A DNA stretch of 64,000 nucleotides from Gracilimonas mengyeensis. Lineage in GTDB: Bacteria > Bacteroidota > Rhodothermia > Balneolales > Balneolaceae. The notes under the pieces are model-generated. The model worked only from the letters and a program-made list of their open reading frames with translations. It was not told the DNA's origin and did not search any database. Shown here one piece after another: positions 1 to 64,000 of this stretch. The position numbers were made by a program, and so were the translations under genes. The DNA lies in NCBI RefSeq assembly GCF_900182705.1, contig NZ_FXTP01000014.1, positions 1-64,000 on the forward strand, read 5' to 3'. Numbering within the stretch: position 1 is the stretch's first letter; each line of letters begins with the position of its first letter.

Positions 1-3000
1 AGCTGCAGCTGCCCGTTGCCCGTGTTGGCAATCGTCCCGATCACGTTGCCACCGGCCGTTACCGTGCCCCCGCCGTTCGGACCGCCGGCTACCGTCAGGT
101 TGCCGCCACTTGCCACCGACAGGCGGTCAAACCCATTGGCCCCGCCGTTTCTTGCAATGGTCAGGGAGGCCCCGGCGTAGTTGCCACTAGCCCCGTTCAG
201 TGCGTCCAGCTCTTCGTCGGAGATCGTGACATCCCCGTCAAGGGTCACCGCACTACCACCTTCGGTGAAGGATGGAGTGGCATCAAGGCCTGTTAATACA
301 GGTGTATCGTTGGAAGCAGTAATGTCAATATTTACGGTACCCAAATTTACATCTCCGGAACCAGCCCCGTCATTGGCTTCAACCGTTAAGGTAGCCACAT
401 CGTTACCTGACACATTGTTAGCCCCGGTATATTTAAGATTGGTGGCCGTATCCAGGTAGGTATTAATGTCTCCGGCAGCACCGGCAAGCGTAACCGTGGT
501 GGCATTCACCAGGGTTTCTGTTACTCCAGCACCATCAACGGGAGTACTGAAAGTACCGGCCGAAGCGGTTAAGGTAACCGTAATATTATCACCGTCTATA
601 TCGTTGAATGTGGCCGATGACAGATTAACGTTACTTTCTGTGTCTTCTGTTACGGTAATATCGGTTGGCAGTCCGGAAACACCAGGGGGATCGTTTGTTC
701 CTGTAATATCAATATTGACCGTACCCAAGCTGACATCCCCCGAGCCATTTCCATCGTTGGCTTCCACGGTGATGGTAGCCGCATCGTTGCCGGACGCATT
801 GGAGGCTCCAGTATATTTAAGATTGGTAGCCGTATTCAGGTATGTGTTAATATCTGCGGCAGCACCGGCCAAGGTGACCGTAGTAGCATTGACCAAGGTT
901 TCGGTTACTCCGCCACCTACTCCCGAGCCATCAACCGGGGTACTAAAGGTTCCAGCCGATGCAGTCAGGGTAACGGTTAAACTATTGCCCTCAAGATCGC
1001 TGAAAGTCATACCTGACAGATCCACATTGCTTTCCGTGTCTTCTGTTACGGTGATATCGGTAGGTATCCCAGAGACTGTTGGATCATCATTCACCGGGTT
1101 TATGGTGATAGAAGCATTATCCGTAGCAGTAGAGAAGGCGGTTGTTCCTCCATTTGTGGTTGCATCTGCGGTAGCTCCTGCGCTGCCTGAGGTTTTATCC
1201 CAGGCGCGGAAAGTGATGGTTGCAGAACCGCTATAATTGGCATCCGGAACAAAACGGATTTTTTGAGTAGATCCGCCACTCAATGTACCGTCTAACAGGC
1301 GTGCCGCACTGGAAATATCAACCGCACTGCCGGTGGTACCCGAGAAGTTGGACCAACTGCTTCCATTATCGGCGGAGTATTGCCAAACTCCATTGGTGTT
1401 ATCCACATTGGTTACCGCGATGGCTTCCACTGCACTGCCATCGGGATCGGTGATGGAACCATCTACCACCATAGAAGCAACGGAAGTCCCGGGATTGTTA
1501 GAATTATTGATGGCGTCATCATCTCCATCGGCCCCGGAACCGTCATCGTCACCGGCATCTTCAGAAATAGCTGTCAGGGTCGGTGATTGGGCATTATCCA
1601 GCACAGGAGCATCGTTAGTCGTTGCAACACTGATGGTGCGCGTGTCATTGTTAGAGCCTGCGTTTTTATCGGTAGCCGTGAGAGTTACCGTCCGGTTTGA
1701 AGTGCCTGGGTTATCAGAGGTATTGCGATAACGTAATGACTGTAATACCTCCTGCACAATGGCATTGGTAGCATCTGCATCGAAGGTAATGGTAAGGGCG
1801 GTTCCGTTGGTAACCACCCCGCCTGAAACACTTAAGTCTCCGATATCGGTGGCATTCGCAAAGATATTCGTACCGCTGACGGTGATGGCCGTCCCATCCC
1901 CGTCGGTATCGGAAATACTGATTTCGTCACCCGCTTCATTGTTGGCGGTGATTTGGGCTTGAAGGGTCCCGCCGTTCCATTCAGCATCTCCGTTGGGATC
2001 ATTAACCGTGCCTGCCGGATCAATCTGAGCGGCTGCATCGCCTTCGGTAAAGGCAAGCTTGGTATTATCAATGGAAATGGTGGGATTGTCGTTAACAGGT
2101 GCTCCAAGATTGGCTACCTGAAAATTGTCCAGTTTGATAAACATGGTAGCCGATGCATCAATAGTCAGGGATGTAATTCCGGTAACATTGGAGTATGTAC
2201 TCAGGGATAGTGTTTTTCCGGCAAAAGAATTAAGAGTCTGAGAGCTGGCGACCGTACCTGCACTACTGAGAATATCAAAAGTGATTTGAGAACCTCCGCT
2301 GTTATACATATACAGGTTAGTTCCATCAAAAGCCTCTCCACCTGAAAAGGATAGCGTTACTGCGGTTTCTCCCGAAGAAGAATACACGTGCTGAAAGAAA
2401 GCACCATTATAAGCTCCGGTACTAAAGCTTTCACCATCTACAACGAGCGTATAATTCTTTGAAGCACTCTCATAAAATTCAGCGTTAATTGCACTGCTTC
2501 CTCCTGCATAGCTTCCCGTTGTTTTAACTTGGGTAAAATCAATAGTTCCGTTAAACTGCAACGTTCCCGTAAAATCCTTCATTGCAATAGATTCAGGCAA
2601 TGGAGCAGCTTCGATATCTCCTTTCTGAATTTCCAATTCCCAGTTACCGCCAAAGGCTTCGTTCCCGGTTTTATCGATGGAAGCTGCTACATCGGCATGG
2701 GTGTTGTTTTTGATGATTTCGAGAAAGTCATTCCCTTCGTCACCCTGTGCTACATCACAGCCGTAAATCATTAAGTCACCACCCACGCGAATGGCTTTAT
2801 TTATAGCAGCAAATCCGGCAACATCTTCCTGTAATTCTTTTTGGTCAATACGCTGTCCGCCCAGATAAATCGCTCCAGCTTCGGCATGTGAAACCAGATG
2901 CACTGCATCCAGATTAGTATAGCCAGACAGAATTTTCATCAGCTCTACCATACCATCTTTACCTTGTGGCACTTCCAAAATATCCACTCCGGATCTGGCT

Positions 3001-3314
3001 TGCTTGAAGATCATGTGCTTGTCTTCTACAGCTCCGTCCACAATAACAAGTTCCCGTACCTTTTGGCCTTTATTCAGTTCCAGATCCGAGCTTCTATTTT
3101 TAATCACTGATTGCAAATCTGCATCATTTTTGCTGATGGATGTAGATGCCAGCGGCTTGAGGTTAAGATTAGCCGTGATGGCGCTTCCGGGACTATAATG
3201 TCCACGCTGAGCACGATAATAGGAATGTCCACCACCGGAAAGTGCGGTAGCGGAAATAGCCAAATGAGCTGCTGTTAATCCTGCTTTCTTTAAAAAATTG
3301 GTACGTGATTGCAT
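1..3314 (-). CDS. Giant DUF4347/cadherin-like repeat surface protein, 3' end outside window
   Basis: An open minus-strand frame runs from ATG at 3314 off the left edge, giving at least 1104 residues. The N-terminus (MQSRTNFLKKAGLTAAHLAI) looks like an export signal. Residues about 75-215 match DUF4347, a domain found at the N-terminus of giant bacterial surface proteins, with HLVSHAEAGAIYLGG, MIYGCDVAQGDEG and DVAASIDKTGNEAFGGNWEL. After it comes a beta-rich segment and then Ig/cadherin-like repeats rich in Asp, Thr and Gly. Two successive repeats of about 120 residues are nearly identical (GIPTDITVTEDTESNVDLS against GLPTDITVTEDTESNVNLS). It follows the sulfotransferase gene by 27 bp, so the two are probably co-transcribed. 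The secretion route cannot be judged without the missing C-terminus. Domain recognition is solid; a role in adhesion is inference. Confidence 0.85.
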   Translation of the reverse strand, partial: MQSRTNFLKKAGLTAAHLAISATALSGGGHSYYRAQRGHYSPGSAITANLNLKPLASTSISKNDADLQSVIKNRSSDLELNKGQKVRELVIVDGAVEDKHMIFKQARSGVDILEVPQGKDGMVELMKILSGYTNLDAVHLVSHAEAGAIYLGGQRIDQKELQEDVAGFAAINKAIRVGGDLMIYGCDVAQGDEGNDFLEIIKNNTHADVAASIDKTGNEAFGGNWELEIQKGDIEAAPLPESIAMKDFTGTLQFNGTIDFTQVKTTGSYAGGSSAINAEFYESASKNYTLVVDGESFSTGAYNGAFFQHVYSSSGETAVTLSFSGGEAFDGTNLYMYNSGGSQITFDILSSAGTVASSQTLNSFAGKTLSLSTYSNVTGITSLTIDASATMFIKLDNFQVANLGAPVNDNPTISIDNTKLAFTEGDAAAQIDPAGTVNDPNGDAEWNGGTLQAQITANNEAGDEISISDTDGDGTAITVSGTNIFANATDIGDLSVSGGVVTNGTALTITFDADATNAIVQEVLQSLRYRNTSDNPGTSNRTVTLTATDKNAGSNNDTRTISVATTNDAPVLDNAQSPTLTAISEDAGDDDGSGADGDDDAINNSNNPGTSVASMVVDGSITDPDGSAVEAIAVTNVDNTNGVWQYSADNGSSWSNFSGTTGSAVDISSAARLLDGTLSGGSTQKIRFVPDANYSGSATITFRAWDKTSGSAGATADATTNGGTTAFSTATDNASITINPVNDDPTVSGIPTDITVTEDTESNVDLSGMTFSDLEGNSLTVTLTASAGTFSTPVDGSGVGGGVTETLVNATTVTLAGAAADINTYLNTATNLKYTGASNASGNDAATITVEANDGNGSGDVSLGTVNIDITGTNDPPGVSGLPTDITVTEDTESNVNLSSATFNDIDGDNITVTLTASAGTFSTPVDGAGVTETLVNATTVTLAGAAGDINTYLDTATNLKYTGANNVSGNDVATLTVEANDGAGSGDVNLGTVNIDITASNDTPVLTGLDATPSFTEGGSAVTLDGDVTISDEELDALNGASGNYAGASLTIARNGGANGFDRLSVASGGNLTVAGGPNGGGTVTAGGNVIGTIANTGNGQLQ

Positions 3315-3341
3315 AGCGTATTCCGTTGAGGTAGTAGTGAA

Positions 3342-4160
3342 TTAATTTTTTTCTTTTTTTGGAGCAATGACATGTGCGGCCGACCCTGAGGTATCTTCCC
3401 AGAATGCCATTTCACTGTATTTTTGAAAAAGGTCGGGGGGCAGAATGGTTCTGCGTGGAGTGAATTCTACTTTTCTTTTTACCGTGTGAAGGCCTTTGGC
3501 TCCCAAGTTAGCATCAAACTCATCCTGCGAATATTCCACATTGTCGAAATCGTGATCATAGTATTCTTCCCCTATAAATTGGTAGATCAGCTTTATCGTG
3601 TTTTCGGGGTGTTGCGCAAGCAGGTCATAATCTACCAGTAGTAAACGGTCGGAATATTCTCCGTAAAAGGCCTCCTTAAGGGCCGTCCAAGATGCCCCCA
3701 CAGTACCACCGTTAATCATACTTTCGCAACGCGAATAGACCGTAGCTCGGTTACCCGCTCCGTAAATTTTGCTGTAGTCAAAAGGGTTTTTGCGATAGAT
3801 CTTTTCAAAACTGTCCATCACCCAAGCCGGGTTACGTACACAGCAGATTACCTTAAAGTCATCGTATAATTCGGTAAGCTGGTGCAGCCGGGCAGTCCAC
3901 ATACGGTTGGTATCAAAAATAATGCGTTCATCTACATCCGCGTAGTAAGAGTCAAAAATTGAAGTGCAGACCCGCTTACGTTTTACTTCATCAAAAAAAG
4001 TATAAAATTCGCTGCCCGCCCCAATCTGTTCAAGCATACCATTTATAAGCGAACCCACCGGGCTGCTCATCCCCGCATGAAAATCCTGGTTTTGATTTAG
4101 AATTCCTGAAAGTAACGTGGATCCTGAGCGTGGGAGTCCCGAGATAAAGTGAAACTGCAT
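3342..4160 (-). CDS. Sulfotransferase family protein (PAPS-dependent)
   Basis: The 272-residue product opens with FHFISGLPRSGSTLLSGIL, the 5'-phosphosulfate-binding loop of PAPS-dependent sulfotransferases at residues 3-21. A later segment (FKVICCVRNPAWVMDSFEK, about 103-121) fits the 3'-phosphate-binding region with its Arg. The family moves sulfate from PAPS to hydroxyl groups on glycans, lipids or tyrosines. There is no signal peptide, so it should act in the cytoplasm. It ends 27 bp before the giant DUF4347 gene on the same strand, so that protein, or a glycan on it, is a candidate substrate. That link is inference from position only. Confidence 0.85.
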   Translation of the reverse strand: MQFHFISGLPRSGSTLLSGILNQNQDFHAGMSSPVGSLINGMLEQIGAGSEFYTFFDEVKRKRVCTSIFDSYYADVDERIIFDTNRMWTARLHQLTELYDDFKVICCVRNPAWVMDSFEKIYRKNPFDYSKIYGAGNRATVYSRCESMINGGTVGASWTALKEAFYGEYSDRLLLVDYDLLAQHPENTIKLIYQFIGEEYYDHDFDNVEYSQDEFDANLGAKGLHTVKRKVEFTPRRTILPPDLFQKYSEMAFWEDTSGSAAHVIAPKKEKN

Positions 4161-4335
4161 ATATCTTATTAATTTTGATGAAACCTGAATTTCTTAGTCT
4201 GCTACCCCTACCTATTTGATAAGCAGACACGTCAGAACATTAGTATTTTTTAATGTTAAAACCAACCAATACCTTATTAGCCTAAGCCTCATACGTTATT
4301 ATCGGCAACCACCTCAGAAACTTAATTCTCTACCT
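4161..4335. other. Spacer between sensor kinase and sulfotransferase
   Basis: This 175-bp AT-rich gap follows the kinase stop and precedes the sulfotransferase start on the minus strand. I see no hairpin with a T-run and no convincing coding potential. It probably holds the promoter of the sulfotransferase/DUF4347 pair. Confidence 0.4.
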
Positions 4336-6441
4336 TTAGCCTCTCTTTTCAAACTCAAATTCAAAAATAGTCCCATTTTCAGAATACCGTTTGCACTCTG
4401 CATTTAGTTGCTTGGCCAGCGTTTTGATGACCGTCATCCCCAAAGAGCTATGCACCCCATTTTCGGATTGATCTGGTAGGCCAATACCATCGTCTCGTAG
4501 TTTGAAATAAAGCTCGTTATTACTGCTCGTTAGCGAAACCTCAATTTCGCCTTTTTCCCGACCTTTAAAGGCGTGTTTATAGCTATTGGTTAAAATTTCG
4601 TTAAGCAAAAGTCCGCATGGTATAGCCTTTGTGATTGGCATTTTAACAGGGTCTATAGCAAGATTCACTTTCACGTCCGCTTCGGGTTTTTTAATATTTT
4701 TATGGATAGTTGCTGCCAGTTCCTCAAAATACTTGTCTACCCTTACCTGGGATAAATCCTCTGTTTGGTATAATTTTTCATGGACCATGGCGATAGAATG
4801 CACCCGCATCTGGCTGTCTTTCAATACGCTCTTGGCTTCTTTGTTTTGTACAGAAAATGCCTGCAGCTCTAACAAGCCGGTGATGACAGCCAGGTTATTT
4901 TTCACACGGTGATGGATCTCCGCCAAAAGCACTTCTTTTTCATGCAGCGATTGCCGTACCTGATCTTCTGCCTTTTTGCGGGCCGTGATATCCACGTAAA
5001 TACCATAGATTCCCACAACTTCCTTTCCCACAACTACGGGAATGGCATAAATAATCATATCCAGGATCTTACCATCCTTGCGAATTCTCTTTTCCGTAAC
5101 CTGCCTGATCCGATCCGACTCATTTAGTTTTTTGGCATCTTTATGTTTCTGATCCGGAACAATCACTTTATCCAGTTCTTTACCTTTAAGCTCTTGCTCG
5201 CTATAGCCAAAAAGATGCTCAAAGCCATCATTTACCATCTCTACTTTATGCTGTTCATCTAACAAGGCAATACCAATGGGTAAAGAGTTAAATAACTTTG
5301 AGAACAGGCCTTCCCTCTTTTTCAAGGCTTCCTGAGATTCACGTTGCTCCGAAACATCCCGCTCAATAACGATCAGTACATCTTTTCCAAAGTAGTTACC
5401 GCTGCTTACAATAAGGTCGGTTGGAAAAACCTGACCGTTTTTTCTACGCCCCCAGCCTTCATATTTGCCATTTTGTCCATTGTTTGCTTTTTCAATGATC
5501 TCATAAATACGATTTTCATTGTATTTATCGGGGTCGGCTAAGATGCGGGTGTGCTTTCCTACCACCTCGCTTCGGGTATAGCCAAAAGTTTTTTCGAGCC
5601 CCTCATTGGCTTCAACTATCATTCCCTCTTGATCCACTAAGTAAATGGCATCACCAATAGAATTAAATAAATCCTCATAGCTTTTGGTGCTTCGCTTAGC
5701 GTTTTCAAAGGCTAGCTCACGATCAGTTACATCATGAGCATAGGAGTATATTCCCGTCACTTCCCCACCCTGATCATATAAAATTGAATTATACCACTCA
5801 CAATAAATCACTTCCCCATTACCGGTAATAACCCGGTTTATATGAGAACTATCCTGCTCTCCGTTGGCAATCGTATTCCTAATACTGTCCCTTACCACAG
5901 CAAGGTCTTCGGGATGGATAAACTTTTCAAGCAACCTCTCCTCTGATTTCGCTTGTTCAGCCGAGTAGCCAAATATCTCTTCTGCCTTCTTTGACCATTC
6001 CAATACATTTAAATTCGTGTCCCATTCAATTTCAGCCAGCGGAAAATTATTAAGCGCCAGCTTGCTGGAAAGCAATTCTTCGGGATAGGCTTTCCCGTTA
6101 TTACCATTCATTAGTTGATGAGCCACAACCAGTTTGGCAGGCTTTCCTTTGTGATGTATCAGCTGGCTGGAAAGCTGAAAATAAATCTCTTCATCCCGGT
6201 TATTCCGAAAACACCATATAGTTTCATCAGAGAGCCGCGATGCATATCCGTTTGTAATCAGTGAATCGTCCGCAGAAATCCGGTTCCCTAATTCTGATAG
6301 TTTTTTCCCGACATAATGGGTTTTAGGATGACCAAAAACTTTTTCGGCGGCGGTATTAACGTCAAGTATAGCAAGATCAGACTGTGCACATACAAACATA
6401 GCCTGTGCATCGAAGAAACTCTCTTCGGATTTAAACTTCAT
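4336..6441 (-). CDS. Multi-PAS sensor histidine kinase, HisKA_2 type
   Basis: A 701-residue kinase with four PAS domains in tandem (about 10-110, 130-245, 255-370 and 380-490), each with the asparagine-containing core and FGY/FGH motif (for example VEANEGLEKTFGYTRSEVVG). The phosphoacceptor helix is EIHHRVKNNLAVITGLLELQ with the likely phosphorylated His at 511, typical of HisKA_2/HWE-like kinases. The HATPase domain follows (LLNEILTNSYKHAFKG as N box, LRDDGIGLPD as G1 box). There are no membrane segments, so it should be a cytoplasmic sensor; PAS domains often bind flavin, haem or small ligands, but I cannot tell which. No response regulator lies next to it. It is divergent from thrS across a 161-bp gap. 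Confidence 0.92.
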   Translation of the reverse strand: MKFKSEESFFDAQAMFVCAQSDLAILDVNTAAEKVFGHPKTHYVGKKLSELGNRISADDSLITNGYASRLSDETIWCFRNNRDEEIYFQLSSQLIHHKGKPAKLVVAHQLMNGNNGKAYPEELLSSKLALNNFPLAEIEWDTNLNVLEWSKKAEEIFGYSAEQAKSEERLLEKFIHPEDLAVVRDSIRNTIANGEQDSSHINRVITGNGEVIYCEWYNSILYDQGGEVTGIYSYAHDVTDRELAFENAKRSTKSYEDLFNSIGDAIYLVDQEGMIVEANEGLEKTFGYTRSEVVGKHTRILADPDKYNENRIYEIIEKANNGQNGKYEGWGRRKNGQVFPTDLIVSSGNYFGKDVLIVIERDVSEQRESQEALKKREGLFSKLFNSLPIGIALLDEQHKVEMVNDGFEHLFGYSEQELKGKELDKVIVPDQKHKDAKKLNESDRIRQVTEKRIRKDGKILDMIIYAIPVVVGKEVVGIYGIYVDITARKKAEDQVRQSLHEKEVLLAEIHHRVKNNLAVITGLLELQAFSVQNKEAKSVLKDSQMRVHSIAMVHEKLYQTEDLSQVRVDKYFEELAATIHKNIKKPEADVKVNLAIDPVKMPITKAIPCGLLLNEILTNSYKHAFKGREKGEIEVSLTSSNNELYFKLRDDGIGLPDQSENGVHSSLGMTVIKTLAKQLNAECKRYSENGTIFEFEFEKRG

Positions 6442-6602
6442 GTAACAACTGTAGATGATTATTTCATTGCCGCAAGAATATTACGTTTATGAACATCTAA
6501 ATCCAATGCTAATTGCTTTGAAATTATCGCAGGAATAAGGCTGTGTGTACATACTATTTTTTTTATCTTACGCAGCAAACAAATTTTGAGAACAATTATT
6601 GA

Positions 6603-8552
6603 ATGGCAGACCAACAAATTACGCTTACACTACCCGACGGATCTGAACGTGAATATTCATCAGGGGTAACAGGACTTGAAGTTGCCCAATCTATCGCAGC
6701 CGGCCTGGCCCGTGCGGCCCTTAGTATTACGGTAAACGGAGATATTCGTGACCTGGATCGACCCATCACTGAAGACGCCGAAATTGCAATTAACACCTGG
6801 GACAGCGAAGAGGGTAAATATACTTTCTGGCACTCTTCCGCTCACCTTTTAGCAGAAGCTATTCAAGAGCTTTATCCCGAGGCAAAATTCGGCATTGGTC
6901 CGCCCATTGAAAATGGCTTTTATTATGATATCGACTTTGGTGACGAGCAGGTAACACAGGAAGACCTGCCGAAGATCGAGAAGAAATTCATCGAAAAAGC
7001 ACGTCAGAAATCTGAATTCGAGCGCAGAAATGTATCTAAAGAAGAAGCCCTCTCCCACTACGAGGATAAAGGCAACGAATACAAAGTTGACCTGATTAAG
7101 GATTTGGAAGATGGCAACATCACCTTTTACACCCAGGGAGATTTTACCGATTTATGCCGCGGCCCTCACATCCCCAACACCGGCGATGTGAAAGCCGTGA
7201 AACTCACCAGCCTGGCAGGTGCCTACTGGCGGGGCGACTCGGAAGGCAAACAGCTGACCCGTATTTACGGCATCAGCTTTCCCAAGCAAAAGATGCTGAA
7301 TGAGCACCTTGAGCGCATTGAAGAAGCCAAAAAACGAGATCACCGTAAGCTGGGCAAAGAGCTTGGCATTTATATGATTGACAAAATGGTAGGCAGTGGC
7401 CTGCCCCTGTGGCTGCCCAACGGCACGCTGATGCGTCGCACGCTGGAGGCTTTTCTGCGCGATGAACAGAAAAACCGCGGCTACCAGGAAGTGATCACTC
7501 CGCACATCGCCAATATTGAACTGTACAAAACCTCCGGGCACTATCCTTATTATAAGGATTCCCAGTTCAATCCCATGGAAGTGGATGAGGAAGAATACAT
7601 GCTCAAGCCCATGAACTGCCCGCATCATCACCGGATTTATTCGAACGATTTGCGCAGTTACCGTGACCTGCCTTTGCGCCTTGCTGAATTTGGCACGGTA
7701 TACCGATATGAACAATCCGGGGAGCTCAGCGGACTTTCCCGCGTACGGGGATTTACCCAGGATGACGCGCACATTTATTGTACACACGATCAATTAAAAC
7801 AAGAAATCAAGAACGTAATTGAGCTTACCCAACTGGTATTTAACACCTTTGGGATGCCGGTTGACATCCGCCTTTCTTACCGGGATGAGAATGAGAAAAA
7901 GTACGGTGGAAACACGGAATATTGGGATCGTGCCCAACAAGAAATTCGGGAAGTAGCCGACGAGATGGAGCTGGATTATACCGTGGCTCCAGGCGAAGCC
8001 AGCTTCTATGGACCCAAAATTGACTTTATTATCCGGGATGCCATTGGACGTAAATGGCAGCTTGGAACCGTGCAAGTTGATTACGTTATGCCGGAACGAT
8101 TTGATCTCACTTATGTGGGTTCAGATAACGAAAAACACCGTCCTGTGATCATTCACCGGGCACCCTTTGGTTCCATGGAGCGATTCATGAGTATCCTGAT
8201 TGAACACTTTGCAGGAGACTTCCCACTGTGGCTAGCTCCGGAACAAGTTCGCATTTTGCCGATATCAGATGATCAGATACCTTATGCGAATGAACTGAAG
8301 GAATCTTTCGAGAATATCGATGTTCGGGTGTCGGTTGACGGACGAAGCGAACAGATTGGCGGAAAAATCCGTGATGCTGAAACGAGCAAGATTCCAATTA
8401 TGTTAATAGTAGGTAGTAATGAAGTAGAAGACGGCACTGTATCCGTCAGAAGACATAAGCACGGAGATATTGGAACTTTCAAATTTTCTGAGTTTATTTC
8501 CGATGTCCACGAAGAAATTAAGACAAAAGCTTTACCTAAGAATCAAGATTAA
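6603..8552 (+). CDS. thrS: Threonyl-tRNA synthetase
   Basis: The 649-residue product has the full bacterial ThrRS layout. An N-terminal TGS domain (residues 1-63) is followed by the editing/second additional domain (HSSAHLLAEAIQELYP), the class II catalytic core with its zinc-site segment MNCPHHHRIY and motif 2 (EFGTVYRYEQSGELSG), motif 3 (APFGSMERFMSILIEHF) and the C-terminal anticodon-binding domain. It charges tRNA-Thr in the cytoplasm. It is the first gene of the classic thrS-infC-rpmI-rplT-pheST order. The ATG at 6603 has no clear Shine-Dalgarno sequence. Length and motifs are normal. Confidence 0.98.
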   Translation: MADQQITLTLPDGSEREYSSGVTGLEVAQSIAAGLARAALSITVNGDIRDLDRPITEDAEIAINTWDSEEGKYTFWHSSAHLLAEAIQELYPEAKFGIGPPIENGFYYDIDFGDEQVTQEDLPKIEKKFIEKARQKSEFERRNVSKEEALSHYEDKGNEYKVDLIKDLEDGNITFYTQGDFTDLCRGPHIPNTGDVKAVKLTSLAGAYWRGDSEGKQLTRIYGISFPKQKMLNEHLERIEEAKKRDHRKLGKELGIYMIDKMVGSGLPLWLPNGTLMRRTLEAFLRDEQKNRGYQEVITPHIANIELYKTSGHYPYYKDSQFNPMEVDEEEYMLKPMNCPHHHRIYSNDLRSYRDLPLRLAEFGTVYRYEQSGELSGLSRVRGFTQDDAHIYCTHDQLKQEIKNVIELTQLVFNTFGMPVDIRLSYRDENEKKYGGNTEYWDRAQQEIREVADEMELDYTVAPGEASFYGPKIDFIIRDAIGRKWQLGTVQVDYVMPERFDLTYVGSDNEKHRPVIIHRAPFGSMERFMSILIEHFAGDFPLWLAPEQVRILPISDDQIPYANELKESFENIDVRVSVDGRSEQIGGKIRDAETSKIPIMLIVGSNEVEDGTVSVRRHKHGDIGTFKFSEFISDVHEEIKTKALPKNQD

Positions 8553-8561
8553 CTAAACAAC

Positions 8562-8573
8562 GAGGTTACTATC
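8562..8573 (+). promoter_or_regulatory. Shine-Dalgarno GAGG and AUC start codon of infC
   Basis: GAGG at 8562-8565 lies five bases before ATC at 8571-8573, and the codons that follow read ARRNHRRRPQ, the expected start of IF-3. No ATG, GTG or TTG lies between the thrS stop in this frame and the conserved N-terminal domain. In Escherichia coli infC uses AUU, which lets IF-3 repress its own synthesis; AUC would do the same here. Confidence 0.8.
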
Positions 8574-9113
8574 GCAAGAAGAAACCACCGAAGACGACCA
8601 CAAAACGATGATCGTCCTCGCATTAATGAAGAAATCAGAGCTGACCAGGTACGAGTCATTAAACCGGATGAGGGACATGAAGTCACTACGGTAGATCGTG
8701 CCCTGCAGATTGCAGAATCATATCAACTGGATTTAGTAGAAGTAGCACCTAAAGCCAAACCACCGGTTTGCAAGGTGATTGACTTTGGTAAATTCATGTA
8801 TGAAAAAAAGAAAAAGGAAAAGGAAGCCAAGAAAAAGCAGCACACCATTTCGGTGAAAGAATTGCGTTTCCGTCCTAATACCGATGATCATGACCTTGAG
8901 TTCAAAACCCGCCATGCCCGCGATTTCCTGGAAGGTGGCGATAAAGTAAAAGCTACCGTGCAGTTTCGGGGCCGGGATATGCTTTACACTGAAAAGGGTG
9001 AATTGCTGTTGCTGCAACTGGCAAAAGAACTCGAAGATGTCGGCAAAATTGAGTCTAAGCCCACTATGGAGGGGCGCCGCATGATCATGATGCTGGCTCC
9101 ATCGAAAAGTTAA
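8571..9113 (+). CDS. infC: Translation initiation factor IF-3, AUC start
   Basis: Reading from ATC at 8571 gives 180 residues, the normal size of IF-3. The N-terminal domain has RINEEIRADQVRVI and LQIAESYQLDLVEVAPKAKP; the linker is lysine-rich (KFMYEKKKKEKEAKKK); the C-terminal domain has KELRFRPNTDDHD and ends GRRMIMMLAPSKS. IF-3 binds the 30S subunit, prevents 70S association and rejects non-AUG starts. The first conventional start, GTG at 8775, would remove most of the N-terminal domain, so a short annotation would be wrong. The gene begins 18 bp after thrS. Confidence 0.93.
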   Translation: MARRNHRRRPQNDDRPRINEEIRADQVRVIKPDEGHEVTTVDRALQIAESYQLDLVEVAPKAKPPVCKVIDFGKFMYEKKKKEKEAKKKQHTISVKELRFRPNTDDHDLEFKTRHARDFLEGGDKVKATVQFRGRDMLYTEKGELLLLQLAKELEDVGKIESKPTMEGRRMIMMLAPSKS

Positions 9114-9187
9114 TTCCCTCGTTGCTTACCGCCACAATTCTCCTTACTTTATAAGTCTTTAAATTTTCACAAAAGTGGTGTATTTCC

Positions 9188-9388
9188 ATGCCAAAAATGA
9201 AAAGTAATAGTGGTGCTAAAAAGCGGTTTAAGGTTACCGGTTCCGGTAAAATTAAGCGTAAAAAGGCTTATAAGCGTCACATCTTGACTAAGAAAAGTAG
9301 TAAAACTAAGAGACAGCTTGGAAAAGACACATTGGTGGATAAAGCCGATGAGAAGTCTATCAAAAAGCAGATCCCTTATAAATTTTAA
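9188..9388 (+). CDS. rpmI: 50S ribosomal protein L35
   Basis: A 66-residue basic protein ([20 protein letters not shown], then [20 protein letters not shown]) that is unmistakably bL35. It is a structural protein of the large subunit. It sits between infC and rplT as in most bacteria, where L20 usually represses translation of this pair; no L20-binding fold was worked out here. Confidence 0.98.
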
Positions 9389-9407
9389 ATTCTAAAAACA
9401 CGACAAA

Positions 9408-9755
9408 ATGCCACGTTCAACAAACCTTGTGGCTTCCCGTCGCCGTCGCAAGAAGATTATAAATCAAGCGAAAGGTTACTGGGGCAAGCGTAAAAACGTT
9501 TACACGATTTCTAAAAATGCGGTTGAGAAAGGTCTATTGTACCAATACCGCGACCGAAAGAATCGTAAGCGTAATTTCCGTCGTCTATGGATCACCCGCA
9601 TCAATGCGGCAGCAAGATTAAACGATACTACCTATTCGAAGCTCATCCACGGGATGAAGCAGAACAATATGGAGATCAACCGTAAGGTTCTTGCCGATCT
9701 GGCCGTACGAGATGCAGATACGTTTGCTGCTATTGTAAAGGAAGCCACTGCTTAA
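9408..9755 (+). CDS. rplT: 50S ribosomal protein L20
   Basis: The 115-residue product matches bL20 ([40 protein letters not shown]). It binds 23S rRNA early in large-subunit assembly and is commonly the autoregulator of infC-rpmI-rplT. It begins 19 bp after rpmI and is followed by a strong intrinsic terminator, which separates this unit from pheS. Confidence 0.98.
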
Positions 9756-9775
9756 CAGCATTGTTTTTATATAAG

Positions 9776-9818
9776 AAACCGGTAGATCTTTTTCATAAGG
9801 TTTACCGGTTTTTTTATT
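9776..9818 (+). terminator. Rho-independent terminator after rplT
   Basis: Nine-base arms AAACCGGTA (9776-9784) and TACCGGTTT (9803-9811) form a hairpin that runs into a T-rich tract. The position 21 bp after the rplT stop fits the end of the infC-rpmI-rplT transcript. Confidence 0.9.
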
Positions 9819-10069
9819 TTAGGGACTTATTAGTTTTTAGTTGATAAGGAAATAGGTAGATATGGGTTTGATACATAATTACTTATTCCCCAGTTATTTT
9901 TGGTTCCAACGCAGAGCGTAGGAACCAGTACACATATATCCTATTCTCCTCGCTCCACACGCTCCGCGTTGGAGTGAAAATATTCAAGTGACGGAGAACG
10001 CTGTACCCAAATCACTTATTTCCTTATTAACTTATTCCCTTATACACCAATCAACACAAAAAGCATCAC
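9819..10069. repeat. Intergenic region with two CAACGC-type palindromes
   Basis: No gene is seen between the rplT terminator and pheS. Two hairpins stand out: 9902-9926 (GGTTCC arms around ACGC/GCGT) and 9953-9974 (CTCCA/TGGAG around ACGC/GCGT). The same core recurs just after pheS, so these look like small REP-like intergenic palindromes. The rest is AT-rich and should include the pheS promoter. Confidence 0.6.
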
Positions 10070-11077
10070 ATGCTTGATGACATAAAAGTTTTAGAACAAG
10101 AAGTTCAGGAATTTGAAGTAAACAACGAAGACCAACTGGAAGCCTTCCGGCTGGAGTTTCTTTCCCGTAATGGTAAAGTGCAGTCTATGTTTAAGAACAT
10201 GGGCAAAGTACCTAAAGAAGATCGTGCCCAGGTTGGAAAAGCCATGAACCAGGTGAAGATGCTGGCTGAATCAAAGTTTGAGGATGCTCAGCAATCTTTG
10301 GCTCAGGATCAAAGCAAGGACCTGAGTGCTAAGGATGATCTCAGTCTTACACCTCCATCCTACCCTCTTGGCTCTTTACATCCGCTTACGCAGACTCTGG
10401 AGGAAATGAAATCTATTTTCTACCGGCTGGGTTTCACGATTGCCGACGGACCGGAAATTGAAGATGACTTTCACAATTTTACGGCTCTCAACTTCCCTCC
10501 TAATCACCCGGCACGGGATGAACAGGATACGTTCTTTATCCGAAAAAATGAGGATCCCGACGTACAGGATTTAGTACTGCGTACCCACACCTCCCCGGTC
10601 CAGATCCGCTTGATGGAAAATACGGAACCACCCATCCGGGCTATCATGCCGGGACGCGTGTACCGTAACGAGGCGGTATCTCCCAAATCGTACTTCCTTT
10701 TCCACCAGGTAGAAGCCTTATATGTGGACGAAAACGTAAGCGTAGCCGATCTCAAAGAAACGCTGGTAACTTTTGCCAAGCTCATGTTTGGCACGGATGT
10801 GAAATACCGTCTCCGTCCCGGTTTCTTCCCATTTACCGAACCCAGTCTGGAAATGGACGTTTGGTGGGGATCAGAGAAAGACGGCAAATGGCTGGAAATT
10901 CTTGGCTCCGGTATGGTGGATCCCAATGTATTTAAGCACTCTGGCGTAGATCCTGAGAAATACACCGGCTTTGCCTGGGGCATGGGCGTAGAGCGCATCG
11001 CCATTCTCCGACATGGAATTGATGACATCCGCACCTTTTACGAGAATGACGTGCGCTTTCTGGAACAGTTTAACTAA
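10070..11077 (+). CDS. pheS: Phenylalanyl-tRNA synthetase alpha subunit
   Basis: The 335-residue product has the N-terminal coiled-coil tRNA-binding region and the class II core: LHPLTQTLEEMKSIFYRLGF, motif 2 around RAIMPGRVYRNEAVSPKSYF, FFPFTEPSLEMDVWW and motif 3 GFAWGMGVERIAILRHGIDD. It forms the alpha2-beta2 enzyme with PheT. pheT does not follow directly; a toxin-antitoxin pair lies between. Confidence 0.98.
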   Translation: MLDDIKVLEQEVQEFEVNNEDQLEAFRLEFLSRNGKVQSMFKNMGKVPKEDRAQVGKAMNQVKMLAESKFEDAQQSLAQDQSKDLSAKDDLSLTPPSYPLGSLHPLTQTLEEMKSIFYRLGFTIADGPEIEDDFHNFTALNFPPNHPARDEQDTFFIRKNEDPDVQDLVLRTHTSPVQIRLMENTEPPIRAIMPGRVYRNEAVSPKSYFLFHQVEALYVDENVSVADLKETLVTFAKLMFGTDVKYRLRPGFFPFTEPSLEMDVWWGSEKDGKWLEILGSGMVDPNVFKHSGVDPEKYTGFAWGMGVERIAILRHGIDDIRTFYENDVRFLEQFN

Positions 11078-11079
11078 AG

Positions 11080-11105
11080 CGTTCCAACGCAGTGCGTGTG
11101 GAACG
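11080..11105. repeat. Palindrome downstream of pheS
   Basis: CGTTCC (11080-11085) pairs with GGAACG (11100-11105), with inner ACGCA/TGCGT pairing. It starts two bases after the pheS stop and has the core of the hairpins upstream of pheS. There is no T-run, so it is probably a REP-like element and not a terminator. Confidence 0.65.
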
Positions 11106-11164
11106 AGAAACTGCTTTACCTAATGAACAGTTTAATTGATCTCAGATTGCTTTATCTTCTTTAA

Positions 11165-11485
11165 ATGGCTGTCAAAACCCTGCATACTAAAGATGAAATC
11201 CTGAAGCTTCTGGAAGAAAACCGGGAGCAGATTAAGGAGTTTGGTGTGTCTAAATTGGGGCTGTTTGGTTCGTATGCCAAGAATGAGCAGACTGAGGAAA
11301 GCGACATGGATTTTCTTGTACTCTTTGATGAAGGACAAAAAAACTATGATAATCTATTTCATACGGCAGAATATCTTGAATCCCTTTTTGGGTGTGAGGT
11401 AGATGTATTGACCGATAAATCCATATCCTCCTGGCTCAAGCCTTATATTGATGAACATATTGTCTATGTCGAATTTAACGATTGA
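11165..11485 (+). CDS. mntA: MntA-type nucleotidyltransferase antitoxin
   Basis: A 106-residue minimal nucleotidyltransferase with the signature GLFGSYAKNEQTEESDMDFLV (residues about 33-53): GSYA followed by the catalytic D-x-D metal-binding pair in SDMDFLV. In characterised type VII systems MntA transfers AMP to a tyrosine of HepT and so silences it. The downstream hepT-like gene overlaps its 3' end by 20 bp, the usual translationally coupled arrangement. The pair sits between pheS and pheT. Confidence 0.88.
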   Translation: MAVKTLHTKDEILKLLEENREQIKEFGVSKLGLFGSYAKNEQTEESDMDFLVLFDEGQKNYDNLFHTAEYLESLFGCEVDVLTDKSISSWLKPYIDEHIVYVEFND

Positions 11486-11816
11486 TTTCTTACGACATAT
11501 TCTTAGTGAAATTGAGTTTTTATTGAATGAAACTTCAGGACTTAATTACAATAACTTTGTAAAGGATGAAGTCCGGAAAAGAGCCTACATTCGTTCTCTT
11601 GAAATCATTGGTGAAGCTGTTAAAAATTTACCCAAAGAACTTTTGAGAGAGTATCCTGATATCAATCTAAAAGGAGCAGCAAGAATAAGAGATCGGCTCA
11701 TTCATGGATATTTTGACATCGACTATGCTATTGTTTGGGATGTTATCCAAAAAGACATTCCGAAGCTCCAACAACAAATAAATTTTCTAATTGAAGATCT
11801 TCAGAAACATAAATGA
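11466..11816 (+). CDS. hepT: HepT-like HEPN ribonuclease toxin
   Basis: From ATG at 11466 the product is 116 residues of all-helical HEPN type. An upstream in-frame ATG at 11448 would add six residues but lies deeper in mntA. The active-site motif R-x4-H-x-Y is complete in RDRLIHGYF; Arg and His are the RNase residues, and the Tyr is the residue AMPylated by MntA in known systems. IGEAVKNLPKELL is also typical. The stop overlaps the pheT start (ATGA), so pheT translation may be coupled to it. Confidence 0.88.
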   Translation: MSNLTIDFLRHILSEIEFLLNETSGLNYNNFVKDEVRKRAYIRSLEIIGEAVKNLPKELLREYPDINLKGAARIRDRLIHGYFDIDYAIVWDVIQKDIPKLQQQINFLIEDLQKHK

Positions 11817-14221
11817 AAGTATCCTACAACTGGCTTAATGAATTTATTGACCTTCCGCTTTCGCCGGAAGAAACCGCAGAAAAACTAACGCTCATCGGCC
11901 TTGAGGTTGAAGAGATTGAAGAACATGGCAGTACGCTGGATGGCGTGATTGTGGGTGAAGTGCTGGAAGTGCGCGAACACCCCAATGCTGACCGGCTTCA
12001 GGTTTGTGATGTTAACCTCGGTGATTCCAAAACACAGATTGTTTGTGGCGCTAAAAATGTAGCGGCCGGACAAAAAGTGCCTGTAGCCACCGTGGGCTCT
12101 ACCCTCCCTGTAAAGCTTGATGATGGAAACTATCTTAAGATCAAAAAAGCAAAATTGCGCGGGGAAGTTTCTGAAGGGATGATTTGTGCGGAGGATGAGC
12201 TTGGACTCGGACATGATCACTCCGGAATTATGGTGCTTGATGGAGACCTGGAAGTAGGCGTTCCCATTTCAGAAGTGTTCGACCTTTACCAGGATACCAT
12301 CATCGACATTGCCATCACCCCAAACCGCCCGGATGCTACCTGCCACCTTGGAGTAGCCCGTGATTTGGCTGCAGCTCTAAACCTGGAGCTGAAAAAGCCA
12401 GAGGTTTCTGAAGGTACTGCCGTACAGGAATCCGATGACATCACCATAAAAATTGAAAATGCTGAAAAATGTCATCGCTATGTTGGTAAGATGGTGAAAG
12501 GCGTAGAGATCAAAGAATCCCCCAGTTGGCTGAGAAATAAGCTGGAAGCCATCGGTGTACGTCCCGTCAACAATGTAGTGGATGTGACCAATTACGTAAT
12601 GTTTGAATTAGGTCAGCCCCTGCATGCTTTTGATTACACTACCATCCGTGGCAAAGAAATTGTAGTGAAAGATTACGACAAAGAGATTGAATTTGAGACG
12701 CTGGATCATGTGAAGCGCAAATGTTCGCCAGGCACCTTGTTTATTTGCGATGGCGAAGGCCCTGTGGCTATTGCCGGTGTGATGGGCGGCGTGGATTCTG
12801 AGGTAAGTGATGACACCACCGATATCCTCATTGAAAGTGCGTATTTCGATCCTGGTTCTATCCGAAAAACAGCTAAAGAACAAACCTTGCAAACCGATGC
12901 TTCCTATCGTTTTGAGCGCGGTATAGATCCCAATGTGCAAGCTATTGCTGCTGAACGTGCAGCCCAGTTAATCGCCGAAGTAGCGGGTGGAGAAGTTGCC
13001 AAAGAAACCATCGATGTACATCCTACTAAAACTGAAACCCACGAGCTTACGCTTCGCAAAAGTTATGTAAACCGTTTGCTGGGAACCGATTTTGACACAC
13101 AAACCATCAGCAACATCCTGGATGGACTGGAACTGGTTGAAGTTGCTAAAGACGACGATACCATCACCTACGAAATACCCACTTTCCGTCCCGACCTGGA
13201 GCGTGAAGTAGATCTCATTGAGGAAGTAGGTCGCTTGTTCGATTACAATAAAATTCCTTCTCCGGGACATGGTATTTTTGTTTCATCAGAGCCGATTAAC
13301 GATTGGGAAAAACTGAATCAAAAAATCCGGGAAACCGCCCTGCAGTTGGGTTTGCGTGAAATCTATTCGAACTCTTTGATTGCGGAGAAAGATGCGGCCC
13401 TGTACGGTGATCTTGATGACATGATTGACGCCCTGAATCCTCTGAATAAAGACAACAGCACGCTGCGACCTTCCCTGTTGCATGGATTTATGAAAGCAGC
13501 CTCTTATAACTTTAACCGACGCACAGAAGGAGTTCGCTTTTTTGAGCTTGGACACGTATTCAACAAATCCGAAGAAGGCACCTACTACCCCGGCATCGGT
13601 GAAGAAGTGCATGTACTGTTAGGCGTAGCCGGACTGAAACAAGGGGATCATTGGTCGCACGAAGCCGAGTCTTACTCTGCTTTTGACTTGAAGGCGCTGC
13701 TTCACGCATTCCTAAAAAAACTGAATCTTCTGGAGCATGTATCCTCCAAAACTACCGAAGATAATGTACTTGAATACTTTTGGGGTGATAAGAAAATTGG
13801 CCGTCTGTTTACTCCTTCCGAGGACTTAAAACAAGCCTACGACTTTGAACAGGATGCATTTGTGGCAGAACTTTCGGTGAGTCAGATTGCCGAAGCCCTG
13901 AGTGTGATTCCAGAAAACACCTTCAAGGCCGTTCCCAAGTTTCCCTCTTTTGAATTCGACTTTGCCGTGGTGATTCCCCAAACAGTGACGGCCGGAGAGC
14001 TGATGAAAGCCATCCGTGAGAAGGCAGGATCTCAGCTGGAACACATTGATATTTTTGATGTTTTCGAAGGCGAATCTCTCGGCAAAGGGAACAAGAGTCT
14101 GGCCTTCAGGTTAAACTTCATTGATCCCAACAAAACCTTGAATATCAAAGAAGTAGAACCTATTATTCAGAGAATTGTTAAATACCTCGAAAACGAGTTC
14201 TCAGCAAAACTTAGATCATAG
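11813..14221 (+). CDS. pheT: Phenylalanyl-tRNA synthetase beta subunit
   Basis: The 802-residue product has the domains in the usual order: N-terminal tRNA-binding OB fold (VGEVLEVREHPNADRLQVCD), B3/B4 editing domain (IAITPNRPDATCHLGVARDL; GVMGGVDSEVSDDTTDILIE), B5 domain, catalytic-like core, and a C-terminal ferredoxin-like anticodon-binding domain (FPSFEFDFAVVIPQTVTAGE). It pairs with PheS. Its start overlaps hepT by four bases, which makes its expression dependent on transcription through the toxin-antitoxin pair unless an internal promoter exists. Confidence 0.98.
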   Translation: MKVSYNWLNEFIDLPLSPEETAEKLTLIGLEVEEIEEHGSTLDGVIVGEVLEVREHPNADRLQVCDVNLGDSKTQIVCGAKNVAAGQKVPVATVGSTLPVKLDDGNYLKIKKAKLRGEVSEGMICAEDELGLGHDHSGIMVLDGDLEVGVPISEVFDLYQDTIIDIAITPNRPDATCHLGVARDLAAALNLELKKPEVSEGTAVQESDDITIKIENAEKCHRYVGKMVKGVEIKESPSWLRNKLEAIGVRPVNNVVDVTNYVMFELGQPLHAFDYTTIRGKEIVVKDYDKEIEFETLDHVKRKCSPGTLFICDGEGPVAIAGVMGGVDSEVSDDTTDILIESAYFDPGSIRKTAKEQTLQTDASYRFERGIDPNVQAIAAERAAQLIAEVAGGEVAKETIDVHPTKTETHELTLRKSYVNRLLGTDFDTQTISNILDGLELVEVAKDDDTITYEIPTFRPDLEREVDLIEEVGRLFDYNKIPSPGHGIFVSSEPINDWEKLNQKIRETALQLGLREIYSNSLIAEKDAALYGDLDDMIDALNPLNKDNSTLRPSLLHGFMKAASYNFNRRTEGVRFFELGHVFNKSEEGTYYPGIGEEVHVLLGVAGLKQGDHWSHEAESYSAFDLKALLHAFLKKLNLLEHVSSKTTEDNVLEYFWGDKKIGRLFTPSEDLKQAYDFEQDAFVAELSVSQIAEALSVIPENTFKAVPKFPSFEFDFAVVIPQTVTAGELMKAIREKAGSQLEHIDIFDVFEGESLGKGNKSLAFRLNFIDPNKTLNIKEVEPIIQRIVKYLENEFSAKLRS

Positions 14222-14232
14222 CTTCTGCGCTC

Positions 14233-14487
14233 ATGAATAAACTCACTCAAGAAACAGACCGGTTCCGACATCTGCTGGATGAAGTGGGTTCTGAGGTGGA
14301 AACCCTCAAGCAGGAGATTAAAGAACTGAAACGTGACAACGCAAAGCTCAAGGCCAAACTGGAAGAAGAGCATGAAAAACAGACCGATATATTTTCGGCC
14401 ATCACCGAGTCGGAACGCCTTGCCCTGCGACAGCATATTCAGGACTTGATTTCAAAAATCGATCATCATTTAGGCAGCCATTCATGA
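14233..14487 (+). CDS. Small coiled-coil protein upstream of zapA
   Basis: An 84-residue, highly charged heptad-repeat protein (VETLKQEIKELKRDNAKLKA and onward) with no membrane segment. Its stop overlaps the zapA start (ATGA at 14484), so the two are coupled. Small coiled-coil genes before zapA are common in this phylum, and the product resembles ZapB in size and character. A ZapB-like role in Z-ring organisation is inference. Confidence 0.75.
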   Translation: MNKLTQETDRFRHLLDEVGSEVETLKQEIKELKRDNAKLKAKLEEEHEKQTDIFSAITESERLALRQHIQDLISKIDHHLGSHS

Positions 14488-14780
14488 AATCGATAAAAGT
14501 TACCATCCTTGGCCGTCAATACCCTCTCAAAGTGGAAGATCACGAAGAAGAGGCTATGGTTCGAATTTGCAATTTTGTAGACGATCGGTTTAAAACATAC
14601 CGGCAGCAATTGGCCAAACAGCCCGAATCTACGGTAATGGTGCTGGCTGCCCTCAGCATTGCTGAAGAACTTTTCGAAGCCCGTAAAGCCAACAGTGAGA
14701 TGGAAAGCAGTGAAGAAGTACTCATGGAACGGGTGAACAAGAGTTTGGAGCGTTTACTTTCCGATATCAGAGAATCATAG
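14484..14780 (+). CDS. zapA: Cell division protein ZapA
   Basis: A 98-residue product with the ZapA fold: KVTILGRQYPLKVEDHEEEA at the N-terminus and a long C-terminal helix (VMVLAALSIAEELFEARKAN). ZapA tetramers bind and bundle FtsZ at the septum. It is co-transcribed with the coiled-coil gene and the phosphoesterase gene downstream. Confidence 0.9.
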   Translation: MKSIKVTILGRQYPLKVEDHEEEAMVRICNFVDDRFKTYRQQLAKQPESTVMVLAALSIAEELFEARKANSEMESSEEVLMERVNKSLERLLSDIRES

Positions 14781-14803
14781 CAATCCCAATAGCATCATCA
14801 TTC

Positions 14804-14819
14804 AGAGGAGTTTATTTTG
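14804..14819 (+). promoter_or_regulatory. Shine-Dalgarno and TTG start of the YmdB-like gene
   Basis: AGAGGAG at 14804-14810 lies six bases before TTG at 14817. The protein from this TTG begins AESISIFFVGDIVGD, placing the first metal-binding Asp at the normal distance from the N-terminus; no earlier start is available near it. Confidence 0.8.
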
Positions 14820-15629
14820 GCTGAATCCATCAGCATTTTTTTTGTGGGAGATATTGTCGGCGATCCCGGCATCGAAATGGCTAACACCTTTCTTCCCAGT
14901 CTTATTAAAAAGTATAACGCCGATTTTGTAATCGCCAACGCCGAAAATTCCCATGAAGGCTTTGGCACCAACCGCCATATCATTAAAAACCTGCTGGATC
15001 TGGGTGTACATGTAGTCACCGGTGGCGATCATTCTTTCGACAAATGGAAAGTATTTGATTATATGCGGGAGCATGATCACATTTTGCGCCCGTTGAATTA
15101 TCCCAAAGGTAATGCAGGACTCGGCTTTAGCATCTTCCCTGTTCCCGGAAAAGAAGAATACAAAGTAGGTGTGTTAAACCTGCAGGGACGTACTTTTATG
15201 CGAGCCATTGATGATCCGTTTAGCACCGCCGAATGGGCACTGGAAAAGATCCGCGAAGAAACGAACCTCATTTTTATTGACTTCCACGCCGAAGCTACTG
15301 CCGAAAAAGTATCCATGGGCTGGCATGTAGATGGGAAAGCTTCGGTAATAGTTGGAACTCATACGCACGTACAAACCAACGACGCCCGCATCTTGCCCCA
15401 AGGCACAGGCTATCTCACCGATGCCGGTATGACGGGCTCCTTCAACTCCTGCATTGGGATGGATAAGAAAGTGGCTCTCAAACGTTTTCAAACCGGTGTA
15501 CACCAAAAATACCAGGCTGCTAAAGGCGATAACCATCTAAATGGGGCTTTTGCCAAAGTAGATCCTGAAACCGGCAAATGCGTGCACATTGAACCCGTTT
15601 CATACCCTGGGTTAGAAAACAGCAAATAG
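14817..15629 (+). CDS. ymdB: YmdB/TIGR00282-family metallophosphoesterase
   Basis: The 270-residue product carries the ordered metal-binding motifs of the YmdB family: GDIVGDPG (residues 11-18), ANAENSHEGFG, GGDHSFDKW, IDFHAEATAEK and GTHTHVQTND. Members hydrolyse 2',3'-cyclic nucleotides and affect biofilm and RNA turnover in Bacillus. The third motif normally reads GNH; here Asp replaces that Asn, a conservative change at a metal ligand. The rny gene that often lies next to ymdB is absent from the 36-bp gap after zapA. Confidence 0.9.
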   Translation: MAESISIFFVGDIVGDPGIEMANTFLPSLIKKYNADFVIANAENSHEGFGTNRHIIKNLLDLGVHVVTGGDHSFDKWKVFDYMREHDHILRPLNYPKGNAGLGFSIFPVPGKEEYKVGVLNLQGRTFMRAIDDPFSTAEWALEKIREETNLIFIDFHAEATAEKVSMGWHVDGKASVIVGTHTHVQTNDARILPQGTGYLTDAGMTGSFNSCIGMDKKVALKRFQTGVHQKYQAAKGDNHLNGAFAKVDPETGKCVHIEPVSYPGLENSK

Positions 15630-15707
15630 GTAAGTACACATCACTGATTGCTAATTCTATTTATTTCGTACTTTCATTTTTTATTATATACCGACAGCTA
15701 TTAATAA

Positions 15708-16397
15708 ATGAGCGAAGCAAAAACCGTTATTGAAGCCAAAGACCTCTACAAAAGTTTTGAGGGAAGTTCCGACAAGCCCAGGCTGGAAGTTTTAAAGGGA
15801 ATGAATTTTACGTTGCCGGAAGCCAAAATCACTTCGGTCATTGGCTCCAGCGGCAGCGGTAAAAGTACTTTGTTGCACATTTTGGGAGGATTGGATCATG
15901 CTGATAAAGGACAGATTTTATGGGACGAGCGGGACATCACCCAATACAAACCCGATGACCTCGCTCAGCTCAGAAATTCCTACATTGGCTTCGTCTTCCA
16001 GTTTCATCACCTGCTACCAGAATTTACTGCTTTGGAGAATGTAGCCATGCCCGCTCTTATTGCCGGTAAAGATGCCAAACAGGCTTATGACCGGGCCCAC
16101 ACCCTCCTGGCCCGTTTTGGCGTTGAAGACCGTCAGGATCATCGTCCCGCACAACTATCCGGCGGCGAACAGCAGCGGGTATCTATGGCAAGAGCTCTCA
16201 TGAATAATCCACGGGTAATCCTGGCTGATGAACCCACCGGCAATCTGGATGATACCAATACCAACATCATTCTGGATCTTTTATTTGAATTGCGCGATAC
16301 CGAAGGCATTTCCGTTTTGCTGATTACGCATGAAAAGGATATTGCATATCGCTCCGATCATGTACTGGAACTTAAAAACGGTGTACTTACCTCGTAA
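15708..16397 (+). CDS. lolD: ABC transporter ATP-binding protein, LolD type
   Basis: A 229-residue ATPase with Walker [11 protein letters not shown]-loop [20 protein letters not shown], signature [15 protein letters not shown], Walker [13 protein letters not shown] and the switch His in LLITHEKD. The [16 protein letters not shown] segment is typical of LolD, the motor that releases lipoproteins from the inner membrane toward LolA. The permease partner is not adjacent. MacB-type ATPases are close relatives, so the LolD call is likely but not certain. Confidence 0.82.
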
Positions 16398-17161
16398 TTT
16401 TTTTCGAAAAATATTGCAAAATATTCACTTACGAATATAGATTAATAGCCTGAATTTTCACCTTAGAGGTGTAGTACTTTTGCATGATTCAGGCAACAGC
16501 TATTCTTACACCTTACAGTTACCCCCCTTATCCAGAGTACTGTGCAAATTTTCCCACTCTCAAACCGCTCTAAAAGTGTCATAAAAACACTTTAAATGCA
16601 TTATCATAGAAATAGAGGTGGAAATTATTACCTGCAAAATTTGCATTTAAAAGCAATTAATTGCATAATATGTGCAAATAATTTGCATTAGCATTATTGG
16701 TTACCATTTTCCAAAAGAGTTTTGACAGGTATACATTTTGGAATGGTCTAACAGGGATTCTCTAATTTAGATTTTCGGAAACAATGGAAGCGATAGTGTA
16801 ACTATCAAAGCTGCAAATCCACATATTTAAGATTGATGGAGTCGATTTTTATGTGTGGTTTTTGAATTGCCTAACTCTAAATGAATTCGGCAGCATAGAA
16901 TCCAACAAGATTCACACAATTAAAAACCTAATTAATCGGGGGGCACATGAATGCGGAATAAGGCCCAAACCCGCTACATAACGGGACAAACTGGATCACT
17001 AACGAAGGCAAGGTATATACCCCTCTCTGCATTGCCATTTAATACCAAAATGCTTTGGTGTTTTAATTACACATCAAGCTGATATGTAGGTATTTCAAAT
17101 CCTTTTAATTGCAAAACAACACTAACCAACTAACTATAATACCAATCAAACTGTATATGTT
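16398..17161 (+). promoter_or_regulatory. Long upstream region of the SusCD operon with TGCA-type palindromes
   Basis: A 764-bp AT-rich gap without a gene. Near its left end TTGCAAAATATTCAC (16414-16428) matches 11 of 15 positions of the operator-like sequence found before the GH16 and GH3-side operons. At 16633-16645 and 16673-16687 lie perfect palindromes TGCAAAATTTGCA and TGCAAATAATTTGCA, with ATTGCATAATATGTGCA between them. TACTTTTG at 16475-16482 fits the Bacteroidota -7 box. I infer repressor or activator control of susC; the transcript start is unknown. Confidence 0.6.
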
Positions 17162-20100
17162 ATGAAAAAAACTATACTAACATTAACGTTATTATTAACC
17201 TGGATATTTACCTATGGGCAGGACCTAACGGTAACAGGGACTGTAAGTGATGCTACTGACGGAGCACCATTACCGGGAGTAAATATAGTACTAGAAGGAA
17301 CTATGACGGGTACCACATCGGACAGAGATGGCAACTACGAGATCACGGTTCCAGCGGATACATCCGTTTTGGTTTTTTCCTATATAGGGTATGAAACCAC
17401 GCAAGTTTCTGTAGATGGCAGATCCAATATTGATGTACAATTGGTTTTGGAAACTCTTGAAGGGAGTGAAGAGCTGGTTGTTGTTGGATACGGTACACAG
17501 AAGAAAAGCTTGGTTACCGGCTCAATATCAACTGTAGATTCTGAGTCTATAACAGGACTTCCCGTTACCCGGGCTGAGGAAGTGTTGGAAGGCCGTACTG
17601 CAGGAGTTACTGTACTGCCTACCTCTGGTTCACCAGGTGCAGGCATGCAAGTTCGTATCCGCGGCACCGGCTCAAACCAAAGTTCACAACCGTTGTACAT
17701 TGTAGACGGAATGAAAACCGGGGATATAAACCACTTATCACCTAATGATGTTGAATCTATAGAAGTACTAAAAGATGCGGCCTCTTCCGCTATTTATGGT
17801 GCAGAGGGTGCCAATGGAGTTGTACTGATTACTACCAAATCAGGTAATCGACGAGGTACCGAAGTTAGTTACGAACTGCAATTAGGTGTGCAAAGTGCAG
17901 GAGATATCACCCAGCCAATGAATGCAGATCAATATATTGCATATATGACAGCGGCAGGTAATGATGTTTCACCTTCGGTTTCCGGTACTGATACCGACTG
18001 GATTGAACAGACTTTTGAACCCGCTCCCTTTCAGAAGCATTATCTTTCATTTAGCGGAGGAAATGAAGCTTCCACATATCTTTTTTCCGGGTCTTATACC
18101 AATCAGGATGGTATAGCAGGTGGTGATAAAGCTAATTTCGAACGTTACTCAGCCAGACTAAATTCAACCCATGATATCAAAGACTGGCTACAGGTTGGAA
18201 ACAATTTATCTTACACAAGTTTTGATCGAAGCACGATTGCAGAAGATGATGAGTTCAATGGCGTTATTTCAAACGCATTAATGTTTGACCCTACTGTGCC
18301 CGTCACCTACGGAGGCTCTCCTCCTTCTATCATCAGAAATGCTCTTGATGATGGAAATTTCCCGGTTCAGAACAGTAATGGGGAATATTATGGGGTTTCC
18401 ACCAACGTTTTTGGGGAAATAGTGAACCCCCGAGCCATGTTCCAGACTACCAAGGGCTCAACCAACCAAGATAAGCTTCTGGGTAATGTATACGCCAGGA
18501 TGACTCCTATTGAAAACCTTGAAGTCACCTCACGTATCGGTGTTGATTATGCTTCGCAATTGTATCATACCTGGACGCCTACCTACTGGTACTCAAGCGA
18601 ACGATTAAATAGTGCCACTAACGTACGCGACAATCAGGATGAATGGTATACCTGGTTATGGGAGAATTTTGCGCAGTATCAAACCAGCTTCGAGAAACAC
18701 AATGTGTCTTTCCTTGCAGGTTTTTCTGGCGAAAAATATACCCACAAATATCTTACCACATTATCTGGCCCTATGTTCAAAGAGGGTGACAGTTTTGCCC
18801 AGCATGGTGCTACCGAAATTGAAGGTCAGCTTAGCGGCAATCTAGCCGTTGAAAAGCAATCGTCTTATTGGGGCCGTATTAACTACGACTTTGACGATCG
18901 ATACCTCCTTGAAATAGCCTTTAGACGTGACGGCACCTCACTGCTTGCTGAGCAAAATCGCTGGGGTAATTTTCCGTCTGTTTCTGCCGGTTGGGTACTT
19001 TCTTCGGAAGATTTCTGGACCACCGACGTACTTACCTTCGCGAAAATCCGGGCCAGCTGGGGACAAAATGGTAGTTTGTCTAACCTCTCCCCGGATCAAT
19101 ATCGTGGATTAATAACCACTGACGGCCTACGTTACCCCAATAATGCCGGCGGTTATTACACAGGTGCAGAACCAGACATCTTGGCTAATCCCGAACTTAA
19201 GTGGGAAACAAGTGAACAAACCAATTTTGGAGTTGAATTGCGAGCGCTTAGTGACCGACTGCAATTTACAGCAGATTACTATGTTAAAATCACGAAAGAC
19301 CTGCTGACCCCCGGGGCTCCTCCCCTTTCGGTTGGTAACGATGCCCCTTTTGTTAATGCTGGAGATGTTACTAATAAAGGGTTCGAATTTGAAGCCAGTT
19401 TCTCTGAATACAAGCGAGACTTCAGCTATAATATTGATCTTAGCCTAAGCTTTAACAACAACGAAGTTACATACCTTAATCCACTTCTTGAACGTGTATC
19501 GGGTACACAGGTGGGTACCGGTTGGACGGCCACTTATTTTGAAGAAGGTAAACCCATTTGGTACTTCCGTGGATACGCAACCGATGGCATCTTCCAAAAT
19601 CAGGCTGAGATTAATGCATACCTGAGCGAACAGGGTATTTCTTCAGAGGATTATAATCCCTCCCCCGGAGACCCAATTGTAGTCAATAGTAATGGCGACA
19701 ACCTCATAAATGCGGAAGACATGGTTCAAATTGGAAATCCGCATCCTGATATGGTTTTAGGCGCTAACCTGAACTTCAACTACAAAGGAGTTAATCTGGG
19801 AGTTTTTCTTTCCGGAACCTTTGGTAACGATGTGTTGATGGGCTGGAACCGTGTTGACCGAGGTACTTCCAACAGACCCGCATTTTTCTATGAAGATCGC
19901 TGGACCGGCGAAGGAAGCACCAATTCCTGGTTTGCTCCTGATACAGAAAGTCCCTACGCCTATAACAGTGATTTAATGGTATTTGACGGATCATATGTAC
20001 GCGTCAGAAATATTCAATTGGGTTATTCATTACCCGTAAGTCTATTAAGCGAGATCGGTCTCAAAAAAGCGAAGCTTTATGTTTCACTGAATAACTTCTT

Positions 20101-20227
20101 CACTTTCACCAACTACCCCGGGGTTGATCCTGTAGCCGGTAGTGGCAATGTGCAAAGTTTAGGCATAGACCGTGGTGTTTACCCCGTTTCCAGAAGCGTT
20201 ATGACCGGTGTTTCATTATCGTTCTAA
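17162..20227 (+). CDS. SusC/RagA-family TonB-linked outer membrane receptor
   Basis: The 1021-residue protein has a signal peptide (MKKTILTLTLLLTWIFTYGQ), a carboxypeptidase-regulatory-like domain (TGTVSDATDGAPLPGVNIVL), a plug domain with IEVLKDAASSAIYGAEGANG and VVLITTKSG, and a long beta-barrel ending MTGVSLSF. SusC proteins import oligosaccharides across the outer membrane with TonB energy, with the SusD lipoprotein as lid. susD follows 73 bp downstream. With two GH16 enzymes and a GH3 nearby, laminarin-type beta-1,3-glucan oligosaccharides are the likely cargo. The substrate is inferred from context. Confidence 0.95.
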   Translation: MKKTILTLTLLLTWIFTYGQDLTVTGTVSDATDGAPLPGVNIVLEGTMTGTTSDRDGNYEITVPADTSVLVFSYIGYETTQVSVDGRSNIDVQLVLETLEGSEELVVVGYGTQKKSLVTGSISTVDSESITGLPVTRAEEVLEGRTAGVTVLPTSGSPGAGMQVRIRGTGSNQSSQPLYIVDGMKTGDINHLSPNDVESIEVLKDAASSAIYGAEGANGVVLITTKSGNRRGTEVSYELQLGVQSAGDITQPMNADQYIAYMTAAGNDVSPSVSGTDTDWIEQTFEPAPFQKHYLSFSGGNEASTYLFSGSYTNQDGIAGGDKANFERYSARLNSTHDIKDWLQVGNNLSYTSFDRSTIAEDDEFNGVISNALMFDPTVPVTYGGSPPSIIRNALDDGNFPVQNSNGEYYGVSTNVFGEIVNPRAMFQTTKGSTNQDKLLGNVYARMTPIENLEVTSRIGVDYASQLYHTWTPTYWYSSERLNSATNVRDNQDEWYTWLWENFAQYQTSFEKHNVSFLAGFSGEKYTHKYLTTLSGPMFKEGDSFAQHGATEIEGQLSGNLAVEKQSSYWGRINYDFDDRYLLEIAFRRDGTSLLAEQNRWGNFPSVSAGWVLSSEDFWTTDVLTFAKIRASWGQNGSLSNLSPDQYRGLITTDGLRYPNNAGGYYTGAEPDILANPELKWETSEQTNFGVELRALSDRLQFTADYYVKITKDLLTPGAPPLSVGNDAPFVNAGDVTNKGFEFEASFSEYKRDFSYNIDLSLSFNNNEVTYLNPLLERVSGTQVGTGWTATYFEEGKPIWYFRGYATDGIFQNQAEINAYLSEQGISSEDYNPSPGDPIVVNSNGDNLINAEDMVQIGNPHPDMVLGANLNFNYKGVNLGVFLSGTFGNDVLMGWNRVDRGTSNRPAFFYEDRWTGEGSTNSWFAPDTESPYAYNSDLMVFDGSYVRVRNIQLGYSLPVSLLSEIGLKKAKLYVSLNNFFTFTNYPGVDPVAGSGNVQSLGIDRGVYPVSRSVMTGVSLSF

Positions 20228-20300
20228 TTTTTAATCAAATCTGGAAGCGATTTAACGATGAAATTTAGTCACTATGTATAACTCGAAATTTTCTCACATT

Positions 20301-21854
20301 ATGAAAAACAAAATCTTGTCACTTTTTATGATGATTGTTCTGGCGATGTTCATGACAATCTCTTGCACGGACCAATTTTTGGATACCGAACCTATTGGTA
20401 AAGCTGGTATTGAGCAATTTTACCAATCGGATGATGATGCATTGAAAGCCATTATGGCAACCTATGATGTACTGCAATGGGGCTACGCCCGAGACTGGAA
20501 CAGTCCCTATATGGTAAAAACACTCCCTTCTGATGAAGTAAATGCAGGTGGTTCAAGCAGCGGCGACCAGCCTCCTTATCAGCGGATAAATGACTTCAGC
20601 TTTTCTGCTGAAAATGCGCCTATAACTGCTTCGTATCAGTCTTTCTATTACGGAGTGTATCGTGCTAACCAGGTAATCAACAATGTAGACCCAAGTGCTT
20701 CGGCACAGCGTGAACAAATTGTTGCTGAGGCCAAGTTCTTGCGTGCATGGTTCTATTTTGAACTTGTTTCCATGTTTGGCGGGGTTCCGTTAAACCTCAA
20801 AGACCTGGCTCCCAGTGAGTATTCTCAACCAAGAGCCTCTGTTGCTGATGTTTACGCACAAATCGAACAAGATCTCACAGAAGCAATATCGGTACTACCG
20901 CTAAAAAGCGAATATCCGGTTGTTGATTCATTCCGCGCTACCAAAGGTGCAGCCCAAGCTCTTTTAGGTAAAGCCCATCTGTACCAGGAAGAATGGAGCG
21001 AAGCCGCTGTACAATTTGATAATGTCATCAGTTCAGGCGAATACGAACTAGTGGAAGACTTCAGCACGGTATTTCTTGAAGAGCAAGAATTTGGCTCTGA
21101 GTCAGTTTTTGAGATATCCTACGTTAAAGACGCCGGTTACGATTGGGGGAACTTCCCATGGGGTACCCGTGTGCAAGAAAGCAATATTCACTGGCAATTA
21201 ACCGGCCCCCGCGTAGACAATTATACCGATGGAAATGGAACCGGCCTGCGAGGTGGCTGGGGATTCCTTTGGCCCACGGATGACATGTATCAGGCATATA
21301 TCAGCGAAGGAGATAGCCTGAGACGCGTTAGCAGTCTGCTTAATGAAGCCGAACTGGAAGCACGCGGTGATACCATGAGTGGATCCCCTTATCAATATGA
21401 GGGATACATTCGTGTTAAGTATGGAACAATATGGGATGAAACCAGTGATGAAAATGGACAGGTGCCTGATCTTAATTATGGTACCAATATCCGTCTGATT
21501 CGATACGCTGATGTATTGCTTATGGCCGCTGAAGCCAATTATCACACCGGAAATGAAGCGGAAGCTCTGCGACTTCTGAATGGACACAACAGTGCATTAT
21601 TGGGAGTTCGAGAAAGAGCGGGATTAGAACCTGTCACTTCCTCCGGAACTGCATTATTTGAAGATATCAAAGAGGAACGCAGGCTTGAACTGGCCTTTGA
21701 AGGCGTACGTTATTTGGATCTGATACGCTGGGGAGATGCGCCCAGGGTACTGGGGCCACGCGGCTTTGTTGAAGGAAAGCACGAATTATTCCCCATACCG
21801 TCGGATGAATTGAGAAGAAACAGCGCCATAGGAGAAAACAACCCCCGTTGGTAA
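20301..21854 (+). CDS. SusD/RagB-family nutrient-binding lipoprotein
   Basis: I choose ATG at 20301, not the in-frame ATG at 20274, because it gives a clean lipoprotein signal (MKNKILSLFMMIVLAMFMTI then SC, Cys 22). The 517-residue mature-type sequence shows SusD features: FLDTEPIG near the N-terminus, RAWFYFELVSMFGGVPL, ALLGKAHLYQEEWSEAA, and the C-terminal ERRLELAFEGVRYLDLIRWG with IPSDELRRNSAIGENNPRW. It caps the SusC barrel and binds glycan at the surface. A strong terminator follows. Confidence 0.95.
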   Translation: MKNKILSLFMMIVLAMFMTISCTDQFLDTEPIGKAGIEQFYQSDDDALKAIMATYDVLQWGYARDWNSPYMVKTLPSDEVNAGGSSSGDQPPYQRINDFSFSAENAPITASYQSFYYGVYRANQVINNVDPSASAQREQIVAEAKFLRAWFYFELVSMFGGVPLNLKDLAPSEYSQPRASVADVYAQIEQDLTEAISVLPLKSEYPVVDSFRATKGAAQALLGKAHLYQEEWSEAAVQFDNVISSGEYELVEDFSTVFLEEQEFGSESVFEISYVKDAGYDWGNFPWGTRVQESNIHWQLTGPRVDNYTDGNGTGLRGGWGFLWPTDDMYQAYISEGDSLRRVSSLLNEAELEARGDTMSGSPYQYEGYIRVKYGTIWDETSDENGQVPDLNYGTNIRLIRYADVLLMAAEANYHTGNEAEALRLLNGHNSALLGVRERAGLEPVTSSGTALFEDIKEERRLELAFEGVRYLDLIRWGDAPRVLGPRGFVEGKHELFPIPSDELRRNSAIGENNPRW

Positions 21855-21930
21855 TACCCCATGTACTTTAGAATACAGTGACGAGGTAAAAAGCAGTAGT
21901 CTCTCTTAGCTTAATATCATTTACCTCATG

Positions 21931-21961
21931 GGTGCCTGCAGTTATTGCAGGCACCTTTTTA
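21931..21961 (+). terminator. Intrinsic terminator of the SusCD operon
   Basis: Perfect ten-base arms GGTGCCTGCA (21931-21940) and TGCAGGCACC (21946-21955) with a five-base loop are followed by a T-run. It lies 76 bp after the susD stop. Confidence 0.95.
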
Positions 21962-22453
21962 TTGATATTTAAGTTGGGCAAACACTTAGGAATAATTTGA
22001 AGTAAATGATATTATGTAGATATGACATGTTAGGGAGATGTTCAGAAGTGATGATAGCCCTCACTTCATCTACATACTCTAAATAGCTCGTAAAAAATTT
22101 AAAATTACAATCAGAGCGCTTTGATTTAAAAATTTTAAGCACTTTGTTAAAAAATAATTTGTCCAACAATAGTTATACATTTGGACGTTGTTTTTGACTA
22201 ATCAGCAAAATCAATGTATAAATGCTTTTCATTACTGATATAATGGAAATTATTTTGTACTTGCCTTATATCCTGCTAATGGAACACCCTAATTTATTTG
22301 TTTGACATAAAGAAGCGTTGCCCCCACTTAAACCAATAATCTACCGGCAGGTCTAAACTACATCTGTCGCTATATTATAATGTGGCGCAAGCTGTTATGC
22401 CTCAAAACAGGCATCAACATTGCAGAAAATAGGCCAAATTATCATCATAGCTC
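21962..22453. other. AT-rich gap before the first LacI-type regulator
   Basis: I see no gene here; a 66-codon minus-strand frame at 21969-22169 has no recognisable content. An inverted repeat ATGCCT-N6-AGGCAT at 22397-22414 lies 39 bp before the regulator and could be an operator. Confidence 0.4.
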
Positions 22454-23449
22454 ATGAAAGTTACACTTAAAGACATTGCAGAGAAGTCTGGATATTCTAT
22501 CTCTACCGTATCAAGAGTTCTAAGCGGTAGCGGCAATATCAGCACTAAAGTCCAAAAGGAGATAACTAAAATAGCGGAAGAGGTTAATTATCCCTTTTCT
22601 AAGTCCAAAGTTCCCATTTATTCTTCTGGAAGACTTCACATAGCTTTGATTACTGATTTTAGAGAGGGTGAATTCTATGCCTCCTTTTTTTATGGATTTA
22701 GTATAGCTGCAAGAGAAACCGGCGTTAAGCTCTCCTTAATTGATGTATTCGATCATGAGGAAGATCTTATAGAAACTATCAATGATTTTGACGAACAAAC
22801 AATAGATGGACTTTGCCTGTTTATGCCGGAAATGGATCACGAAGATTACAATAATCTTCTGGATAAAATAGACCAAAACCTTCCCATGGTTTCAAATGCC
22901 ATGATTCAAAGTCCTGTAATTCCTACCATTACTTTTGACGGTTACAGCGGCGGGCACCTGGCAGCAGAACATTTTATTTCAAAAAACTATACATCATTTG
23001 GAATTATTAAAGGACCTTTCGAAAAAGCTGAATCAAGATTTCGTTATAACGGGTTTAAAGATCATCTGGAACAATCGGGGCAAACATTAACCTGGGAAGC
23101 CGATGGTGATTTTATGTTTGAAAGTGGAATTGATGCATATCAAAAGTACAAAAAACTGCAAAAAAAACCGGAAGCTATATTTATCAGCAATGACCTAATG
23201 ACCAAAGGGTTTCTTGAAGCCGCAAAAGATGATGGGTTAAAAATACCCGAAGAACTTGCCATAATCTCTTATGATAATACTCCCATGTGCCGGGAAAGCT
23301 ATCCTCCTATTAGTGCTATAAGTACCAATTTTATTGAACTTGGTAAAGAAACATTTAAAGTTTTAAAGGACATTTACGACAATAATCATCTTCAAAAAGG
23401 CACTCTCAACCTTATTCCTGTCTCTCTTGTTGACAGAGAAACTACTTGA
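22454..23449 (+). CDS. LacI-family transcriptional regulator 1
   Basis: A 331-residue LacI/GalR regulator. The N-terminal helix-turn-helix is KVTLKDIAEKSGYSISTVSR followed by VLSGSGNIS, with recognition helix SISTVSRVL. The periplasmic-binding-like effector domain includes TFDGYSGGHLAAEHFI, RFRYNGFKDHL and IISYDNTPMCRESYPPISAI. It is about three-quarters identical by eye to the regulator at 39945, with an identical recognition helix, so both should read the same operator. It lies between SusCD and the GH16 genes, so control of this locus is the natural inference; the effector is probably a gluco-oligosaccharide or glucose. Confidence 0.94.
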   Translation: MKVTLKDIAEKSGYSISTVSRVLSGSGNISTKVQKEITKIAEEVNYPFSKSKVPIYSSGRLHIALITDFREGEFYASFFYGFSIAARETGVKLSLIDVFDHEEDLIETINDFDEQTIDGLCLFMPEMDHEDYNNLLDKIDQNLPMVSNAMIQSPVIPTITFDGYSGGHLAAEHFISKNYTSFGIIKGPFEKAESRFRYNGFKDHLEQSGQTLTWEADGDFMFESGIDAYQKYKKLQKKPEAIFISNDLMTKGFLEAAKDDGLKIPEELAIISYDNTPMCRESYPPISAISTNFIELGKETFKVLKDIYDNNHLQKGTLNLIPVSLVDRETT

Positions 23450-23688
23450 TAGAATTATACACAAGTATTTCATTCTCCTGGATTATATCACACCTGTTTA
23501 CGGCTGTACAAAATATACTAACGAAACCAGCTCAAAATGCCACATGGAGAGATCATTTTCTTGTTGAAGTGATTTTGAAATACAAATCATTTTGTCTGTT
23601 TTTTAAAATAACATTTACACTTTGGTAAGTCCCAAAACAGTCCTATTTTTACAGCCCGAAAAATCACACTTATTTTAAATAGGAACAC

Positions 23689-24375
23689 ATGTCAAAAAGG
23701 CTTTCAAAAGAAGAATTAGAATCCGACCCGTTGATCGAGAATTATAACCGGGCGGTTAGTTTCTATCAAACCAACAGAACAGCTATAACCTCCATCGCCA
23801 TTGCTCTTATTGTAGTTATTGGCGGAACCATCGGCTGGAACTACTATACTGCCCAGCAGGAAAATGAGGCCCAAAGCTTGCTCTCTATCGCAGAATCATA
23901 CTACATGCGTGGCGAATACGAAGCCGCCCTGTACGGAGATGATTTCGAGCTCACGTATGGCTTCGAACAAATAGCCGATGAATATTCCGGAACCAATGCC
24001 GGCAATATGGCCAATTATTATGCATCCGTCTCCAGTTACGAACTGGGAGATATCGGAAATGCTCTAGAATTCATTCAAGAATTCGATGTACCTGAAGGTA
24101 TTCTCGGCGTAGGTCCGCTTAGCTTCCATGCTAATCTGCTGTTGGAAAACGAAAATTACGATGCAGCCGCTGAAAAATACATCGAGGCCGCACAGTGGGA
24201 TCAAAACGATATGACCACTCCCCTCAATCTTTACAAGGCCGCACAAGCTTATTATGAAGCGGATAACTATGATCGTGCCGAAGAGCTGACCTCTCGCATC
24301 ATTGAAGAATATCCCAACAGCAATCAGCTGGTGGAAGCGCAGAAGCTGAGAGGAATGATTGCAGCTAATAACTGA
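23689..24375 (+). CDS. Membrane-anchored TPR protein, YfgM-like
   Basis: The 228-residue product has one transmembrane helix (about 35-53, SIAIALIVVIGGTIGWNYYT) after a short charged N-terminus (SKRLSKEELESDPLIENYNR), then TPR-like helical repeats (ALEFIQEFDVPEGILG, AAEKYIEAAQWDQND, RAEELTSRIIEEYPNSNQLV). The layout matches YfgM-like envelope proteins that work beside the Sec machinery and periplasmic chaperones. It is followed by its own terminator and seems unrelated to the sugar genes. Exact role unknown. Confidence 0.75.
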   Translation: MSKRLSKEELESDPLIENYNRAVSFYQTNRTAITSIAIALIVVIGGTIGWNYYTAQQENEAQSLLSIAESYYMRGEYEAALYGDDFELTYGFEQIADEYSGTNAGNMANYYASVSSYELGDIGNALEFIQEFDVPEGILGVGPLSFHANLLLENENYDAAAEKYIEAAQWDQNDMTTPLNLYKAAQAYYEADNYDRAEELTSRIIEEYPNSNQLVEAQKLRGMIAANN

Positions 24376-24410
24376 TCAGCTTTTAGCTCTCCCCTTTTAT
24401 AGATTTTATA

Positions 24411-24440
24411 AAAAAGCTCCTTATTTCAGGGGCTTTTTTT
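24411..24440 (+). terminator. Intrinsic terminator after the TPR gene
   Basis: AAAAAGCTCC (24411-24420) pairs with GGGGCTTTTT (24429-24438) with one wobble, an eight-base loop and a T-run. Confidence 0.85.
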
Positions 24441-24746
24441 ATGTATGTATACCAATGGTTATGCAAATTTAGGAAAGTCCTTTCTTGTAATTCATTATTA
24501 CCTTCATTGTGGAGTTTTTTTAAAGCAATCCCCGGGATATGTTCATTTAAGATGAAACAATAGTTAGATAAATACCGCTTTAAATTTACTCAACTGCTAA
24601 AACCCAACTAATTGTGCTAACAGCACCAGTATTCTATTCAATTATTCAGGGTACCCCTTCTTCTACCATTTTTTTCAACCAGACTGACTCATTCCAGCTT
24701 TAAAAGCTGCTAATCTCATTATTATTTAGCTCTTTTGATAATTATT

Positions 24747-24779
24747 CGCAATATTACGCAAAATATTTTCCTATTTTTG
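24747..24779 (+). promoter_or_regulatory. Operator-like site and -7 box before the GH16 genes
   Basis: The 15-mer ACGCAAAATATTTTC (24756-24770) is identical to the one before the divergent operon at 39.6 kb on the opposite strand. A second half-site, CGCAATATT, lies just upstream at 24747-24755. TATTTTTG at 24772-24779 fits the TAnnTTTG -7 box known from Bacteroidota and is 20 bp before the GH16 start. A repressor bound here would cover the promoter. Confidence 0.7.
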
Positions 24780-24798
24780 CACAAACTAAACAACCGCC

Positions 24799-25617
24799 AT
24801 GAAACTAATCTATATCCTTTTGATCGGCGTGCCCCTGTTGGCCGCATGTACCGCTACAACCGATACTACTGAAAACTATGAGTTGGTATGGAGTGATGAA
24901 TTTAACTCTACAGAGCTAGATACCTCTAAATGGGATTTTAACACCGGTACAGGAGCAGAAATAGGCCTTATTGGATGGGGAAATAACGAACTTCAGTATT
25001 ATCGCGAGGGAAATAATAATGTTTCGGTAACCGATGGAAATCTGGTTATTGAAGCCCGCAAGGAAAATTATAGCGATATGGAATACACTTCCGCTAAATT
25101 AGTAACTCAAAACAAAGCAGCATGGAAATATGGGAAGGTTGAAGTGCGTGCCAAGGTTCCGGAAACACAGGGAATATGGCCGGCTATTTGGATGATGCCC
25201 ACAGAGTCGGCATACGGCAATTGGCCCCGAAGCGGTGAAATTGATTTAATGGAATTATTGGGGCATCAGCCGGATACCGTGTATGGAACGGCACATTTTG
25301 GTAATTCTTTTGAGGATCGCGGTCACTTTACCAAAGCTATAACCCTGGAAGGGGGTGAGAATTTTTCCAACGCATTTCACACCTATGCTGTTGAATGGAA
25401 GCCGGATACCCTGAAATGGTTCTTGGACGGTGACCAATATCATACCATGAGTAGTTCAGATATTAAACCCTATAACTGGCCTTTTGATAAACCCTTTTAT
25501 CTAATTCTAAATGTAGCCGTAGGCGGTAACTGGCCTGGGAATCCAGATGAAACCACCCGCCTTCCTCAGCAAATGAAAGTAGATTATGTCCGTGTGTATC
25601 AAAAAGCGGGTAATTAG
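24799..25617 (+). CDS. GH16 laminarinase-like endo-beta-glucanase, lipoprotein
   Basis: A 272-residue GH16 enzyme with lipobox LLAAC (Cys 17), so membrane-anchored. The catalytic signature is SGEIDLMELLG with Glu 147 as nucleophile, Asp 149 and Glu 152 as acid/base. WSDEFNSTELDTSKWDF, GIWPAIWMMP and FYLILNVAVGGNWPG are typical of laminarinase-type GH16. These enzymes cut beta-1,3 or mixed beta-1,3/1,4-glucans internally. It is the first gene of a two-gene operon; the next GH16 begins two bases after its stop. Confidence 0.94.
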   Translation: MKLIYILLIGVPLLAACTATTDTTENYELVWSDEFNSTELDTSKWDFNTGTGAEIGLIGWGNNELQYYREGNNNVSVTDGNLVIEARKENYSDMEYTSAKLVTQNKAAWKYGKVEVRAKVPETQGIWPAIWMMPTESAYGNWPRSGEIDLMELLGHQPDTVYGTAHFGNSFEDRGHFTKAITLEGGENFSNAFHTYAVEWKPDTLKWFLDGDQYHTMSSSDIKPYNWPFDKPFYLILNVAVGGNWPGNPDETTRLPQQMKVDYVRVYQKAGN

Positions 25618-25619
25618 GA

Positions 25620-27503
25620 ATGAAATATCTATCCTTTCTACTTTTCTTTCTTTTTGCATTACATAGTTTGGCATCAGCCCAGCGATACGAACTTAGCTGG
25701 AGCGAGGAATTCAACCAGGAAGAGCTGGATGAAGATACCTGGATTAAATGGCATCGTACGGCTTATAACGAGGAGCATCAATATTATACCTCGCGTGATA
25801 CGAATGTGTACCTTGATGATGGCATGTTACACCTGGTAGGATTGCGAGAAAACTTTGGTGGACGAAAATGGACCTCCGGCCGCATTGAGTCTGATAATAG
25901 ATTTGAATTCCAATATGGACGGGTTGAGATCCGAGCCAAACTCCCCGAAGGCAAAGGACTTTGGCCTGCTTTTTGGATGTTGGGCAGTGATATCTCACAA
26001 ATAGGATGGCCTTACAGTGGCGAGATTGACATTATGGAATACCGGGGACATTTACCCAGCCAAACTTCAGGCACCGTCCATTTTTCCAGTGTAGCACCAC
26101 CAGGCTCCGGCAATGCAAATGCCGACCGACGGTATATCGGCTCCGACTATGACTTACCTTCCGGCTCTTTTTCGGAAGAATTCCAACTCTTTCAGTTTGA
26201 ATGGACTGATTCCATGATGACCTGGTTTATCAATGATCAGGAATTTTTCCAGCTTTCCCGTGAAGAAATATTAGCTCAAACTAACTACTATCCGTTTGAT
26301 CAGCCCTTTTACTTCATTTTGAATCTGGCAATTGGCGGAAATTTCCTGGGTGACCAACAGCCGGACGCTTCAACCCCCAATCGTAACGAAGTCTTAGTAG
26401 ATTATGTACGGGTATATCAGGACATCAACAAAAAACCGGTGATTATAGCAACTTACGATAGCCTTCAAGCCGTTCAAACTTTAGAAGCCTTTGAGCTGGA
26501 AGCCGACGTGACTGATGAAGATGGTGAAGTGGAATGGGTGCGTTTTTATATCAACGATGAAAGAATAGGCATCGATACCGAAGCCCCGTATACCGCCACC
26601 TGGACTCCCAAAATAGACGGTTGCTATCCCTTAAAAATCGAAGCCTACGACAATGATAATGGCATCTCAAGCTACTCAGGTGAAGTTACCCTTGTAGCGG
26701 GCAGTGGCTGTGAAAAGGCATCTTTTGGAGAAGAACCGGCCCAATTTCCCGGCACCTTGCAACTGGAGTGGTATGATTACGGAGGCCTGGATGTTTCCTA
26801 TTATGACACCACCCCCGATACCAACCTGGGTAATGGCTCAGGCAATGACTTCCGCACCACCGAAGCGGTGGATATCATCCCCGACGAAAATGAATCAGGC
26901 AATTACCTGATTTCCAATACCGAGATCGGAGAATGGACCAAATACCAGCTGGAGATCGAGGAATCCGGACTCTATGATATTGAGTTGCGGACGGTACCCG
27001 GAGAAGGTTCTGCCCGAATTGACTTCAAGCTTGACGGTAAGGAATGGATTTACTTTAACCGGATTTCAAGCAGGGAAGGAGAAAACTATCATATCAAGAC
27101 CATCAGCGGCGAACAGCTTGAAGAAGGGACACACGAGCTGGAAATGTTCATTAGCATCGCTGGCGGGGTGCAACCCGACTACCTGAAAGCTACGCTCACC
27201 CAAAGCACCTCCACCGAGCATCCTTCTCAAGCATTCCCTGCCTCCATTACATTGGCCCAGAATTATCCCAATCCATTTAATCCTTCCACTGAAATTGCCT
27301 TCAACTTAAGTAAAGCGGAGAGTGTACATTTAGCTGTTTATAATAGCATTGGCCAGCATATTGAAACCTTGCGTTCTGGGCGCTTCCATGAAGGTTCTCA
27401 CTCGGTGCGTTTTAATGCACAGAATCTAAGCAGTGGGATCTATTACTACCAGCTTAAAACGTCTGCCACAGTGATTACCAGAAAAATGATTCTGATGAAA
27501 TAA
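25620..27503 (+). CDS. Modular GH16 endo-beta-glucanase with Ig-like, CBM6-like and sorting domains
   Basis: The 627-residue protein has a signal peptide (to about Ala 20), a GH16 domain (21-270) with catalytic SGEIDIMEYRG (Glu 135, Asp 137, Glu 140), an Ig-like domain (about 275-355, DVTDEDGEVEWVRFYINDER), a CBM6-like domain (about 385-510, ESGLYDIELRTVPGEGSARI) and a C-terminal sorting tail (about 545-627) with NYPNPFNPSTEIAFNLSKAE and ending TRKMILMK. The tail is of the type routed to the surface by the type IX system or its relatives. It is translationally close to the lipoprotein GH16. The two probably attack the same glucan, one fixed by lipid, one by the tail. Confidence 0.94.
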   Translation: MKYLSFLLFFLFALHSLASAQRYELSWSEEFNQEELDEDTWIKWHRTAYNEEHQYYTSRDTNVYLDDGMLHLVGLRENFGGRKWTSGRIESDNRFEFQYGRVEIRAKLPEGKGLWPAFWMLGSDISQIGWPYSGEIDIMEYRGHLPSQTSGTVHFSSVAPPGSGNANADRRYIGSDYDLPSGSFSEEFQLFQFEWTDSMMTWFINDQEFFQLSREEILAQTNYYPFDQPFYFILNLAIGGNFLGDQQPDASTPNRNEVLVDYVRVYQDINKKPVIIATYDSLQAVQTLEAFELEADVTDEDGEVEWVRFYINDERIGIDTEAPYTATWTPKIDGCYPLKIEAYDNDNGISSYSGEVTLVAGSGCEKASFGEEPAQFPGTLQLEWYDYGGLDVSYYDTTPDTNLGNGSGNDFRTTEAVDIIPDENESGNYLISNTEIGEWTKYQLEIEESGLYDIELRTVPGEGSARIDFKLDGKEWIYFNRISSREGENYHIKTISGEQLEEGTHELEMFISIAGGVQPDYLKATLTQSTSTEHPSQAFPASITLAQNYPNPFNPSTEIAFNLSKAESVHLAVYNSIGQHIETLRSGRFHEGSHSVRFNAQNLSSGIYYYQLKTSATVITRKMILMK

Positions 27504-27543
27504 GGCCATTACTAACAGTTCTTCCTGGTTAAGGAACTACGAA

Positions 27544-29274
27544 CTATTGCCAGAGGTACTTTGAATTGCCTCGTAAGGCAGGATCATCCATATGATCCAT
27601 AAGCTTTTCAAAGGAAGCGGTATCTACTTTGGTTGTTGATGAAGCTCTCAATTGCTTTAACTTATTCACCACATTGTAGTACCGTTTCATTTCAGCGAGC
27701 AACTCTTCCCTTGCCTCCTCAAAAGAGGTTTCCTTCTGCTCCCGGTCTTCTACATACAAAACAAAAAAAGTGTCATTGCTTCCTACAATCACTGGCGCTC
27801 CCATTGGAGCTCTGAAGATGTGAGAACTGAGTGTACCAAAGGTTTCTGCTTTTTCATTTTGGTACTGCTTATATCCATCAAACGATGCCGGAGTTCTTTC
27901 CCCTTCTTGAATTCGTTCCTTTATGCGTTTTGCGCCTGCAATATCTCCGGCATTTATTATCCAGCCGGTAAACCGTTTATTGGTTATGGTATTCATTCCC
28001 AAACCTTCAAATGCTTCTCTCTGCTCTTCTTCAGATATCTCAGGTACCGGTTGATTGGCCAGGTATTCTTTTACCCGGTATGCTTTATAAAAAGTAGTTT
28101 TGTATTCCACATTATTTGCTACAATAGGATCTTCCCCAATGTTTTGCTCCATCCCCGCTTCATAAAACACTTGATTCCTCAAAGCCCGGCCCACGGAAGC
28201 CATTGTTCGCGTACGAGCTTCTTCCATAGGGATGGTTTTTAGCCAGTCCGCATAATTTTCGGCAGTAAAGTATTTTTCTTCTCCCAGATGCTGATAACTC
28301 GCCAATATTGTTCCGGGGGTAAGGTCTTCTCTTACCGATTGCACTTCTGAAGTACTGGGGTAAGACTGTATTTGATCACTGCGATTCAGTGGATTATTTG
28401 TTTGTTGAGGCTTTAGGTTTTGTAAAGCCATAAAAAGTTGCTGTATCGCCTCCTGATCCACTTTCACGTCCAGGCTCTGCATGTAGGTCTGCACAAAAGC
28501 GTCCCCTTTCAGGTTTTTAATGCGATTTTTAGTGAGTCCTGTGATCCCCCTCTTTTTGTATTCAAATTCTGATTGAGTGATCAGCGGGTTTCCAATGCGG
28601 TGATCTACATAAATAATATGATAGCCCTGCCGTGAGCGTACAGGTTCGGAATATTCACCGGCCTTCAGCTGGTAAGCGGCCTCTCCAAAGGCATCATCTA
28701 CATTAAAGTAGCTTATCTCCCCTATATAACCGGCTGTAGAATCGTATTTAGACAGATGATAGATCTCATTTGCCAGATCTAAAAATTTCTCCCCATCCTC
28801 CAGGCGCTGATAGGCTTGATGGGCTTTCTCCTGATTCGTAAAGAAAAGATGGCTAACATGCAGCTTAATTTTGCTGTTATAAAAAGCCGCTTGTATTTGC
28901 TCCTCGGTGGGTAACGACAGCGTGTCCAGGAAAGAGGATGAATAAAAGCGGTCAGCTATAGAAAGGCGACGTACCTGATCTTTATAATCGAAAAAGGCCT
29001 CATCCAATACATTAAATTCTTGCGCCTGCTGGGCTAATAACAATTCATCCCGTAGCTTTTGCAGAAAGCGATACCTGTTTTCCCGGGTATCGTTGGCACC
29101 GGTGTTGATCAGGTGTTCGATATACGCCTTTTCAAAAAAATGAGACCTGACGGTATCGGTATTAACAATCGCTACAACCGGCCCTTCACTAAAACTTTGC
29201 TGAGCTTGAGGCTGCCCATCACCGCATGAGCAGATATACAGTGAGATCAGGACTAAATAGATTGCTGTTCTCAT
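27544..29274 (-). CDS. PpiC/SurA-type peptidyl-prolyl isomerase lipoprotein
   Basis: A 576-residue protein with a lipoprotein-like signal (MRTAIYLVLISLYICSCGDG). A parvulin domain lies at about 134-225: KLHVSHLFFTNQEKAHQAY, YIGEISYFNVDDAFGEAAYQ and VRSRQGYHIIYVDHR. It is flanked by helical SurA-like regions, and a second, weaker rotamase-like region follows toward the C-terminus. It probably helps fold outer-membrane or exported proteins. It lies 106 bp after the PorV-like gene at the end of the minus-strand operon, so it may serve the surface proteins made there. Confidence 0.85.
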   Translation of the reverse strand: MRTAIYLVLISLYICSCGDGQPQAQQSFSEGPVVAIVNTDTVRSHFFEKAYIEHLINTGANDTRENRYRFLQKLRDELLLAQQAQEFNVLDEAFFDYKDQVRRLSIADRFYSSSFLDTLSLPTEEQIQAAFYNSKIKLHVSHLFFTNQEKAHQAYQRLEDGEKFLDLANEIYHLSKYDSTAGYIGEISYFNVDDAFGEAAYQLKAGEYSEPVRSRQGYHIIYVDHRIGNPLITQSEFEYKKRGITGLTKNRIKNLKGDAFVQTYMQSLDVKVDQEAIQQLFMALQNLKPQQTNNPLNRSDQIQSYPSTSEVQSVREDLTPGTILASYQHLGEEKYFTAENYADWLKTIPMEEARTRTMASVGRALRNQVFYEAGMEQNIGEDPIVANNVEYKTTFYKAYRVKEYLANQPVPEISEEEQREAFEGLGMNTITNKRFTGWIINAGDIAGAKRIKERIQEGERTPASFDGYKQYQNEKAETFGTLSSHIFRAPMGAPVIVGSNDTFFVLYVEDREQKETSFEEAREELLAEMKRYYNVVNKLKQLRASSTTKVDTASFEKLMDHMDDPALRGNSKYLWQ

Positions 29275-29380
29275 ATAGAAAATAATTCTTATTCGCGCTT
29301 TATTATTATTGAAAGCTGGATTAGGCGTATATGTCAGAAATGCTGGTTACTGATGATGAATAGTAAGGCTTAAAAACAAA

Positions 29381-30421
29381 TCAGAAATAAATCCTGAAAT
29401 CTATCATCCGTACATTTTCAAGATAATTTTGCTGAGCAATTGCGAAATCAAATCCTACCCGCAATGAGCTTAATGCCATATCCAGGCCGGCTCCGTAACT
29501 CAAATGATTATCAACATCATCAATAAACAAATCTTTATAGCCTACACGCACATAGAAATTTGTAGAATTGGTTGAAAATACGAACTCACTGCCAAAGTCT
29601 CCGTTCAAATACTGATCGTTGGTTTGATGTGATTCTCCCATTAACCGAAGCTCATAATACTCATCCTTTATCACCGGGACCATCACTCCAAACTTAAAAG
29701 AAAGTGGAAGCTTCCATTCCTGGGTCTCTCTTCGAACAAAAACCCGTTCGTTATTTCCCTCATAGTTTTCATCCGGGTCGTAAGTATCCCGAACATTGAT
29801 ACCATCCATCTGCATTTGTCCACCAAAATTCTGGATGGAAGCCGCAAGAGTGAGTCCATTGATGTAGTCGGTGATCAAAGTAAGACCAATATCTACCGCC
29901 ACCGTGTTGGCGTTCATATCCCAGATGCGCTGGGTGATATATTTAGCTTGCCCGCCGATAAAGAAGTTACTGGTGAGCGGTTGGGCATAACTGATACCAA
30001 ATACCATATCTGCCGCATCAAATAACTCTCCGTTGCCATTTGGGTTTAATTCTGTAGTAACCTCCATGGTTCCGTAATCCAACATGGCCCCACTGATACC
30101 AATTACGCCTTTTTCGGTTATTGGAAGGGTGATGCCCAGCGCATTGTATTCAATGTCTGCAAACATTTTGTAATTCGTCAGAAATACACCTCCGCGTTTG
30201 CCTTCGTGGGGAATGGCAATGCCTGATGCATTCCAAAACAGTGCGTCTACGCCCCGAGCTGAAGCTGTATAAGCATGGCCTAATGCTGAAGCCCGTGAAC
30301 CGGTTCCCAAGGTCAAAAAAGGCGCGGCAGTGGTACCAACTTTACTTTGGGCCATGGCCTCTCCGGCTGCTAACAGCACGATAAAGACAAACAACAAACA
30401 GCTACGCAATGACTTTTTCAT
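29381..30421 (-). CDS. PorV/PorQ-family outer membrane protein
   Basis: I prefer the ATG at 30421, giving the signal peptide MKKSLRSCLLFVFIVLLAAG; an in-frame ATG at 30439 adds six residues. The mature part begins with the PorV/PorQ hallmark FLTLGTGSRASALGHAYTAS and ALFWNASGIA, then an amphipathic beta-barrel ending MIDFRIYF. PorV shuttles type IX cargo to the attachment machinery; many paralogues are encoded next to secreted cargo. It follows the 1126-residue protein by 23 bp, so these are likely partners. Confidence 0.88.
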   Translation of the reverse strand: MKKSLRSCLLFVFIVLLAAGEAMAQSKVGTTAAPFLTLGTGSRASALGHAYTASARGVDALFWNASGIAIPHEGKRGGVFLTNYKMFADIEYNALGITLPITEKGVIGISGAMLDYGTMEVTTELNPNGNGELFDAADMVFGISYAQPLTSNFFIGGQAKYITQRIWDMNANTVAVDIGLTLITDYINGLTLAASIQNFGGQMQMDGINVRDTYDPDENYEGNNERVFVRRETQEWKLPLSFKFGVMVPVIKDEYYELRLMGESHQTNDQYLNGDFGSEFVFSTNSTNFYVRVGYKDLFIDDVDNHLSYGAGLDMALSSLRVGFDFAIAQQNYLENVRMIDFRIYF

Positions 30422-30444
30422 GATTTTGTTTCTAAACATCTAAT

Positions 30445-33400
30445 CTATTTTACAATTGCAAATTTACCGGTCATCTCCCCTATTCCCGGGGCTTTTACAT
30501 GATACACATACACGCCGTAGGCCAAGTCCAGACCATCCTTGGTGCGCAGGTCCCAGTCAAGATCGCCGTCATTGGTATTGGTGTTATGTTCCAGGGTTTG
30601 TATGGTCTCGCCCCGGACATTGAAAATTCTGATCGTACACTTCTGGGGCAGGTTGATGAACTTTATTTTGCGTTCTCCCCGTCCTTCCAGCGAACTACTA
30701 ACTCTTGGCTCATATAAGGAATAGGATAAATATGGGTTCGGAACCACCTTGATATCCTTGAGTTCATCCGCCGCTCTTTCTTCATCAACAGAAGCTCTTG
30801 AAGTGGTAAACTGGAAGAAATCGCCGGTAGCAAAAGGCTTCCGGTTTGCAATCCGCAGTACTTCGCCCTCTCCAGGAGGAACCGAGCTTTCTCCGGCTGG
30901 CAGACGGAAGTTTATGTTATGGCGTAAAAGCCGCACGGCAGCCGAAGGTTGCTCCATAATGATCAGTTCATCGGCATAATCGAACTCTTCATTCTCGTTA
31001 TGATCCAGAATCAATAACTCTGCCAACTCACCGGTTTTCAGGTTCACCGCAATCACATTCAGGGAATCTCTCAAATAGGTGGCAGTTTGAAAACGCGGTG
31101 GATAATAGATGTCTTCATCCGACCACCGAAGCTCAAAGTTGTCCGGCGTACGTACGCCATTCGGTGAATCGTTAACCTCAATTTCTGCCACCCAATTGGT
31201 TTCATAGCCATCTACACGGCGGGGATCAAAATTGTACTGTTCGTTCTCTTCTCCGTAGTTGCCAATCCAGCCAGACCTGCTCAGGTCATATCCTATTTCA
31301 AGATCATTCTGAAATTGAAGGATAATGCCTTCTGAAACCGGTGAAGATTCTTCCATCCCTCGATGGCGCAATAAGGTATCCCCTCTGGTCATGTTGATTA
31401 AGTCATAAAAAGCAGTCGTATAAAACTCAGGGCTGTCGCGGGTATCGGCAGAATCCTGAAATTGCACTTTGTAGGTATCTCCGAAGTTCACCTCTTCTTC
31501 GTCTACAATGGTAACTGACATGGATCCTGTACCTACTCCACCTGTAACACTACTAAGGTCTTCTTCCGTCCCGCTTTCAATGTATCCTGCCGGTTTCGCT
31601 CTCGGCGTCACAGCACGGGCATTTTGGGACGAGCCTGTAAGGTTGAAGAACTGGTCAACCCCGAAGTTGAAAACGTTTTCCTGTGGATCAATTTCCACTT
31701 TACCCGTCGAATCCACTACTCCACGGTCGTATGCAACCAAAGCGTAGTAATAAGTTACCCCATTGGTCACGTCTTCATCTACATAGAAAAACTGGAGACC
31801 GGTATCATCCCCCAAATCGTAGGATGCTGTATTGTCTAAAACCGGCAAGGTTCCGGTGACGCCGTTTACCAGATCCCACTGGGCCAGTGGTTTATAGAAG
31901 GTTGGCGTTCCGTTTACGTCTGTTATGGTACGAGCATCACTTAAGATATTATTGGTACCTTTGTAGAGCCTATATCCTTCAAAATCAAATTCCTGGGTAA
32001 ACCGGTCAAAGCTTGCAACTGATACCGAATCCCACCCAAGCGTTACCTTGCCATCGCCAGCGATAGCCGTTAAAGTTGGGGCGAATGGAGGCTGGGCAAA
32101 GTTGTAATTGGCATCGTATATATTTTGTACGGTGATGCGGTTTTTGAAAAAATCAGATTCATTCTCACCAAACAACCACGACAAAGAGAAATAATCACTA
32201 ACCCCGGGCGGCAGCACTACCGGACCTGAAGTAAACATGATAAATGGTTCGTTGTTATTGAGTACTTCCGGTTCTTTCCCAATCTCCCCAAACAGATTCT
32301 CCTTCACACTTTCCCAAATAAACTGATCTTCTGCCATGATGGTGTTTTCATAGTTAGAGCGAATACCCAGCTCAAAACCAGTTAATCCAATTTGGTCTGA
32401 TTCGTTGATATCCAGACGGTCAAAATCTCTTTCGCCTTCCTGTGGAATACCATCGGCTTCACCAAAATCGGGGCCGTTGTACCCCAGGTCATTAGGTCCC
32501 AAACCGTCAACACCGGTATCATCATTTAAGAATTCTCCCGGATCCCACCGATCATTGTTATTGGCATCGTCGAAGGTAGTCCAGTTGCCGTTTTCATCCC
32601 CGGTCCAGAATAAACCGGCCTGATAGGCGGGCAGCTGTTCAATGGGGCCATAAAAACGCTCAAAGTTAAGCACGTCATAATTTCCTTCGATGTAAGTTCT
32701 GATGGCACTTTGTCCTTCAATCATCATCCCGGCACCAGAGTCACGTCTTTCATCCGCGATACCATCTTCATCGTTATCAAGTCCATCGAAGGGAGCCGCG
32801 GGACTTTCAAGAAATGCAAAACCCGTATATCCTACATCATAGGAACCTCCATTGGGCAGCTCACCAAGGCCATCACTGTCCCAGCCATAAGCAATATCCA
32901 GTTGGGCGTTAAAGGCTGCATTATCATCTGTTTCATCATTATCACCGCCTAATCCATAGTCATTGCCTTGTGCAAAAAAGAGGCTGTCGTGCTGGGTTTG
33001 CCCCACATTAGAAATACGATAAAGCATAAACATCACATCTTCAGCCAACACGTTGGCCCATTGAAGCAATCGTACCTCAATTTGCAGTCCTAATCCGCCT
33101 TTGGTAGAGTCGGTTGGGTCCGGGTAATACACGCCATATTCACTAAAAGGGTTGCCTGTTTCCGGGTCCAATTGATATCCCCGGTTATTTAAATCGTCCA
33201 GTACATAGTACGATTCAAGGTCAGCATTCAGGATTCCCTTACCGAAAAGCCCGTTCCATGAACCTGACCAACCGGGATCGTTGGGATTGTTCAATTTATC
33301 CGGCCATACATCCGGCCAGCTTTTGCTGTCGTTACTGATGGCCGGTATACGTTGGAAAGACCCGCTGATGGGGCTAATCCGATTTCTGTTTAAGAATCCT

Positions 33401-33825
33401 TCAACGGGCTGCATACTCCATAAGTCTCCCGAAGGACTTCTTCTCTGCCCCGTATCCCTGAAATTAATTGCAACCGGACTTAAGGTGGTATCTCGTTTAC
33501 CGGGATAAAATTCCTGCCATTTTTCTCTTTCACCGGGCACTTTTCCTACAATAAACAATCCAATACCATCTATATGGCGGCCACCAATAGAACGCGGCCA
33601 GATGCCATGAGGGATATCTCCCCAGCGAGCCATTTCCCCGGTATTCCGGTAATTGGTTTCGATGAGGTTACCATTCATCACCCCTCTCGATATCCAGTCG
33701 GGATCGCCACGGTATTCATCCGGGATCGTAGTTTGAGCCTGTATTTCCGCGGCCCAGGGCAAGATGGTAAGCCCTGCTAATACAATGATAAATAATGACC
33801 AATACTTCTTGAACATAGACTTCAT
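30445..33825 (-). CDS. Large secreted protein with FN3-like region and C-terminal sorting tail
   Basis: The 1126-residue product has a signal peptide (to about residue 31, ending EIQAQ) and no catalytic domain I recognise. The N-terminal 550 residues are rich in Asp-containing loops such as DGLDNDEDGIADERRDSG and NDETDDNAAFN that could bind calcium. A fibronectin-like segment follows (TAIAGDGKVTLGWDSVSVAS; YYYALVAYDRGVVDS). The end (KVVPNPYLSYSLYEPR; IRIFNVRGETIQTLEHNTNT; ...GKFAIVK) is a sorting-type tail. It sits six bases after the TonB receptor gene, so it may be its surface partner in the way SusD serves SusC. Function unknown. Confidence 0.8.
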   Translation of the reverse strand: MKSMFKKYWSLFIIVLAGLTILPWAAEIQAQTTIPDEYRGDPDWISRGVMNGNLIETNYRNTGEMARWGDIPHGIWPRSIGGRHIDGIGLFIVGKVPGEREKWQEFYPGKRDTTLSPVAINFRDTGQRRSPSGDLWSMQPVEGFLNRNRISPISGSFQRIPAISNDSKSWPDVWPDKLNNPNDPGWSGSWNGLFGKGILNADLESYYVLDDLNNRGYQLDPETGNPFSEYGVYYPDPTDSTKGGLGLQIEVRLLQWANVLAEDVMFMLYRISNVGQTQHDSLFFAQGNDYGLGGDNDETDDNAAFNAQLDIAYGWDSDGLGELPNGGSYDVGYTGFAFLESPAAPFDGLDNDEDGIADERRDSGAGMMIEGQSAIRTYIEGNYDVLNFERFYGPIEQLPAYQAGLFWTGDENGNWTTFDDANNNDRWDPGEFLNDDTGVDGLGPNDLGYNGPDFGEADGIPQEGERDFDRLDINESDQIGLTGFELGIRSNYENTIMAEDQFIWESVKENLFGEIGKEPEVLNNNEPFIMFTSGPVVLPPGVSDYFSLSWLFGENESDFFKNRITVQNIYDANYNFAQPPFAPTLTAIAGDGKVTLGWDSVSVASFDRFTQEFDFEGYRLYKGTNNILSDARTITDVNGTPTFYKPLAQWDLVNGVTGTLPVLDNTASYDLGDDTGLQFFYVDEDVTNGVTYYYALVAYDRGVVDSTGKVEIDPQENVFNFGVDQFFNLTGSSQNARAVTPRAKPAGYIESGTEEDLSSVTGGVGTGSMSVTIVDEEEVNFGDTYKVQFQDSADTRDSPEFYTTAFYDLINMTRGDTLLRHRGMEESSPVSEGIILQFQNDLEIGYDLSRSGWIGNYGEENEQYNFDPRRVDGYETNWVAEIEVNDSPNGVRTPDNFELRWSDEDIYYPPRFQTATYLRDSLNVIAVNLKTGELAELLILDHNENEEFDYADELIIMEQPSAAVRLLRHNINFRLPAGESSVPPGEGEVLRIANRKPFATGDFFQFTTSRASVDEERAADELKDIKVVPNPYLSYSLYEPRVSSSLEGRGERKIKFINLPQKCTIRIFNVRGETIQTLEHNTNTNDGDLDWDLRTKDGLDLAYGVYVYHVKAPGIGEMTGKFAIVK

Positions 33826-33831
33826 TAGATG

Positions 33832-36591
33832 CTAAAAATTGATACTTAATCCCAGAGTAATTCTCCGGGGAGCTGATAAAAACTCTGGTCTTGTAAACCA
33901 GTCATCATAGGTATTGAGGCCAATAAGCCGTCCCTGGCGGGCATTAATTTCATCCCGGGTAAAATCAGGTCTGCCGGAATCTGCATATACTTCCTGCGGA
34001 GCTTTGGAATCGAATATATTCTCAATCTGCAAAATAAGCTGGGCCTGTTGCCAGGGTAAGGTATAATACGCTCTCAAATCAGATAAGAAAGTGGTAGGCC
34101 GGTTCACGTTATTGGGGATATATGATCGGACTCCAGATCTCTCGCTGGTATAGGGGCGACCGGTATTTAATCGATTCACCAGTGTGATATTGATTTTGTT
34201 ATTAGGCACATAGGTAAGCACGCTATTCAGTACATGTCTTCGGTCCCATCCCAGCCGGGAAAGTACCGTAATATCATCAAGACCGGCCTCGCGCCTTAAT
34301 TGGCTATTACCAGAGATGAAGGCACTTCCGTCTGCAAATTGCAGCGTATAATCCACATTCCAGCGGATGGCACCTACCGGCCGCTTGGACAACGACAAGG
34401 TGAAACCGCGGACGGTGCCATAATCCTGGTTTTCGGGTCGGGTTACAATCCCTGAAGTGGCTTGATTACGTTCAATCAGCGTGGCCGTCAGGTTTCTGAT
34501 ATCTTTGGTAAACAAGGTTAGATCCAGGCCAATGTCCTCGGTTAGGCCTTGCTGCAATCCAATTTCAAATGTCGAAGTCTGCTCAGGATCAATATTGGGA
34601 TTCCCAAAACTGGTAACAGATGAGCCTTCCAGTACAAAATATTCAGGATTCAGATATATGCTGTTGAACGAAGGAGTTTGAAAGAATAACCCATAAGAGA
34701 AACGTACCACGCCGGTCTCGCTAATGGGAAACGCAATACCTACACGTGGACTTATCTGAGTTTTGATCGAAGCCGGCTTCCGGTTGGATACAGAATCAGC
34801 CGGGTTGTTTATATCGGGGATGACCTCCTGCCCTCCCAAGGAATAATTTTTGGGTACTACAAAGTCCGGATCAAAATAGTCAAAACGGATCCCGGCGTTG
34901 ATGATGATGTTATCCAACTCAATTTTATCCTGAATGTAAGCCGCAAATTCTACCGGGTTCACATCAAGATCTCTGAAGCCCGTTCCGGGATCTCTGCTGG
35001 GATTAATCTCCGGTTCAAAACCAGTGCTGGAATCAATGATTATACCATAGCTGTTACTTGATACATCATGCAAACGAACCTGCCCTCCCATTTTAACCTG
35101 GTGCACCCTGTTTATTTGGCTTGTAAGGCTCCCCACAATGGTATGGGTTTGGGTGATGTCGTTTCCGTAGCCTAAATCATTGCCTCCAATAGCAAATGCA
35201 TATGCTCCCGTTTGTTGTCCATATCTTGGCCGAACCAGCCGGTCATCTAACACATCACTGTATAATTTACTCTCTGCTTCAGAGCGCAAATAACTGTAGG
35301 AAAGATTCCCGAATGTTTTAGATGAAAAAGCCTGACGAAGGCTCAGAATATGGGTCTGATTATAGGAATATTGAGTATTTCTTCCATCAGGAACGTATTT
35401 ACGATCGTGGGCAAAGTAGGTACTTTCTCCATTCTGAAGGAAAGCATTATAATCTAATTTCGTTTTTCCGGTGAGATTATAGGTCAGCGACCCATTGATG
35501 GAATATCGTTTTCCGCCACTTAGCGGTACATAATCTCCGTTACCGGTAGATTCAATTATCCAGTCGTTCTCTGGATTTTCAGGATCGGTATATCCGCCCG
35601 GAGGCGATGACTGCAAATAGGAAGATGAGTCAGAGGGATTAAATAATTCTTTACCAAAAAGTGTCCCTTTATCATCTACATACCGGCCGGTTATCTGGAA
35701 CCCTAATTTACCGGGAATGATGGGGCCTCCGGCATTTAACTGCAAATCTAGCCGGTTCGGAATGCCTGCCACTTCGTAATAAGGCACCTTTTCGGTTGTG
35801 AAATCTAAATAACTTAAATCAGAACCCGGTCCCCCTTCACGATCAAGGAAAATCAGTTTTCTGTTACTTGCTATAGCCCTGGCATAATTTTTAATATTGA
35901 AAGTCCAGTCCGAAGGCACATCCTTGGTGGTAATATTCACTACGCCCGAAAGAGCCTGTCCATATTCAGCATTAAAAACCCCGCTGATTACCTCCAGATT
36001 TGACACCATATTTTGTTCAATTTCAAAACCGGCACTGTTGGTATAGGCGTTATTGATGGGCACTCCATTCACCACATAAGCAACCTCTCCAATACGGCCG
36101 CCCCTGAAGTGTCCCTCTACTACCCCAGCCTGCAGGTTTACAACTTCGCCTACTGACTGAACCGGGAGGTTCTCAATCTCTTTAGAACTTACGTATGAAG
36201 TAGTGGTCGTGCGATCTTTTTCAACGATGGGCCGTTCTGCTGTAATAATTACTTCTTCCCCTTCAATCACCGATTCTCTCATAGTGGTACTGATTTCCGT
36301 AGTACGGTCGGTAATCACCTCTACGTTTTCTACACGTACATCTGCAAAGCCAATGTATTTAAAAACGAGAGTATAAATATCGGGATCTACATTTATCAAA
36401 CTGTAATAACCATCGGGTTCCGTGATGGTACCCCGGCTTGTGCCTTCCAATATTATTTGAACGCCAACCAGAGGCTCTCCGCTTTCATCGGTTACACTCC
36501 CCGTTATTTTTCCTTTGCTCTGAGCAAATCCAACAAACGGTAAAAGCAAGAGTACTAAGAAAATACCAGTTGTTCGTTTTTTTAGAACCAT
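33832..36591 (-). CDS. TonB-dependent receptor with carboxypeptidase-regulatory domain
   Basis: The 919-residue protein has a signal peptide (to about Ala 23), a carboxypeptidase-regulatory-like domain (ITGSVTDESGEPLVGVQIIL, about 29-110), a plug (GGRIGEVAYVVNGVPINNAY; VFNAEYGQALSGVVNITTKD) and a barrel ending RRITLGLSINF. It lacks an adjacent SusD and is closer to Oar/CirA-type receptors than to SusC. The neighbouring carbohydrate-binding and secreted proteins suggest glycan or glycan-fragment import. Confidence 0.92.
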   Translation of the reverse strand: MVLKKRTTGIFLVLLLLPFVGFAQSKGKITGSVTDESGEPLVGVQIILEGTSRGTITEPDGYYSLINVDPDIYTLVFKYIGFADVRVENVEVITDRTTEISTTMRESVIEGEEVIITAERPIVEKDRTTTTSYVSSKEIENLPVQSVGEVVNLQAGVVEGHFRGGRIGEVAYVVNGVPINNAYTNSAGFEIEQNMVSNLEVISGVFNAEYGQALSGVVNITTKDVPSDWTFNIKNYARAIASNRKLIFLDREGGPGSDLSYLDFTTEKVPYYEVAGIPNRLDLQLNAGGPIIPGKLGFQITGRYVDDKGTLFGKELFNPSDSSSYLQSSPPGGYTDPENPENDWIIESTGNGDYVPLSGGKRYSINGSLTYNLTGKTKLDYNAFLQNGESTYFAHDRKYVPDGRNTQYSYNQTHILSLRQAFSSKTFGNLSYSYLRSEAESKLYSDVLDDRLVRPRYGQQTGAYAFAIGGNDLGYGNDITQTHTIVGSLTSQINRVHQVKMGGQVRLHDVSSNSYGIIIDSSTGFEPEINPSRDPGTGFRDLDVNPVEFAAYIQDKIELDNIIINAGIRFDYFDPDFVVPKNYSLGGQEVIPDINNPADSVSNRKPASIKTQISPRVGIAFPISETGVVRFSYGLFFQTPSFNSIYLNPEYFVLEGSSVTSFGNPNIDPEQTSTFEIGLQQGLTEDIGLDLTLFTKDIRNLTATLIERNQATSGIVTRPENQDYGTVRGFTLSLSKRPVGAIRWNVDYTLQFADGSAFISGNSQLRREAGLDDITVLSRLGWDRRHVLNSVLTYVPNNKINITLVNRLNTGRPYTSERSGVRSYIPNNVNRPTTFLSDLRAYYTLPWQQAQLILQIENIFDSKAPQEVYADSGRPDFTRDEINARQGRLIGLNTYDDWFTRPEFLSAPRRITLGLSINF

Positions 36592-36659
36592 GTAAATAAT
36601 GTTGTAGTTAGTTGAATAAAGAGGGCACCTTCACGTGCCCTCTTAGCAAATTTATACTG

Positions 36660-39479
36660 TTATTTGATCAGCATCATTTTCTTAGTACTAATATAGCTTC
36701 CCGCTTCCAGCCGGTATACATACATGCCAGAACTCAGTGAACTTGCATCAAATTGAACTTTGTGGTTTCCGGATGCATACTTTTTAGCATTCACCAGGGT
36801 AGCCACTTTTTGCCCCAGGATGTTGAATATCGTCAGGTTTACTTCTGCCGCTTTAGGCAGGGTAAAGGCGATATTGGTGGTTGGGTTAAATGGGTTCGGG
36901 TAATTCTGTTCCAGGCTGAAGGTTCTTGGGGTTTCGCCCGGTGTAACTTCATTGCTGGTTGGGAGACCACTTCCTGCCATGGCCACAGTACCCAATGAGC
37001 TTAAACCATCTTCCCATTCGTTGTTACCGCCGCCGGCTATTGCTGTTGGATAGGCAATCACATGAGAAGGATTTTCCCACCAGTTGCCGGTATCACCGCT
37101 GTCTTTATCCCATAGTTCAAAACTAATAGGCAGGTATTTCAGCTCGTCTTGCGAGGGGAATTCGAGTGGTGCATCAATAGGGCTTCCACCATCGGTGGCG
37201 ACCAATAAGTCAGACACATCGAATGCGACCATAGCCTTCCATCCTACACGAGTTTCTCCTTGCATAATGTTTTCATACAGAGAAGAGAATGTGAATTGAT
37301 GGTTACTGTTATAGTACAAGGTATTATAAACTACATCTGGGTCTTCATAGTTATGTTCGGTAACCCAGAATCGGGTGAGCATTCCATCCGGTCCGGCTTC
37401 CAGGTCATCAGGGCTTACTTTAGGCTGTAATGACAAGAAGTAATCTGGCTTTTCACCACGGCTGCGGAACTCATTGGTCGTACCGGTTACGAAGTCTACA
37501 TCATAGGTTCCAAAGTGAATTTTAAGCTGGTCTTTGAGATAGTAATTCCATTCCAGATCAATATCTTCATCAGCAATAGTTGGAATCCAGGTTGCTTCAT
37601 TGGCCGGATCGGGATAAATGGTAGTTCCCAGCATATCAGAAGGAGCATTTGCCGGACCTGCTAATATATCATCGTCCATGGCTTCGGTGTAGATATACAA
37701 GGTTTGATAGCCTTCAGCACGACCAAAAGCCATCCATATTTTTGCAGAAGCGTCTGCCTCACTTACATCTGCTTCGTCACTAGTTAGCTCAAAAGGCTTG
37801 TATTCGTCGGTAGGCCAGCTTTCAGCATTGATAGTGCCACTTTCCAGATCAGAAATAATTTGCAGCTCTTGCTCTTCGCTTAGTTCAAAGATGTAAGGCA
37901 TGCTTTGACCAGAAGCTACTACGCTTTCTGAGGCAAAATTAGTGGATGATTTAACACTGTACTGAGTAGTTGGTACTACCGCATAGTGATAGGTAACCCC
38001 CGAAACGGAGGGATGAGGTCGTTCCACAAAATGAGCGAATTCAAGATCATCCGTTGTTCTGAAGCTTCCAATAAATTTAACGCCTTCGTCTTCAATATCA
38101 GCAATTTCACTGCCGCTATAGAACAGTTCGTAGTTATAGATATTGGAGTTGGAATCATGCTCCCAGCTTATGCGAACGCTGTCATTTTCAGCAGTTGCAG
38201 AAACATTGCCTGGCAAATCAGGCAGACTTGTAGCTTCGCTTAAGTCGGTGGCTGATTTGGAGCCTACATAAAAATCATCTACATAAAAGGTTCCACTCTG
38301 ATTGTTGCCCAAGCTTAATGCAATGCGGCCGAGGTTTTCCCATTCAGGATCTCCACCCAACTCAGGATCGTTCGGAGAGATATCAGCCTCACCATTCCAG
38401 GCTGTAGGAAATATCCAGTTCATCTGCTCTTCACTGTACTGCTCACTTTCTGGTAATGGATTTCCATCCAGATCGAGACCTTTCTTGGCAGAATCATGCT
38501 CCGCAATCGTTGGCTTTGGTAATGGAATAGCTAGCTCATGCCATTCATTGTCATATAATTCACCCGAAAAAGGATAGGAAATACCCCACTGTAAATTACT
38601 ATTGGTTCCATTGGTAACATCGGCTAACACAAGGCTACCGGTAGAACGTAAATTTCCTTCTGCATCGGTATGATCGGCCGGATTGATTCGAATTCTGAAG
38701 TAAACCGTATCCACATCCGCCATGTTTTGAGTAAAATCAATTCCGCCGGAACCGCCCATATCCCAGAAATATCCAAGCTGGAAAAACGCACCTCCGGTAA
38801 TACGATGTACGAGATTGCCTTCCTCAACCACATCTTCCACTACTTCACCATCGATATCGGGAATCAGGACATTAGGTCCTTCGACAAATAAGATTTTGTT
38901 GTCGCCAAATTCAGGATTTGGTGGAAGCGGTTCCCCGCTACTTAAAACTTCAACGTTATCAAGGTAGAAATCATCGTTGCTCAATCCAAGCTCAAAACCC
39001 AGCTTCATAGCAGAAAAGGCCTGAGTCACTTCCACTTTATAAGTGTAGGTTTCCATGCTGGTTGTAAGGGTAGTATCCTTAGCTGCGAGAGCAGTAAAAC
39101 TCCCCCCGTCTTCTCCAAAAAACATCCTTATGGGCCGGCCTTCCACATTCGACCTGGCATCAAACTGAACGGTATATACTTCACCGGGCACCAGCATTCC
39201 AATTTGATCAGTGGTTAAAATCTGATTGAACTGTACATGCCAGGTTGCACCACCTGCACCTTCGATACTTGTTACTGCAGCTTCACCGTCCGTTACTCCA
39301 ACCTGAGCAGAAACTCCCGCATCTGCATGAATGTATGTAGTCCATGCTGCGGGAAGTTCATCCTCAGCAAAATCACCATCCACGATAATATTATCCTGGG
39401 CTGATGCAGGCTTTGCTGCTATAAACAATGCAAAAGCAAAGCAGAACATCAGATATCTGGATATTGTAGCTTTTTTCAT
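36660..39479 (-). CDS. Secreted carbohydrate-binding protein with FN3 and sorting tail
   Basis: I use ATG at 39479 (signal peptide MKKATISRYLMFCFAFALFI); ATG at 39485 adds two residues. Residues about 30-180 look like a CBM4/9-type module (DNIIVDGDFAEDELPAAWTT ... LGLSNDDFYLDNVEVLSSGE). A second beta-sandwich with FYVDDFYVGSKS, an FN3 domain (LPGNVSATAENDSVRISWEH) and a large region of unknown fold follow. The tail has NYPNPFNPTTNIAFTLPKAA and ends STKKMMLIK. No catalytic motif seen. As the first gene of the minus-strand operon it is the likely surface glycan binder for the TonB receptor. Confidence 0.85.
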   Translation of the reverse strand: MKKATISRYLMFCFAFALFIAAKPASAQDNIIVDGDFAEDELPAAWTTYIHADAGVSAQVGVTDGEAAVTSIEGAGGATWHVQFNQILTTDQIGMLVPGEVYTVQFDARSNVEGRPIRMFFGEDGGSFTALAAKDTTLTTSMETYTYKVEVTQAFSAMKLGFELGLSNDDFYLDNVEVLSSGEPLPPNPEFGDNKILFVEGPNVLIPDIDGEVVEDVVEEGNLVHRITGGAFFQLGYFWDMGGSGGIDFTQNMADVDTVYFRIRINPADHTDAEGNLRSTGSLVLADVTNGTNSNLQWGISYPFSGELYDNEWHELAIPLPKPTIAEHDSAKKGLDLDGNPLPESEQYSEEQMNWIFPTAWNGEADISPNDPELGGDPEWENLGRIALSLGNNQSGTFYVDDFYVGSKSATDLSEATSLPDLPGNVSATAENDSVRISWEHDSNSNIYNYELFYSGSEIADIEDEGVKFIGSFRTTDDLEFAHFVERPHPSVSGVTYHYAVVPTTQYSVKSSTNFASESVVASGQSMPYIFELSEEQELQIISDLESGTINAESWPTDEYKPFELTSDEADVSEADASAKIWMAFGRAEGYQTLYIYTEAMDDDILAGPANAPSDMLGTTIYPDPANEATWIPTIADEDIDLEWNYYLKDQLKIHFGTYDVDFVTGTTNEFRSRGEKPDYFLSLQPKVSPDDLEAGPDGMLTRFWVTEHNYEDPDVVYNTLYYNSNHQFTFSSLYENIMQGETRVGWKAMVAFDVSDLLVATDGGSPIDAPLEFPSQDELKYLPISFELWDKDSGDTGNWWENPSHVIAYPTAIAGGGNNEWEDGLSSLGTVAMAGSGLPTSNEVTPGETPRTFSLEQNYPNPFNPTTNIAFTLPKAAEVNLTIFNILGQKVATLVNAKKYASGNHKVQFDASSLSSGMYVYRLEAGSYISTKKMMLIK

Positions 39480-39558
39480 AATCATCTTATTGAGTTAAAA
39501 TTTTTAGAGAAGCGCTTTTATTAAAGCTGACCCAATGTACTTTTTCGATAAGTCTGAT

Positions 39559-39592
39559 GCAAATTTTAGAAAATATTTTGCGTTAATTTGCG
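39559..39592 (-). promoter_or_regulatory. Operator-like site before the minus-strand receptor operon
   Basis: On the minus strand, positions 39583-39569 read ACGCAAAATATTTTC, the exact 15-mer found before the GH16 genes. The upstream half-site CGCAAATTA (39592-39584) and a downstream TAAAATTTG box (39568-39560) keep the same order and spacing as at 24747-24779. The operon start codon lies about 80 bp further on. Confidence 0.7.
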
Positions 39593-39944
39593 TACATATT
39601 TTTCAACCTTCACGAAAATATTCTATAAATATGCTTTTTTTACAGTTACTTACGGTAATTATTAGTTCTTCACCTCTGTATAACCCTATAGAGTGGCAAG
39701 TAAAGACATCCCATAGTGAGATATTTAGGAAAATTTCTATCAAATATTTGCATTATATTCGGTAAAAATATTCGCGTAGGTTAGCCATGTTATTTTTTCA
39801 CAATGGGTTTTCACTTTTTCCAATACAAACCCAACCTATTACCATGCAAGGACTTAATTGACCTTGCTACCATTTATATTACATTTTATTGACCTCCTCT
39901 TTCCTAAACACATGCACAGGAAGTAAACCTCTATCAAATTACTC
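39593..39944. promoter_or_regulatory. Divergent regulatory gap before the second LacI regulator
   Basis: No gene is seen. At 39746-39762 TATTTGCATTATATTCGG-like sequence keeps the spacing of two TTTGC half-sites ten bases apart and is a weaker candidate operator, about 180 bp before the regulator; it could mediate autoregulation. Confidence 0.45.
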
Positions 39945-40940
39945 ATGAAAGTTACACTCAAAGACATTGCAGAAAAGTCAGGATATTCGATATCAACTGT
40001 TTCGAGAGTTTTAAATGGCAGCGGAAACATCAGTACCGAAGTGCAAAAGCAGATCATCAAAATTGCTGAAGAACTCAGCTACCCTTTCTCCAAGTCAAAA
40101 ATCCCTATTTACTCCAGTGGCAGCCTGCATATCGCTTTAGTCACCGATTTCAGGGAAGGCGAATTCTATGCTTCTTTCTTTTATGGTTTTAGTGTAGCAG
40201 CAAGAGAAACCAATGTTCAGCTCTCCCTGATTGATGTAGTAGACCATGAAGATCACCTCATTAAAACCATTAATGACCTTGATGAGCAGATAATCGATGG
40301 ATTGTGCCTTTTTATGCCGGAAATGAACCAGGAAGACTATCATAACCTGCTTAATAATATTGTCAGTGACCTGCCGATGGTATCAAACGCAATGATACAG
40401 AGCCCGGTAGTACCCACTATAACCTTTGACGGCTATAGCGGCGGTCATCTTGCGGCTGAACATTTTATAACTAAAGGATATAGCTCCTTTGGTATTGTTA
40501 AAGGCCCTTTCGAGAAAGCTGAGTCAAGGTTCCGTTATAATGGTTTTAAAGATTACCTGGCTCAATCAGGGTATGAGCTAAGCTGGGAAACCACCGGGGA
40601 TTTTATGTTTGATAGCGGAGTAAATGCCTATCAACAGTACAAAGAGCTAAACAACAGGCCCAAAGCAGTTTTTGTAACTAACGATTTAATGACCAAAGGT
40701 TTTTTAGAAGCTGCTAAAAATGATGGCCTACAGGTCCCAAAAGATCTTGCGTTAATTTCATACGATAACACTCCTATGTGCAGGGAAAGCTACCCCCCAA
40801 TAACCGCCGTAAACACTTCATTTTCTGAGTTGGGGAAAGAAACTTTTAAAGTACTTAAAGACATCATTGCCAAAAAACATACACAAAACGGCACTCTAAG
40901 CCTGATTCCGGTAGATTTAGTGGAGCGAGAAACTGCCTGA
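39945..40940 (+). CDS. LacI-family transcriptional regulator 2
   Basis: A 331-residue paralogue of the regulator at 22454, same length, with the same helix-turn-helix (KVTLKDIAEKSGYSISTVSR) and nearly the same effector pocket segments (TFDGYSGGHLAAEHFI; NDLMTKGFLEAA; SYDNTPMCRESYPP). It lies between the divergent receptor operon and the GH3-transporter genes. Differences cluster at residues 75-130 and in the C-terminal third, which could alter ligand choice or dimer partner. Confidence 0.94.
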   Translation: MKVTLKDIAEKSGYSISTVSRVLNGSGNISTEVQKQIIKIAEELSYPFSKSKIPIYSSGSLHIALVTDFREGEFYASFFYGFSVAARETNVQLSLIDVVDHEDHLIKTINDLDEQIIDGLCLFMPEMNQEDYHNLLNNIVSDLPMVSNAMIQSPVVPTITFDGYSGGHLAAEHFITKGYSSFGIVKGPFEKAESRFRYNGFKDYLAQSGYELSWETTGDFMFDSGVNAYQQYKELNNRPKAVFVTNDLMTKGFLEAAKNDGLQVPKDLALISYDNTPMCRESYPPITAVNTSFSELGKETFKVLKDIIAKKHTQNGTLSLIPVDLVERETA

Positions 40941-40966
40941 AAATTTTAGGCAAAATTTTGTTTATT

Positions 40967-40983
40967 TTTTGCATAAATTTGCA
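40967..40983. promoter_or_regulatory. Candidate operator before the GH3 gene
   Basis: TTTTGCATAAATTTGCA has two TTTGC half-sites ten bases apart, as in the sites before the GH16 and receptor operons (there TTTTGCGTTAATTTGCG in the same orientation at 39576-39592). It lies 58 bp before the GH3 ATG. A further GCAAAATTTTG at 40950-40960 may add a half-site. Confidence 0.6.
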
Positions 40984-41041
40984 TTAATTCTCATAGCAAT
41001 TGTGAATTGCTGCTCAGATTAATCAAATTTAGCCTTGCCTA

Positions 41042-43318
41042 ATGAAAACTCTCTTTCTATTCACCTTTTATTTGCTATTCAGTCTCGGAATTTCAGCTCA
41101 AACTGTTGAGCCTTACAAAAACCCCGACCTCCCCATTTCTGACCGCGTTGAAGATTTATTGTCAAGGATGACACTGGAGGAGAAAATTGGCCAAATGGAT
41201 CAGTTAAATATTACCCTGATTAATACAACGGGTGAACAACGCGATGTGGAACTGGTAAAAAGCAAAGCCCGCGAATACATTCTCAATCATCATATTGGTT
41301 CTTTTTTAAATGGGGAAGCGGTTCCAGCCCAGCAATGGTATGAGTTCACCAAGGCTCTGCAAAAAATTGCTGTCGAAGAATCAAGGTTGGGTATTCCCAT
41401 TATCTATGGCATTGATCACATGCATGGAGCCAGCTACCTGGCAGGGGCCACTATTTTTCCCCACAACATAAACCTTGCTGCTACTTTTGATGTTCAGCAT
41501 TCCATAAACAACGGGCATATTACCGCCCTCGAATCCGCAGACCTTGGGCATCATTGGATTTTTGCTCCGGTACTGGATCTTGGTCGGAATCCCAAATGGC
41601 CCCGTCTGTACGAAACGTATGGTGAATCATATCATGTAGCCTCAGAAATGGGTAGCGCTTATGTAAAAGCACTTCAGAATAACCCCGATATAAGCCCTTA
41701 TAAAGTAGCTGCAACAGGCAAGCACTTCTTAGGTTATTCAGATCCCAGATCAGGCTGGGACCGAACCCCCGTTGATTTATCCGGTCAATCTATCCATGAA
41801 TTGCATGCACCCGCCTTTCAAGCTGCCATCGATGCAGGTATGAAAACCATCATGGTGAACAGCTCTGAAATTAACGGCATACCAGTTCATGCTTCCAAAG
41901 AAATTCTAACCAATCTGCTTCGCGGTCATATGGGATTTGACGGTGTGATTGTTACAGACTGGGACGATATTGGCAAACTGGTGAACTATCACTATACCGC
42001 AAAGGATTATACGCAAGCTACAGAAATGGCTCTGAACGCCGGAATTGACATGAGTATGACCCCTACCTCACTGGCATTTAGCGAATCAGTGATGGAACTT
42101 GTTAAAAGTGAACGAATTTCAGAATCTCGTATTGATGAATCTGTGAGAAGAATCTTAACCCTAAAATTTGAACTCGGTTTATTTGAACATCCTTATCCAC
42201 GCAACGACCGCTTTGAGCGTATTGGCAGTAATGCGAACAAAGCCAAGGCAAGAGCTGCTGCTGAGGAATCTATCGTACTTCTAAAGAATGAAAATGCAGT
42301 ACTTCCTCTTGTAAAATCACCTGAAAAAATCTTACTGGTCGGTCGCTCTGCAAACTCCAAGCGAAATCTTTCCGGTGGTTGGACCGTAGGTTGGCAGGGC
42401 GCTGAAGAGGAGCGTTATCCGAAGGATATGCATACCATTTATACAGCTCTGAAAGCTGAATTTGACCAATCTACCATTACCTTAATGCCGGAAAATACAT
42501 CAACCAAAGACTTGCAGTCAGCTGCCAGAGAACATGACCTCATTATAGCTGCCATCGGTGAGGAACCTTATACAGAATTTGTGGGTAACTTAACCACACT
42601 TGAACTTCCTGCTGATCAGCAATCACTGATAACCACCGTAGCCGCTTCAGGAAAGCCCGTTATCGGAATATTTGTAGGCGGTCGCCCCTTAATTGTATCG
42701 GATGTATTGGATGAGATGGATGGCTATCTATGGGCCGGGCTTCCTGGTTTCGAGGGAGCTGAATCCATTGCTAATATTTTAAGCGGGGATGTCAATCCAA
42801 GTGGTAAGCTTCCCTTCTCCTATCCGATCTACCCCAGTCACTTTGTTCCCTACAATCATAAACCCAGCGATGTATATTTCTTTGATCCGGAAGAAGCCAA
42901 TTCCATCACACAAGGAGAAAAAAATGTATGGCAATGGCCGTTTGGCTTTGGGTTGAGCTACACCGAATTTGAATACTCGGATTTTACCCTTTCTGCGAAC
43001 ACTCTTAGCGTAGATGAAACGATTACTGCAAGCATAACAGTGACCAATACCGGTGAAAGAGCGGGTAAAGAATCTGTAATATGGTATTTGCATGACCAGG
43101 TAGGCACGGTTACACGTCCCGTAAAGGAAGTAAAGCATATGAAAAAAATATTCCTGGAACCAGGCGAATCAAGCATCGTTCAGTTTACCATTGAGCCAGA
43201 CAAAGATCTGGGATTTCCTGATGAAAATAGACGCTATAGACTCGAGCCCGGGAAGTATACGGTTATGGTTAATAACGAGAAAGTTGACTTTGAGCTTCTA
43301 CAAAATCAGACCCCATAA
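41042..43318 (+). CDS. GH3 beta-glucosidase / beta-glucan exohydrolase
   Basis: A 758-residue GH3 enzyme with a signal peptide (MKTLFLFTFYLLFSLGISAQ), N-terminal TIM-barrel with KHFLGYSDPRSGWDRTPVDL and nucleophile Asp 306 in GVIVTDWDD, an alpha/beta-sandwich domain with IGEEPYTEFVGNLTTLELPA supplying the likely acid/base Glu, and a C-terminal FN3-like domain. The EEPYTE loop resembles plant beta-glucan exohydrolases. It should release glucose from beta-1,3/1,6-gluco-oligosaccharides in the periplasm. The sugar transporter gene follows by 100 bp. Confidence 0.94.
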   Translation: MKTLFLFTFYLLFSLGISAQTVEPYKNPDLPISDRVEDLLSRMTLEEKIGQMDQLNITLINTTGEQRDVELVKSKAREYILNHHIGSFLNGEAVPAQQWYEFTKALQKIAVEESRLGIPIIYGIDHMHGASYLAGATIFPHNINLAATFDVQHSINNGHITALESADLGHHWIFAPVLDLGRNPKWPRLYETYGESYHVASEMGSAYVKALQNNPDISPYKVAATGKHFLGYSDPRSGWDRTPVDLSGQSIHELHAPAFQAAIDAGMKTIMVNSSEINGIPVHASKEILTNLLRGHMGFDGVIVTDWDDIGKLVNYHYTAKDYTQATEMALNAGIDMSMTPTSLAFSESVMELVKSERISESRIDESVRRILTLKFELGLFEHPYPRNDRFERIGSNANKAKARAAAEESIVLLKNENAVLPLVKSPEKILLVGRSANSKRNLSGGWTVGWQGAEEERYPKDMHTIYTALKAEFDQSTITLMPENTSTKDLQSAAREHDLIIAAIGEEPYTEFVGNLTTLELPADQQSLITTVAASGKPVIGIFVGGRPLIVSDVLDEMDGYLWAGLPGFEGAESIANILSGDVNPSGKLPFSYPIYPSHFVPYNHKPSDVYFFDPEEANSITQGEKNVWQWPFGFGLSYTEFEYSDFTLSANTLSVDETITASITVTNTGERAGKESVIWYLHDQVGTVTRPVKEVKHMKKIFLEPGESSIVQFTIEPDKDLGFPDENRRYRLEPGKYTVMVNNEKVDFELLQNQTP

Positions 43319-43418
43319 TTTACTTTTAGCGTCCTGCGATCCCTGAGTAAACAATTGTCTAAACAATAGCTTTAGTATAACTTGTCAATTACACTGTAAT
43401 CTAATTTAGATTCCCCAT

Positions 43419-44753
43419 ATGACTGATCAGAACAAGTCTTACCGCACCGCCTTCATCGTTGTAACTGTACTATTTTTCATGTGGGGATTTATCACCGTTT
43501 TGGTCGATGCCCTAATCCCTCGTCTCAGGGATGTATTTGAGTTGTCTTACTTTGAGGCAGGTTTAGTCCAATTTGCTTTCTTCACGGCTTATTTTGTGTT
43601 TTCTATTCCCGGAGGCTACCTCATATCACGCATTGGATACAAAAAGGGGGCAGTCACTGGTTTGGTCACTATGGGACTCGCCTGCCTGATGTTCTATCCT
43701 GCTGCGGAATTCCGCGTCTTCCCCATTTTCCTGATGGCTCTTTTTGTGTTGGCCGGAGGCATTACCATTCTGCAGGTAGCGGCCAATCCGTATGTAGCCG
43801 CTTTGGGCCCCGACCGGACCTCATCAAGCCGTCTAAACCTTGCTCAGGCTTTTAACTCTTTGGGAACCACTATTGCCCCTTTGGTGAGTGCGGCCTTTAT
43901 TCTCAGCAGCAGTGTGGCTTCCTCTCAAGAAGTTGCGGCTATGACTGAGGCTCAGCAACAAGCCTACTATCAAACGGAAGCAGCAGCCGTACAGGGACCC
44001 TTTATCGTACTGGCCGTAGTGCTGATTATACTTGCGGGCCTCTTTGCTGCCTTCAATCTGCCGAAGATACTGGAAGGTGATGAAAACAAAGGTGGTAGTT
44101 ACCGGCGTGCCCTAAAGTCCAAACATCTGATGTTTGGAGCCCTGGGGATTTTCGTATATGTTGGCGCCGAAGTGACTATTGGCAGCTACCTGGTAAACTA
44201 TTTCCTCTCTTTGGATATCGAAGCACTGGTAGCCTCAAGTGCTGCCATGACTTCCATAGCTTCTTTTCTTTCAACCATCTTTTCCGATGTCACCATTGCA
44301 AACATGACGCCCCCGCAACTTGCCGGCACCTTTGTATTCTTCTATTGGGGCGGAGCCATGATTGGACGATTTATTGGTGCCGGTTTGATGCAGAAGCTTA
44401 ACGCAGGGAACCTGTTGGCTATCTATGGCGGCATCAACATTGTTCTTATTTCTTTCAGTATGATGAGCGGAGGCTTAACCGCTATGTGGACTTTACTCTG
44501 TGTGGGTTTGTTTAATTCTATCATGTTTCCCACCATTTTTACTCTTGCCATCAAAAAGCTGGGACCAGACACTGCCCAAGGCTCCGGAATTCTATGTACG
44601 GCTATTGTCGGAGGCGCTATCATCCCTCCTCTCTACGGTGCCTTAGCGGATTCTTTTGGATTACAGATTGCACTGCTATTGCCAGTATGCTGCTACCTGT
44701 ACATTTCCTGGTATGGTAAGATAGGCTCTAAAATCGCTTTGAATACTGTCTAA
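43419..44753 (+). CDS. MFS sugar:proton symporter, FucP/GluP type
   Basis: The 444-residue product has about 12 membrane helices and segments typical of the FucP/GluP family: FFMWGFITVLVDALIPRLRD, FAFFTAYFVFSIPGGYLI, LQVAANPYVAALGP and SRLNLAQAFNSLGTTIAPL. It imports a monosaccharide, most likely glucose released by the GH3 enzyme. Fucose or galactose cannot be excluded from sequence alone. Confidence 0.92.
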   Translation: MTDQNKSYRTAFIVVTVLFFMWGFITVLVDALIPRLRDVFELSYFEAGLVQFAFFTAYFVFSIPGGYLISRIGYKKGAVTGLVTMGLACLMFYPAAEFRVFPIFLMALFVLAGGITILQVAANPYVAALGPDRTSSSRLNLAQAFNSLGTTIAPLVSAAFILSSSVASSQEVAAMTEAQQQAYYQTEAAAVQGPFIVLAVVLIILAGLFAAFNLPKILEGDENKGGSYRRALKSKHLMFGALGIFVYVGAEVTIGSYLVNYFLSLDIEALVASSAAMTSIASFLSTIFSDVTIANMTPPQLAGTFVFFYWGGAMIGRFIGAGLMQKLNAGNLLAIYGGINIVLISFSMMSGGLTAMWTLLCVGLFNSIMFPTIFTLAIKKLGPDTAQGSGILCTAIVGGAIIPPLYGALADSFGLQIALLLPVCCYLYISWYGKIGSKIALNTV

Positions 44754-45389
44754 GCTTAGTAATGTGAGTTCGATATAAACCCGTCATTGCTGTAGAGATT
44801 AGGTAATTAGGTAACAAAATTTTGTTAGTAAGACCCTGAAAGGGTTTAATACGAATAGCCCAGGGTAAAACCGCCTAAGCGGGAGCAACCCTGGGTAGCG
44901 TGTCAGCAATAAAGAACCCGAGGCTTGTAGGATGTTAAGTTATGAATGTTTGTCGAGGGTTTGGCAAATATGTGATCTTTGGGGGATTAGGTGCCCAAGC
45001 TTCGTTCATCGCCATCAACCTGTCTACCTTTGGGGCGAAGCTTGTTTTTTCTATCTCCGACACCCCGGGTTGCACCTGTTTGCTCCCCGCAAGCTGAGGC
45101 CCCTAAACAAGCTTACCCGGGGCTATTGATGTTTGACCCTTTCAGGGCCTTCATAGTAACTAAAAGTGTCTGCAAATTATCTAACATCTACAATTTGCGA
45201 AGGCTGCCGTGACCGGAGGGTGCACGACCTGTGGCAATCTCCAGTATAATGCCTTTGAGCGTTGTTTGGGAAATCGCTTCGATCCTAATTCCTCGGATGA
45301 TGATCAGGCCTTTTTTACATCATTCTTATCTCAAACTCACGTTAGTTTTCTCTCTTTCTTAATAGACTTCCTAAAGCATAAGGGAATAA
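44754..45389. repeat. Gene-free region with an inverted repeat pair
   Basis: A repeat at 44831-44898 (ACCCTGAAAGGGTTT, then GAATAGCCCAGGGT and AACCCTGGGTA) is present again in inverted orientation at 45062-45147 (ACCCCGGGTTG ... GGGGCTATTGATG ... GACCCTTTCAGGGCC). About 160 bp lie between them. Short frames here on the plus strand show no protein character. A separate 48-bp repeat lies at 45193-45240. Confidence 0.7.
45193..45240 (+). repeat. 48-bp dispersed repeat, left copy beside the usher operon
   Basis: The sequence starting TTTGCGAAGGCTGCCGTGAC and ending CCTGTGGCAATCT is found inverted at 51029-51076 with about 42 of 48 positions the same. The form resembles the widespread CATTGCGA...GGCAATCT intergenic elements. 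Confidence 0.75.
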
Positions 45390-48300
45390 CTAATCCTGTT
45401 GTATAAGATGAGGTATAGGATCTAAGAAATTCTGATGGGCGTTCATCTTTTCTTTTATGGACAACATTTCTTCTTTGTTTGAAAACTTTTCTTTAGTGAC
45501 AAGAAATGCGGACCTGGCTTCATCAATAAGAATTTTAGATTCAATGCCAAATGTATCTTTTATCTTCCTGGCATAAGAAGTGGCTTCGCTTTTATTTTCG
45601 AACACACCAAGTTGCAGTCGATACTCAAAACTGGAGTTTAAAGTAGGAATCTCCCGTTCTGACTTTGAAATAAACAGGCTTTCTAAATCGGTAGATTCAA
45701 GCTGTTCTCTTTTATAGTCCTCTGCGGCCTCCTCAGAGTCGAAGTTGCCGGCTCGAACCATATACAATTTATTCTCCGGATCTTGTTCAACGAAAACCTT
45801 CGAAACTCCATAAGCTTTTTCAAGCTCGCTGAGATATGCTCTTGCTCGGTTAGCATTAGAAAAAGCCCCAAACTGTACGCTATAGCTGTTCGGTACATTT
45901 ATCTTTCTTGCACTGCTATCATAGCCACAATTAGTGACCAAAGCCGCTTCTTTTTGGTCTTCAGAAACCGCATCAAATACTGAACTTACTTCCCCCAAAG
46001 ATTGATAACTTTTCGTTCGGACCATGTACAAACCTGTGGCTTCGTGCATGATCACATGGGCCTGTTCTTTATTGAGTTGGTTGGCTACTGAAGATGCTCT
46101 ACTTAATGTCTCAACAGAGCTCACCTGAACACAATACTCCTGCTTTCCGCTTTCAATTGATTCAGTGCCAATGTTGTATTCTTCCGATGCTCCTTCTCTT
46201 ATATTAACTGGATCGTCCCCTCTACCCATACCCGTTTGTTCACCTTGAAGAGCATCTGAAGAAGACTCTTCATTTTGTTCTTCAGGCACCAACAAGAAAT
46301 TTAATCCCTCTACAAAATCCCCTTCCGGGATAGCCTCAATTTCAAAACGCAAGGTATCAGGTACGGATTTGACCCCAAGTTTCGTGAGGTTTCCGCTATC
46401 AACCACCATGTAATACCGCCCCGGTGGTATCTCATAAGAATAAAAACTTCCGTCAGAGAAGGTTCGGATTTCTTCCTCGTAATCACCCTCTTCTTCACGC
46501 AGTAATAAGCGTAAACCAGCCACTCCTCTCGTGCTGCCATCAGCATATCTGCGTTCAACTACTCCTTCCATCACGCCCGACATATAAAAGGGAATCTCTA
46601 CCTTCTTAAATCGATTGGGATCGGTAATCAAGCCAAACTGTTCGAATTCAGGAACCAGCATCGGATTGGCTAACGCCCCTTTATTCATTTCAAGATTGTA
46701 GTAATAGTAAGGCTGCATTTGGGTAAGATATAAAACCCCGTTTTTCATCACTGTCTGAGCACCGGAGCGTTGTACCCGAACGGCATTGGCATTTATCTCT
46801 TCATCCTCTGAGTCGTAGCTATTGTTGCCATTATTATCCACATATAATTTTACCGCCGTACCTGAGCGGCCGACCTGGTCCCGGCTGGTGAAAATGAAAT
46901 TATCGTAGTTAGAGTCATACCCTATAGAGCCCCGGACATTTTGTGTAAAGTTGCCTGTATTTCGAATATTGCTGTAAGTGGAATTGGTACGAACTTTTCC
47001 AAAGTCAATCACCATGCTAAAGCGAATGGTGTTAAATCCGCCGGTAAAATTGCGTCCTGCTGCTACCTGGAAACGACCTTGTTGGAAAACATGCCTGGAT
47101 AGCAAAAACTCTGCATTATCGACTTGCTGCAAGTTGGGTTGATAACGCATGGAAGCTCTAAGGAAGACGCCTCGCATGTAGGCTGGCAAATTTCTGTTCC
47201 GGGAGATGTTGTAGGTGGCAGCGCCCTCCATGTAGGCCGTTTGGGTAGGGTTCAGCAAATCAATAGTACCGGTATACCGGTCGCTATATCCCAGCCTTAA
47301 ATTCAACTTACCCAGGCGCATATTGGCATCCAGGCGTACGGTTGCGGTATTCGCTGATTCCCGGATGCGTGAAAAAGTAGAAGCCCTCACACTTATGGGA
47401 ATACCCAGAAGTTCTACCGGGTAAAAAACACTGGCCGTTATTCTTTTTTGGTCATTGGAAGGATTATAAAAGCCCACATTACTGCCTTCCATAAAATCGG
47501 TATAATCAATATTGATACTGGCAGAGTTTGGGTAAATAGCACTGAATATCCCACGATAATATACCTCAGAAGCCACTTCTGCAGTTAAGATATATTTCTT
47601 TAAGATGCGGGAAGATAGAGAGCTTGTGAATGTGGGTAACTCTTCATGATAATCTTCATAGTATTCCACTCCTGCTTTGGCCGTCAACCAGTCCGTGAGT
47701 CCATAGGAACCCGTACCCTGTGCAGTATAACTCAATTCCGTACTACCCAAAATCGGATTGTCCAGACGACCCGCATTTAAGGTGTAGTTAAACACCCCTT
47801 CAGGTTGAAAGGTAAACGGCACCTGTATACGCTGAGCCCGTTCAATAATCTGTCCTGTAGGGCCATAAATTCTAAGGTTTAGTCTTGACGTCCCATAGGT
47901 TATGGGTGTCAAAAAGCGATAATCCCCCATCTCATCCGCCTGTTGAAAATCAATGAGGGCATTGTTCAGGTATAGCTCAACTTCAGAGTCCGGAATCGTA
48001 TTCCCCTCAATCTCAAACTCATCAAAAAGCCTACGGGGCTCAATAGGTTCGTTGGTCAGCCGTATGCCGGTATATTGGCTTCGGGTTACACCATCGGTGG
48101 TAGTTTGGCCTATAGTCAGCTTGCTAAGCCATGACTGATCACGATACATATATCGCCAACGGAGATTGTTGGTTCCGAAATTGCCAAACTCATCCGAATA
48201 ACTCCCAAAAATGGCACCTTGTAAATCCCCACCATACAACTGGAAACCCACATTCGTATTAAAATTATACACATTTTGGGAAGTGGAAACATTAGAAGAA

Positions 48301-48905
48301 AGATTGTAATCGATGAACCCGGCATCCAGAAATGGGCGTTCCCGATCATATCGGAGATCGTAGCGTTGTTCTCTGAATTGATTCTGATCGGCCAGTTGAC
48401 GGCGCTGTCTTCGCATGGCTTCTGCAATGGCAGGCAATTCGCGAAAGGTTTCCAGGTTCAGCGTCAAGTTGTTAAAATCGATGGTAAAATCCAGATCAAA
48501 TGCTTCTGCAAATATATCCGCCCGGAGATATGAGTCTAACTCTTTATGAATATAGTCAACGGAGGATATCTCTGTTCTCTGCTCCCCAAACCGAATGACA
48601 TTGGATTCAAAGTTGATTAGATAGGGAATTTGATCGACCCCAAATTGTCCTGCTATATTTAAGCCTTCGGAGCGGTGATCAATACTAAACAGGGAGAAAA
48701 GCTCACTGACTGGGAGAAAGAATTCGTTATCCCGATAATAGGTAATGACTACCGTATTAATTACCCCTCTGTGACGAAAGTCGAGGTAAACCTCAAACTC
48801 TTCCGGATCCTCGTTTTGTGCTTGTAACGGTTTCCAAAAAGCCTCGATGCTACAGAGACCAACTATTGCTGAACCTATGATTGCAAACCGCCAAAAATTT
48901 TGCAC
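45390..48905 (-). CDS. Usher-like outer membrane protein with three C-terminal SPOR domains
   Basis: The 1171-residue protein has a signal peptide (about 1-30), an N-terminal periplasmic domain (35-165), a long beta-rich barrel (about 190-740) with an embedded plug-like domain (295-365: VELYLNNALIDFQQADEMGD; LNLRIYGPTGQIIERAQRI), a transthyretin/carboxypeptidase-regulatory-like domain (about 815-890, GVVERRYADGSTRGVAGLRL) and three SPOR-like domains at 921-993, 1006-1081 and 1093-1158 (SYSVQFGAFSNANRARAYLS; YRLQLGVFENKSEATSYARK). Ushers translocate chaperone-bound pilins; SPOR domains bind glycan strands lacking stem peptides. The PapD-like chaperone gene ends four bases upstream. The usher call rests on layout and context, since similarity to PapC is low. 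The SPOR fusion is not something I know from described ushers. Confidence 0.75.
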   Translation of the reverse strand: MQNFWRFAIIGSAIVGLCSIEAFWKPLQAQNEDPEEFEVYLDFRHRGVINTVVITYYRDNEFFLPVSELFSLFSIDHRSEGLNIAGQFGVDQIPYLINFESNVIRFGEQRTEISSVDYIHKELDSYLRADIFAEAFDLDFTIDFNNLTLNLETFRELPAIAEAMRRQRRQLADQNQFREQRYDLRYDRERPFLDAGFIDYNLSSNVSTSQNVYNFNTNVGFQLYGGDLQGAIFGSYSDEFGNFGTNNLRWRYMYRDQSWLSKLTIGQTTTDGVTRSQYTGIRLTNEPIEPRRLFDEFEIEGNTIPDSEVELYLNNALIDFQQADEMGDYRFLTPITYGTSRLNLRIYGPTGQIIERAQRIQVPFTFQPEGVFNYTLNAGRLDNPILGSTELSYTAQGTGSYGLTDWLTAKAGVEYYEDYHEELPTFTSSLSSRILKKYILTAEVASEVYYRGIFSAIYPNSASINIDYTDFMEGSNVGFYNPSNDQKRITASVFYPVELLGIPISVRASTFSRIRESANTATVRLDANMRLGKLNLRLGYSDRYTGTIDLLNPTQTAYMEGAATYNISRNRNLPAYMRGVFLRASMRYQPNLQQVDNAEFLLSRHVFQQGRFQVAAGRNFTGGFNTIRFSMVIDFGKVRTNSTYSNIRNTGNFTQNVRGSIGYDSNYDNFIFTSRDQVGRSGTAVKLYVDNNGNNSYDSEDEEINANAVRVQRSGAQTVMKNGVLYLTQMQPYYYYNLEMNKGALANPMLVPEFEQFGLITDPNRFKKVEIPFYMSGVMEGVVERRYADGSTRGVAGLRLLLREEEGDYEEEIRTFSDGSFYSYEIPPGRYYMVVDSGNLTKLGVKSVPDTLRFEIEAIPEGDFVEGLNFLLVPEEQNEESSSDALQGEQTGMGRGDDPVNIREGASEEYNIGTESIESGKQEYCVQVSSVETLSRASSVANQLNKEQAHVIMHEATGLYMVRTKSYQSLGEVSSVFDAVSEDQKEAALVTNCGYDSSARKINVPNSYSVQFGAFSNANRARAYLSELEKAYGVSKVFVEQDPENKLYMVRAGNFDSEEAAEDYKREQLESTDLESLFISKSEREIPTLNSSFEYRLQLGVFENKSEATSYARKIKDTFGIESKILIDEARSAFLVTKEKFSNKEEMLSIKEKMNAHQNFLDPIPHLIQQD

Positions 48906-48909
48906 TTAG

Positions 48910-49746
48910 TCAGGGAATCGTTACCGTCGTGGTTGCAGTTACGGGTTGCATTTGGACGAGTTCGTCTGCGGGGATATCACTACGTCTCGTTTCATACTGT
49001 ATTTCAATGGTATAATTTCCTGATTCTATATCATCTATCGTCAATTCTTCCCTGTGGGTACCATCAAAGTATAAAGTAGTAGAAGTCACATTTTCTTTAA
49101 CTACATTGCCAGAATCATCTTTAAGCTGGGTTGTTATCGTTCCTAAAAAGGGTGAATTACCCAACCTTTGAAAGTCTGCTAAAACAATCAAGGAATCATT
49201 ATTTATGAGTGGCCTGATTTCTTCTACTTCAATACCCGTACTTACCTCACCTTTCTTTAAAAATATTCCTGAGATTTGCTGAATATTTATTCCCACTCTT
49301 GCCGTAACATTGTCGGAAGATTCTACTTCGACAGGAGGACTGACCGGGTTAGAAGAAGTCCTAATTCGTGCCCAATAGGTTTTTTCATCAAGATTAGCTG
49401 GAGGATTAACCCTTATTCTTACAACCTGTCTGCGCCCCGGATTTAATGTAAAATCCTGAGGAAAAGCACGCATATATTCCACAAGTGAATACTCTGATGC
49501 AGTCGTAGAATCGTCAAATACCAAACTTCTTATTCCAAGACTATCAGTAGAGGTATAACCAAAAAGAAAATCAACTGATATCTCTTGGTTCTCCTGCGAA
49601 TTATTAATTACCAGATACGTCGCAAAATTTGAATTAGCATCTATAAACAAATTTGTAGGTGCAATAGCAACTTGTGAATAAGCATTAGTTGCTATGAAAA
49701 CCCCCATTACCAAAAATATATATCGCTTCAAAACTTTTTCCATCAT
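48910..49746 (-). CDS. PapD-like periplasmic pilus chaperone
   Basis: A 278-residue protein with a signal peptide (to about Ser 24) and two Ig-like domains. The first has IAPTNLFIDANSNFATYLVI, MRAFPQDFTLNPGRRQVVRI and YWARIRTSS, which follow the PapD pattern of a strand ending in a Pro-rich loop and a basic residue; the F1-G1 region is NVTARVGINIQQISGIFLKK with alternating hydrophobics for donor-strand complementation. It is longer than the usual 230 residues. It sits between the pilin and usher-like genes. ATG at 49743 is an equally possible start. Confidence 0.82.
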   Translation of the reverse strand: MMEKVLKRYIFLVMGVFIATNAYSQVAIAPTNLFIDANSNFATYLVINNSQENQEISVDFLFGYTSTDSLGIRSLVFDDSTTASEYSLVEYMRAFPQDFTLNPGRRQVVRIRVNPPANLDEKTYWARIRTSSNPVSPPVEVESSDNVTARVGINIQQISGIFLKKGEVSTGIEVEEIRPLINNDSLIVLADFQRLGNSPFLGTITTQLKDDSGNVVKENVTSTTLYFDGTHREELTIDDIESGNYTIEIQYETRRSDIPADELVQMQPVTATTTVTIP

Positions 49747-49810
49747 AGTATATTTTAGTATTAATCAACTAGAAGCTAATAAAAAAAGACCAACATTAAT
49801 TATTTAACCA

Positions 49811-49842
49811 AAAAAAAGTCTCACTTGGTCAAGTGAGACTTT
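49811..49842 (-). terminator. Terminator-like hairpin between pilin and chaperone genes
   Basis: Perfect 12-base arms AAAGTCTCACTT (49815-49826) and AAGTGAGACTTT (49831-49842) with loop GGTC; on the minus strand a run of seven T follows. It lies 22 bp after the pilin stop and about 65 bp before the chaperone start, so it would end most pilin transcripts and let a fraction read through. Confidence 0.92.
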
Positions 49843-49863
49843 AAAATAAATCAACTGATACTT

Positions 49864-50391
49864 TTAATAACTGACTGTGACTGTCAATGCAGTACCACCT
49901 GCATTTGAGGTAGAATAACTTCCTGCAATTGCACCTGCTGAAGATAAGGAACCACCAATACTAATAGTCGCTTCACCGCTACCATCTAATGACAAAGATG
50001 CTGTTTTACTGGTTCCACCACCAGCTCCTGCTTTCTCTGTACTATTATGAGACAAAACTGGTTGAAAATTGATGGTATTTGTACCATCGCTGAGAACAAC
50101 ATCTGTATTCCAAACTATTTCAACTGTTGTGTTATTAGCACCCTGACTAATTGAAACAGCTCCAGGAGTATCTGAACCAGTATTGCTTGATGCAGTTTCT
50201 CCAGTGAAACCTGCCTGTATGTAAGCATTTGTGTTGTTGTCAACATCTCCAAAAACAATATCTGAGCCGCTTACTTGTAATACGTTTAATACATTAGCAC
50301 TCGCATTGACTATTGCTTGCTGTGCCAAAGCCCCTGTTGATAAAATAGCCGCCAGGGCAAAAGCGGATAAAATGGTTTTTAAAGTTTTCAT
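49864..50391 (-). CDS. DUF4402 pilin-like subunit
   Basis: The 175-residue product has a signal peptide (MKTLKTILSAFALAAILSTG, cleaved after LAQ) and a DUF4402-type beta-sandwich: ANVLNVLQVSGSDIVFGDVD, GAVSISQGANNTTVEIVWNT, SGEATISIGGSLSS. The C-terminus GGTALTVTVSY is a beta-strand of alternating hydrophobics with a terminal Tyr, as in chaperone-usher subunits, and the mature N-terminus alternates too (donor strand). DUF4402 proteins are often encoded with PapD-like chaperones. It should be the main fibre subunit. No cysteine pair and no tip adhesin gene are seen. Confidence 0.82.
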   Translation of the reverse strand: MKTLKTILSAFALAAILSTGALAQQAIVNASANVLNVLQVSGSDIVFGDVDNNTNAYIQAGFTGETASSNTGSDTPGAVSISQGANNTTVEIVWNTDVVLSDGTNTINFQPVLSHNSTEKAGAGGGTSKTASLSLDGSGEATISIGGSLSSAGAIAGSYSTSNAGGTALTVTVSY

Positions 50392-50597
50392 GAGTAGAGT
50401 AATTGTGGGGTTAAAAGTATGTTGTAAAATTCTTTAAAAATGTAATCAAGGTAATAACCGCCATCAAGTATACCTCTCTTTGTTAGAGGGTCTTAATACA
50501 TAAGCTTGAAACCTTTTTTAACACTTTAATCAGTATTTAGACAACGCAAATTATACGCATAGCAATCCTGACTTAAATTTAGAATTTCTTAATGCAG

Positions 50598-50630
50598 GAG
50601 GTGCGAGGTGCGAGGTGCGAGGTGCGAGGT
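50598..50630. repeat. Heptamer tandem repeat GAGGTGC, 4.7 copies
   Basis: Four exact GAGGTGC units from 50598 to 50625 followed by GAGGT. It lies about 207 bp upstream of the pilin start codon. Confidence 0.95.
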
Positions 50631-50900
50631 AAATTTTTATTTTCTGATGCAAGATTACAAATGATCACTACAAAAGGGATAAAACGCCGGCACTAACATA
50701 CTTGCTCCCATACGTTTATTTCTGTTAGTTTTTTTTAATTTTCTGAAAATCTGTGCGGGGGAGAGAGATTCAAAATTGAAGATTAAAGATTGGGGTGTTA
50801 GAGAGAACCCAAACCTGTGCTAATCTATCAATCCGAATAATCCGCGATTTTACATGATGAAGTAGTGACTAAAACTTTATCGGTTTTGTGGTGTGAAGAG

Positions 50901-50961
50901 AACCATCAGACGGCCCTGAGAAATCGTAATCACAGGGCTTCAAACCAGACGTCAGATGGTT
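50901..50961. repeat. CCATC-GACG palindromic element
   Basis: Outer arms AACCATCAGACG (50901-50912) and CGTCAGATGGTT (50950-50961) with an inner GCCCTG/CAGGGC stem. A relative is found at 54801-54872. Confidence 0.75.
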
Positions 50962-51028
50962 ACCGTTCTTTAATTTGGACATTAGTCGGAGAAAAAATGA
51001 GGCAAAAAAGGACTGGACATTATCCGAG

Positions 51029-51076
51029 AGATTGCCACAGGCTGTGTTCCCTCCGGTCACAGCAGCCTTCGCAATG
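51029..51076 (-). repeat. 48-bp dispersed repeat, right copy beside the usher operon
   Basis: Inverted relative to 45193-45240; minus strand begins CATTGCGAAGGCTGCTGTGA. Together the two copies bracket the pilin-chaperone-usher genes. Confidence 0.75.
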
Positions 51077-51100
51077 ACCGGTTTTATATCGACACACGTT

Positions 51101-51128
51101 AATCTTCAATCTTCAATCTTCAATCTTC
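51101..51128. repeat. Heptamer tandem repeat AATCTTC, 4 copies
   Basis: Four exact AATCTTC units end over the stop codon of the MFS gene (TGA at 51127-51129 on the minus strand). Confidence 0.95.
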
Positions 51129-52386
51129 AATTTTGAATTTCCTGTCCCTGCCAATCCCTTTCATTCCGCGTTATGGTAAAGCTCCAGATTATCCCGGCCA
51201 GCACCATAATGCCTCCGTAAATCATAATCAGCGGTTTAACGGTTAGCCAGCCACTTTCCAGTACCAGCGAGGCAATGACCACAGAGATGGAATTCCCAAT
51301 CGTAAACAAAAGCCATTCAGTGCTGAAGATCCGCCCCCTGAAGGTATCCTGGGTTCGCTTTTGCAATAACACCGTGCTACTTACCCAGTTGGCGCCGGAT
51401 GCGGAATGGGCTAACAACACAAATATCAACATCAGGGTGATGCTATTTACAAAGCCTACCACCATGTACATCACCCCACAAAACAGGATGCTCAGCCCCA
51501 TCATCTTCACCCAGTCCTTTTCATCCCTAAAAATTCGCCGGCCTATAATTGGGCCAATACCGGTCCCAAAACCCCGCGCCGCATACAGCAGTCCCAACCC
51601 AATGCTACCCATCATCAGTACTTCTTCACTTACGATTATCAGTAAATACACCAGTCCGCCCAAAAACATGGTGGAGGTTCCTTTGGCCAAGCTAGGTCTT
51701 AGAATGTGCCGGTTGCTTAGCAGGTAGCGCAGGCCCTCACTGATCCCTTTAAATGGATTACGGGTTCGTTTCAGTTCGGCGTCTGAAAGACTTTTTTGGG
51801 GAATGGCAGCCCGGTAGACAAACCAGGCAGATAGCAAGTACGTGAGGGTATCTAATATCAGCACGCGATCGGTGCCCAGCCATTCGGTGGCAAAACCTCC
51901 AATCGCCATTCCGGTGGTAAAAATAATGCTCCAGGTTGCTGTAGAGATGATATTGGCATTGGTGAGGTCTTCCTCGGAAGTGACGTTAGGGATGGAGGAA
52001 GTTTTGGCAGGCTCAAATACGGCAGATAGCATCATCTGTACCGCGGTCAATACATAGGCCAGCCACAGCATTTCGGGCGACTGCACCAGGATAATCCCCA
52101 GTACAGCCAGTCCGCGTAAAATATCACACCAAATCATCAGGCGCCGGCGATTGAAGCGGTCTGCGAAATAGCCCGCAATGGGAGAAAAGGCAGCCAGGCT
52201 GAGCATCTTAACCACGATAATCAGTCCCAGTAAAAACTCAGAGTCGGAATACCTGCCGATGATGGCATAGAGTGCCAATAGCCCAAACCAATCCCCGAAA
52301 TTGGATATAGATTGTGCCAGCCAAAGCCGGCGAAAGTCGTGGTTTTCTTTTATGAGTTGAAGATAGGGACGGAGGTTTTCGATCAT
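51127..52386 (-). CDS. MFS transporter, EntS-like exporter type
   Basis: A 419-residue protein with about 12 membrane helices. FRRLWLAQSISNFGDWFGLL at the N-terminus, the loop GYFADRFNRRRLMIWCDILR and VFEPAKTSSIPNVTSEEDLT are typical of the MFS_3/EntS-like group that exports siderophores or drugs. Nothing nearby fixes the substrate. Its 3' end runs into a heptamer repeat, so the final residues EIQN may come from the repeat. Confidence 0.88.
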   Translation of the reverse strand: MIENLRPYLQLIKENHDFRRLWLAQSISNFGDWFGLLALYAIIGRYSDSEFLLGLIIVVKMLSLAAFSPIAGYFADRFNRRRLMIWCDILRGLAVLGIILVQSPEMLWLAYVLTAVQMMLSAVFEPAKTSSIPNVTSEEDLTNANIISTATWSIIFTTGMAIGGFATEWLGTDRVLILDTLTYLLSAWFVYRAAIPQKSLSDAELKRTRNPFKGISEGLRYLLSNRHILRPSLAKGTSTMFLGGLVYLLIIVSEEVLMMGSIGLGLLYAARGFGTGIGPIIGRRIFRDEKDWVKMMGLSILFCGVMYMVVGFVNSITLMLIFVLLAHSASGANWVSSTVLLQKRTQDTFRGRIFSTEWLLFTIGNSISVVIASLVLESGWLTVKPLIMIYGGIMVLAGIIWSFTITRNERDWQGQEIQN

Positions 52387-52503
52387 AATTCCTGACCGCC
52401 TATTTCCGAAATGCAGTTAAATTTGTTAAAGTTTGGTAGATTGTTAAAATCAGGAAGGACGTAACCGTTCAAAATTCCTTGTTCATTATTCGATATTCAA
52501 TGT

Positions 52504-52947
52504 TCAAACACCTGTGCTTCCAAACCCGCCGTCGCCGCGTTCCGTTTCATCTAATTCGTCAACTTCCACCATGGGAAACTGCTTCACCGGGGCAATCACC
52601 ATCTGGGCAATCCGGTCACCGTGTTCTACCACAAATTCTTCCTCGCCATGGTTGATAGCGATCACTTTGATTTCACCGCGGTAGTCGGCATCAATGGTTC
52701 CGGGCGTGTTTAGCATGGTGATGCCATTTCGAATCGCAAGGCCACTCCGGGGACGTATCTGCGCCTCAAAACCTTCAGGCAAGGCCATTTGTAAGCCGGT
52801 AGGAATAAGCTTGCGCTCTCCGGGCCGTAAAGTCATAGGCGCTTCCAGTGCTGCCCTAAGGTCCATGCCTGCCGCAGACACCGACTCATAGTTCGGCAAT
52901 GGTAAGTCTTTGGCATGTTCCAGTTTCTTGATCAATACATTCTTCAT
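52504..52947 (-). CDS. dut: Deoxyuridine 5'-triphosphate nucleotidohydrolase
   Basis: The 147-residue product has all five trimeric dUTPase motifs in order: [35 protein letters not shown] and GDGGFGSTG. It removes dUTP and supplies dUMP. Its start overlaps the DUF3108 stop by four bases, so it is the last gene of a three-gene unit. Confidence 0.97.
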
Positions 52948-53738
52948 AGTTCTTCGCGGTTGTATTCAATTAATCTCACAATGACGTTGCCCCAAATGAC
53001 TTTCACACGGGCTTCAAGGGGCACCCGCAGGTCGTCGTCTAAAAACCAGGCCCTGAAATCTCCAGAGAAACCAAAGGGCCCTGAAATATTTTCTGTAGTG
53101 CCATTCATCTTATAGGCCATGATGGAGTCATCAAAAGGCTCATAATTTCGCTCTTCTTTTTCGGTAGAATTTTCAGCAATTACATACCCTTTCTTCTTGC
53201 TCACATAAACCGGCATTTTGTAGGATTCCTCACTGCCGGCAAACAATCGGGAAAAGTAAAAGATGACATGACCGGAAGTTGCCGGTTCTTCCAGTGCCAG
53301 GGTGTCGCGGGTATCGTCCTCTTCTTTGTAATGAACAATGCCTTCTTCGCGATCAAAAGTGTAGACAATTTCTTTGAATTCCTCTTCATCCACATTGTCT
53401 TTCCAAAATTTGGATTCCACCGGCAAGCCCTCATCATTCACAAAAAACAAGCTGTAGTAGCGATCCAGTTCTTTGCCAATAAAGGGGATGCTGGAGTTCG
53501 ACTCCATCTCGGTAAGCAAAAGTTTATGCTGTTTTCCTTCATAGGTAGAGTCGCTGAGCAGCTCCACATTCACCCATCCCAGTTTAAAAAATCCGTACTT
53601 CACCTCGTAGCGAAAGGTTTCTTTGACGTTAAAAAGATCTCCCATTTCGGGTGGAGAGGTACTTTCAGAGGGGAAGCCATGTTGGGCAATAGCCGGTGAG
53701 GAAATAAACAGGAAAACAGGCAATAGAAACTTCAGCAT
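52944..53738 (-). CDS. DUF3108 domain exported protein
   Basis: The 264-residue protein has a signal peptide ([20 protein letters not shown]) and then a DUF3108-type body ([50 protein letters not shown]). DUF3108 proteins are periplasmic or outer-membrane beta-structures of unclear role. It follows the Spx/ArsC-like gene by 32 bp and overlaps dut. Confidence 0.85.
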
Positions 53739-53770
53739 AAATATCTCAATGTGTTACTACAAAATTACAC

Positions 53771-54133
53771 TCATTGCTCTTCTTCCTCATCCAGAAAAGA
53801 CTCAAACGATTCTTCATCATAGCCCACCATCACGGCTTCATCTTTAATAATAACCGGTCTTTTTATCATGGTTTGATGGTTTAGCAGCTCTTCAAACAAT
53901 TCTTTGTCACTGAGGTCTTTTTTGGCCAACCCCAGCTTCCGCCACATCATTCCGCGCTTGTTCACAAGTACATCCAGCCCCACTTTAAATTCCAGTTCTT
54001 TAAGCTCTTCACGCGATAGCGGGTCTTTTTTTACATCAACGAATTGATAATCTACCTCATGGTCTTCCATCCATTTTTTGGTATCTCTGATCTTATTACA
54101 GTTTTTAATCCCTACTACGTGAAGCTTGGCCAT
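53771..54133 (-). CDS. ArsC/Spx-family thioredoxin-fold protein
   Basis: The 120-residue product has the ArsC-like fold: VVGIKNCNKIRDTKKWMEDH with a single redox Cys, then VDVKKDPLSREELKEL and KRPVIIKDEAVMVGYDEESF containing the conserved RP. The C-x3-R-x-T pattern and the missing second Cys fit the YffB branch more than true arsenate reductase or Spx. No arsenic genes are nearby. Cytoplasmic; exact reaction unknown. Confidence 0.85.
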   Translation of the reverse strand: MAKLHVVGIKNCNKIRDTKKWMEDHEVDYQFVDVKKDPLSREELKELEFKVGLDVLVNKRGMMWRKLGLAKKDLSDKELFEELLNHQTMIKRPVIIKDEAVMVGYDEESFESFLDEEEEQ

Positions 54134-54202
54134 TTTTTGTATGAATGTTTTGTATTATTTGATGTGCTAAAGATACGGTTTGTTTTCCGAAATTCGAATG
54201 TA

Positions 54203-54733
54203 ATGAACAACTTCTTCCCCCTTTTGATGCCCAGATATTTTTCAGTCATTGTCCTTTCTGTTTTTGTGATTCTCGGTGCCGGATGTGCCCAAAATAGTGA
54301 CCAGCGAGAATTTGAACAGGAAGCCTATGGTCCACCTCAGAATTATACCGAAACCAGCTTTGATGGTGAAATTCTTTCTACCGATGAAGATGACTGGCGC
54401 ACCTCTCCCCTTTACCAGGGATTGGTACGCATTCAGCAACCTCCCTTTCCCAATCCTGTCAATACCTCTACCGTGATACGCTTTAACATCTATGTAACCG
54501 GCGTTCAATCCGTAAATGGCATTGAAGTATTTACGCGCTACAACAATGGTGAATTCAGCTCTCCCCTCTACTTTGATTATGAGACCTTATCCCCCGGAGA
54601 GACAGAAATCCAGATCAACCCCATGGAACTGGGCCGCTTTAACAATGTGGAAAGTGCCCGCGGCCTGCACCGTATCTTTATATTTACCGGCAATCAGCAG
54701 ATGATTTCTTACGGCGATGTGCTGGTGGAGTGA
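54203..54733 (+). CDS. Small lipoprotein of unknown function
   Basis: ATG at 54203 is chosen because it gives a lipoprotein signal (MNNFFPLLMPRYFSVIVLSV then lipobox GAGC, Cys 28); an in-frame ATG at 54044 would read through the promoter of the divergent gene. The 176-residue product has a beta-rich body (VRIQQPPFPNPVNTSTVIRF; YVTGVQSVNGIEVFTRYNNG). The PPFPNPVNTST segment recalls the NPFNPxT part of sorting tails but lies mid-protein. Function not recognised. A heptamer repeat begins five bases after its stop. Confidence 0.75.
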   Translation: MNNFFPLLMPRYFSVIVLSVFVILGAGCAQNSDQREFEQEAYGPPQNYTETSFDGEILSTDEDDWRTSPLYQGLVRIQQPPFPNPVNTSTVIRFNIYVTGVQSVNGIEVFTRYNNGEFSSPLYFDYETLSPGETEIQINPMELGRFNNVESARGLHRIFIFTGNQQMISYGDVLVE

Positions 54734-54737
54734 GTGG

Positions 54738-54772
54738 GATTCAAGATTCAAGATTCAAGATTCAAGATTTAA
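54738..54772. repeat. Heptamer tandem repeat GATTCAA, 4 copies plus one variant
   Basis: Four GATTCAA units (54738-54765) and one GATTTAA unit lie directly after the lipoprotein stop codon. Further related A/T-rich words follow to 54790 and at 54908-54937. Confidence 0.95.
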
Positions 54773-54800
54773 AATTGAAGATTTAAGATTGCCATCCGGT

Positions 54801-54872
54801 ATCCATCTGACGGCTGAATTAAAGCCACGTAACCATAATCCTGCTCCGAATTCTCGGGGCCGTCTGATGGAT
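54801..54872. repeat. Inverted repeat ATCCATCTGACGGC / GCCGTCTGATGGAT
   Basis: Arms at 54801-54814 and 54859-54872 match at 13 of 14 positions with about 44 bases between. It is related to the element at 50901-50961. Confidence 0.75.
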
Positions 54873-55012
54873 TTATCCGGCATAAACCACCTTCATCTCT
54901 GAGATAATCTGAAATTTTCAATCTTTAATCTTCAATTCATTCTTCCGTTTGAAAAACGCTTCCAAAAACCCTAATCTTTTCTACAATTCAGAATCATAAA
55001 CAGCATAGTTAC

Positions 55013-55867
55013 ATGAACGTTAAAAAAGTAGCAGTGATTGGTGGCGGAACCATGGGTAACGGCATCGCTCACGTATTTGCCATGAACGGCATTTCCGTAA
55101 ATCTCGTAGAAACCAAGCAGGCCTTCGCTGACCGAGCCCTCGATACCATCAGTAACAACCTGGACCGGATGGTGAAAAAGGAAAAAATCAGCGAGGATGA
55201 CAAAACTGAAACCCTGGGTAACATCAGTATCTACCTGGATGTAGGCGAAGGTGTGGAGGATGTAGACCTGGTGGTTGAAGCAGTACCTGAAAATTTTGAG
55301 CTTAAGAAGAAAGTGTGGAAACAAGCCGATGATGCAGCTCCGGAGCATGCGATTCTGGCATCCAACACCTCTTCAATTTCTATCACTAAACTGGCTGCAC
55401 TCACCTCTCGTCCCGAGAGTTTTATTGGCATGCACTTTTTCAATCCCGTTCCCGTGATGAAAATGGTTGAAGTGGTACGCGGACTGGAAACGATCGACAG
55501 TGTGTATCAGACCGTAAAGGAAACCGCTGAGCATTTAAATAAAGTACCGGTTCCGGTCAATGATTCACCCGGCTTTGTATCCAACCGCGTGCTGATGCCC
55601 ATGATCAACGAAGCCATTTTCACCGTGGGTGAAGGCGTTGCTACTCCCGAACATGTGGACGAAGTAATGAAGCTTGGTATGGCACATCCTATGGGACCAT
55701 TGCGACTGGCAGATTTTATCGGGCTGGATGTGTGCCTGGATATCCTGAACGTATTGTATGATGGATTTAAAGATCCGAAATACCGCCCCGCTCCCCTGCT
55801 GGTAAAAATGGTGGATGCTGGCAAGCTCGGAAACAAAACCGGCGAAGGCTTTTATAGCTATGATTAG
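55013..55867 (+). CDS. hbd: 3-hydroxyacyl-CoA (3-hydroxybutyryl-CoA) dehydrogenase
   Basis: The 284-residue product has the NAD-binding Rossmann motif VAVIGGGTMGNGIAHVFAMN, the catalytic segment IGMHFFNPVPVMKMVEVVRG with His-Glu pairing, and NDSPGFVSNRVLMPMINEAI plus the C-terminal domain LRLADFIGLDVCLDILNVLY. The stand-alone form without a hydratase domain matches Hbd/PaaH-type enzymes, which oxidise 3-hydroxyacyl-CoA or run in reverse for butyrate or polyester metabolism. No pathway partners are adjacent. Confidence 0.94.
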   Translation: MNVKKVAVIGGGTMGNGIAHVFAMNGISVNLVETKQAFADRALDTISNNLDRMVKKEKISEDDKTETLGNISIYLDVGEGVEDVDLVVEAVPENFELKKKVWKQADDAAPEHAILASNTSSISITKLAALTSRPESFIGMHFFNPVPVMKMVEVVRGLETIDSVYQTVKETAEHLNKVPVPVNDSPGFVSNRVLMPMINEAIFTVGEGVATPEHVDEVMKLGMAHPMGPLRLADFIGLDVCLDILNVLYDGFKDPKYRPAPLLVKMVDAGKLGNKTGEGFYSYD

Positions 55868-56199
55868 ATAACCGATTTGTTAAAGGCGATTGGGAATTGG
55901 GTGTACTCTACCTACATCCTTTTCCCATCTTTAAAATGAAGATCCTAAAGTCTCACAAGATCTCTTAAGTCTTACAGCGAGCCTTATAGTACCATGTCTA
56001 CCGAGCGCTGACTTAAGAGCACAAGTCCCGCAAGTCTCTGACTTGCCTCATCGCAACTACCCTTCTGCTTACCAATTGCCCTCAGTGGAAGTCGGAGACT
56101 CCCTGAGCTACTACTTTCCAATTACCGCTTCGCTCAAACTGAAAAGATCACTTGATGGGTTATAGCGAAGAATCAATCCTGTAAACCCAGGTTCAAAAC
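55868..56199. other. Gene-free gap with a small hairpin
   Basis: No gene is supported between these convergent genes. GCAAGTC-TCT-GACTTGC at 56030-56046 forms a short perfect hairpin without a T-run. The sequence near 56190 resembles a tRNA T-arm by chance only. Confidence 0.5.
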
Positions 56200-57291
56200 C
56201 TACAGCTGGGACACCGCATAATGATAAGCCCCTAAAGTAATCGCCTGACTCGTCCCCAGCCGGCTCAACCCCACCCCCGATTTCTTCTTTTCAAAATACG
56301 GCACTTTCCTTGATGTAGACGGAAGTTCCACCTCCTTCACTTCATTCTTCAGGAATTCCTTTAAGGCCCAGTCTTGTTCAATGTTGTACATCTTTTGAAT
56401 GATACGGGATGATTTCTTTCCATTCAGCAATTCAAAAGAGCTATTCAGTTGATCCATCATCGCCCCGGCGAAAAGTGGGTATGCGCCTGCAATGCCGCCT
56501 CCTATCACTATCAGTCCGTCGAAGATGGAAACCAGGGTGGCCACGGCATCGCCGAGCACTTCGCCGTATCTCAGGAAAGCTTCCCGGGCGGCCGGTTGAA
56601 CGCCTTCGGCTTCTCCTTTCGAAATTTTGTAGATTTCGTAGGGTTCAGGTGCTTTAGCAGGATCCATCGCAATTTGTTCAGCGTACATACGCTTAAGCGC
56701 CCGAATACTGATAGTATCTTCCGCAAAGGAATACGGATGGCGTTTGTTGCGGAATTTCCACGCTTCCGCAGCCGCACTGTTGTCCCCTTCCAGCATCATA
56801 CCGTTGATAGATACGCCCACGCCAAAACCGGTTCCCAGCGTGATACCCACCAAGTTTTTGTACCGCTTTGGATTCCCGGCCTCTTCCAACCGTTTATTCA
56901 CCCATGGCAAAAAACCCGCTTTAGATTCACCGTACGCAAACAGGCATCCGTCGTTGTTGATGAAGACGGGCAGTTGAAACTCCTCTTCCAAAATGGGGCC
57001 TAATGGAACCCCGCCACCACGAAAAGCCGGCAAGTTGGGCAGCTCCCCGATTACGCCGTGCCGGTAGTCGGCCGGTCCCGGAAAGGCAAAGCTGATGGCA
57101 GACGGTTTTTGATCCAGTTCCTTAATAAGCTCGAGGAATCCCTGTTTCAGATAGGCTATGCATTGATCTAAATCTTCAGCCTGAGCAGGCAGCGCTAGGG
57201 TATCACCCAGCTGCTGTTCCTGTTGGATGGCTGAAAAACTAAAATTGGTTCCCCCTGCATCAAGGGTTAGTATAATGGGCGGTTGTTTCAT
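56200..57291 (-). CDS. ROK-family sugar kinase-like protein
   Basis: ATG at 57291 gives 363 residues; 57300 adds three. The phosphate-binding loop is LTLDAGGTNFSFSAIQ, the catalytic Asp is in PVFINNDGCLFAYGESKAGF, and GITLGTGFGVGVSINGMMLE follows. ROK kinases phosphorylate glucose, mannose, fructose or N-acetyl-amino sugars. The usual zinc-binding CxCGxxGCxE motif is missing, a divergent state. Placed beside a mannosidase-type locus, a role in phosphorylating released mannose or fructose is plausible but unproven. Confidence 0.85.
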   Translation of the reverse strand: MKQPPIILTLDAGGTNFSFSAIQQEQQLGDTLALPAQAEDLDQCIAYLKQGFLELIKELDQKPSAISFAFPGPADYRHGVIGELPNLPAFRGGGVPLGPILEEEFQLPVFINNDGCLFAYGESKAGFLPWVNKRLEEAGNPKRYKNLVGITLGTGFGVGVSINGMMLEGDNSAAAEAWKFRNKRHPYSFAEDTISIRALKRMYAEQIAMDPAKAPEPYEIYKISKGEAEGVQPAAREAFLRYGEVLGDAVATLVSIFDGLIVIGGGIAGAYPLFAGAMMDQLNSSFELLNGKKSSRIIQKMYNIEQDWALKEFLKNEVKEVELPSTSRKVPYFEKKKSGVGLSRLGTSQAITLGAYHYAVSQL

Positions 57292-57336
57292 GATGCCCAA
57301 TGATAGCCAACCGGCCGGAAGGTTACAATGTTGGTT

Positions 57337-57380
57337 ATTGGGAATTGGGAATTGGGAATTGGGAATTGGGAATTAGGAAT
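57337..57380. repeat. Heptamer tandem repeat ATTGGGA, about six copies
   Basis: Five exact ATTGGGA units and degenerate flanking copies (ATTAGGA, ATTGGTT). Confidence 0.95.
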
Positions 57381-57410
57381 TGGTTACTGGTTGATACAAC
57401 ATCGTAACCT

Positions 57411-57460
57411 CGTTCCCAACGTCCTCGTTGGGAACGTCTATGTGAAGCTCCTGCTTCATA
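57411..57460. repeat. Paired palindromes with TCCT loops
   Basis: CGTTCCCAACG (57411-57421) pairs perfectly with CGTTGGGAACG (57426-57436); TGAAGC (57443-57448) pairs with GCTTCA (57453-57458). The first resembles the CAACGC palindromes around pheS. Confidence 0.85.
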
Positions 57461-57632
57461 GGATATGAGGCACCAATGTTAATGGTCCCTTAAACAGAAT
57501 AACGAATAGTGGAAAAACCAATAAACCGATTTGTGATGCTAGCCCTGCCGGTCGTTAGGATCAATACTCCCTCCTTTCCGTGCTTTAGTGCTTCCGTGGC
57601 AAACCACACCATCCCCAACAAACCACTAACAA

Positions 57633-58847
57633 CTAACGAACCCCCACCTTCAGCCAAAAGAAACGCGGCCGATACATGTGCGGATAGTTCAGGATGTCGT
57701 TGAAATAATCCATCGAGATGGTATTGTAGCTGATCAGCAGCTCGTCTTCGGTAGATAGCACGGGATGGGCCTTGGCGTTATACGGGATGATGCCTGGCGG
57801 GTCGGACAGCTCCGGCACCTTCCGTATTTTTTGCACCGGACCAAAGGGCCCCACGGGGCTTTCCGCCACACGCACCGCCGTATATTCCCCGATACCATCC
57901 AATTGAAAAACCAGCAGGTAGCGGCCGTCGGGTAAAGGCGTCAGGCTCAGCTCGTTCGACACCCGGTTGGTGACCGGCTGCACTTGGTTGATATCCTCAT
58001 TCCAATCCTCTCCATCCCAAAAGCGCCAGTGTTCAAACTCCAGGAACTGAGCTGGCTGCACCCGTGCCACCACCAGCTGTTTGTTCGGGTCCACCAGCCC
58101 GTACACGTACACAAAGCCATCGGGATTGGGCGCCCCGGCCCATTCCGTATTCACATATACGCCTGAGCCAAAAGTACCCTTGCCAAGGTTGGGGACATCC
58201 ACATACAAGGGCGCATCTACCTGTTGCTGTGCTTCAAAAGGCGGCACAATTTCCCCACCCGGAATGGTAATGATGGTCACGCCCACCTGCTCAAAATCCC
58301 AGGAAGCTTCGCTGTGGTCCACCACCCGGTAGCCAAAAATATGCAGCGCTCCCCCCTGTTCTTTGTTAATGAAGCCATCGCCCATCCAGTAATATTCCTT
58401 CGGTTTCGACTGCGGAGTCTGCGGGCTGAAAAAGTTAACAGGCTTGCCGTCCGCATCCCGGTTCAGCAAAATATCCACCGTTTCTTCCGAAGGTGTGATG
58501 CCCTCCACCCAGGCCACCGAGTTGTTCACCATCTTAAAATTATACACCGTATCGCCATCCACCTGACCGGTCATGGTATCGGAGAAGGTGAGCAACGTTT
58601 GGCTGTTCTTCCCTGCCCCGATGCTTTCCTTTCCATCCATCGAAAAGGAAAAAATGCCGTCGGCTCCAAACCAGTCGCCCTTCCGGTAAAACAGTTCGCT
58701 CCACTCGGCCGCATCCCGCACGCTAAAGCTTTCCAGGGTATCGGGGTGATGTTTTTCCAGCGCCTGAGCGTTGGTATCCACCGGGGCCAGCAAAACCGCC
58801 AGGCCCGCAGTCATCAGTCCAAAAATTTTCAATCTATTCTTCCACAT
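57633..58847 (-). CDS. Secreted beta-propeller-like protein (DUF4185/DUF5005-like)
   Basis: From ATG at 58847 the product has a signal peptide (MWKNRLKIFGLMTAGLAVLL ... TNA) and 404 residues; ATG at 58877 adds ten. The body has repeated strands such as GDWFGADGIFSFSMDGKESI, LLTFSDTMTGQVDG, GSGVYVNTEWAGAPNPDGFV and LSPLPDGRYLLVF-like blocks, the look of a five-bladed propeller of glycosidase type. I cannot place a confident catalytic triad. It overlaps the GH92-SGNH stop by 14 bp, so it belongs to that operon and probably acts on the same glycan. Confidence 0.7.
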   Translation of the reverse strand: MWKNRLKIFGLMTAGLAVLLAPVDTNAQALEKHHPDTLESFSVRDAAEWSELFYRKGDWFGADGIFSFSMDGKESIGAGKNSQTLLTFSDTMTGQVDGDTVYNFKMVNNSVAWVEGITPSEETVDILLNRDADGKPVNFFSPQTPQSKPKEYYWMGDGFINKEQGGALHIFGYRVVDHSEASWDFEQVGVTIITIPGGEIVPPFEAQQQVDAPLYVDVPNLGKGTFGSGVYVNTEWAGAPNPDGFVYVYGLVDPNKQLVVARVQPAQFLEFEHWRFWDGEDWNEDINQVQPVTNRVSNELSLTPLPDGRYLLVFQLDGIGEYTAVRVAESPVGPFGPVQKIRKVPELSDPPGIIPYNAKAHPVLSTEDELLISYNTISMDYFNDILNYPHMYRPRFFWLKVGVR

Positions 58848-61833
58848 ACCGCAGGATTTCCTCTTTCCAAACTTCATATCCTTCTCCGTTTAAGTGAAGC
58901 CCGTCAATACTGTAGGCCGGGTCCATCTTGCCGTCCTTACGGAACTGGCTCGCCAGGTCGATATAGATCAACCCAAGCTCTTTGCTAATAGACTGAAGCT
59001 GCCCGTTGATGTATTCGATGTCAGCATTGGGACGGGTAAAGTGTACTTGATCATCCACCGGCAGCACGCTCTGCAAGTAGATTTCTGTGTCGGGGGAATC
59101 GCTCATGATCCGGTCCAGGATTTTACGATAGTTATCCACCACGTATTCTTTGGATTTGCCGTAAGCCAGGTCGTTGGTTCCAATCATGATGAAAACTTTG
59201 TCCGGTTGTGACTCGGTCACTTCGCCCAAACGCTCCAGCACCCCGTCGGTATCATCCCCGCCAATGCCCCGGTTTTTGATATCCGGATTGTTCCCGAATA
59301 GCTCCGCCCATTCGGCATTGTCCGTGATGCTGTCGCCCAAAAACAGGATCTCGTCCGGCGTATTCGGCAGGTTTTCAAAGTGTTCTTTTTTGTGATAATA
59401 GTAGGCCTTCACCGCACGATTCCACTCAGCCAGTTCTTCCGCCTGACGGTCGTAAGCCATGATGCTGTCGATCTCGGCCTCAGTCAAAGTAGTACTAAGC
59501 GAAGGCGGTGCATCCTCGGCTCGGCTCCCCCAGTTTGTATTGGGATCGGGGCCCATTTCCAGCTCCAGCATGCCGCCATCCACCAAATCTTTGTGATAGA
59601 ACCAGGGCTTGCTGAGCAGTTTCCCATCCAGTTTGGCGGATTGGATGTACCGGTTTTCTTTGGAGGTCCCGTTCGCCTTAATCACAAAGGTTCCGCCCGG
59701 GTAGTAGGCCTCATCCAAATGGATGGTGATTTTCTCAAAAAGCGGACTTCCCAGCTCATAGACCGGATTCACCGAAGCACCGCCGTCCATCTGGAATAAT
59801 CCCATGGCGCTCATCACAAACCATGCGCCCATCTGGCCCTGGTCTTCGTCGCCCAGCCAGCCGCCTTCCGGGGTGGTTCCGTAGTAATTATCCATAATTT
59901 CCCGGCTCCAGTACTGAGTGAGCCACGGCTTGCCGGAGTAATTGAACAAATAGGCCGCCTGCATATTGGGTTGATTCCCGTGGTTGATCGGCAACACGCC
60001 CATGCCGTGTAAACTGTTATCGCCCAAATGCTCGGAATTGAATTTGTGTGGGGCCGACTCCTCAAACCCTTTTTGCAAGCGATCATTGAATTCGTCTTTA
60101 CCAAGTAAACCGATCAGGCCGTTCACATCGTGAGGAACAAAATAGGTAAACTGCCACGCGTTGCCTTCCACCCAGCCGGAGCCCAGAAAGGTCACATCCC
60201 CAAAAGGACTAAAGTTCTCCACCCAATCGCCATTGGCGTATTTGCGGCGCATGTATCCCACTTCAGAATCAAAAACATTCTTGTAGTTAAAAGCCCGCTT
60301 GGTAAACTCCTTGTAATCTTTTTCTTTGCCGAGGGCTTTAGCCATCTGCGCCACCGTCCAGTCGTCATAGGCATACTCCAGCGTGTTGGACACCGGTCCG
60401 TCCTCATCCGGTACATACCCATGGGCGATGTATTCTTCCAGGTTCCGGTTTCCCACATACCCGCCGGCCTCGTAGGGATGCCCCGGCACAGTTTGCAGCT
60501 TGTGGATGGCTTCGTACATCTTGCCCACATCGTAATTTCGGATGCCTTTGTGATAAGCATTCGTCAGCAGGCTGATTTGGTGCGAGGCCACCATAATCCC
60601 CGAATATTCGATGCCCGTGGGACCTTTGGGCAGCCATCCGCCCTTGTCATAAATTTCCAGCATGGAGTTCACCCAGTTATTGGCGATATCCGGTGTAGCC
60701 AGCGACCACAACTGGTTCAAATTCCAGAAGGTAATCCAGAAGCCGTCACTGCCGTAAACGGGCATATCCGGATCTATCTGCTGCACCTTTTCGTACATGT
60801 CCATGTATTTGCCGTTTACATCGGTCCAGGTTGTCCGGCCGGCATAGGCGCGGTACAGGTTGGTATAAAACTTGGTGGTATTTTCTTCGCTTCCGCCTTC
60901 CACTTCAATTACTGAGAGCAAATCATTCCACGTCTGCTTGTTGTCGGCGCGAACCTGCTCAAAATCCCAGTCGTAGTGATCCAGCTCGGTTTCCAGGTTG
61001 AGGCGGGCCTGCTCCACGCTCACCAGCGAGATGCCGGTTTGCATCATAATCTGCTCTCCTTCTTCGGTTTCAAATTCCAGGAAGGTGCCTACATCCTTGT
61101 GCCCGAATCCAGAAGAAACTTGCTCCACATTCCGGTAGATTTCCTCTTTCACCCATCCGTTCATGCTTTTAAACGGCTTGTTGAAGCGGATCACGAAGTT
61201 CAGCACGTACTCGTTGTAATTGGCCTTGCGCAGGCTCTGTTGGTACGAAACGCCTTCAATTTCATTATCGCTTACTTTGGTGATGTTGGTATAACCGATC
61301 TCATAATTGTATTCGGAGGGGGTTAACAGATCGATTAGGATACGGGAGGAATCGCTCTCCGGGAAAGTATAGCGGTGAAAGCCGGTTCGCATGGTGGTGG
61401 TCAGTTCGGCCTTCACGTCGTAATCATCCAACACGACCGAATAATAGCCGGGTTCGGCCTGCTCGGTTTCGTGGCGGAAATGGGAACGGTATCCACGATC
61501 CGGGTCTTTCTCGGTGCCCGGTTTGATCTTCAGCTCGCCATTGGCAGGCACGGTTAGCAGTCCGGCCATGGTCCACGAGTGCAGGTGGCTGAAACCGGCG
61601 ATATTGTTGATGGCATAATCATAGCCGGCTTTCCAGCCCCGCTCTTGGTTGTCCGGGCTGAGCTTCACCATCCCAAAGGGCATGGTGGGACCGGGGAACA
61701 TAATCCAGCGGGAGTCGTGACTGCCAATCAGCGGGTCTACATAATCCACCGGCTGTTTTTGTTGGGCTGAAAGAGATACAGAACTGCTGATCACAAACAG
61801 TAAAAGCAGTAGTTTCGTCAGGAGTTTATCCAT
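58834..61833 (-). CDS. GH92 alpha-mannosidase fused to SGNH/GDSL esterase
   Basis: A 999-residue secreted protein (signal peptide to about Ala 24). Residues 28-760 are GH92: DYVDPLIGSHDSRWIMFPGP, GFSHLHSWTMAG, YGSDGFWITFWNLNQLWSLA, EGNAWQFTYFVPHDVNGLIG and GWLGDEDQGQMGAWFVMSAM with the acidic catalytic residues. Residues about 826-999 are an SGNH hydrolase: FLGDSITDN (Ser 835), NRGIGGDDTDGVLERL, IMIGTNDLAYG (Asn 887) and IDGLHLNGEGY (Asp 977, His 980). GH92 enzymes are calcium-dependent exo-alpha-mannosidases. The added esterase could strip acetyl groups from mannose residues. Both sets of active-site motifs look intact. Confidence 0.93.
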   Translation of the reverse strand: MDKLLTKLLLLLFVISSSVSLSAQQKQPVDYVDPLIGSHDSRWIMFPGPTMPFGMVKLSPDNQERGWKAGYDYAINNIAGFSHLHSWTMAGLLTVPANGELKIKPGTEKDPDRGYRSHFRHETEQAEPGYYSVVLDDYDVKAELTTTMRTGFHRYTFPESDSSRILIDLLTPSEYNYEIGYTNITKVSDNEIEGVSYQQSLRKANYNEYVLNFVIRFNKPFKSMNGWVKEEIYRNVEQVSSGFGHKDVGTFLEFETEEGEQIMMQTGISLVSVEQARLNLETELDHYDWDFEQVRADNKQTWNDLLSVIEVEGGSEENTTKFYTNLYRAYAGRTTWTDVNGKYMDMYEKVQQIDPDMPVYGSDGFWITFWNLNQLWSLATPDIANNWVNSMLEIYDKGGWLPKGPTGIEYSGIMVASHQISLLTNAYHKGIRNYDVGKMYEAIHKLQTVPGHPYEAGGYVGNRNLEEYIAHGYVPDEDGPVSNTLEYAYDDWTVAQMAKALGKEKDYKEFTKRAFNYKNVFDSEVGYMRRKYANGDWVENFSPFGDVTFLGSGWVEGNAWQFTYFVPHDVNGLIGLLGKDEFNDRLQKGFEESAPHKFNSEHLGDNSLHGMGVLPINHGNQPNMQAAYLFNYSGKPWLTQYWSREIMDNYYGTTPEGGWLGDEDQGQMGAWFVMSAMGLFQMDGGASVNPVYELGSPLFEKITIHLDEAYYPGGTFVIKANGTSKENRYIQSAKLDGKLLSKPWFYHKDLVDGGMLELEMGPDPNTNWGSRAEDAPPSLSTTLTEAEIDSIMAYDRQAEELAEWNRAVKAYYYHKKEHFENLPNTPDEILFLGDSITDNAEWAELFGNNPDIKNRGIGGDDTDGVLERLGEVTESQPDKVFIMIGTNDLAYGKSKEYVVDNYRKILDRIMSDSPDTEIYLQSVLPVDDQVHFTRPNADIEYINGQLQSISKELGLIYIDLASQFRKDGKMDPAYSIDGLHLNGEGYEVWKEEILRYVEE

Positions 61834-62611
61834 GATTATTTGGGTTGATAGCTGTGAAAATTTTTATGTAACACAATATTGTTATTAGCTTGAACCCTGT
61901 GTCCCTTCGGAGGGACCGGTTTTTCAGCAGCTATTGCGCTGCTGAAAAACCAGGGAGGGCAGTATTTAAAACGCTTATAATCGCTGAGGAAATCATTAAA
62001 ATCCGTGACCATCCGGCTGATCCGTGTCATCTGTGTTCTGTATCATTCGTTCAAATAGCTTCATAGCCCTTGGCTACATTTACCCACCCCTCAATCCCCG
62101 CCCAAGCGGGGAAGCTCTTTTGGTGATAATGAACCCAGCTTCAACTGAATTCCAATAGGATGTTTCTATCCATAGGATTTTAAAAACCGCTAACGCGTTT
62201 CCTCTCCCGGAAGAGGAACAAGGTGAGGGTGGTTGTCGCAAAGGCATCTGATGATGACCTCCAGCAACTCCCTCGTTCTTTCGATTAAACCATCGGGGAA
62301 TTTTTTAGCGAATTTTTCCTGTTCAGTAAGTCAATGTTTATTTCATAATTATATCCGAATGGAACGCGGATGACGCTGATCTGAGGGATGATCGCTGAGA
62401 AATATCATTTAAAATCCGTGATGATCCGCCCGATCCGTGTTATCCGGGTTCTGTTCCATTTTTTCAAAATCTTAGTAGTCCTTGGCTACATTTACCCACC
62501 CCTTAATCCCCGCCCAAGCGGGGAAATTCCTTGGTGGGAGTGAAGCTAAAGTCATCATTTCTTCAGTAAAAAAATCCGTGACCATCCAACAAATCCGTAC
62601 CATCTGTGATC
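61834..62611. repeat. Gene-free region with hairpins and direct repeats
   Basis: About 780 bp. Two hairpins at 61901-61916 (GTCCC-TTCGGA-GGGAC) and 61918-61951 (GGTTTTTCAGCAGC with GCTGCTGAAAAACC) lie upstream of the GH92 gene. A repeat of about 149 bp is present at 61982-62130 and 62392-62540, sharing CTTGGCTACATTTACCCACC and CCCCGCCCAAGCGGGGAA. A partial third copy of its first part is at 62569-62611. Confidence 0.8.
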
Positions 62612-64000
62612 CTATTCCTCCATATGCTCCGATTCCGCCATTTCTACCTTCCCGTCTTTAGCCGTCAGGGTATAATAGGTATCGCCGTATTTCACGTTGT
62701 ACAGGGTTCCTGAAAAGTCCGGCTTGTCCTGATCGATGATGGCCGGGCCGTTTACATCCGGGTAAAAGCCAAAGAAATTCTTCAGCATCACCTGGGACAT
62801 AGCGATACCTGATGAGGACTCCCGGTTGTGCCAGCCGCGCTGGGCTATTCGAACCCGGGCATTTTTCTCCCGCTTGTTTTCTCCCCACAGCTCATGAGCC
62901 TGCGCCCATATTCCTTCGCGGGTTACCGGGGCGATGTTGTGGTAAAAATCGAGGGCTTTATCCGGGTATCCGAGTTGCGTGAGGGCGTCCATGGTGCCGG
63001 CCGGCCAGCCGTCAAAGGCGCCCAGCGGACCATGATCGGGGCGATCTGAATCTTCTGCAGCTACATCCTGCAACGATTGTGCCCGCATCCAGTGATTAGT
63101 AATGAGCTCACGATACAGGAAGTCCATCATTTCCTGTTTGATATCTTCGGGGATGTCTTGCTGCACATACCGTCCCAGAAACATGAAATCCAGGGAATGT
63201 CGTACCTCTATGGTTTTACCGTCAGGATACAGGCTGTTCCAGACGCCATCTCCGGCATACAGCTTCAGCAGGCGCTCCATCATTTCATCAGACTGTGCCC
63301 TTAAATTCTTCGCTTTGGCCGAATCACCTTTCATTTTGGCCAAGTCTGCAGTCTCACGCATCATCCAAATGTAGGCCGCATTGAAAGATGGCACAATATG
63401 TTTGTAAGTCGGCACGGCCTCCAGCAGGTTCCATTCATCATCCCCAAAATCGGCCAGTTTGTAGATATCTTCCCTGGCTCCCTCCTGCCCGTAAATAGAG
63501 ATTTCCTTCCAGTTCAGAGCGTATTTCTGGAGATGTTCATAGACAGTTTTCCCATCAATCACTTCATCCAGAAAGGCATAGTCGTTAGAAACAGTGAGAT
63601 AAGAACGAATCATCTGGAACAATGCCCAGTAGTTGGCCGAGTAGCCATTCCCCACGCCAACGCCGCTGATATTATCCTTGCCATAGTGCAAACTGGGATC
63701 AATTTTGATCCAGGAAGCCAGGTGCTCGCGCATCATGGCGGGATCCACCACAGCCCACAAAGTCGACCACTCTGTGATATCCCAAAAGAAGGTGATGGAA
63801 GCGCCCCAGCGCGGACCGCCGGTTAAAAATACCTTATCGTGCTGCGGCAGGTTTTCATTCATGAGATACAGCATGGTGAGCGGACCGGTGTAGTAGACGC
63901 GTTTGGCCAGCGAATCATCCGTAGCCAGTACCGGGAAGGCGCCGGAGAGCAGCTCATTATCCGGCTTAAAGATCTCCTGCCAGCGATTTTTCCATTCCTC
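62612..64000 (-). CDS. Six-hairpin (MGH1-like/GH63-like) glycosidase, 5' end outside window
   Basis: The frame is open from the right edge (EEWKNRWQEIFKPDNELLSG ...) to a TAG at 62612, 462 codons. Motifs fit an (alpha/alpha)6-barrel glycosidase: GGPRWGASITFFWDITEWST, GNGYSANYWALFQMIRSYLT, GPLGAFDGWPAGTMDALTQL, ELWGENKREKN and NRESSSGIAMSQVMLKNFFG. FFWDITEW and the DGWPAG region may carry the catalytic acids. The nearest families are MGH1-like and GH63/GH78-type clan members; substrate uncertain. Its place before GH92-SGNH suggests alpha-mannan or N-glycan breakdown. Confidence 0.8.
   Translation of the reverse strand, partial: EEWKNRWQEIFKPDNELLSGAFPVLATDDSLAKRVYYTGPLTMLYLMNENLPQHDKVFLTGGPRWGASITFFWDITEWSTLWAVVDPAMMREHLASWIKIDPSLHYGKDNISGVGVGNGYSANYWALFQMIRSYLTVSNDYAFLDEVIDGKTVYEHLQKYALNWKEISIYGQEGAREDIYKLADFGDDEWNLLEAVPTYKHIVPSFNAAYIWMMRETADLAKMKGDSAKAKNLRAQSDEMMERLLKLYAGDGVWNSLYPDGKTIEVRHSLDFMFLGRYVQQDIPEDIKQEMMDFLYRELITNHWMRAQSLQDVAAEDSDRPDHGPLGAFDGWPAGTMDALTQLGYPDKALDFYHNIAPVTREGIWAQAHELWGENKREKNARVRIAQRGWHNRESSSGIAMSQVMLKNFFGFYPDVNGPAIIDQDKPDFSGTLYNVKYGDTYYTLTAKDGKVEMAESEHMEE

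Follow-up and report, generated by a model that had tools for sequence, protein, structure and literature searches.

In the chaperone-usher pathway, chaperone-bound subunits fold in the periplasm and go to the usher for polymerisation and export. To our knowledge, the resulting pili are regarded as self-energised, and neither a motor nor an attachment to the cell wall is known for them. In a passage of PMC4654587, archaic chaperone-usher systems are listed in Proteobacteria, Cyanobacteria and Deinococcus-Thermus. SPOR domains, as described in PMC6895207, bind denuded glycan, which is enriched at the septum, and the known SPOR proteins covered there act in division or morphogenesis. The window (the whole stretch of 64,000 nucleotides of Gracilimonas mengyeensis DNA that was analysed) probably encodes a divergent chaperone-usher pilus system. 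A SPOR-domain tail would clamp its usher to the cell wall and take the place of a flagellar-type motor module.

The host is an aquatic bacterium. Genes for a subunit, a chaperone and an usher lie side by side in the window and in relatives, the arrangement by which the chaperone-usher pathway is recognised, and the ORF list confirms the coordinates and lengths of the three minus-strand genes given in the initial annotation (Table 1). Their assignment to one operon holds for the shared strand, but a terminator-like site splits the subunit gene from the chaperone gene. In a synteny comparison, the genes that flank the window locus are unlike those in relatives.

Table 1. Features of the chaperone-usher locus, with positions numbered along the window.
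Feature	Position	Strand	Evidence
SPOR-tailed usher of 1171 aa, starting at GTG	45390-48905	minus	ORF list; lengths and coordinates as claimed in the initial annotation
PapD-like periplasmic chaperone, 278 aa	48910-49746	minus	AlphaFold2, Foldseek, HHalign
Pilus subunit, DUF4402-like, 175 aa	49864-50391	minus	ORF list and subunit profile
Intrinsic-terminator-like site	49815-49842	minus	12-pair stem, then T-run
Predicted barrel of the usher and putative plug within it (residues 193-664)	46914-48329	minus	Strand list of the model; FimD/PapC pore alignment
SPOR domain 1	45963-46142	minus	PF05036 E 3.1e-4, above cut-off; pLDDT <50 in model
SPOR domain 2	45678-45890	minus	PF05036 E 9.6e-13, above cut-off; folded in model
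SPOR domain 3	45435-45626	minus	PF05036 E 4.3e-4, above cut-off; folded in model

By its predicted fold, the 1171-residue protein is a divergent usher. The model (mean pLDDT 78.2) has a large barrel, a putative plug and C-terminal periplasmic domains, and its best 19 matches to solved structures in Foldseek are all FimD or PapC (best E 6e-30; TM 0.60 by target length, 0.37 by query length). VIA-align superposes it on FimD/PapC with Z 25.0 over 619 residues at 9.2 Å, and the pore alone with Z 23.0 over 361 residues at 4.2 Å, compared with Z 15.4 for the best non-usher structure; the FimD and PapC pore structures fit residues 195-664 at 3.9-4.2 Å. A barrel of at least 20 strands with a plug had been expected, and by our own count the predicted model has ~25 candidate strands, with a segment that we read as a plug inserted in the barrel. 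Profile-profile comparison with the four E. coli K-12 ushers agrees (HHalign probability 94.1 over 546 columns; 0.5 for the reversed control). The usher is the sole match to PF00577 in the host genome (24.3 bits, E 1.9e-5), but it does not reach the gathering cut-off of 27.1 bits. Only 2 of 24 ushers scanned, the window usher included, match PF00577 at E ≤0.1 (best 6.2e-4). Searches of PDB sequences with the usher or the chaperone returned nothing at E 10, a PDB search seeded with the usher profile found two matches, neither of them relevant (best E 0.0036), and Pfam and NCBIfam make no above-cut-off usher, chaperone or DUF4402 assignment for the window proteins. Curated family models miss this usher family; identification from sequence alone failed, and only profile-profile and fold comparison revealed the system, bearing out the initial annotation on this point.

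The 278-residue protein is likewise, from its AlphaFold2 model (pLDDT 93.5), a PapD-like periplasmic chaperone with two Ig-like domains, as had been proposed. EcpB, CfaA, FimC and CsuC are among the best Foldseek matches, with EcpB at the top (E 1.4e-9, a modest TM of 0.43/0.60, rmsd 8.2 Å); the best 50 matches listed are mostly chaperones of usher pathways, with WxLIP proteins at ranks 3, 4 and 8. The chaperone profile aligns with four E. coli chaperones at HHalign 81.3 over 140 columns (reversed, 0.4). No PapD-type chaperone family of Pfam or NCBIfam is assigned to the protein, the best Pfam match being Gmad2 (0.01) and the best NCBIfam match an S-layer model (8.7e-5, but 20.9 bits where the cut-off is 400).

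A profile built from 30 subunits, including that of the window, retrieves the window subunit at 1.7e-29 and, among the 29 aligned with it, this subunit is most like the chaperone-adjacent subunits of relatives. Its description as DUF4402-like is true of its siblings, 4 of the 6 scanned matching PF14352 (one above the cut-off, 8e-8), but the window subunit itself has no Pfam match to DUF4402. On the putative completion of these subunits by donor strands, the observations are the DUF4402 matches of the siblings, a tyrosine near the C-terminus that is invariant in all 30 aligned subunits, and a profile only weakly similar to E. coli subunits and FimA (HHalign 24.6). Three further subunit genes are located on another contig of the host genome (C11:145474-147154; E 7e-53, 2e-32 and 4e-29), and a weaker profile match of 147 residues is present on contig C8 (4e-5). 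The fibre of a single subunit type that had been envisaged is rejected on the evidence of the three additional genes, and four subunit genes, one in the window and three elsewhere, would feed the usher. In relatives, there are often four subunit genes directly before the chaperone gene.

Raw scans for promoters and terminators gave numbers not above those in shuffles; one terminator was then analysed further. This putative terminator, between the last subunit gene and the chaperone gene, is conserved in relatives: 47 of 68 such spacers contain a terminator-like element, compared with 0.4% of mononucleotide shuffles, which preserve base content and not dinucleotide content, and 41 of 62 when six spacers that are second copies of one locus are left out. 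The site probably acts as a leaky attenuator, since leaky termination past the last subunit gene would yield more subunit than chaperone and usher.

Beyond the part of the usher that aligns with FimD/PapC (to about residue 874), there is a tail of ~300 residues. PF05036 matches the usher at E 5.5e-23 in three stretches, and a whole-genome scan locates all three above the Pfam cut-off, in agreement with the three SPOR domains first noticed; they lie at the periplasmic end of the usher. SPOR1 and SPOR3 score weakly (3e-4 and 4e-4). As judged from gene content and alignment, comparison with relatives shows that the same kind of usher barrel is joined to either of two alternative 3′ cassettes, of which this tail is one. 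The other is present in relatives, some of the same genus, where the gene for a TPR-tailed usher precedes genes for a FliF-FliG-like fusion, a TPR lipoprotein, MotA and MotB; in most cases this MotB has SPOR domains alongside an OmpA-type domain. The fusion matches FliG_M (1.7e-10) and FliG_C (1.5e-11) above cut-off, with HHalign scores of 98.5 over 286 columns for the FliG part and 95.3 over 139 columns for the FliF RBM3-like part when the entire profile is used (86.2 for its N-terminal portion alone, which gives 1.0 when reversed), and its profile retrieves the host genome's own FliF at 1.5e-6. MotA has a family match at 7e-17; none of the motor proteins scanned exceeds any NCBIfam equivalog cut-off. 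Across usher-linked and usher-less motor operons, the ion-binding aspartate of MotB is present in 24/24 rows and two MotA prolines in 25/25, with FliG Lys264 in just 4/25; residue numbers and roles are presumed to be those of the flagellar motor. Of all ORFs predicted in these loci, the TPR-tail profile matches only ushers and the operon TPR lipoproteins.

The usher is found in 26 of 30 genomes of the family, with the order subunits-chaperone-usher in relatives, and members of the usher family are present in both Balneolota and Bacteroidota. Among 71 ushers, all 18 with a TPR tail have a FliF-FliG-like gene and all 30 with a SPOR tail lack one, absence being defined as no FliFG-profile match >50 bits inside the retrieved locus; this holds for 26/26 of the SPOR-tailed ushers with at least 2 kb downstream, and in two SPOR-tailed rows the contig stops inside the usher gene. 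The full motor quartet follows the usher in 15 of the 18, the exceptions being one locus that stops at a contig end (L162) and two that look degraded (L138, L071). Tethering is not required for the pathway, as 19 of the 71 ushers have neither tail nor motor. On the 71-row usher tree, a quick tree with several long branches, the two forms alternate about nine times, and tail and motor are associated in 9/9 independent pairs (sign test p 0.0039). Four sister pairs have an identity collapse confined to alignment columns 850-900, and in relatives the same neighbour families lie downstream of either form. SPOR tails of ushers and of MotB are homologous three-domain arrays (best 4e-24) and are split by one branch (support 95/85) in a tree restricted to tails with exactly three SPOR matches; three of its branches are long, and two of these join each other. 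An origin of the SPOR tail by a recent deletion that fused the usher with the tail of the neighbouring MotB is rejected, because the two kinds of tail lie on opposite sides of that branch and because in a same-genus pair (L042/L043) the usher and MotB tails are 27% identical whereas the barrels are ~80% identical. In-place exchange of old alternative tails fits better.

The motor genes are not, as the main reading, those of an ordinary flagellum, because 7 of 11 motor-form genomes have no flagellin match (4 of 11 have one; three of the 14 motor-form genomes are outside this survey). Rod, hook and export genes were not seen in the sister motor operon. At most three candidates per genome were scored in the multi-genome searches for usher and flagellin, and a second copy may therefore have escaped them; for the host genome, the flagellin and motor survey is backed by searches that scored every candidate. 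FliG, MotA and MotB genes are absent directly after the window usher, and the only FliG_C, MotB_plug and FliFG-profile matches in the host genome are in an ordinary flagellar cluster on C11. With no motor cassette in this genome, and with differing flanks, the motor link bears on the window only by descent.

A working scheme can be drawn from these components. In the periplasm, the PapD-like chaperone would be the platform on which subunits fold before they pass to the usher, which would polymerise and export them. The C-terminal end of the usher is predicted to be periplasmic, so that the linker and the three SPOR domains can reach peptidoglycan and, by their domain identity, would bind it; this contact would hold the base of the pilus to the wall by mechanical means. 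The alternative module would consist of a TPR usher tail, related to the TPR lipoprotein, with a FliF-FliG-like rotor and a MotA/MotB stator. Both cassettes may work at the base of the pilus, which the SPOR form would clamp and the motor form would drive. That Balneolota and related bacteria have two interchangeable bases, a SPOR clamp and a TPR-coupled, ion-driven FliF-FliG/MotAB motor that turns or works the pilus, with lineages switching by cassette exchange, seems to us an evenly balanced proposition. The motor genes of the sister operon might instead serve another machine, for example in gliding or the envelope, and be merely co-transcribed, the alternation of SPOR and TPR forms then being linkage without shared function. 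Related FliFG-MotAB operons that are usher-less within the retrieved stretch (L105-L108, L114 and L115; L109-L111) fit such an arrangement, but the usher's own tail changes together with the motor genes, and in its TPR form it has a specific relationship to the TPR lipoprotein of the operon; a separate machine is unlikely, if worth keeping in mind.

For the window usher, wall tethering is the best reading of the tail sequence, as first suggested. A conserved glutamine is present in all three window SPOR domains, and from its place in the first strand we take it to be the glycan-contacting residue. Such a role for the conserved SPOR glutamine is described in PMC6895207. When the column richest in glutamine is followed in an alignment without RlpA and FtsN, 56 of 83 usher SPOR domains retain this residue, 7 being gapped at that position, versus 38 of 42 in MotB, and some usher SPOR domains may therefore not bind glycan. 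A shared cysteine signature in SPOR1 is present in 9/15 usher tails and 12/14 MotB tails, the window SPOR1 having a shifted variant only. With three SPOR domains on the usher, and with the septal glycan binding and division or morphogenesis roles described in PMC6895207, the tail could be an address to denuded glycan that places fibres at the septum or young poles and not a clamp. A homologous array is, however, carried by the MotB-like stator of relatives beside an OmpA-type domain, and the number of SPOR domains per tailed usher varies widely, from 1 to 5; septal targeting is an unlikely alternative. Peptidoglycan anchoring is the known role of a MotB-like stator with an OmpA-type domain. 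Export of an amorphous surface coat or matrix protein, with a tail that merely stabilises the usher, is improbable: in its favour, certain products of chaperone-usher systems are known to resemble capsules, and the subunits diverge, that of the window having no Pfam match, but four subunit genes and the order subunits-chaperone-usher match assembled pili.

Clamping of the usher by its SPOR tail is the reading that we retain. The chaperone-usher pathway is extended to Balneolota and Bacteroidota, where curated models missed it. If the usher is indeed tied to peptidoglycan, or placed beside motor genes, the powering of a pilus becomes directly testable, and the motor form would show, in nature, a flagellar-type motor put to use by a different appendage, in several species without a flagellin match. 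Among the matches listed in a literature search of titles and abstract openings, with subscription journals and preprints outside its scope, there is no report of a SPOR-domain usher or of usher-linked FliG, MotA or MotB.

With type 1 and P pili (FimC/FimD, PapD/PapC), the window system shares the fold of the usher barrel and of the C-terminal domains, a two-domain PapD-like chaperone and the gene order subunit-chaperone-usher. It differs in that its usher is only 11-15% identical to FimD/PapC (Foldseek) and below the PF00577 cut-off, and in having a three-SPOR tail and DUF4402-like subunits. Csu, ECP and CFA/I supply nearest solved chaperones (CsuC, EcpB and CfaA), and Csu has four subunits per system according to the passage of PMC4654587, the number of genes found here; unlike the archaic systems, this usher family occurs in Balneolota and Bacteroidota, neither of which is among the phyla named in that passage. 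With FtsN, DamX and RlpA, the tail shares PF05036 domains and the conserved glutamine in the first strand, but here the SPOR domains are on an outer-membrane usher or, in relatives, on a MotB-like stator. The sister cassette has the FliG_M/FliG_C, MotA and MotB-type families of the flagellar motor, but differs from it in joining a FliF RBM3-like part and FliG in one chain.

The operon ends were compared across the loci fetched around ushers, and by this comparison the SPOR tail is shown to alternate strictly with a motor cassette. In one form, that of the window, the operon closes with a SPOR-tailed usher; in the other, a TPR-tailed usher, as a rule of ~1000 residues, is followed by four closely spaced genes. 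Among 71 distinct ushers, a FliF-FliG-like gene accompanies all 18 with a TPR tail and none of the 30 with a SPOR tail, 19 have neither tail nor motor, and four are cut off by contig ends. At least 2 kb of downstream sequence is present for 26 of the 30 SPOR-tailed ushers, with a motor gene in none of these 26. The full motor quartet is present in 15 of the 18 TPR-tailed loci; L162 stops at a contig end, and L138 and L071 look degraded. In these last two loci the FliF-FliG-like gene (FliFG) beside the TPR-tailed usher is shortened and MotA and MotB were not found, and both cassettes are apparently in decay.

On a tree of the 71 ushers, a quick tree with several long branches, the tail state changes nine times, and the motor changes with the tail in all nine independent pairs (sign test, p 0.0039). 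In a carefully built tree of 21 close relatives, supported branches force at least four tail changes. The three-SPOR tails of 15 ushers and 14 MotB proteins are plainly homologous (best 4e-24); the tail of the window usher matches its best MotB tail at 26.5% (4e-16). A Cys...Gln-Cys-Tyr signature of SPOR1 is present in 9 of the 15 usher and 12 of the 14 MotB tails, with a shifted variant in the window. Because one branch (95/85) separates the usher tails from the MotB tails, identity in four sister pairs of differing form is high up to columns 850-900 and collapses beyond, and the downstream neighbour families are common to both forms in relatives (the window differs), two old alternative cassettes appear to have been exchanged in place under a common usher barrel. 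The linker from usher to SPOR domains is ~50 residues in the window and several hundred, acidic and proline-rich by eye, in loci L041, L044 and L055, so that the reach of the tail across the periplasm seems to vary.

The first gene of the motor cassette (~620 residues) matches FliG_M (1.7e-10) and FliG_C (1.5e-11), both above cut-off, and E. coli FliG (HHalign 98.5). Towards the N-terminus the product resembles the RBM3 region of FliF; HHalign gives 95.3 for the whole profile against three FliFs and 69.2 against E. coli FliF alone, 86.2 for the N-terminal part alone (reversed control 1.0), and the profile recovers the FliF of the window's genome at 1.5e-6. There follow a TPR lipoprotein, MotA (7e-17) and a protein of the MotB type that combines OmpA with two to three SPOR domains; of two such proteins scanned, one has a MotB_plug match above cut-off. 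MotB lacks SPOR in the order's second family (L056). None of the motor-cassette proteins scanned reached an NCBIfam equivalog cut-off, as expected since the set is divergent. The usher TPR tail is specifically related to the lipoprotein, as, of all ORFs called in the loci, the tail profile matched only ushers and these lipoproteins. A search of the window's genome found neither a FliF-FliG fusion nor a second MotB. In counts that pool usher-linked and usher-less motor operons, the ion-binding Asp of MotB is kept in 24/24 rows and two MotA prolines in 25/25; in FliG, Arg281 is Arg in 23/25, position 289 is Glu in 22/25 and Lys264 is kept in 4/25. By these counts the stator seems functional and the face of the rotor changed.

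Strong FliF-FliG-like matches were found in 14 of 394 phylum genomes, every one adjoining an usher, and a weaker match adjoins an usher in two more (G112, G022). A flagellin survey covering 11 of the 14 found seven without a flagellin match and four with one. A second FliFG-TPR lipoprotein-MotA-MotB operon, this one usher-less, is present in several genomes (L105-L108, L114, L115; L109-L111) and represents a motor module of flagellar type that stands apart from the flagellum. This operon also holds an unnamed ~360-residue protein, of which three of five printed sequences end in Phe after strand-like segments; by eye it resembles an outer-membrane barrel, and its end may be one. Because the usher-less operon carries this barrel-like protein, the motor module may pair with different outer-membrane partners.

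Open reading frame analysis placed the three window genes exactly where the initial annotation had them, and a genome scan recovered its three SPOR repeats as PF05036 domains, each above the Pfam cut-off. Recognition of the usher by PF00577 fell short (24.3 bits, cut-off 27.1), this being the sole PF00577 match in the genome. The chaperone and subunit gave nothing above a cut-off in Pfam or NCBIfam, PDB sequence searches with usher and chaperone gave no matches, and the usher-family profile gave two weak, irrelevant matches against PDB. The reading of the 1171-residue protein as a divergent usher is borne out by fold prediction and by a profile built from 67 ushers of the window's genome and related ones. 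This profile matches four E. coli K-12 ushers across 546 columns (HHalign probability 94.1, reversed control 0.5). All 19 best Foldseek matches of its AlphaFold2 model (mean pLDDT 78.2, pTM 0.58) are FimD or PapC (best E 6e-30). VIA-align gives Z 25.0 with FimD (619 residues, 9.2 Å) and Z 23.0 with the FimD pore (361 residues, 4.2 Å; next barrel family 15.4); the high full-length rmsd is taken to reflect domain orientation, and the fold call rests on the pore. Residues 878-1006 (linker and SPOR1) have pLDDT under 50, and SPOR2 and SPOR3 are folded. The proposed PapD-like chaperone was likewise recognized, its model (pLDDT 93.5) matching EcpB best (E 1.4e-9) with CfaA, FimC and CsuC close behind, at modest TM-scores and with the WxLIP fold also ranking high; its profile matches four E. 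coli chaperones (HHalign 81.3, reversed control 0.4). Both folds are shown at the level of prediction.

The usher was found in 50 of 247 phylum genomes searched, among them 26 of the 30 of its own family, and named bearers include Balneola, Fodinibius, Rhodohalobacter, Rhodonellum and Algoriphagus. It also occurs on sediment contigs L146, L147 and L150, improbably labelled Thioalkalivibrio, Nitriliruptoraceae (an actinobacterium) and an archaeon, which are probably misbinned.

A single-subunit fibre, as initially proposed, does not hold. With a 30-sequence subunit profile the genome has four clear subunits, the window's one and three on contig C11, and a weaker match of 147 residues on contig C8 (4e-5). 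In many relatives subunits, often four, directly precede the chaperone; next to these, the window operon, with three of its genome's four clear subunits elsewhere, seems to be split. Upstream of the C11 subunit genes are an ordinary flagellar cluster and several genes whose products, judged by eye, have a single N-terminal membrane segment. One of these products matches DUF4900 (1.9e-12); by eye they look like minor-pilin-type proteins, and several relatives have genes of similar size ahead of their subunits. In the window, the last subunit gene and the chaperone gene are separated by a terminator-like site, a 12-pair stem followed by a T-run. Such an element is present in 47 of 68 subunit-chaperone spacers (41 of 62 without six double entries) versus 0.4% of shuffled spacers. 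The plain reading is that a leaky terminator would keep the subunit in excess. A secreted protein of >1600 residues, a possible adhesin, is encoded upstream of the subunit genes in L119, where Invasin_D3 repeats and a tail for type IX secretion were recognized in it, and similarly in L120, L134, L148, L157, L166 and L172; none was found beside the window trio.

Locations of the features discussed
Feature	Sequence	Positions	Strand	Product (residues)
Usher gene	window	45390-48905	minus	1171
Chaperone gene	window	48910-49746	minus	278
Terminator-like site	window	49815-49842	minus	
Subunit gene	window	49864-50391	minus	175
Genes with one membrane segment	C11 (L186 7002-12294)	140000-145300		140-178, 199, 376-446
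Three subunit genes	C11	145474-147154		
Apparently degraded motor cassette	L138	3358-4606		
Usher-less motor operon	L105	6631-11687		
Large secreted protein	L119	198-5450		>1600

The C-terminal domains of ushers are periplasmic, which would place the SPOR tail in the periplasm, where it would bind peptidoglycan and clamp the pilus base to the wall. A conserved Gln is kept in all three SPOR domains of the window usher and by its place would be the contact Gln. The boldest reading that fits, on purely comparative evidence, is that one cassette would clamp and the other drive the same pilus. SPOR domains are described, in excerpts of PMC6895207, as binding denuded glycan and as known from division and morphogenesis proteins. 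Excerpts of PMC4654587 place archaic chaperone-usher systems in Proteobacteria, Cyanobacteria and Deinococcus-Thermus, and the survey excerpted from PMC4793230 excluded chaperone-usher systems. Among the literature matches listed, at the level of the listings, an usher with SPOR domains or with flagellar motor genes is unreported.
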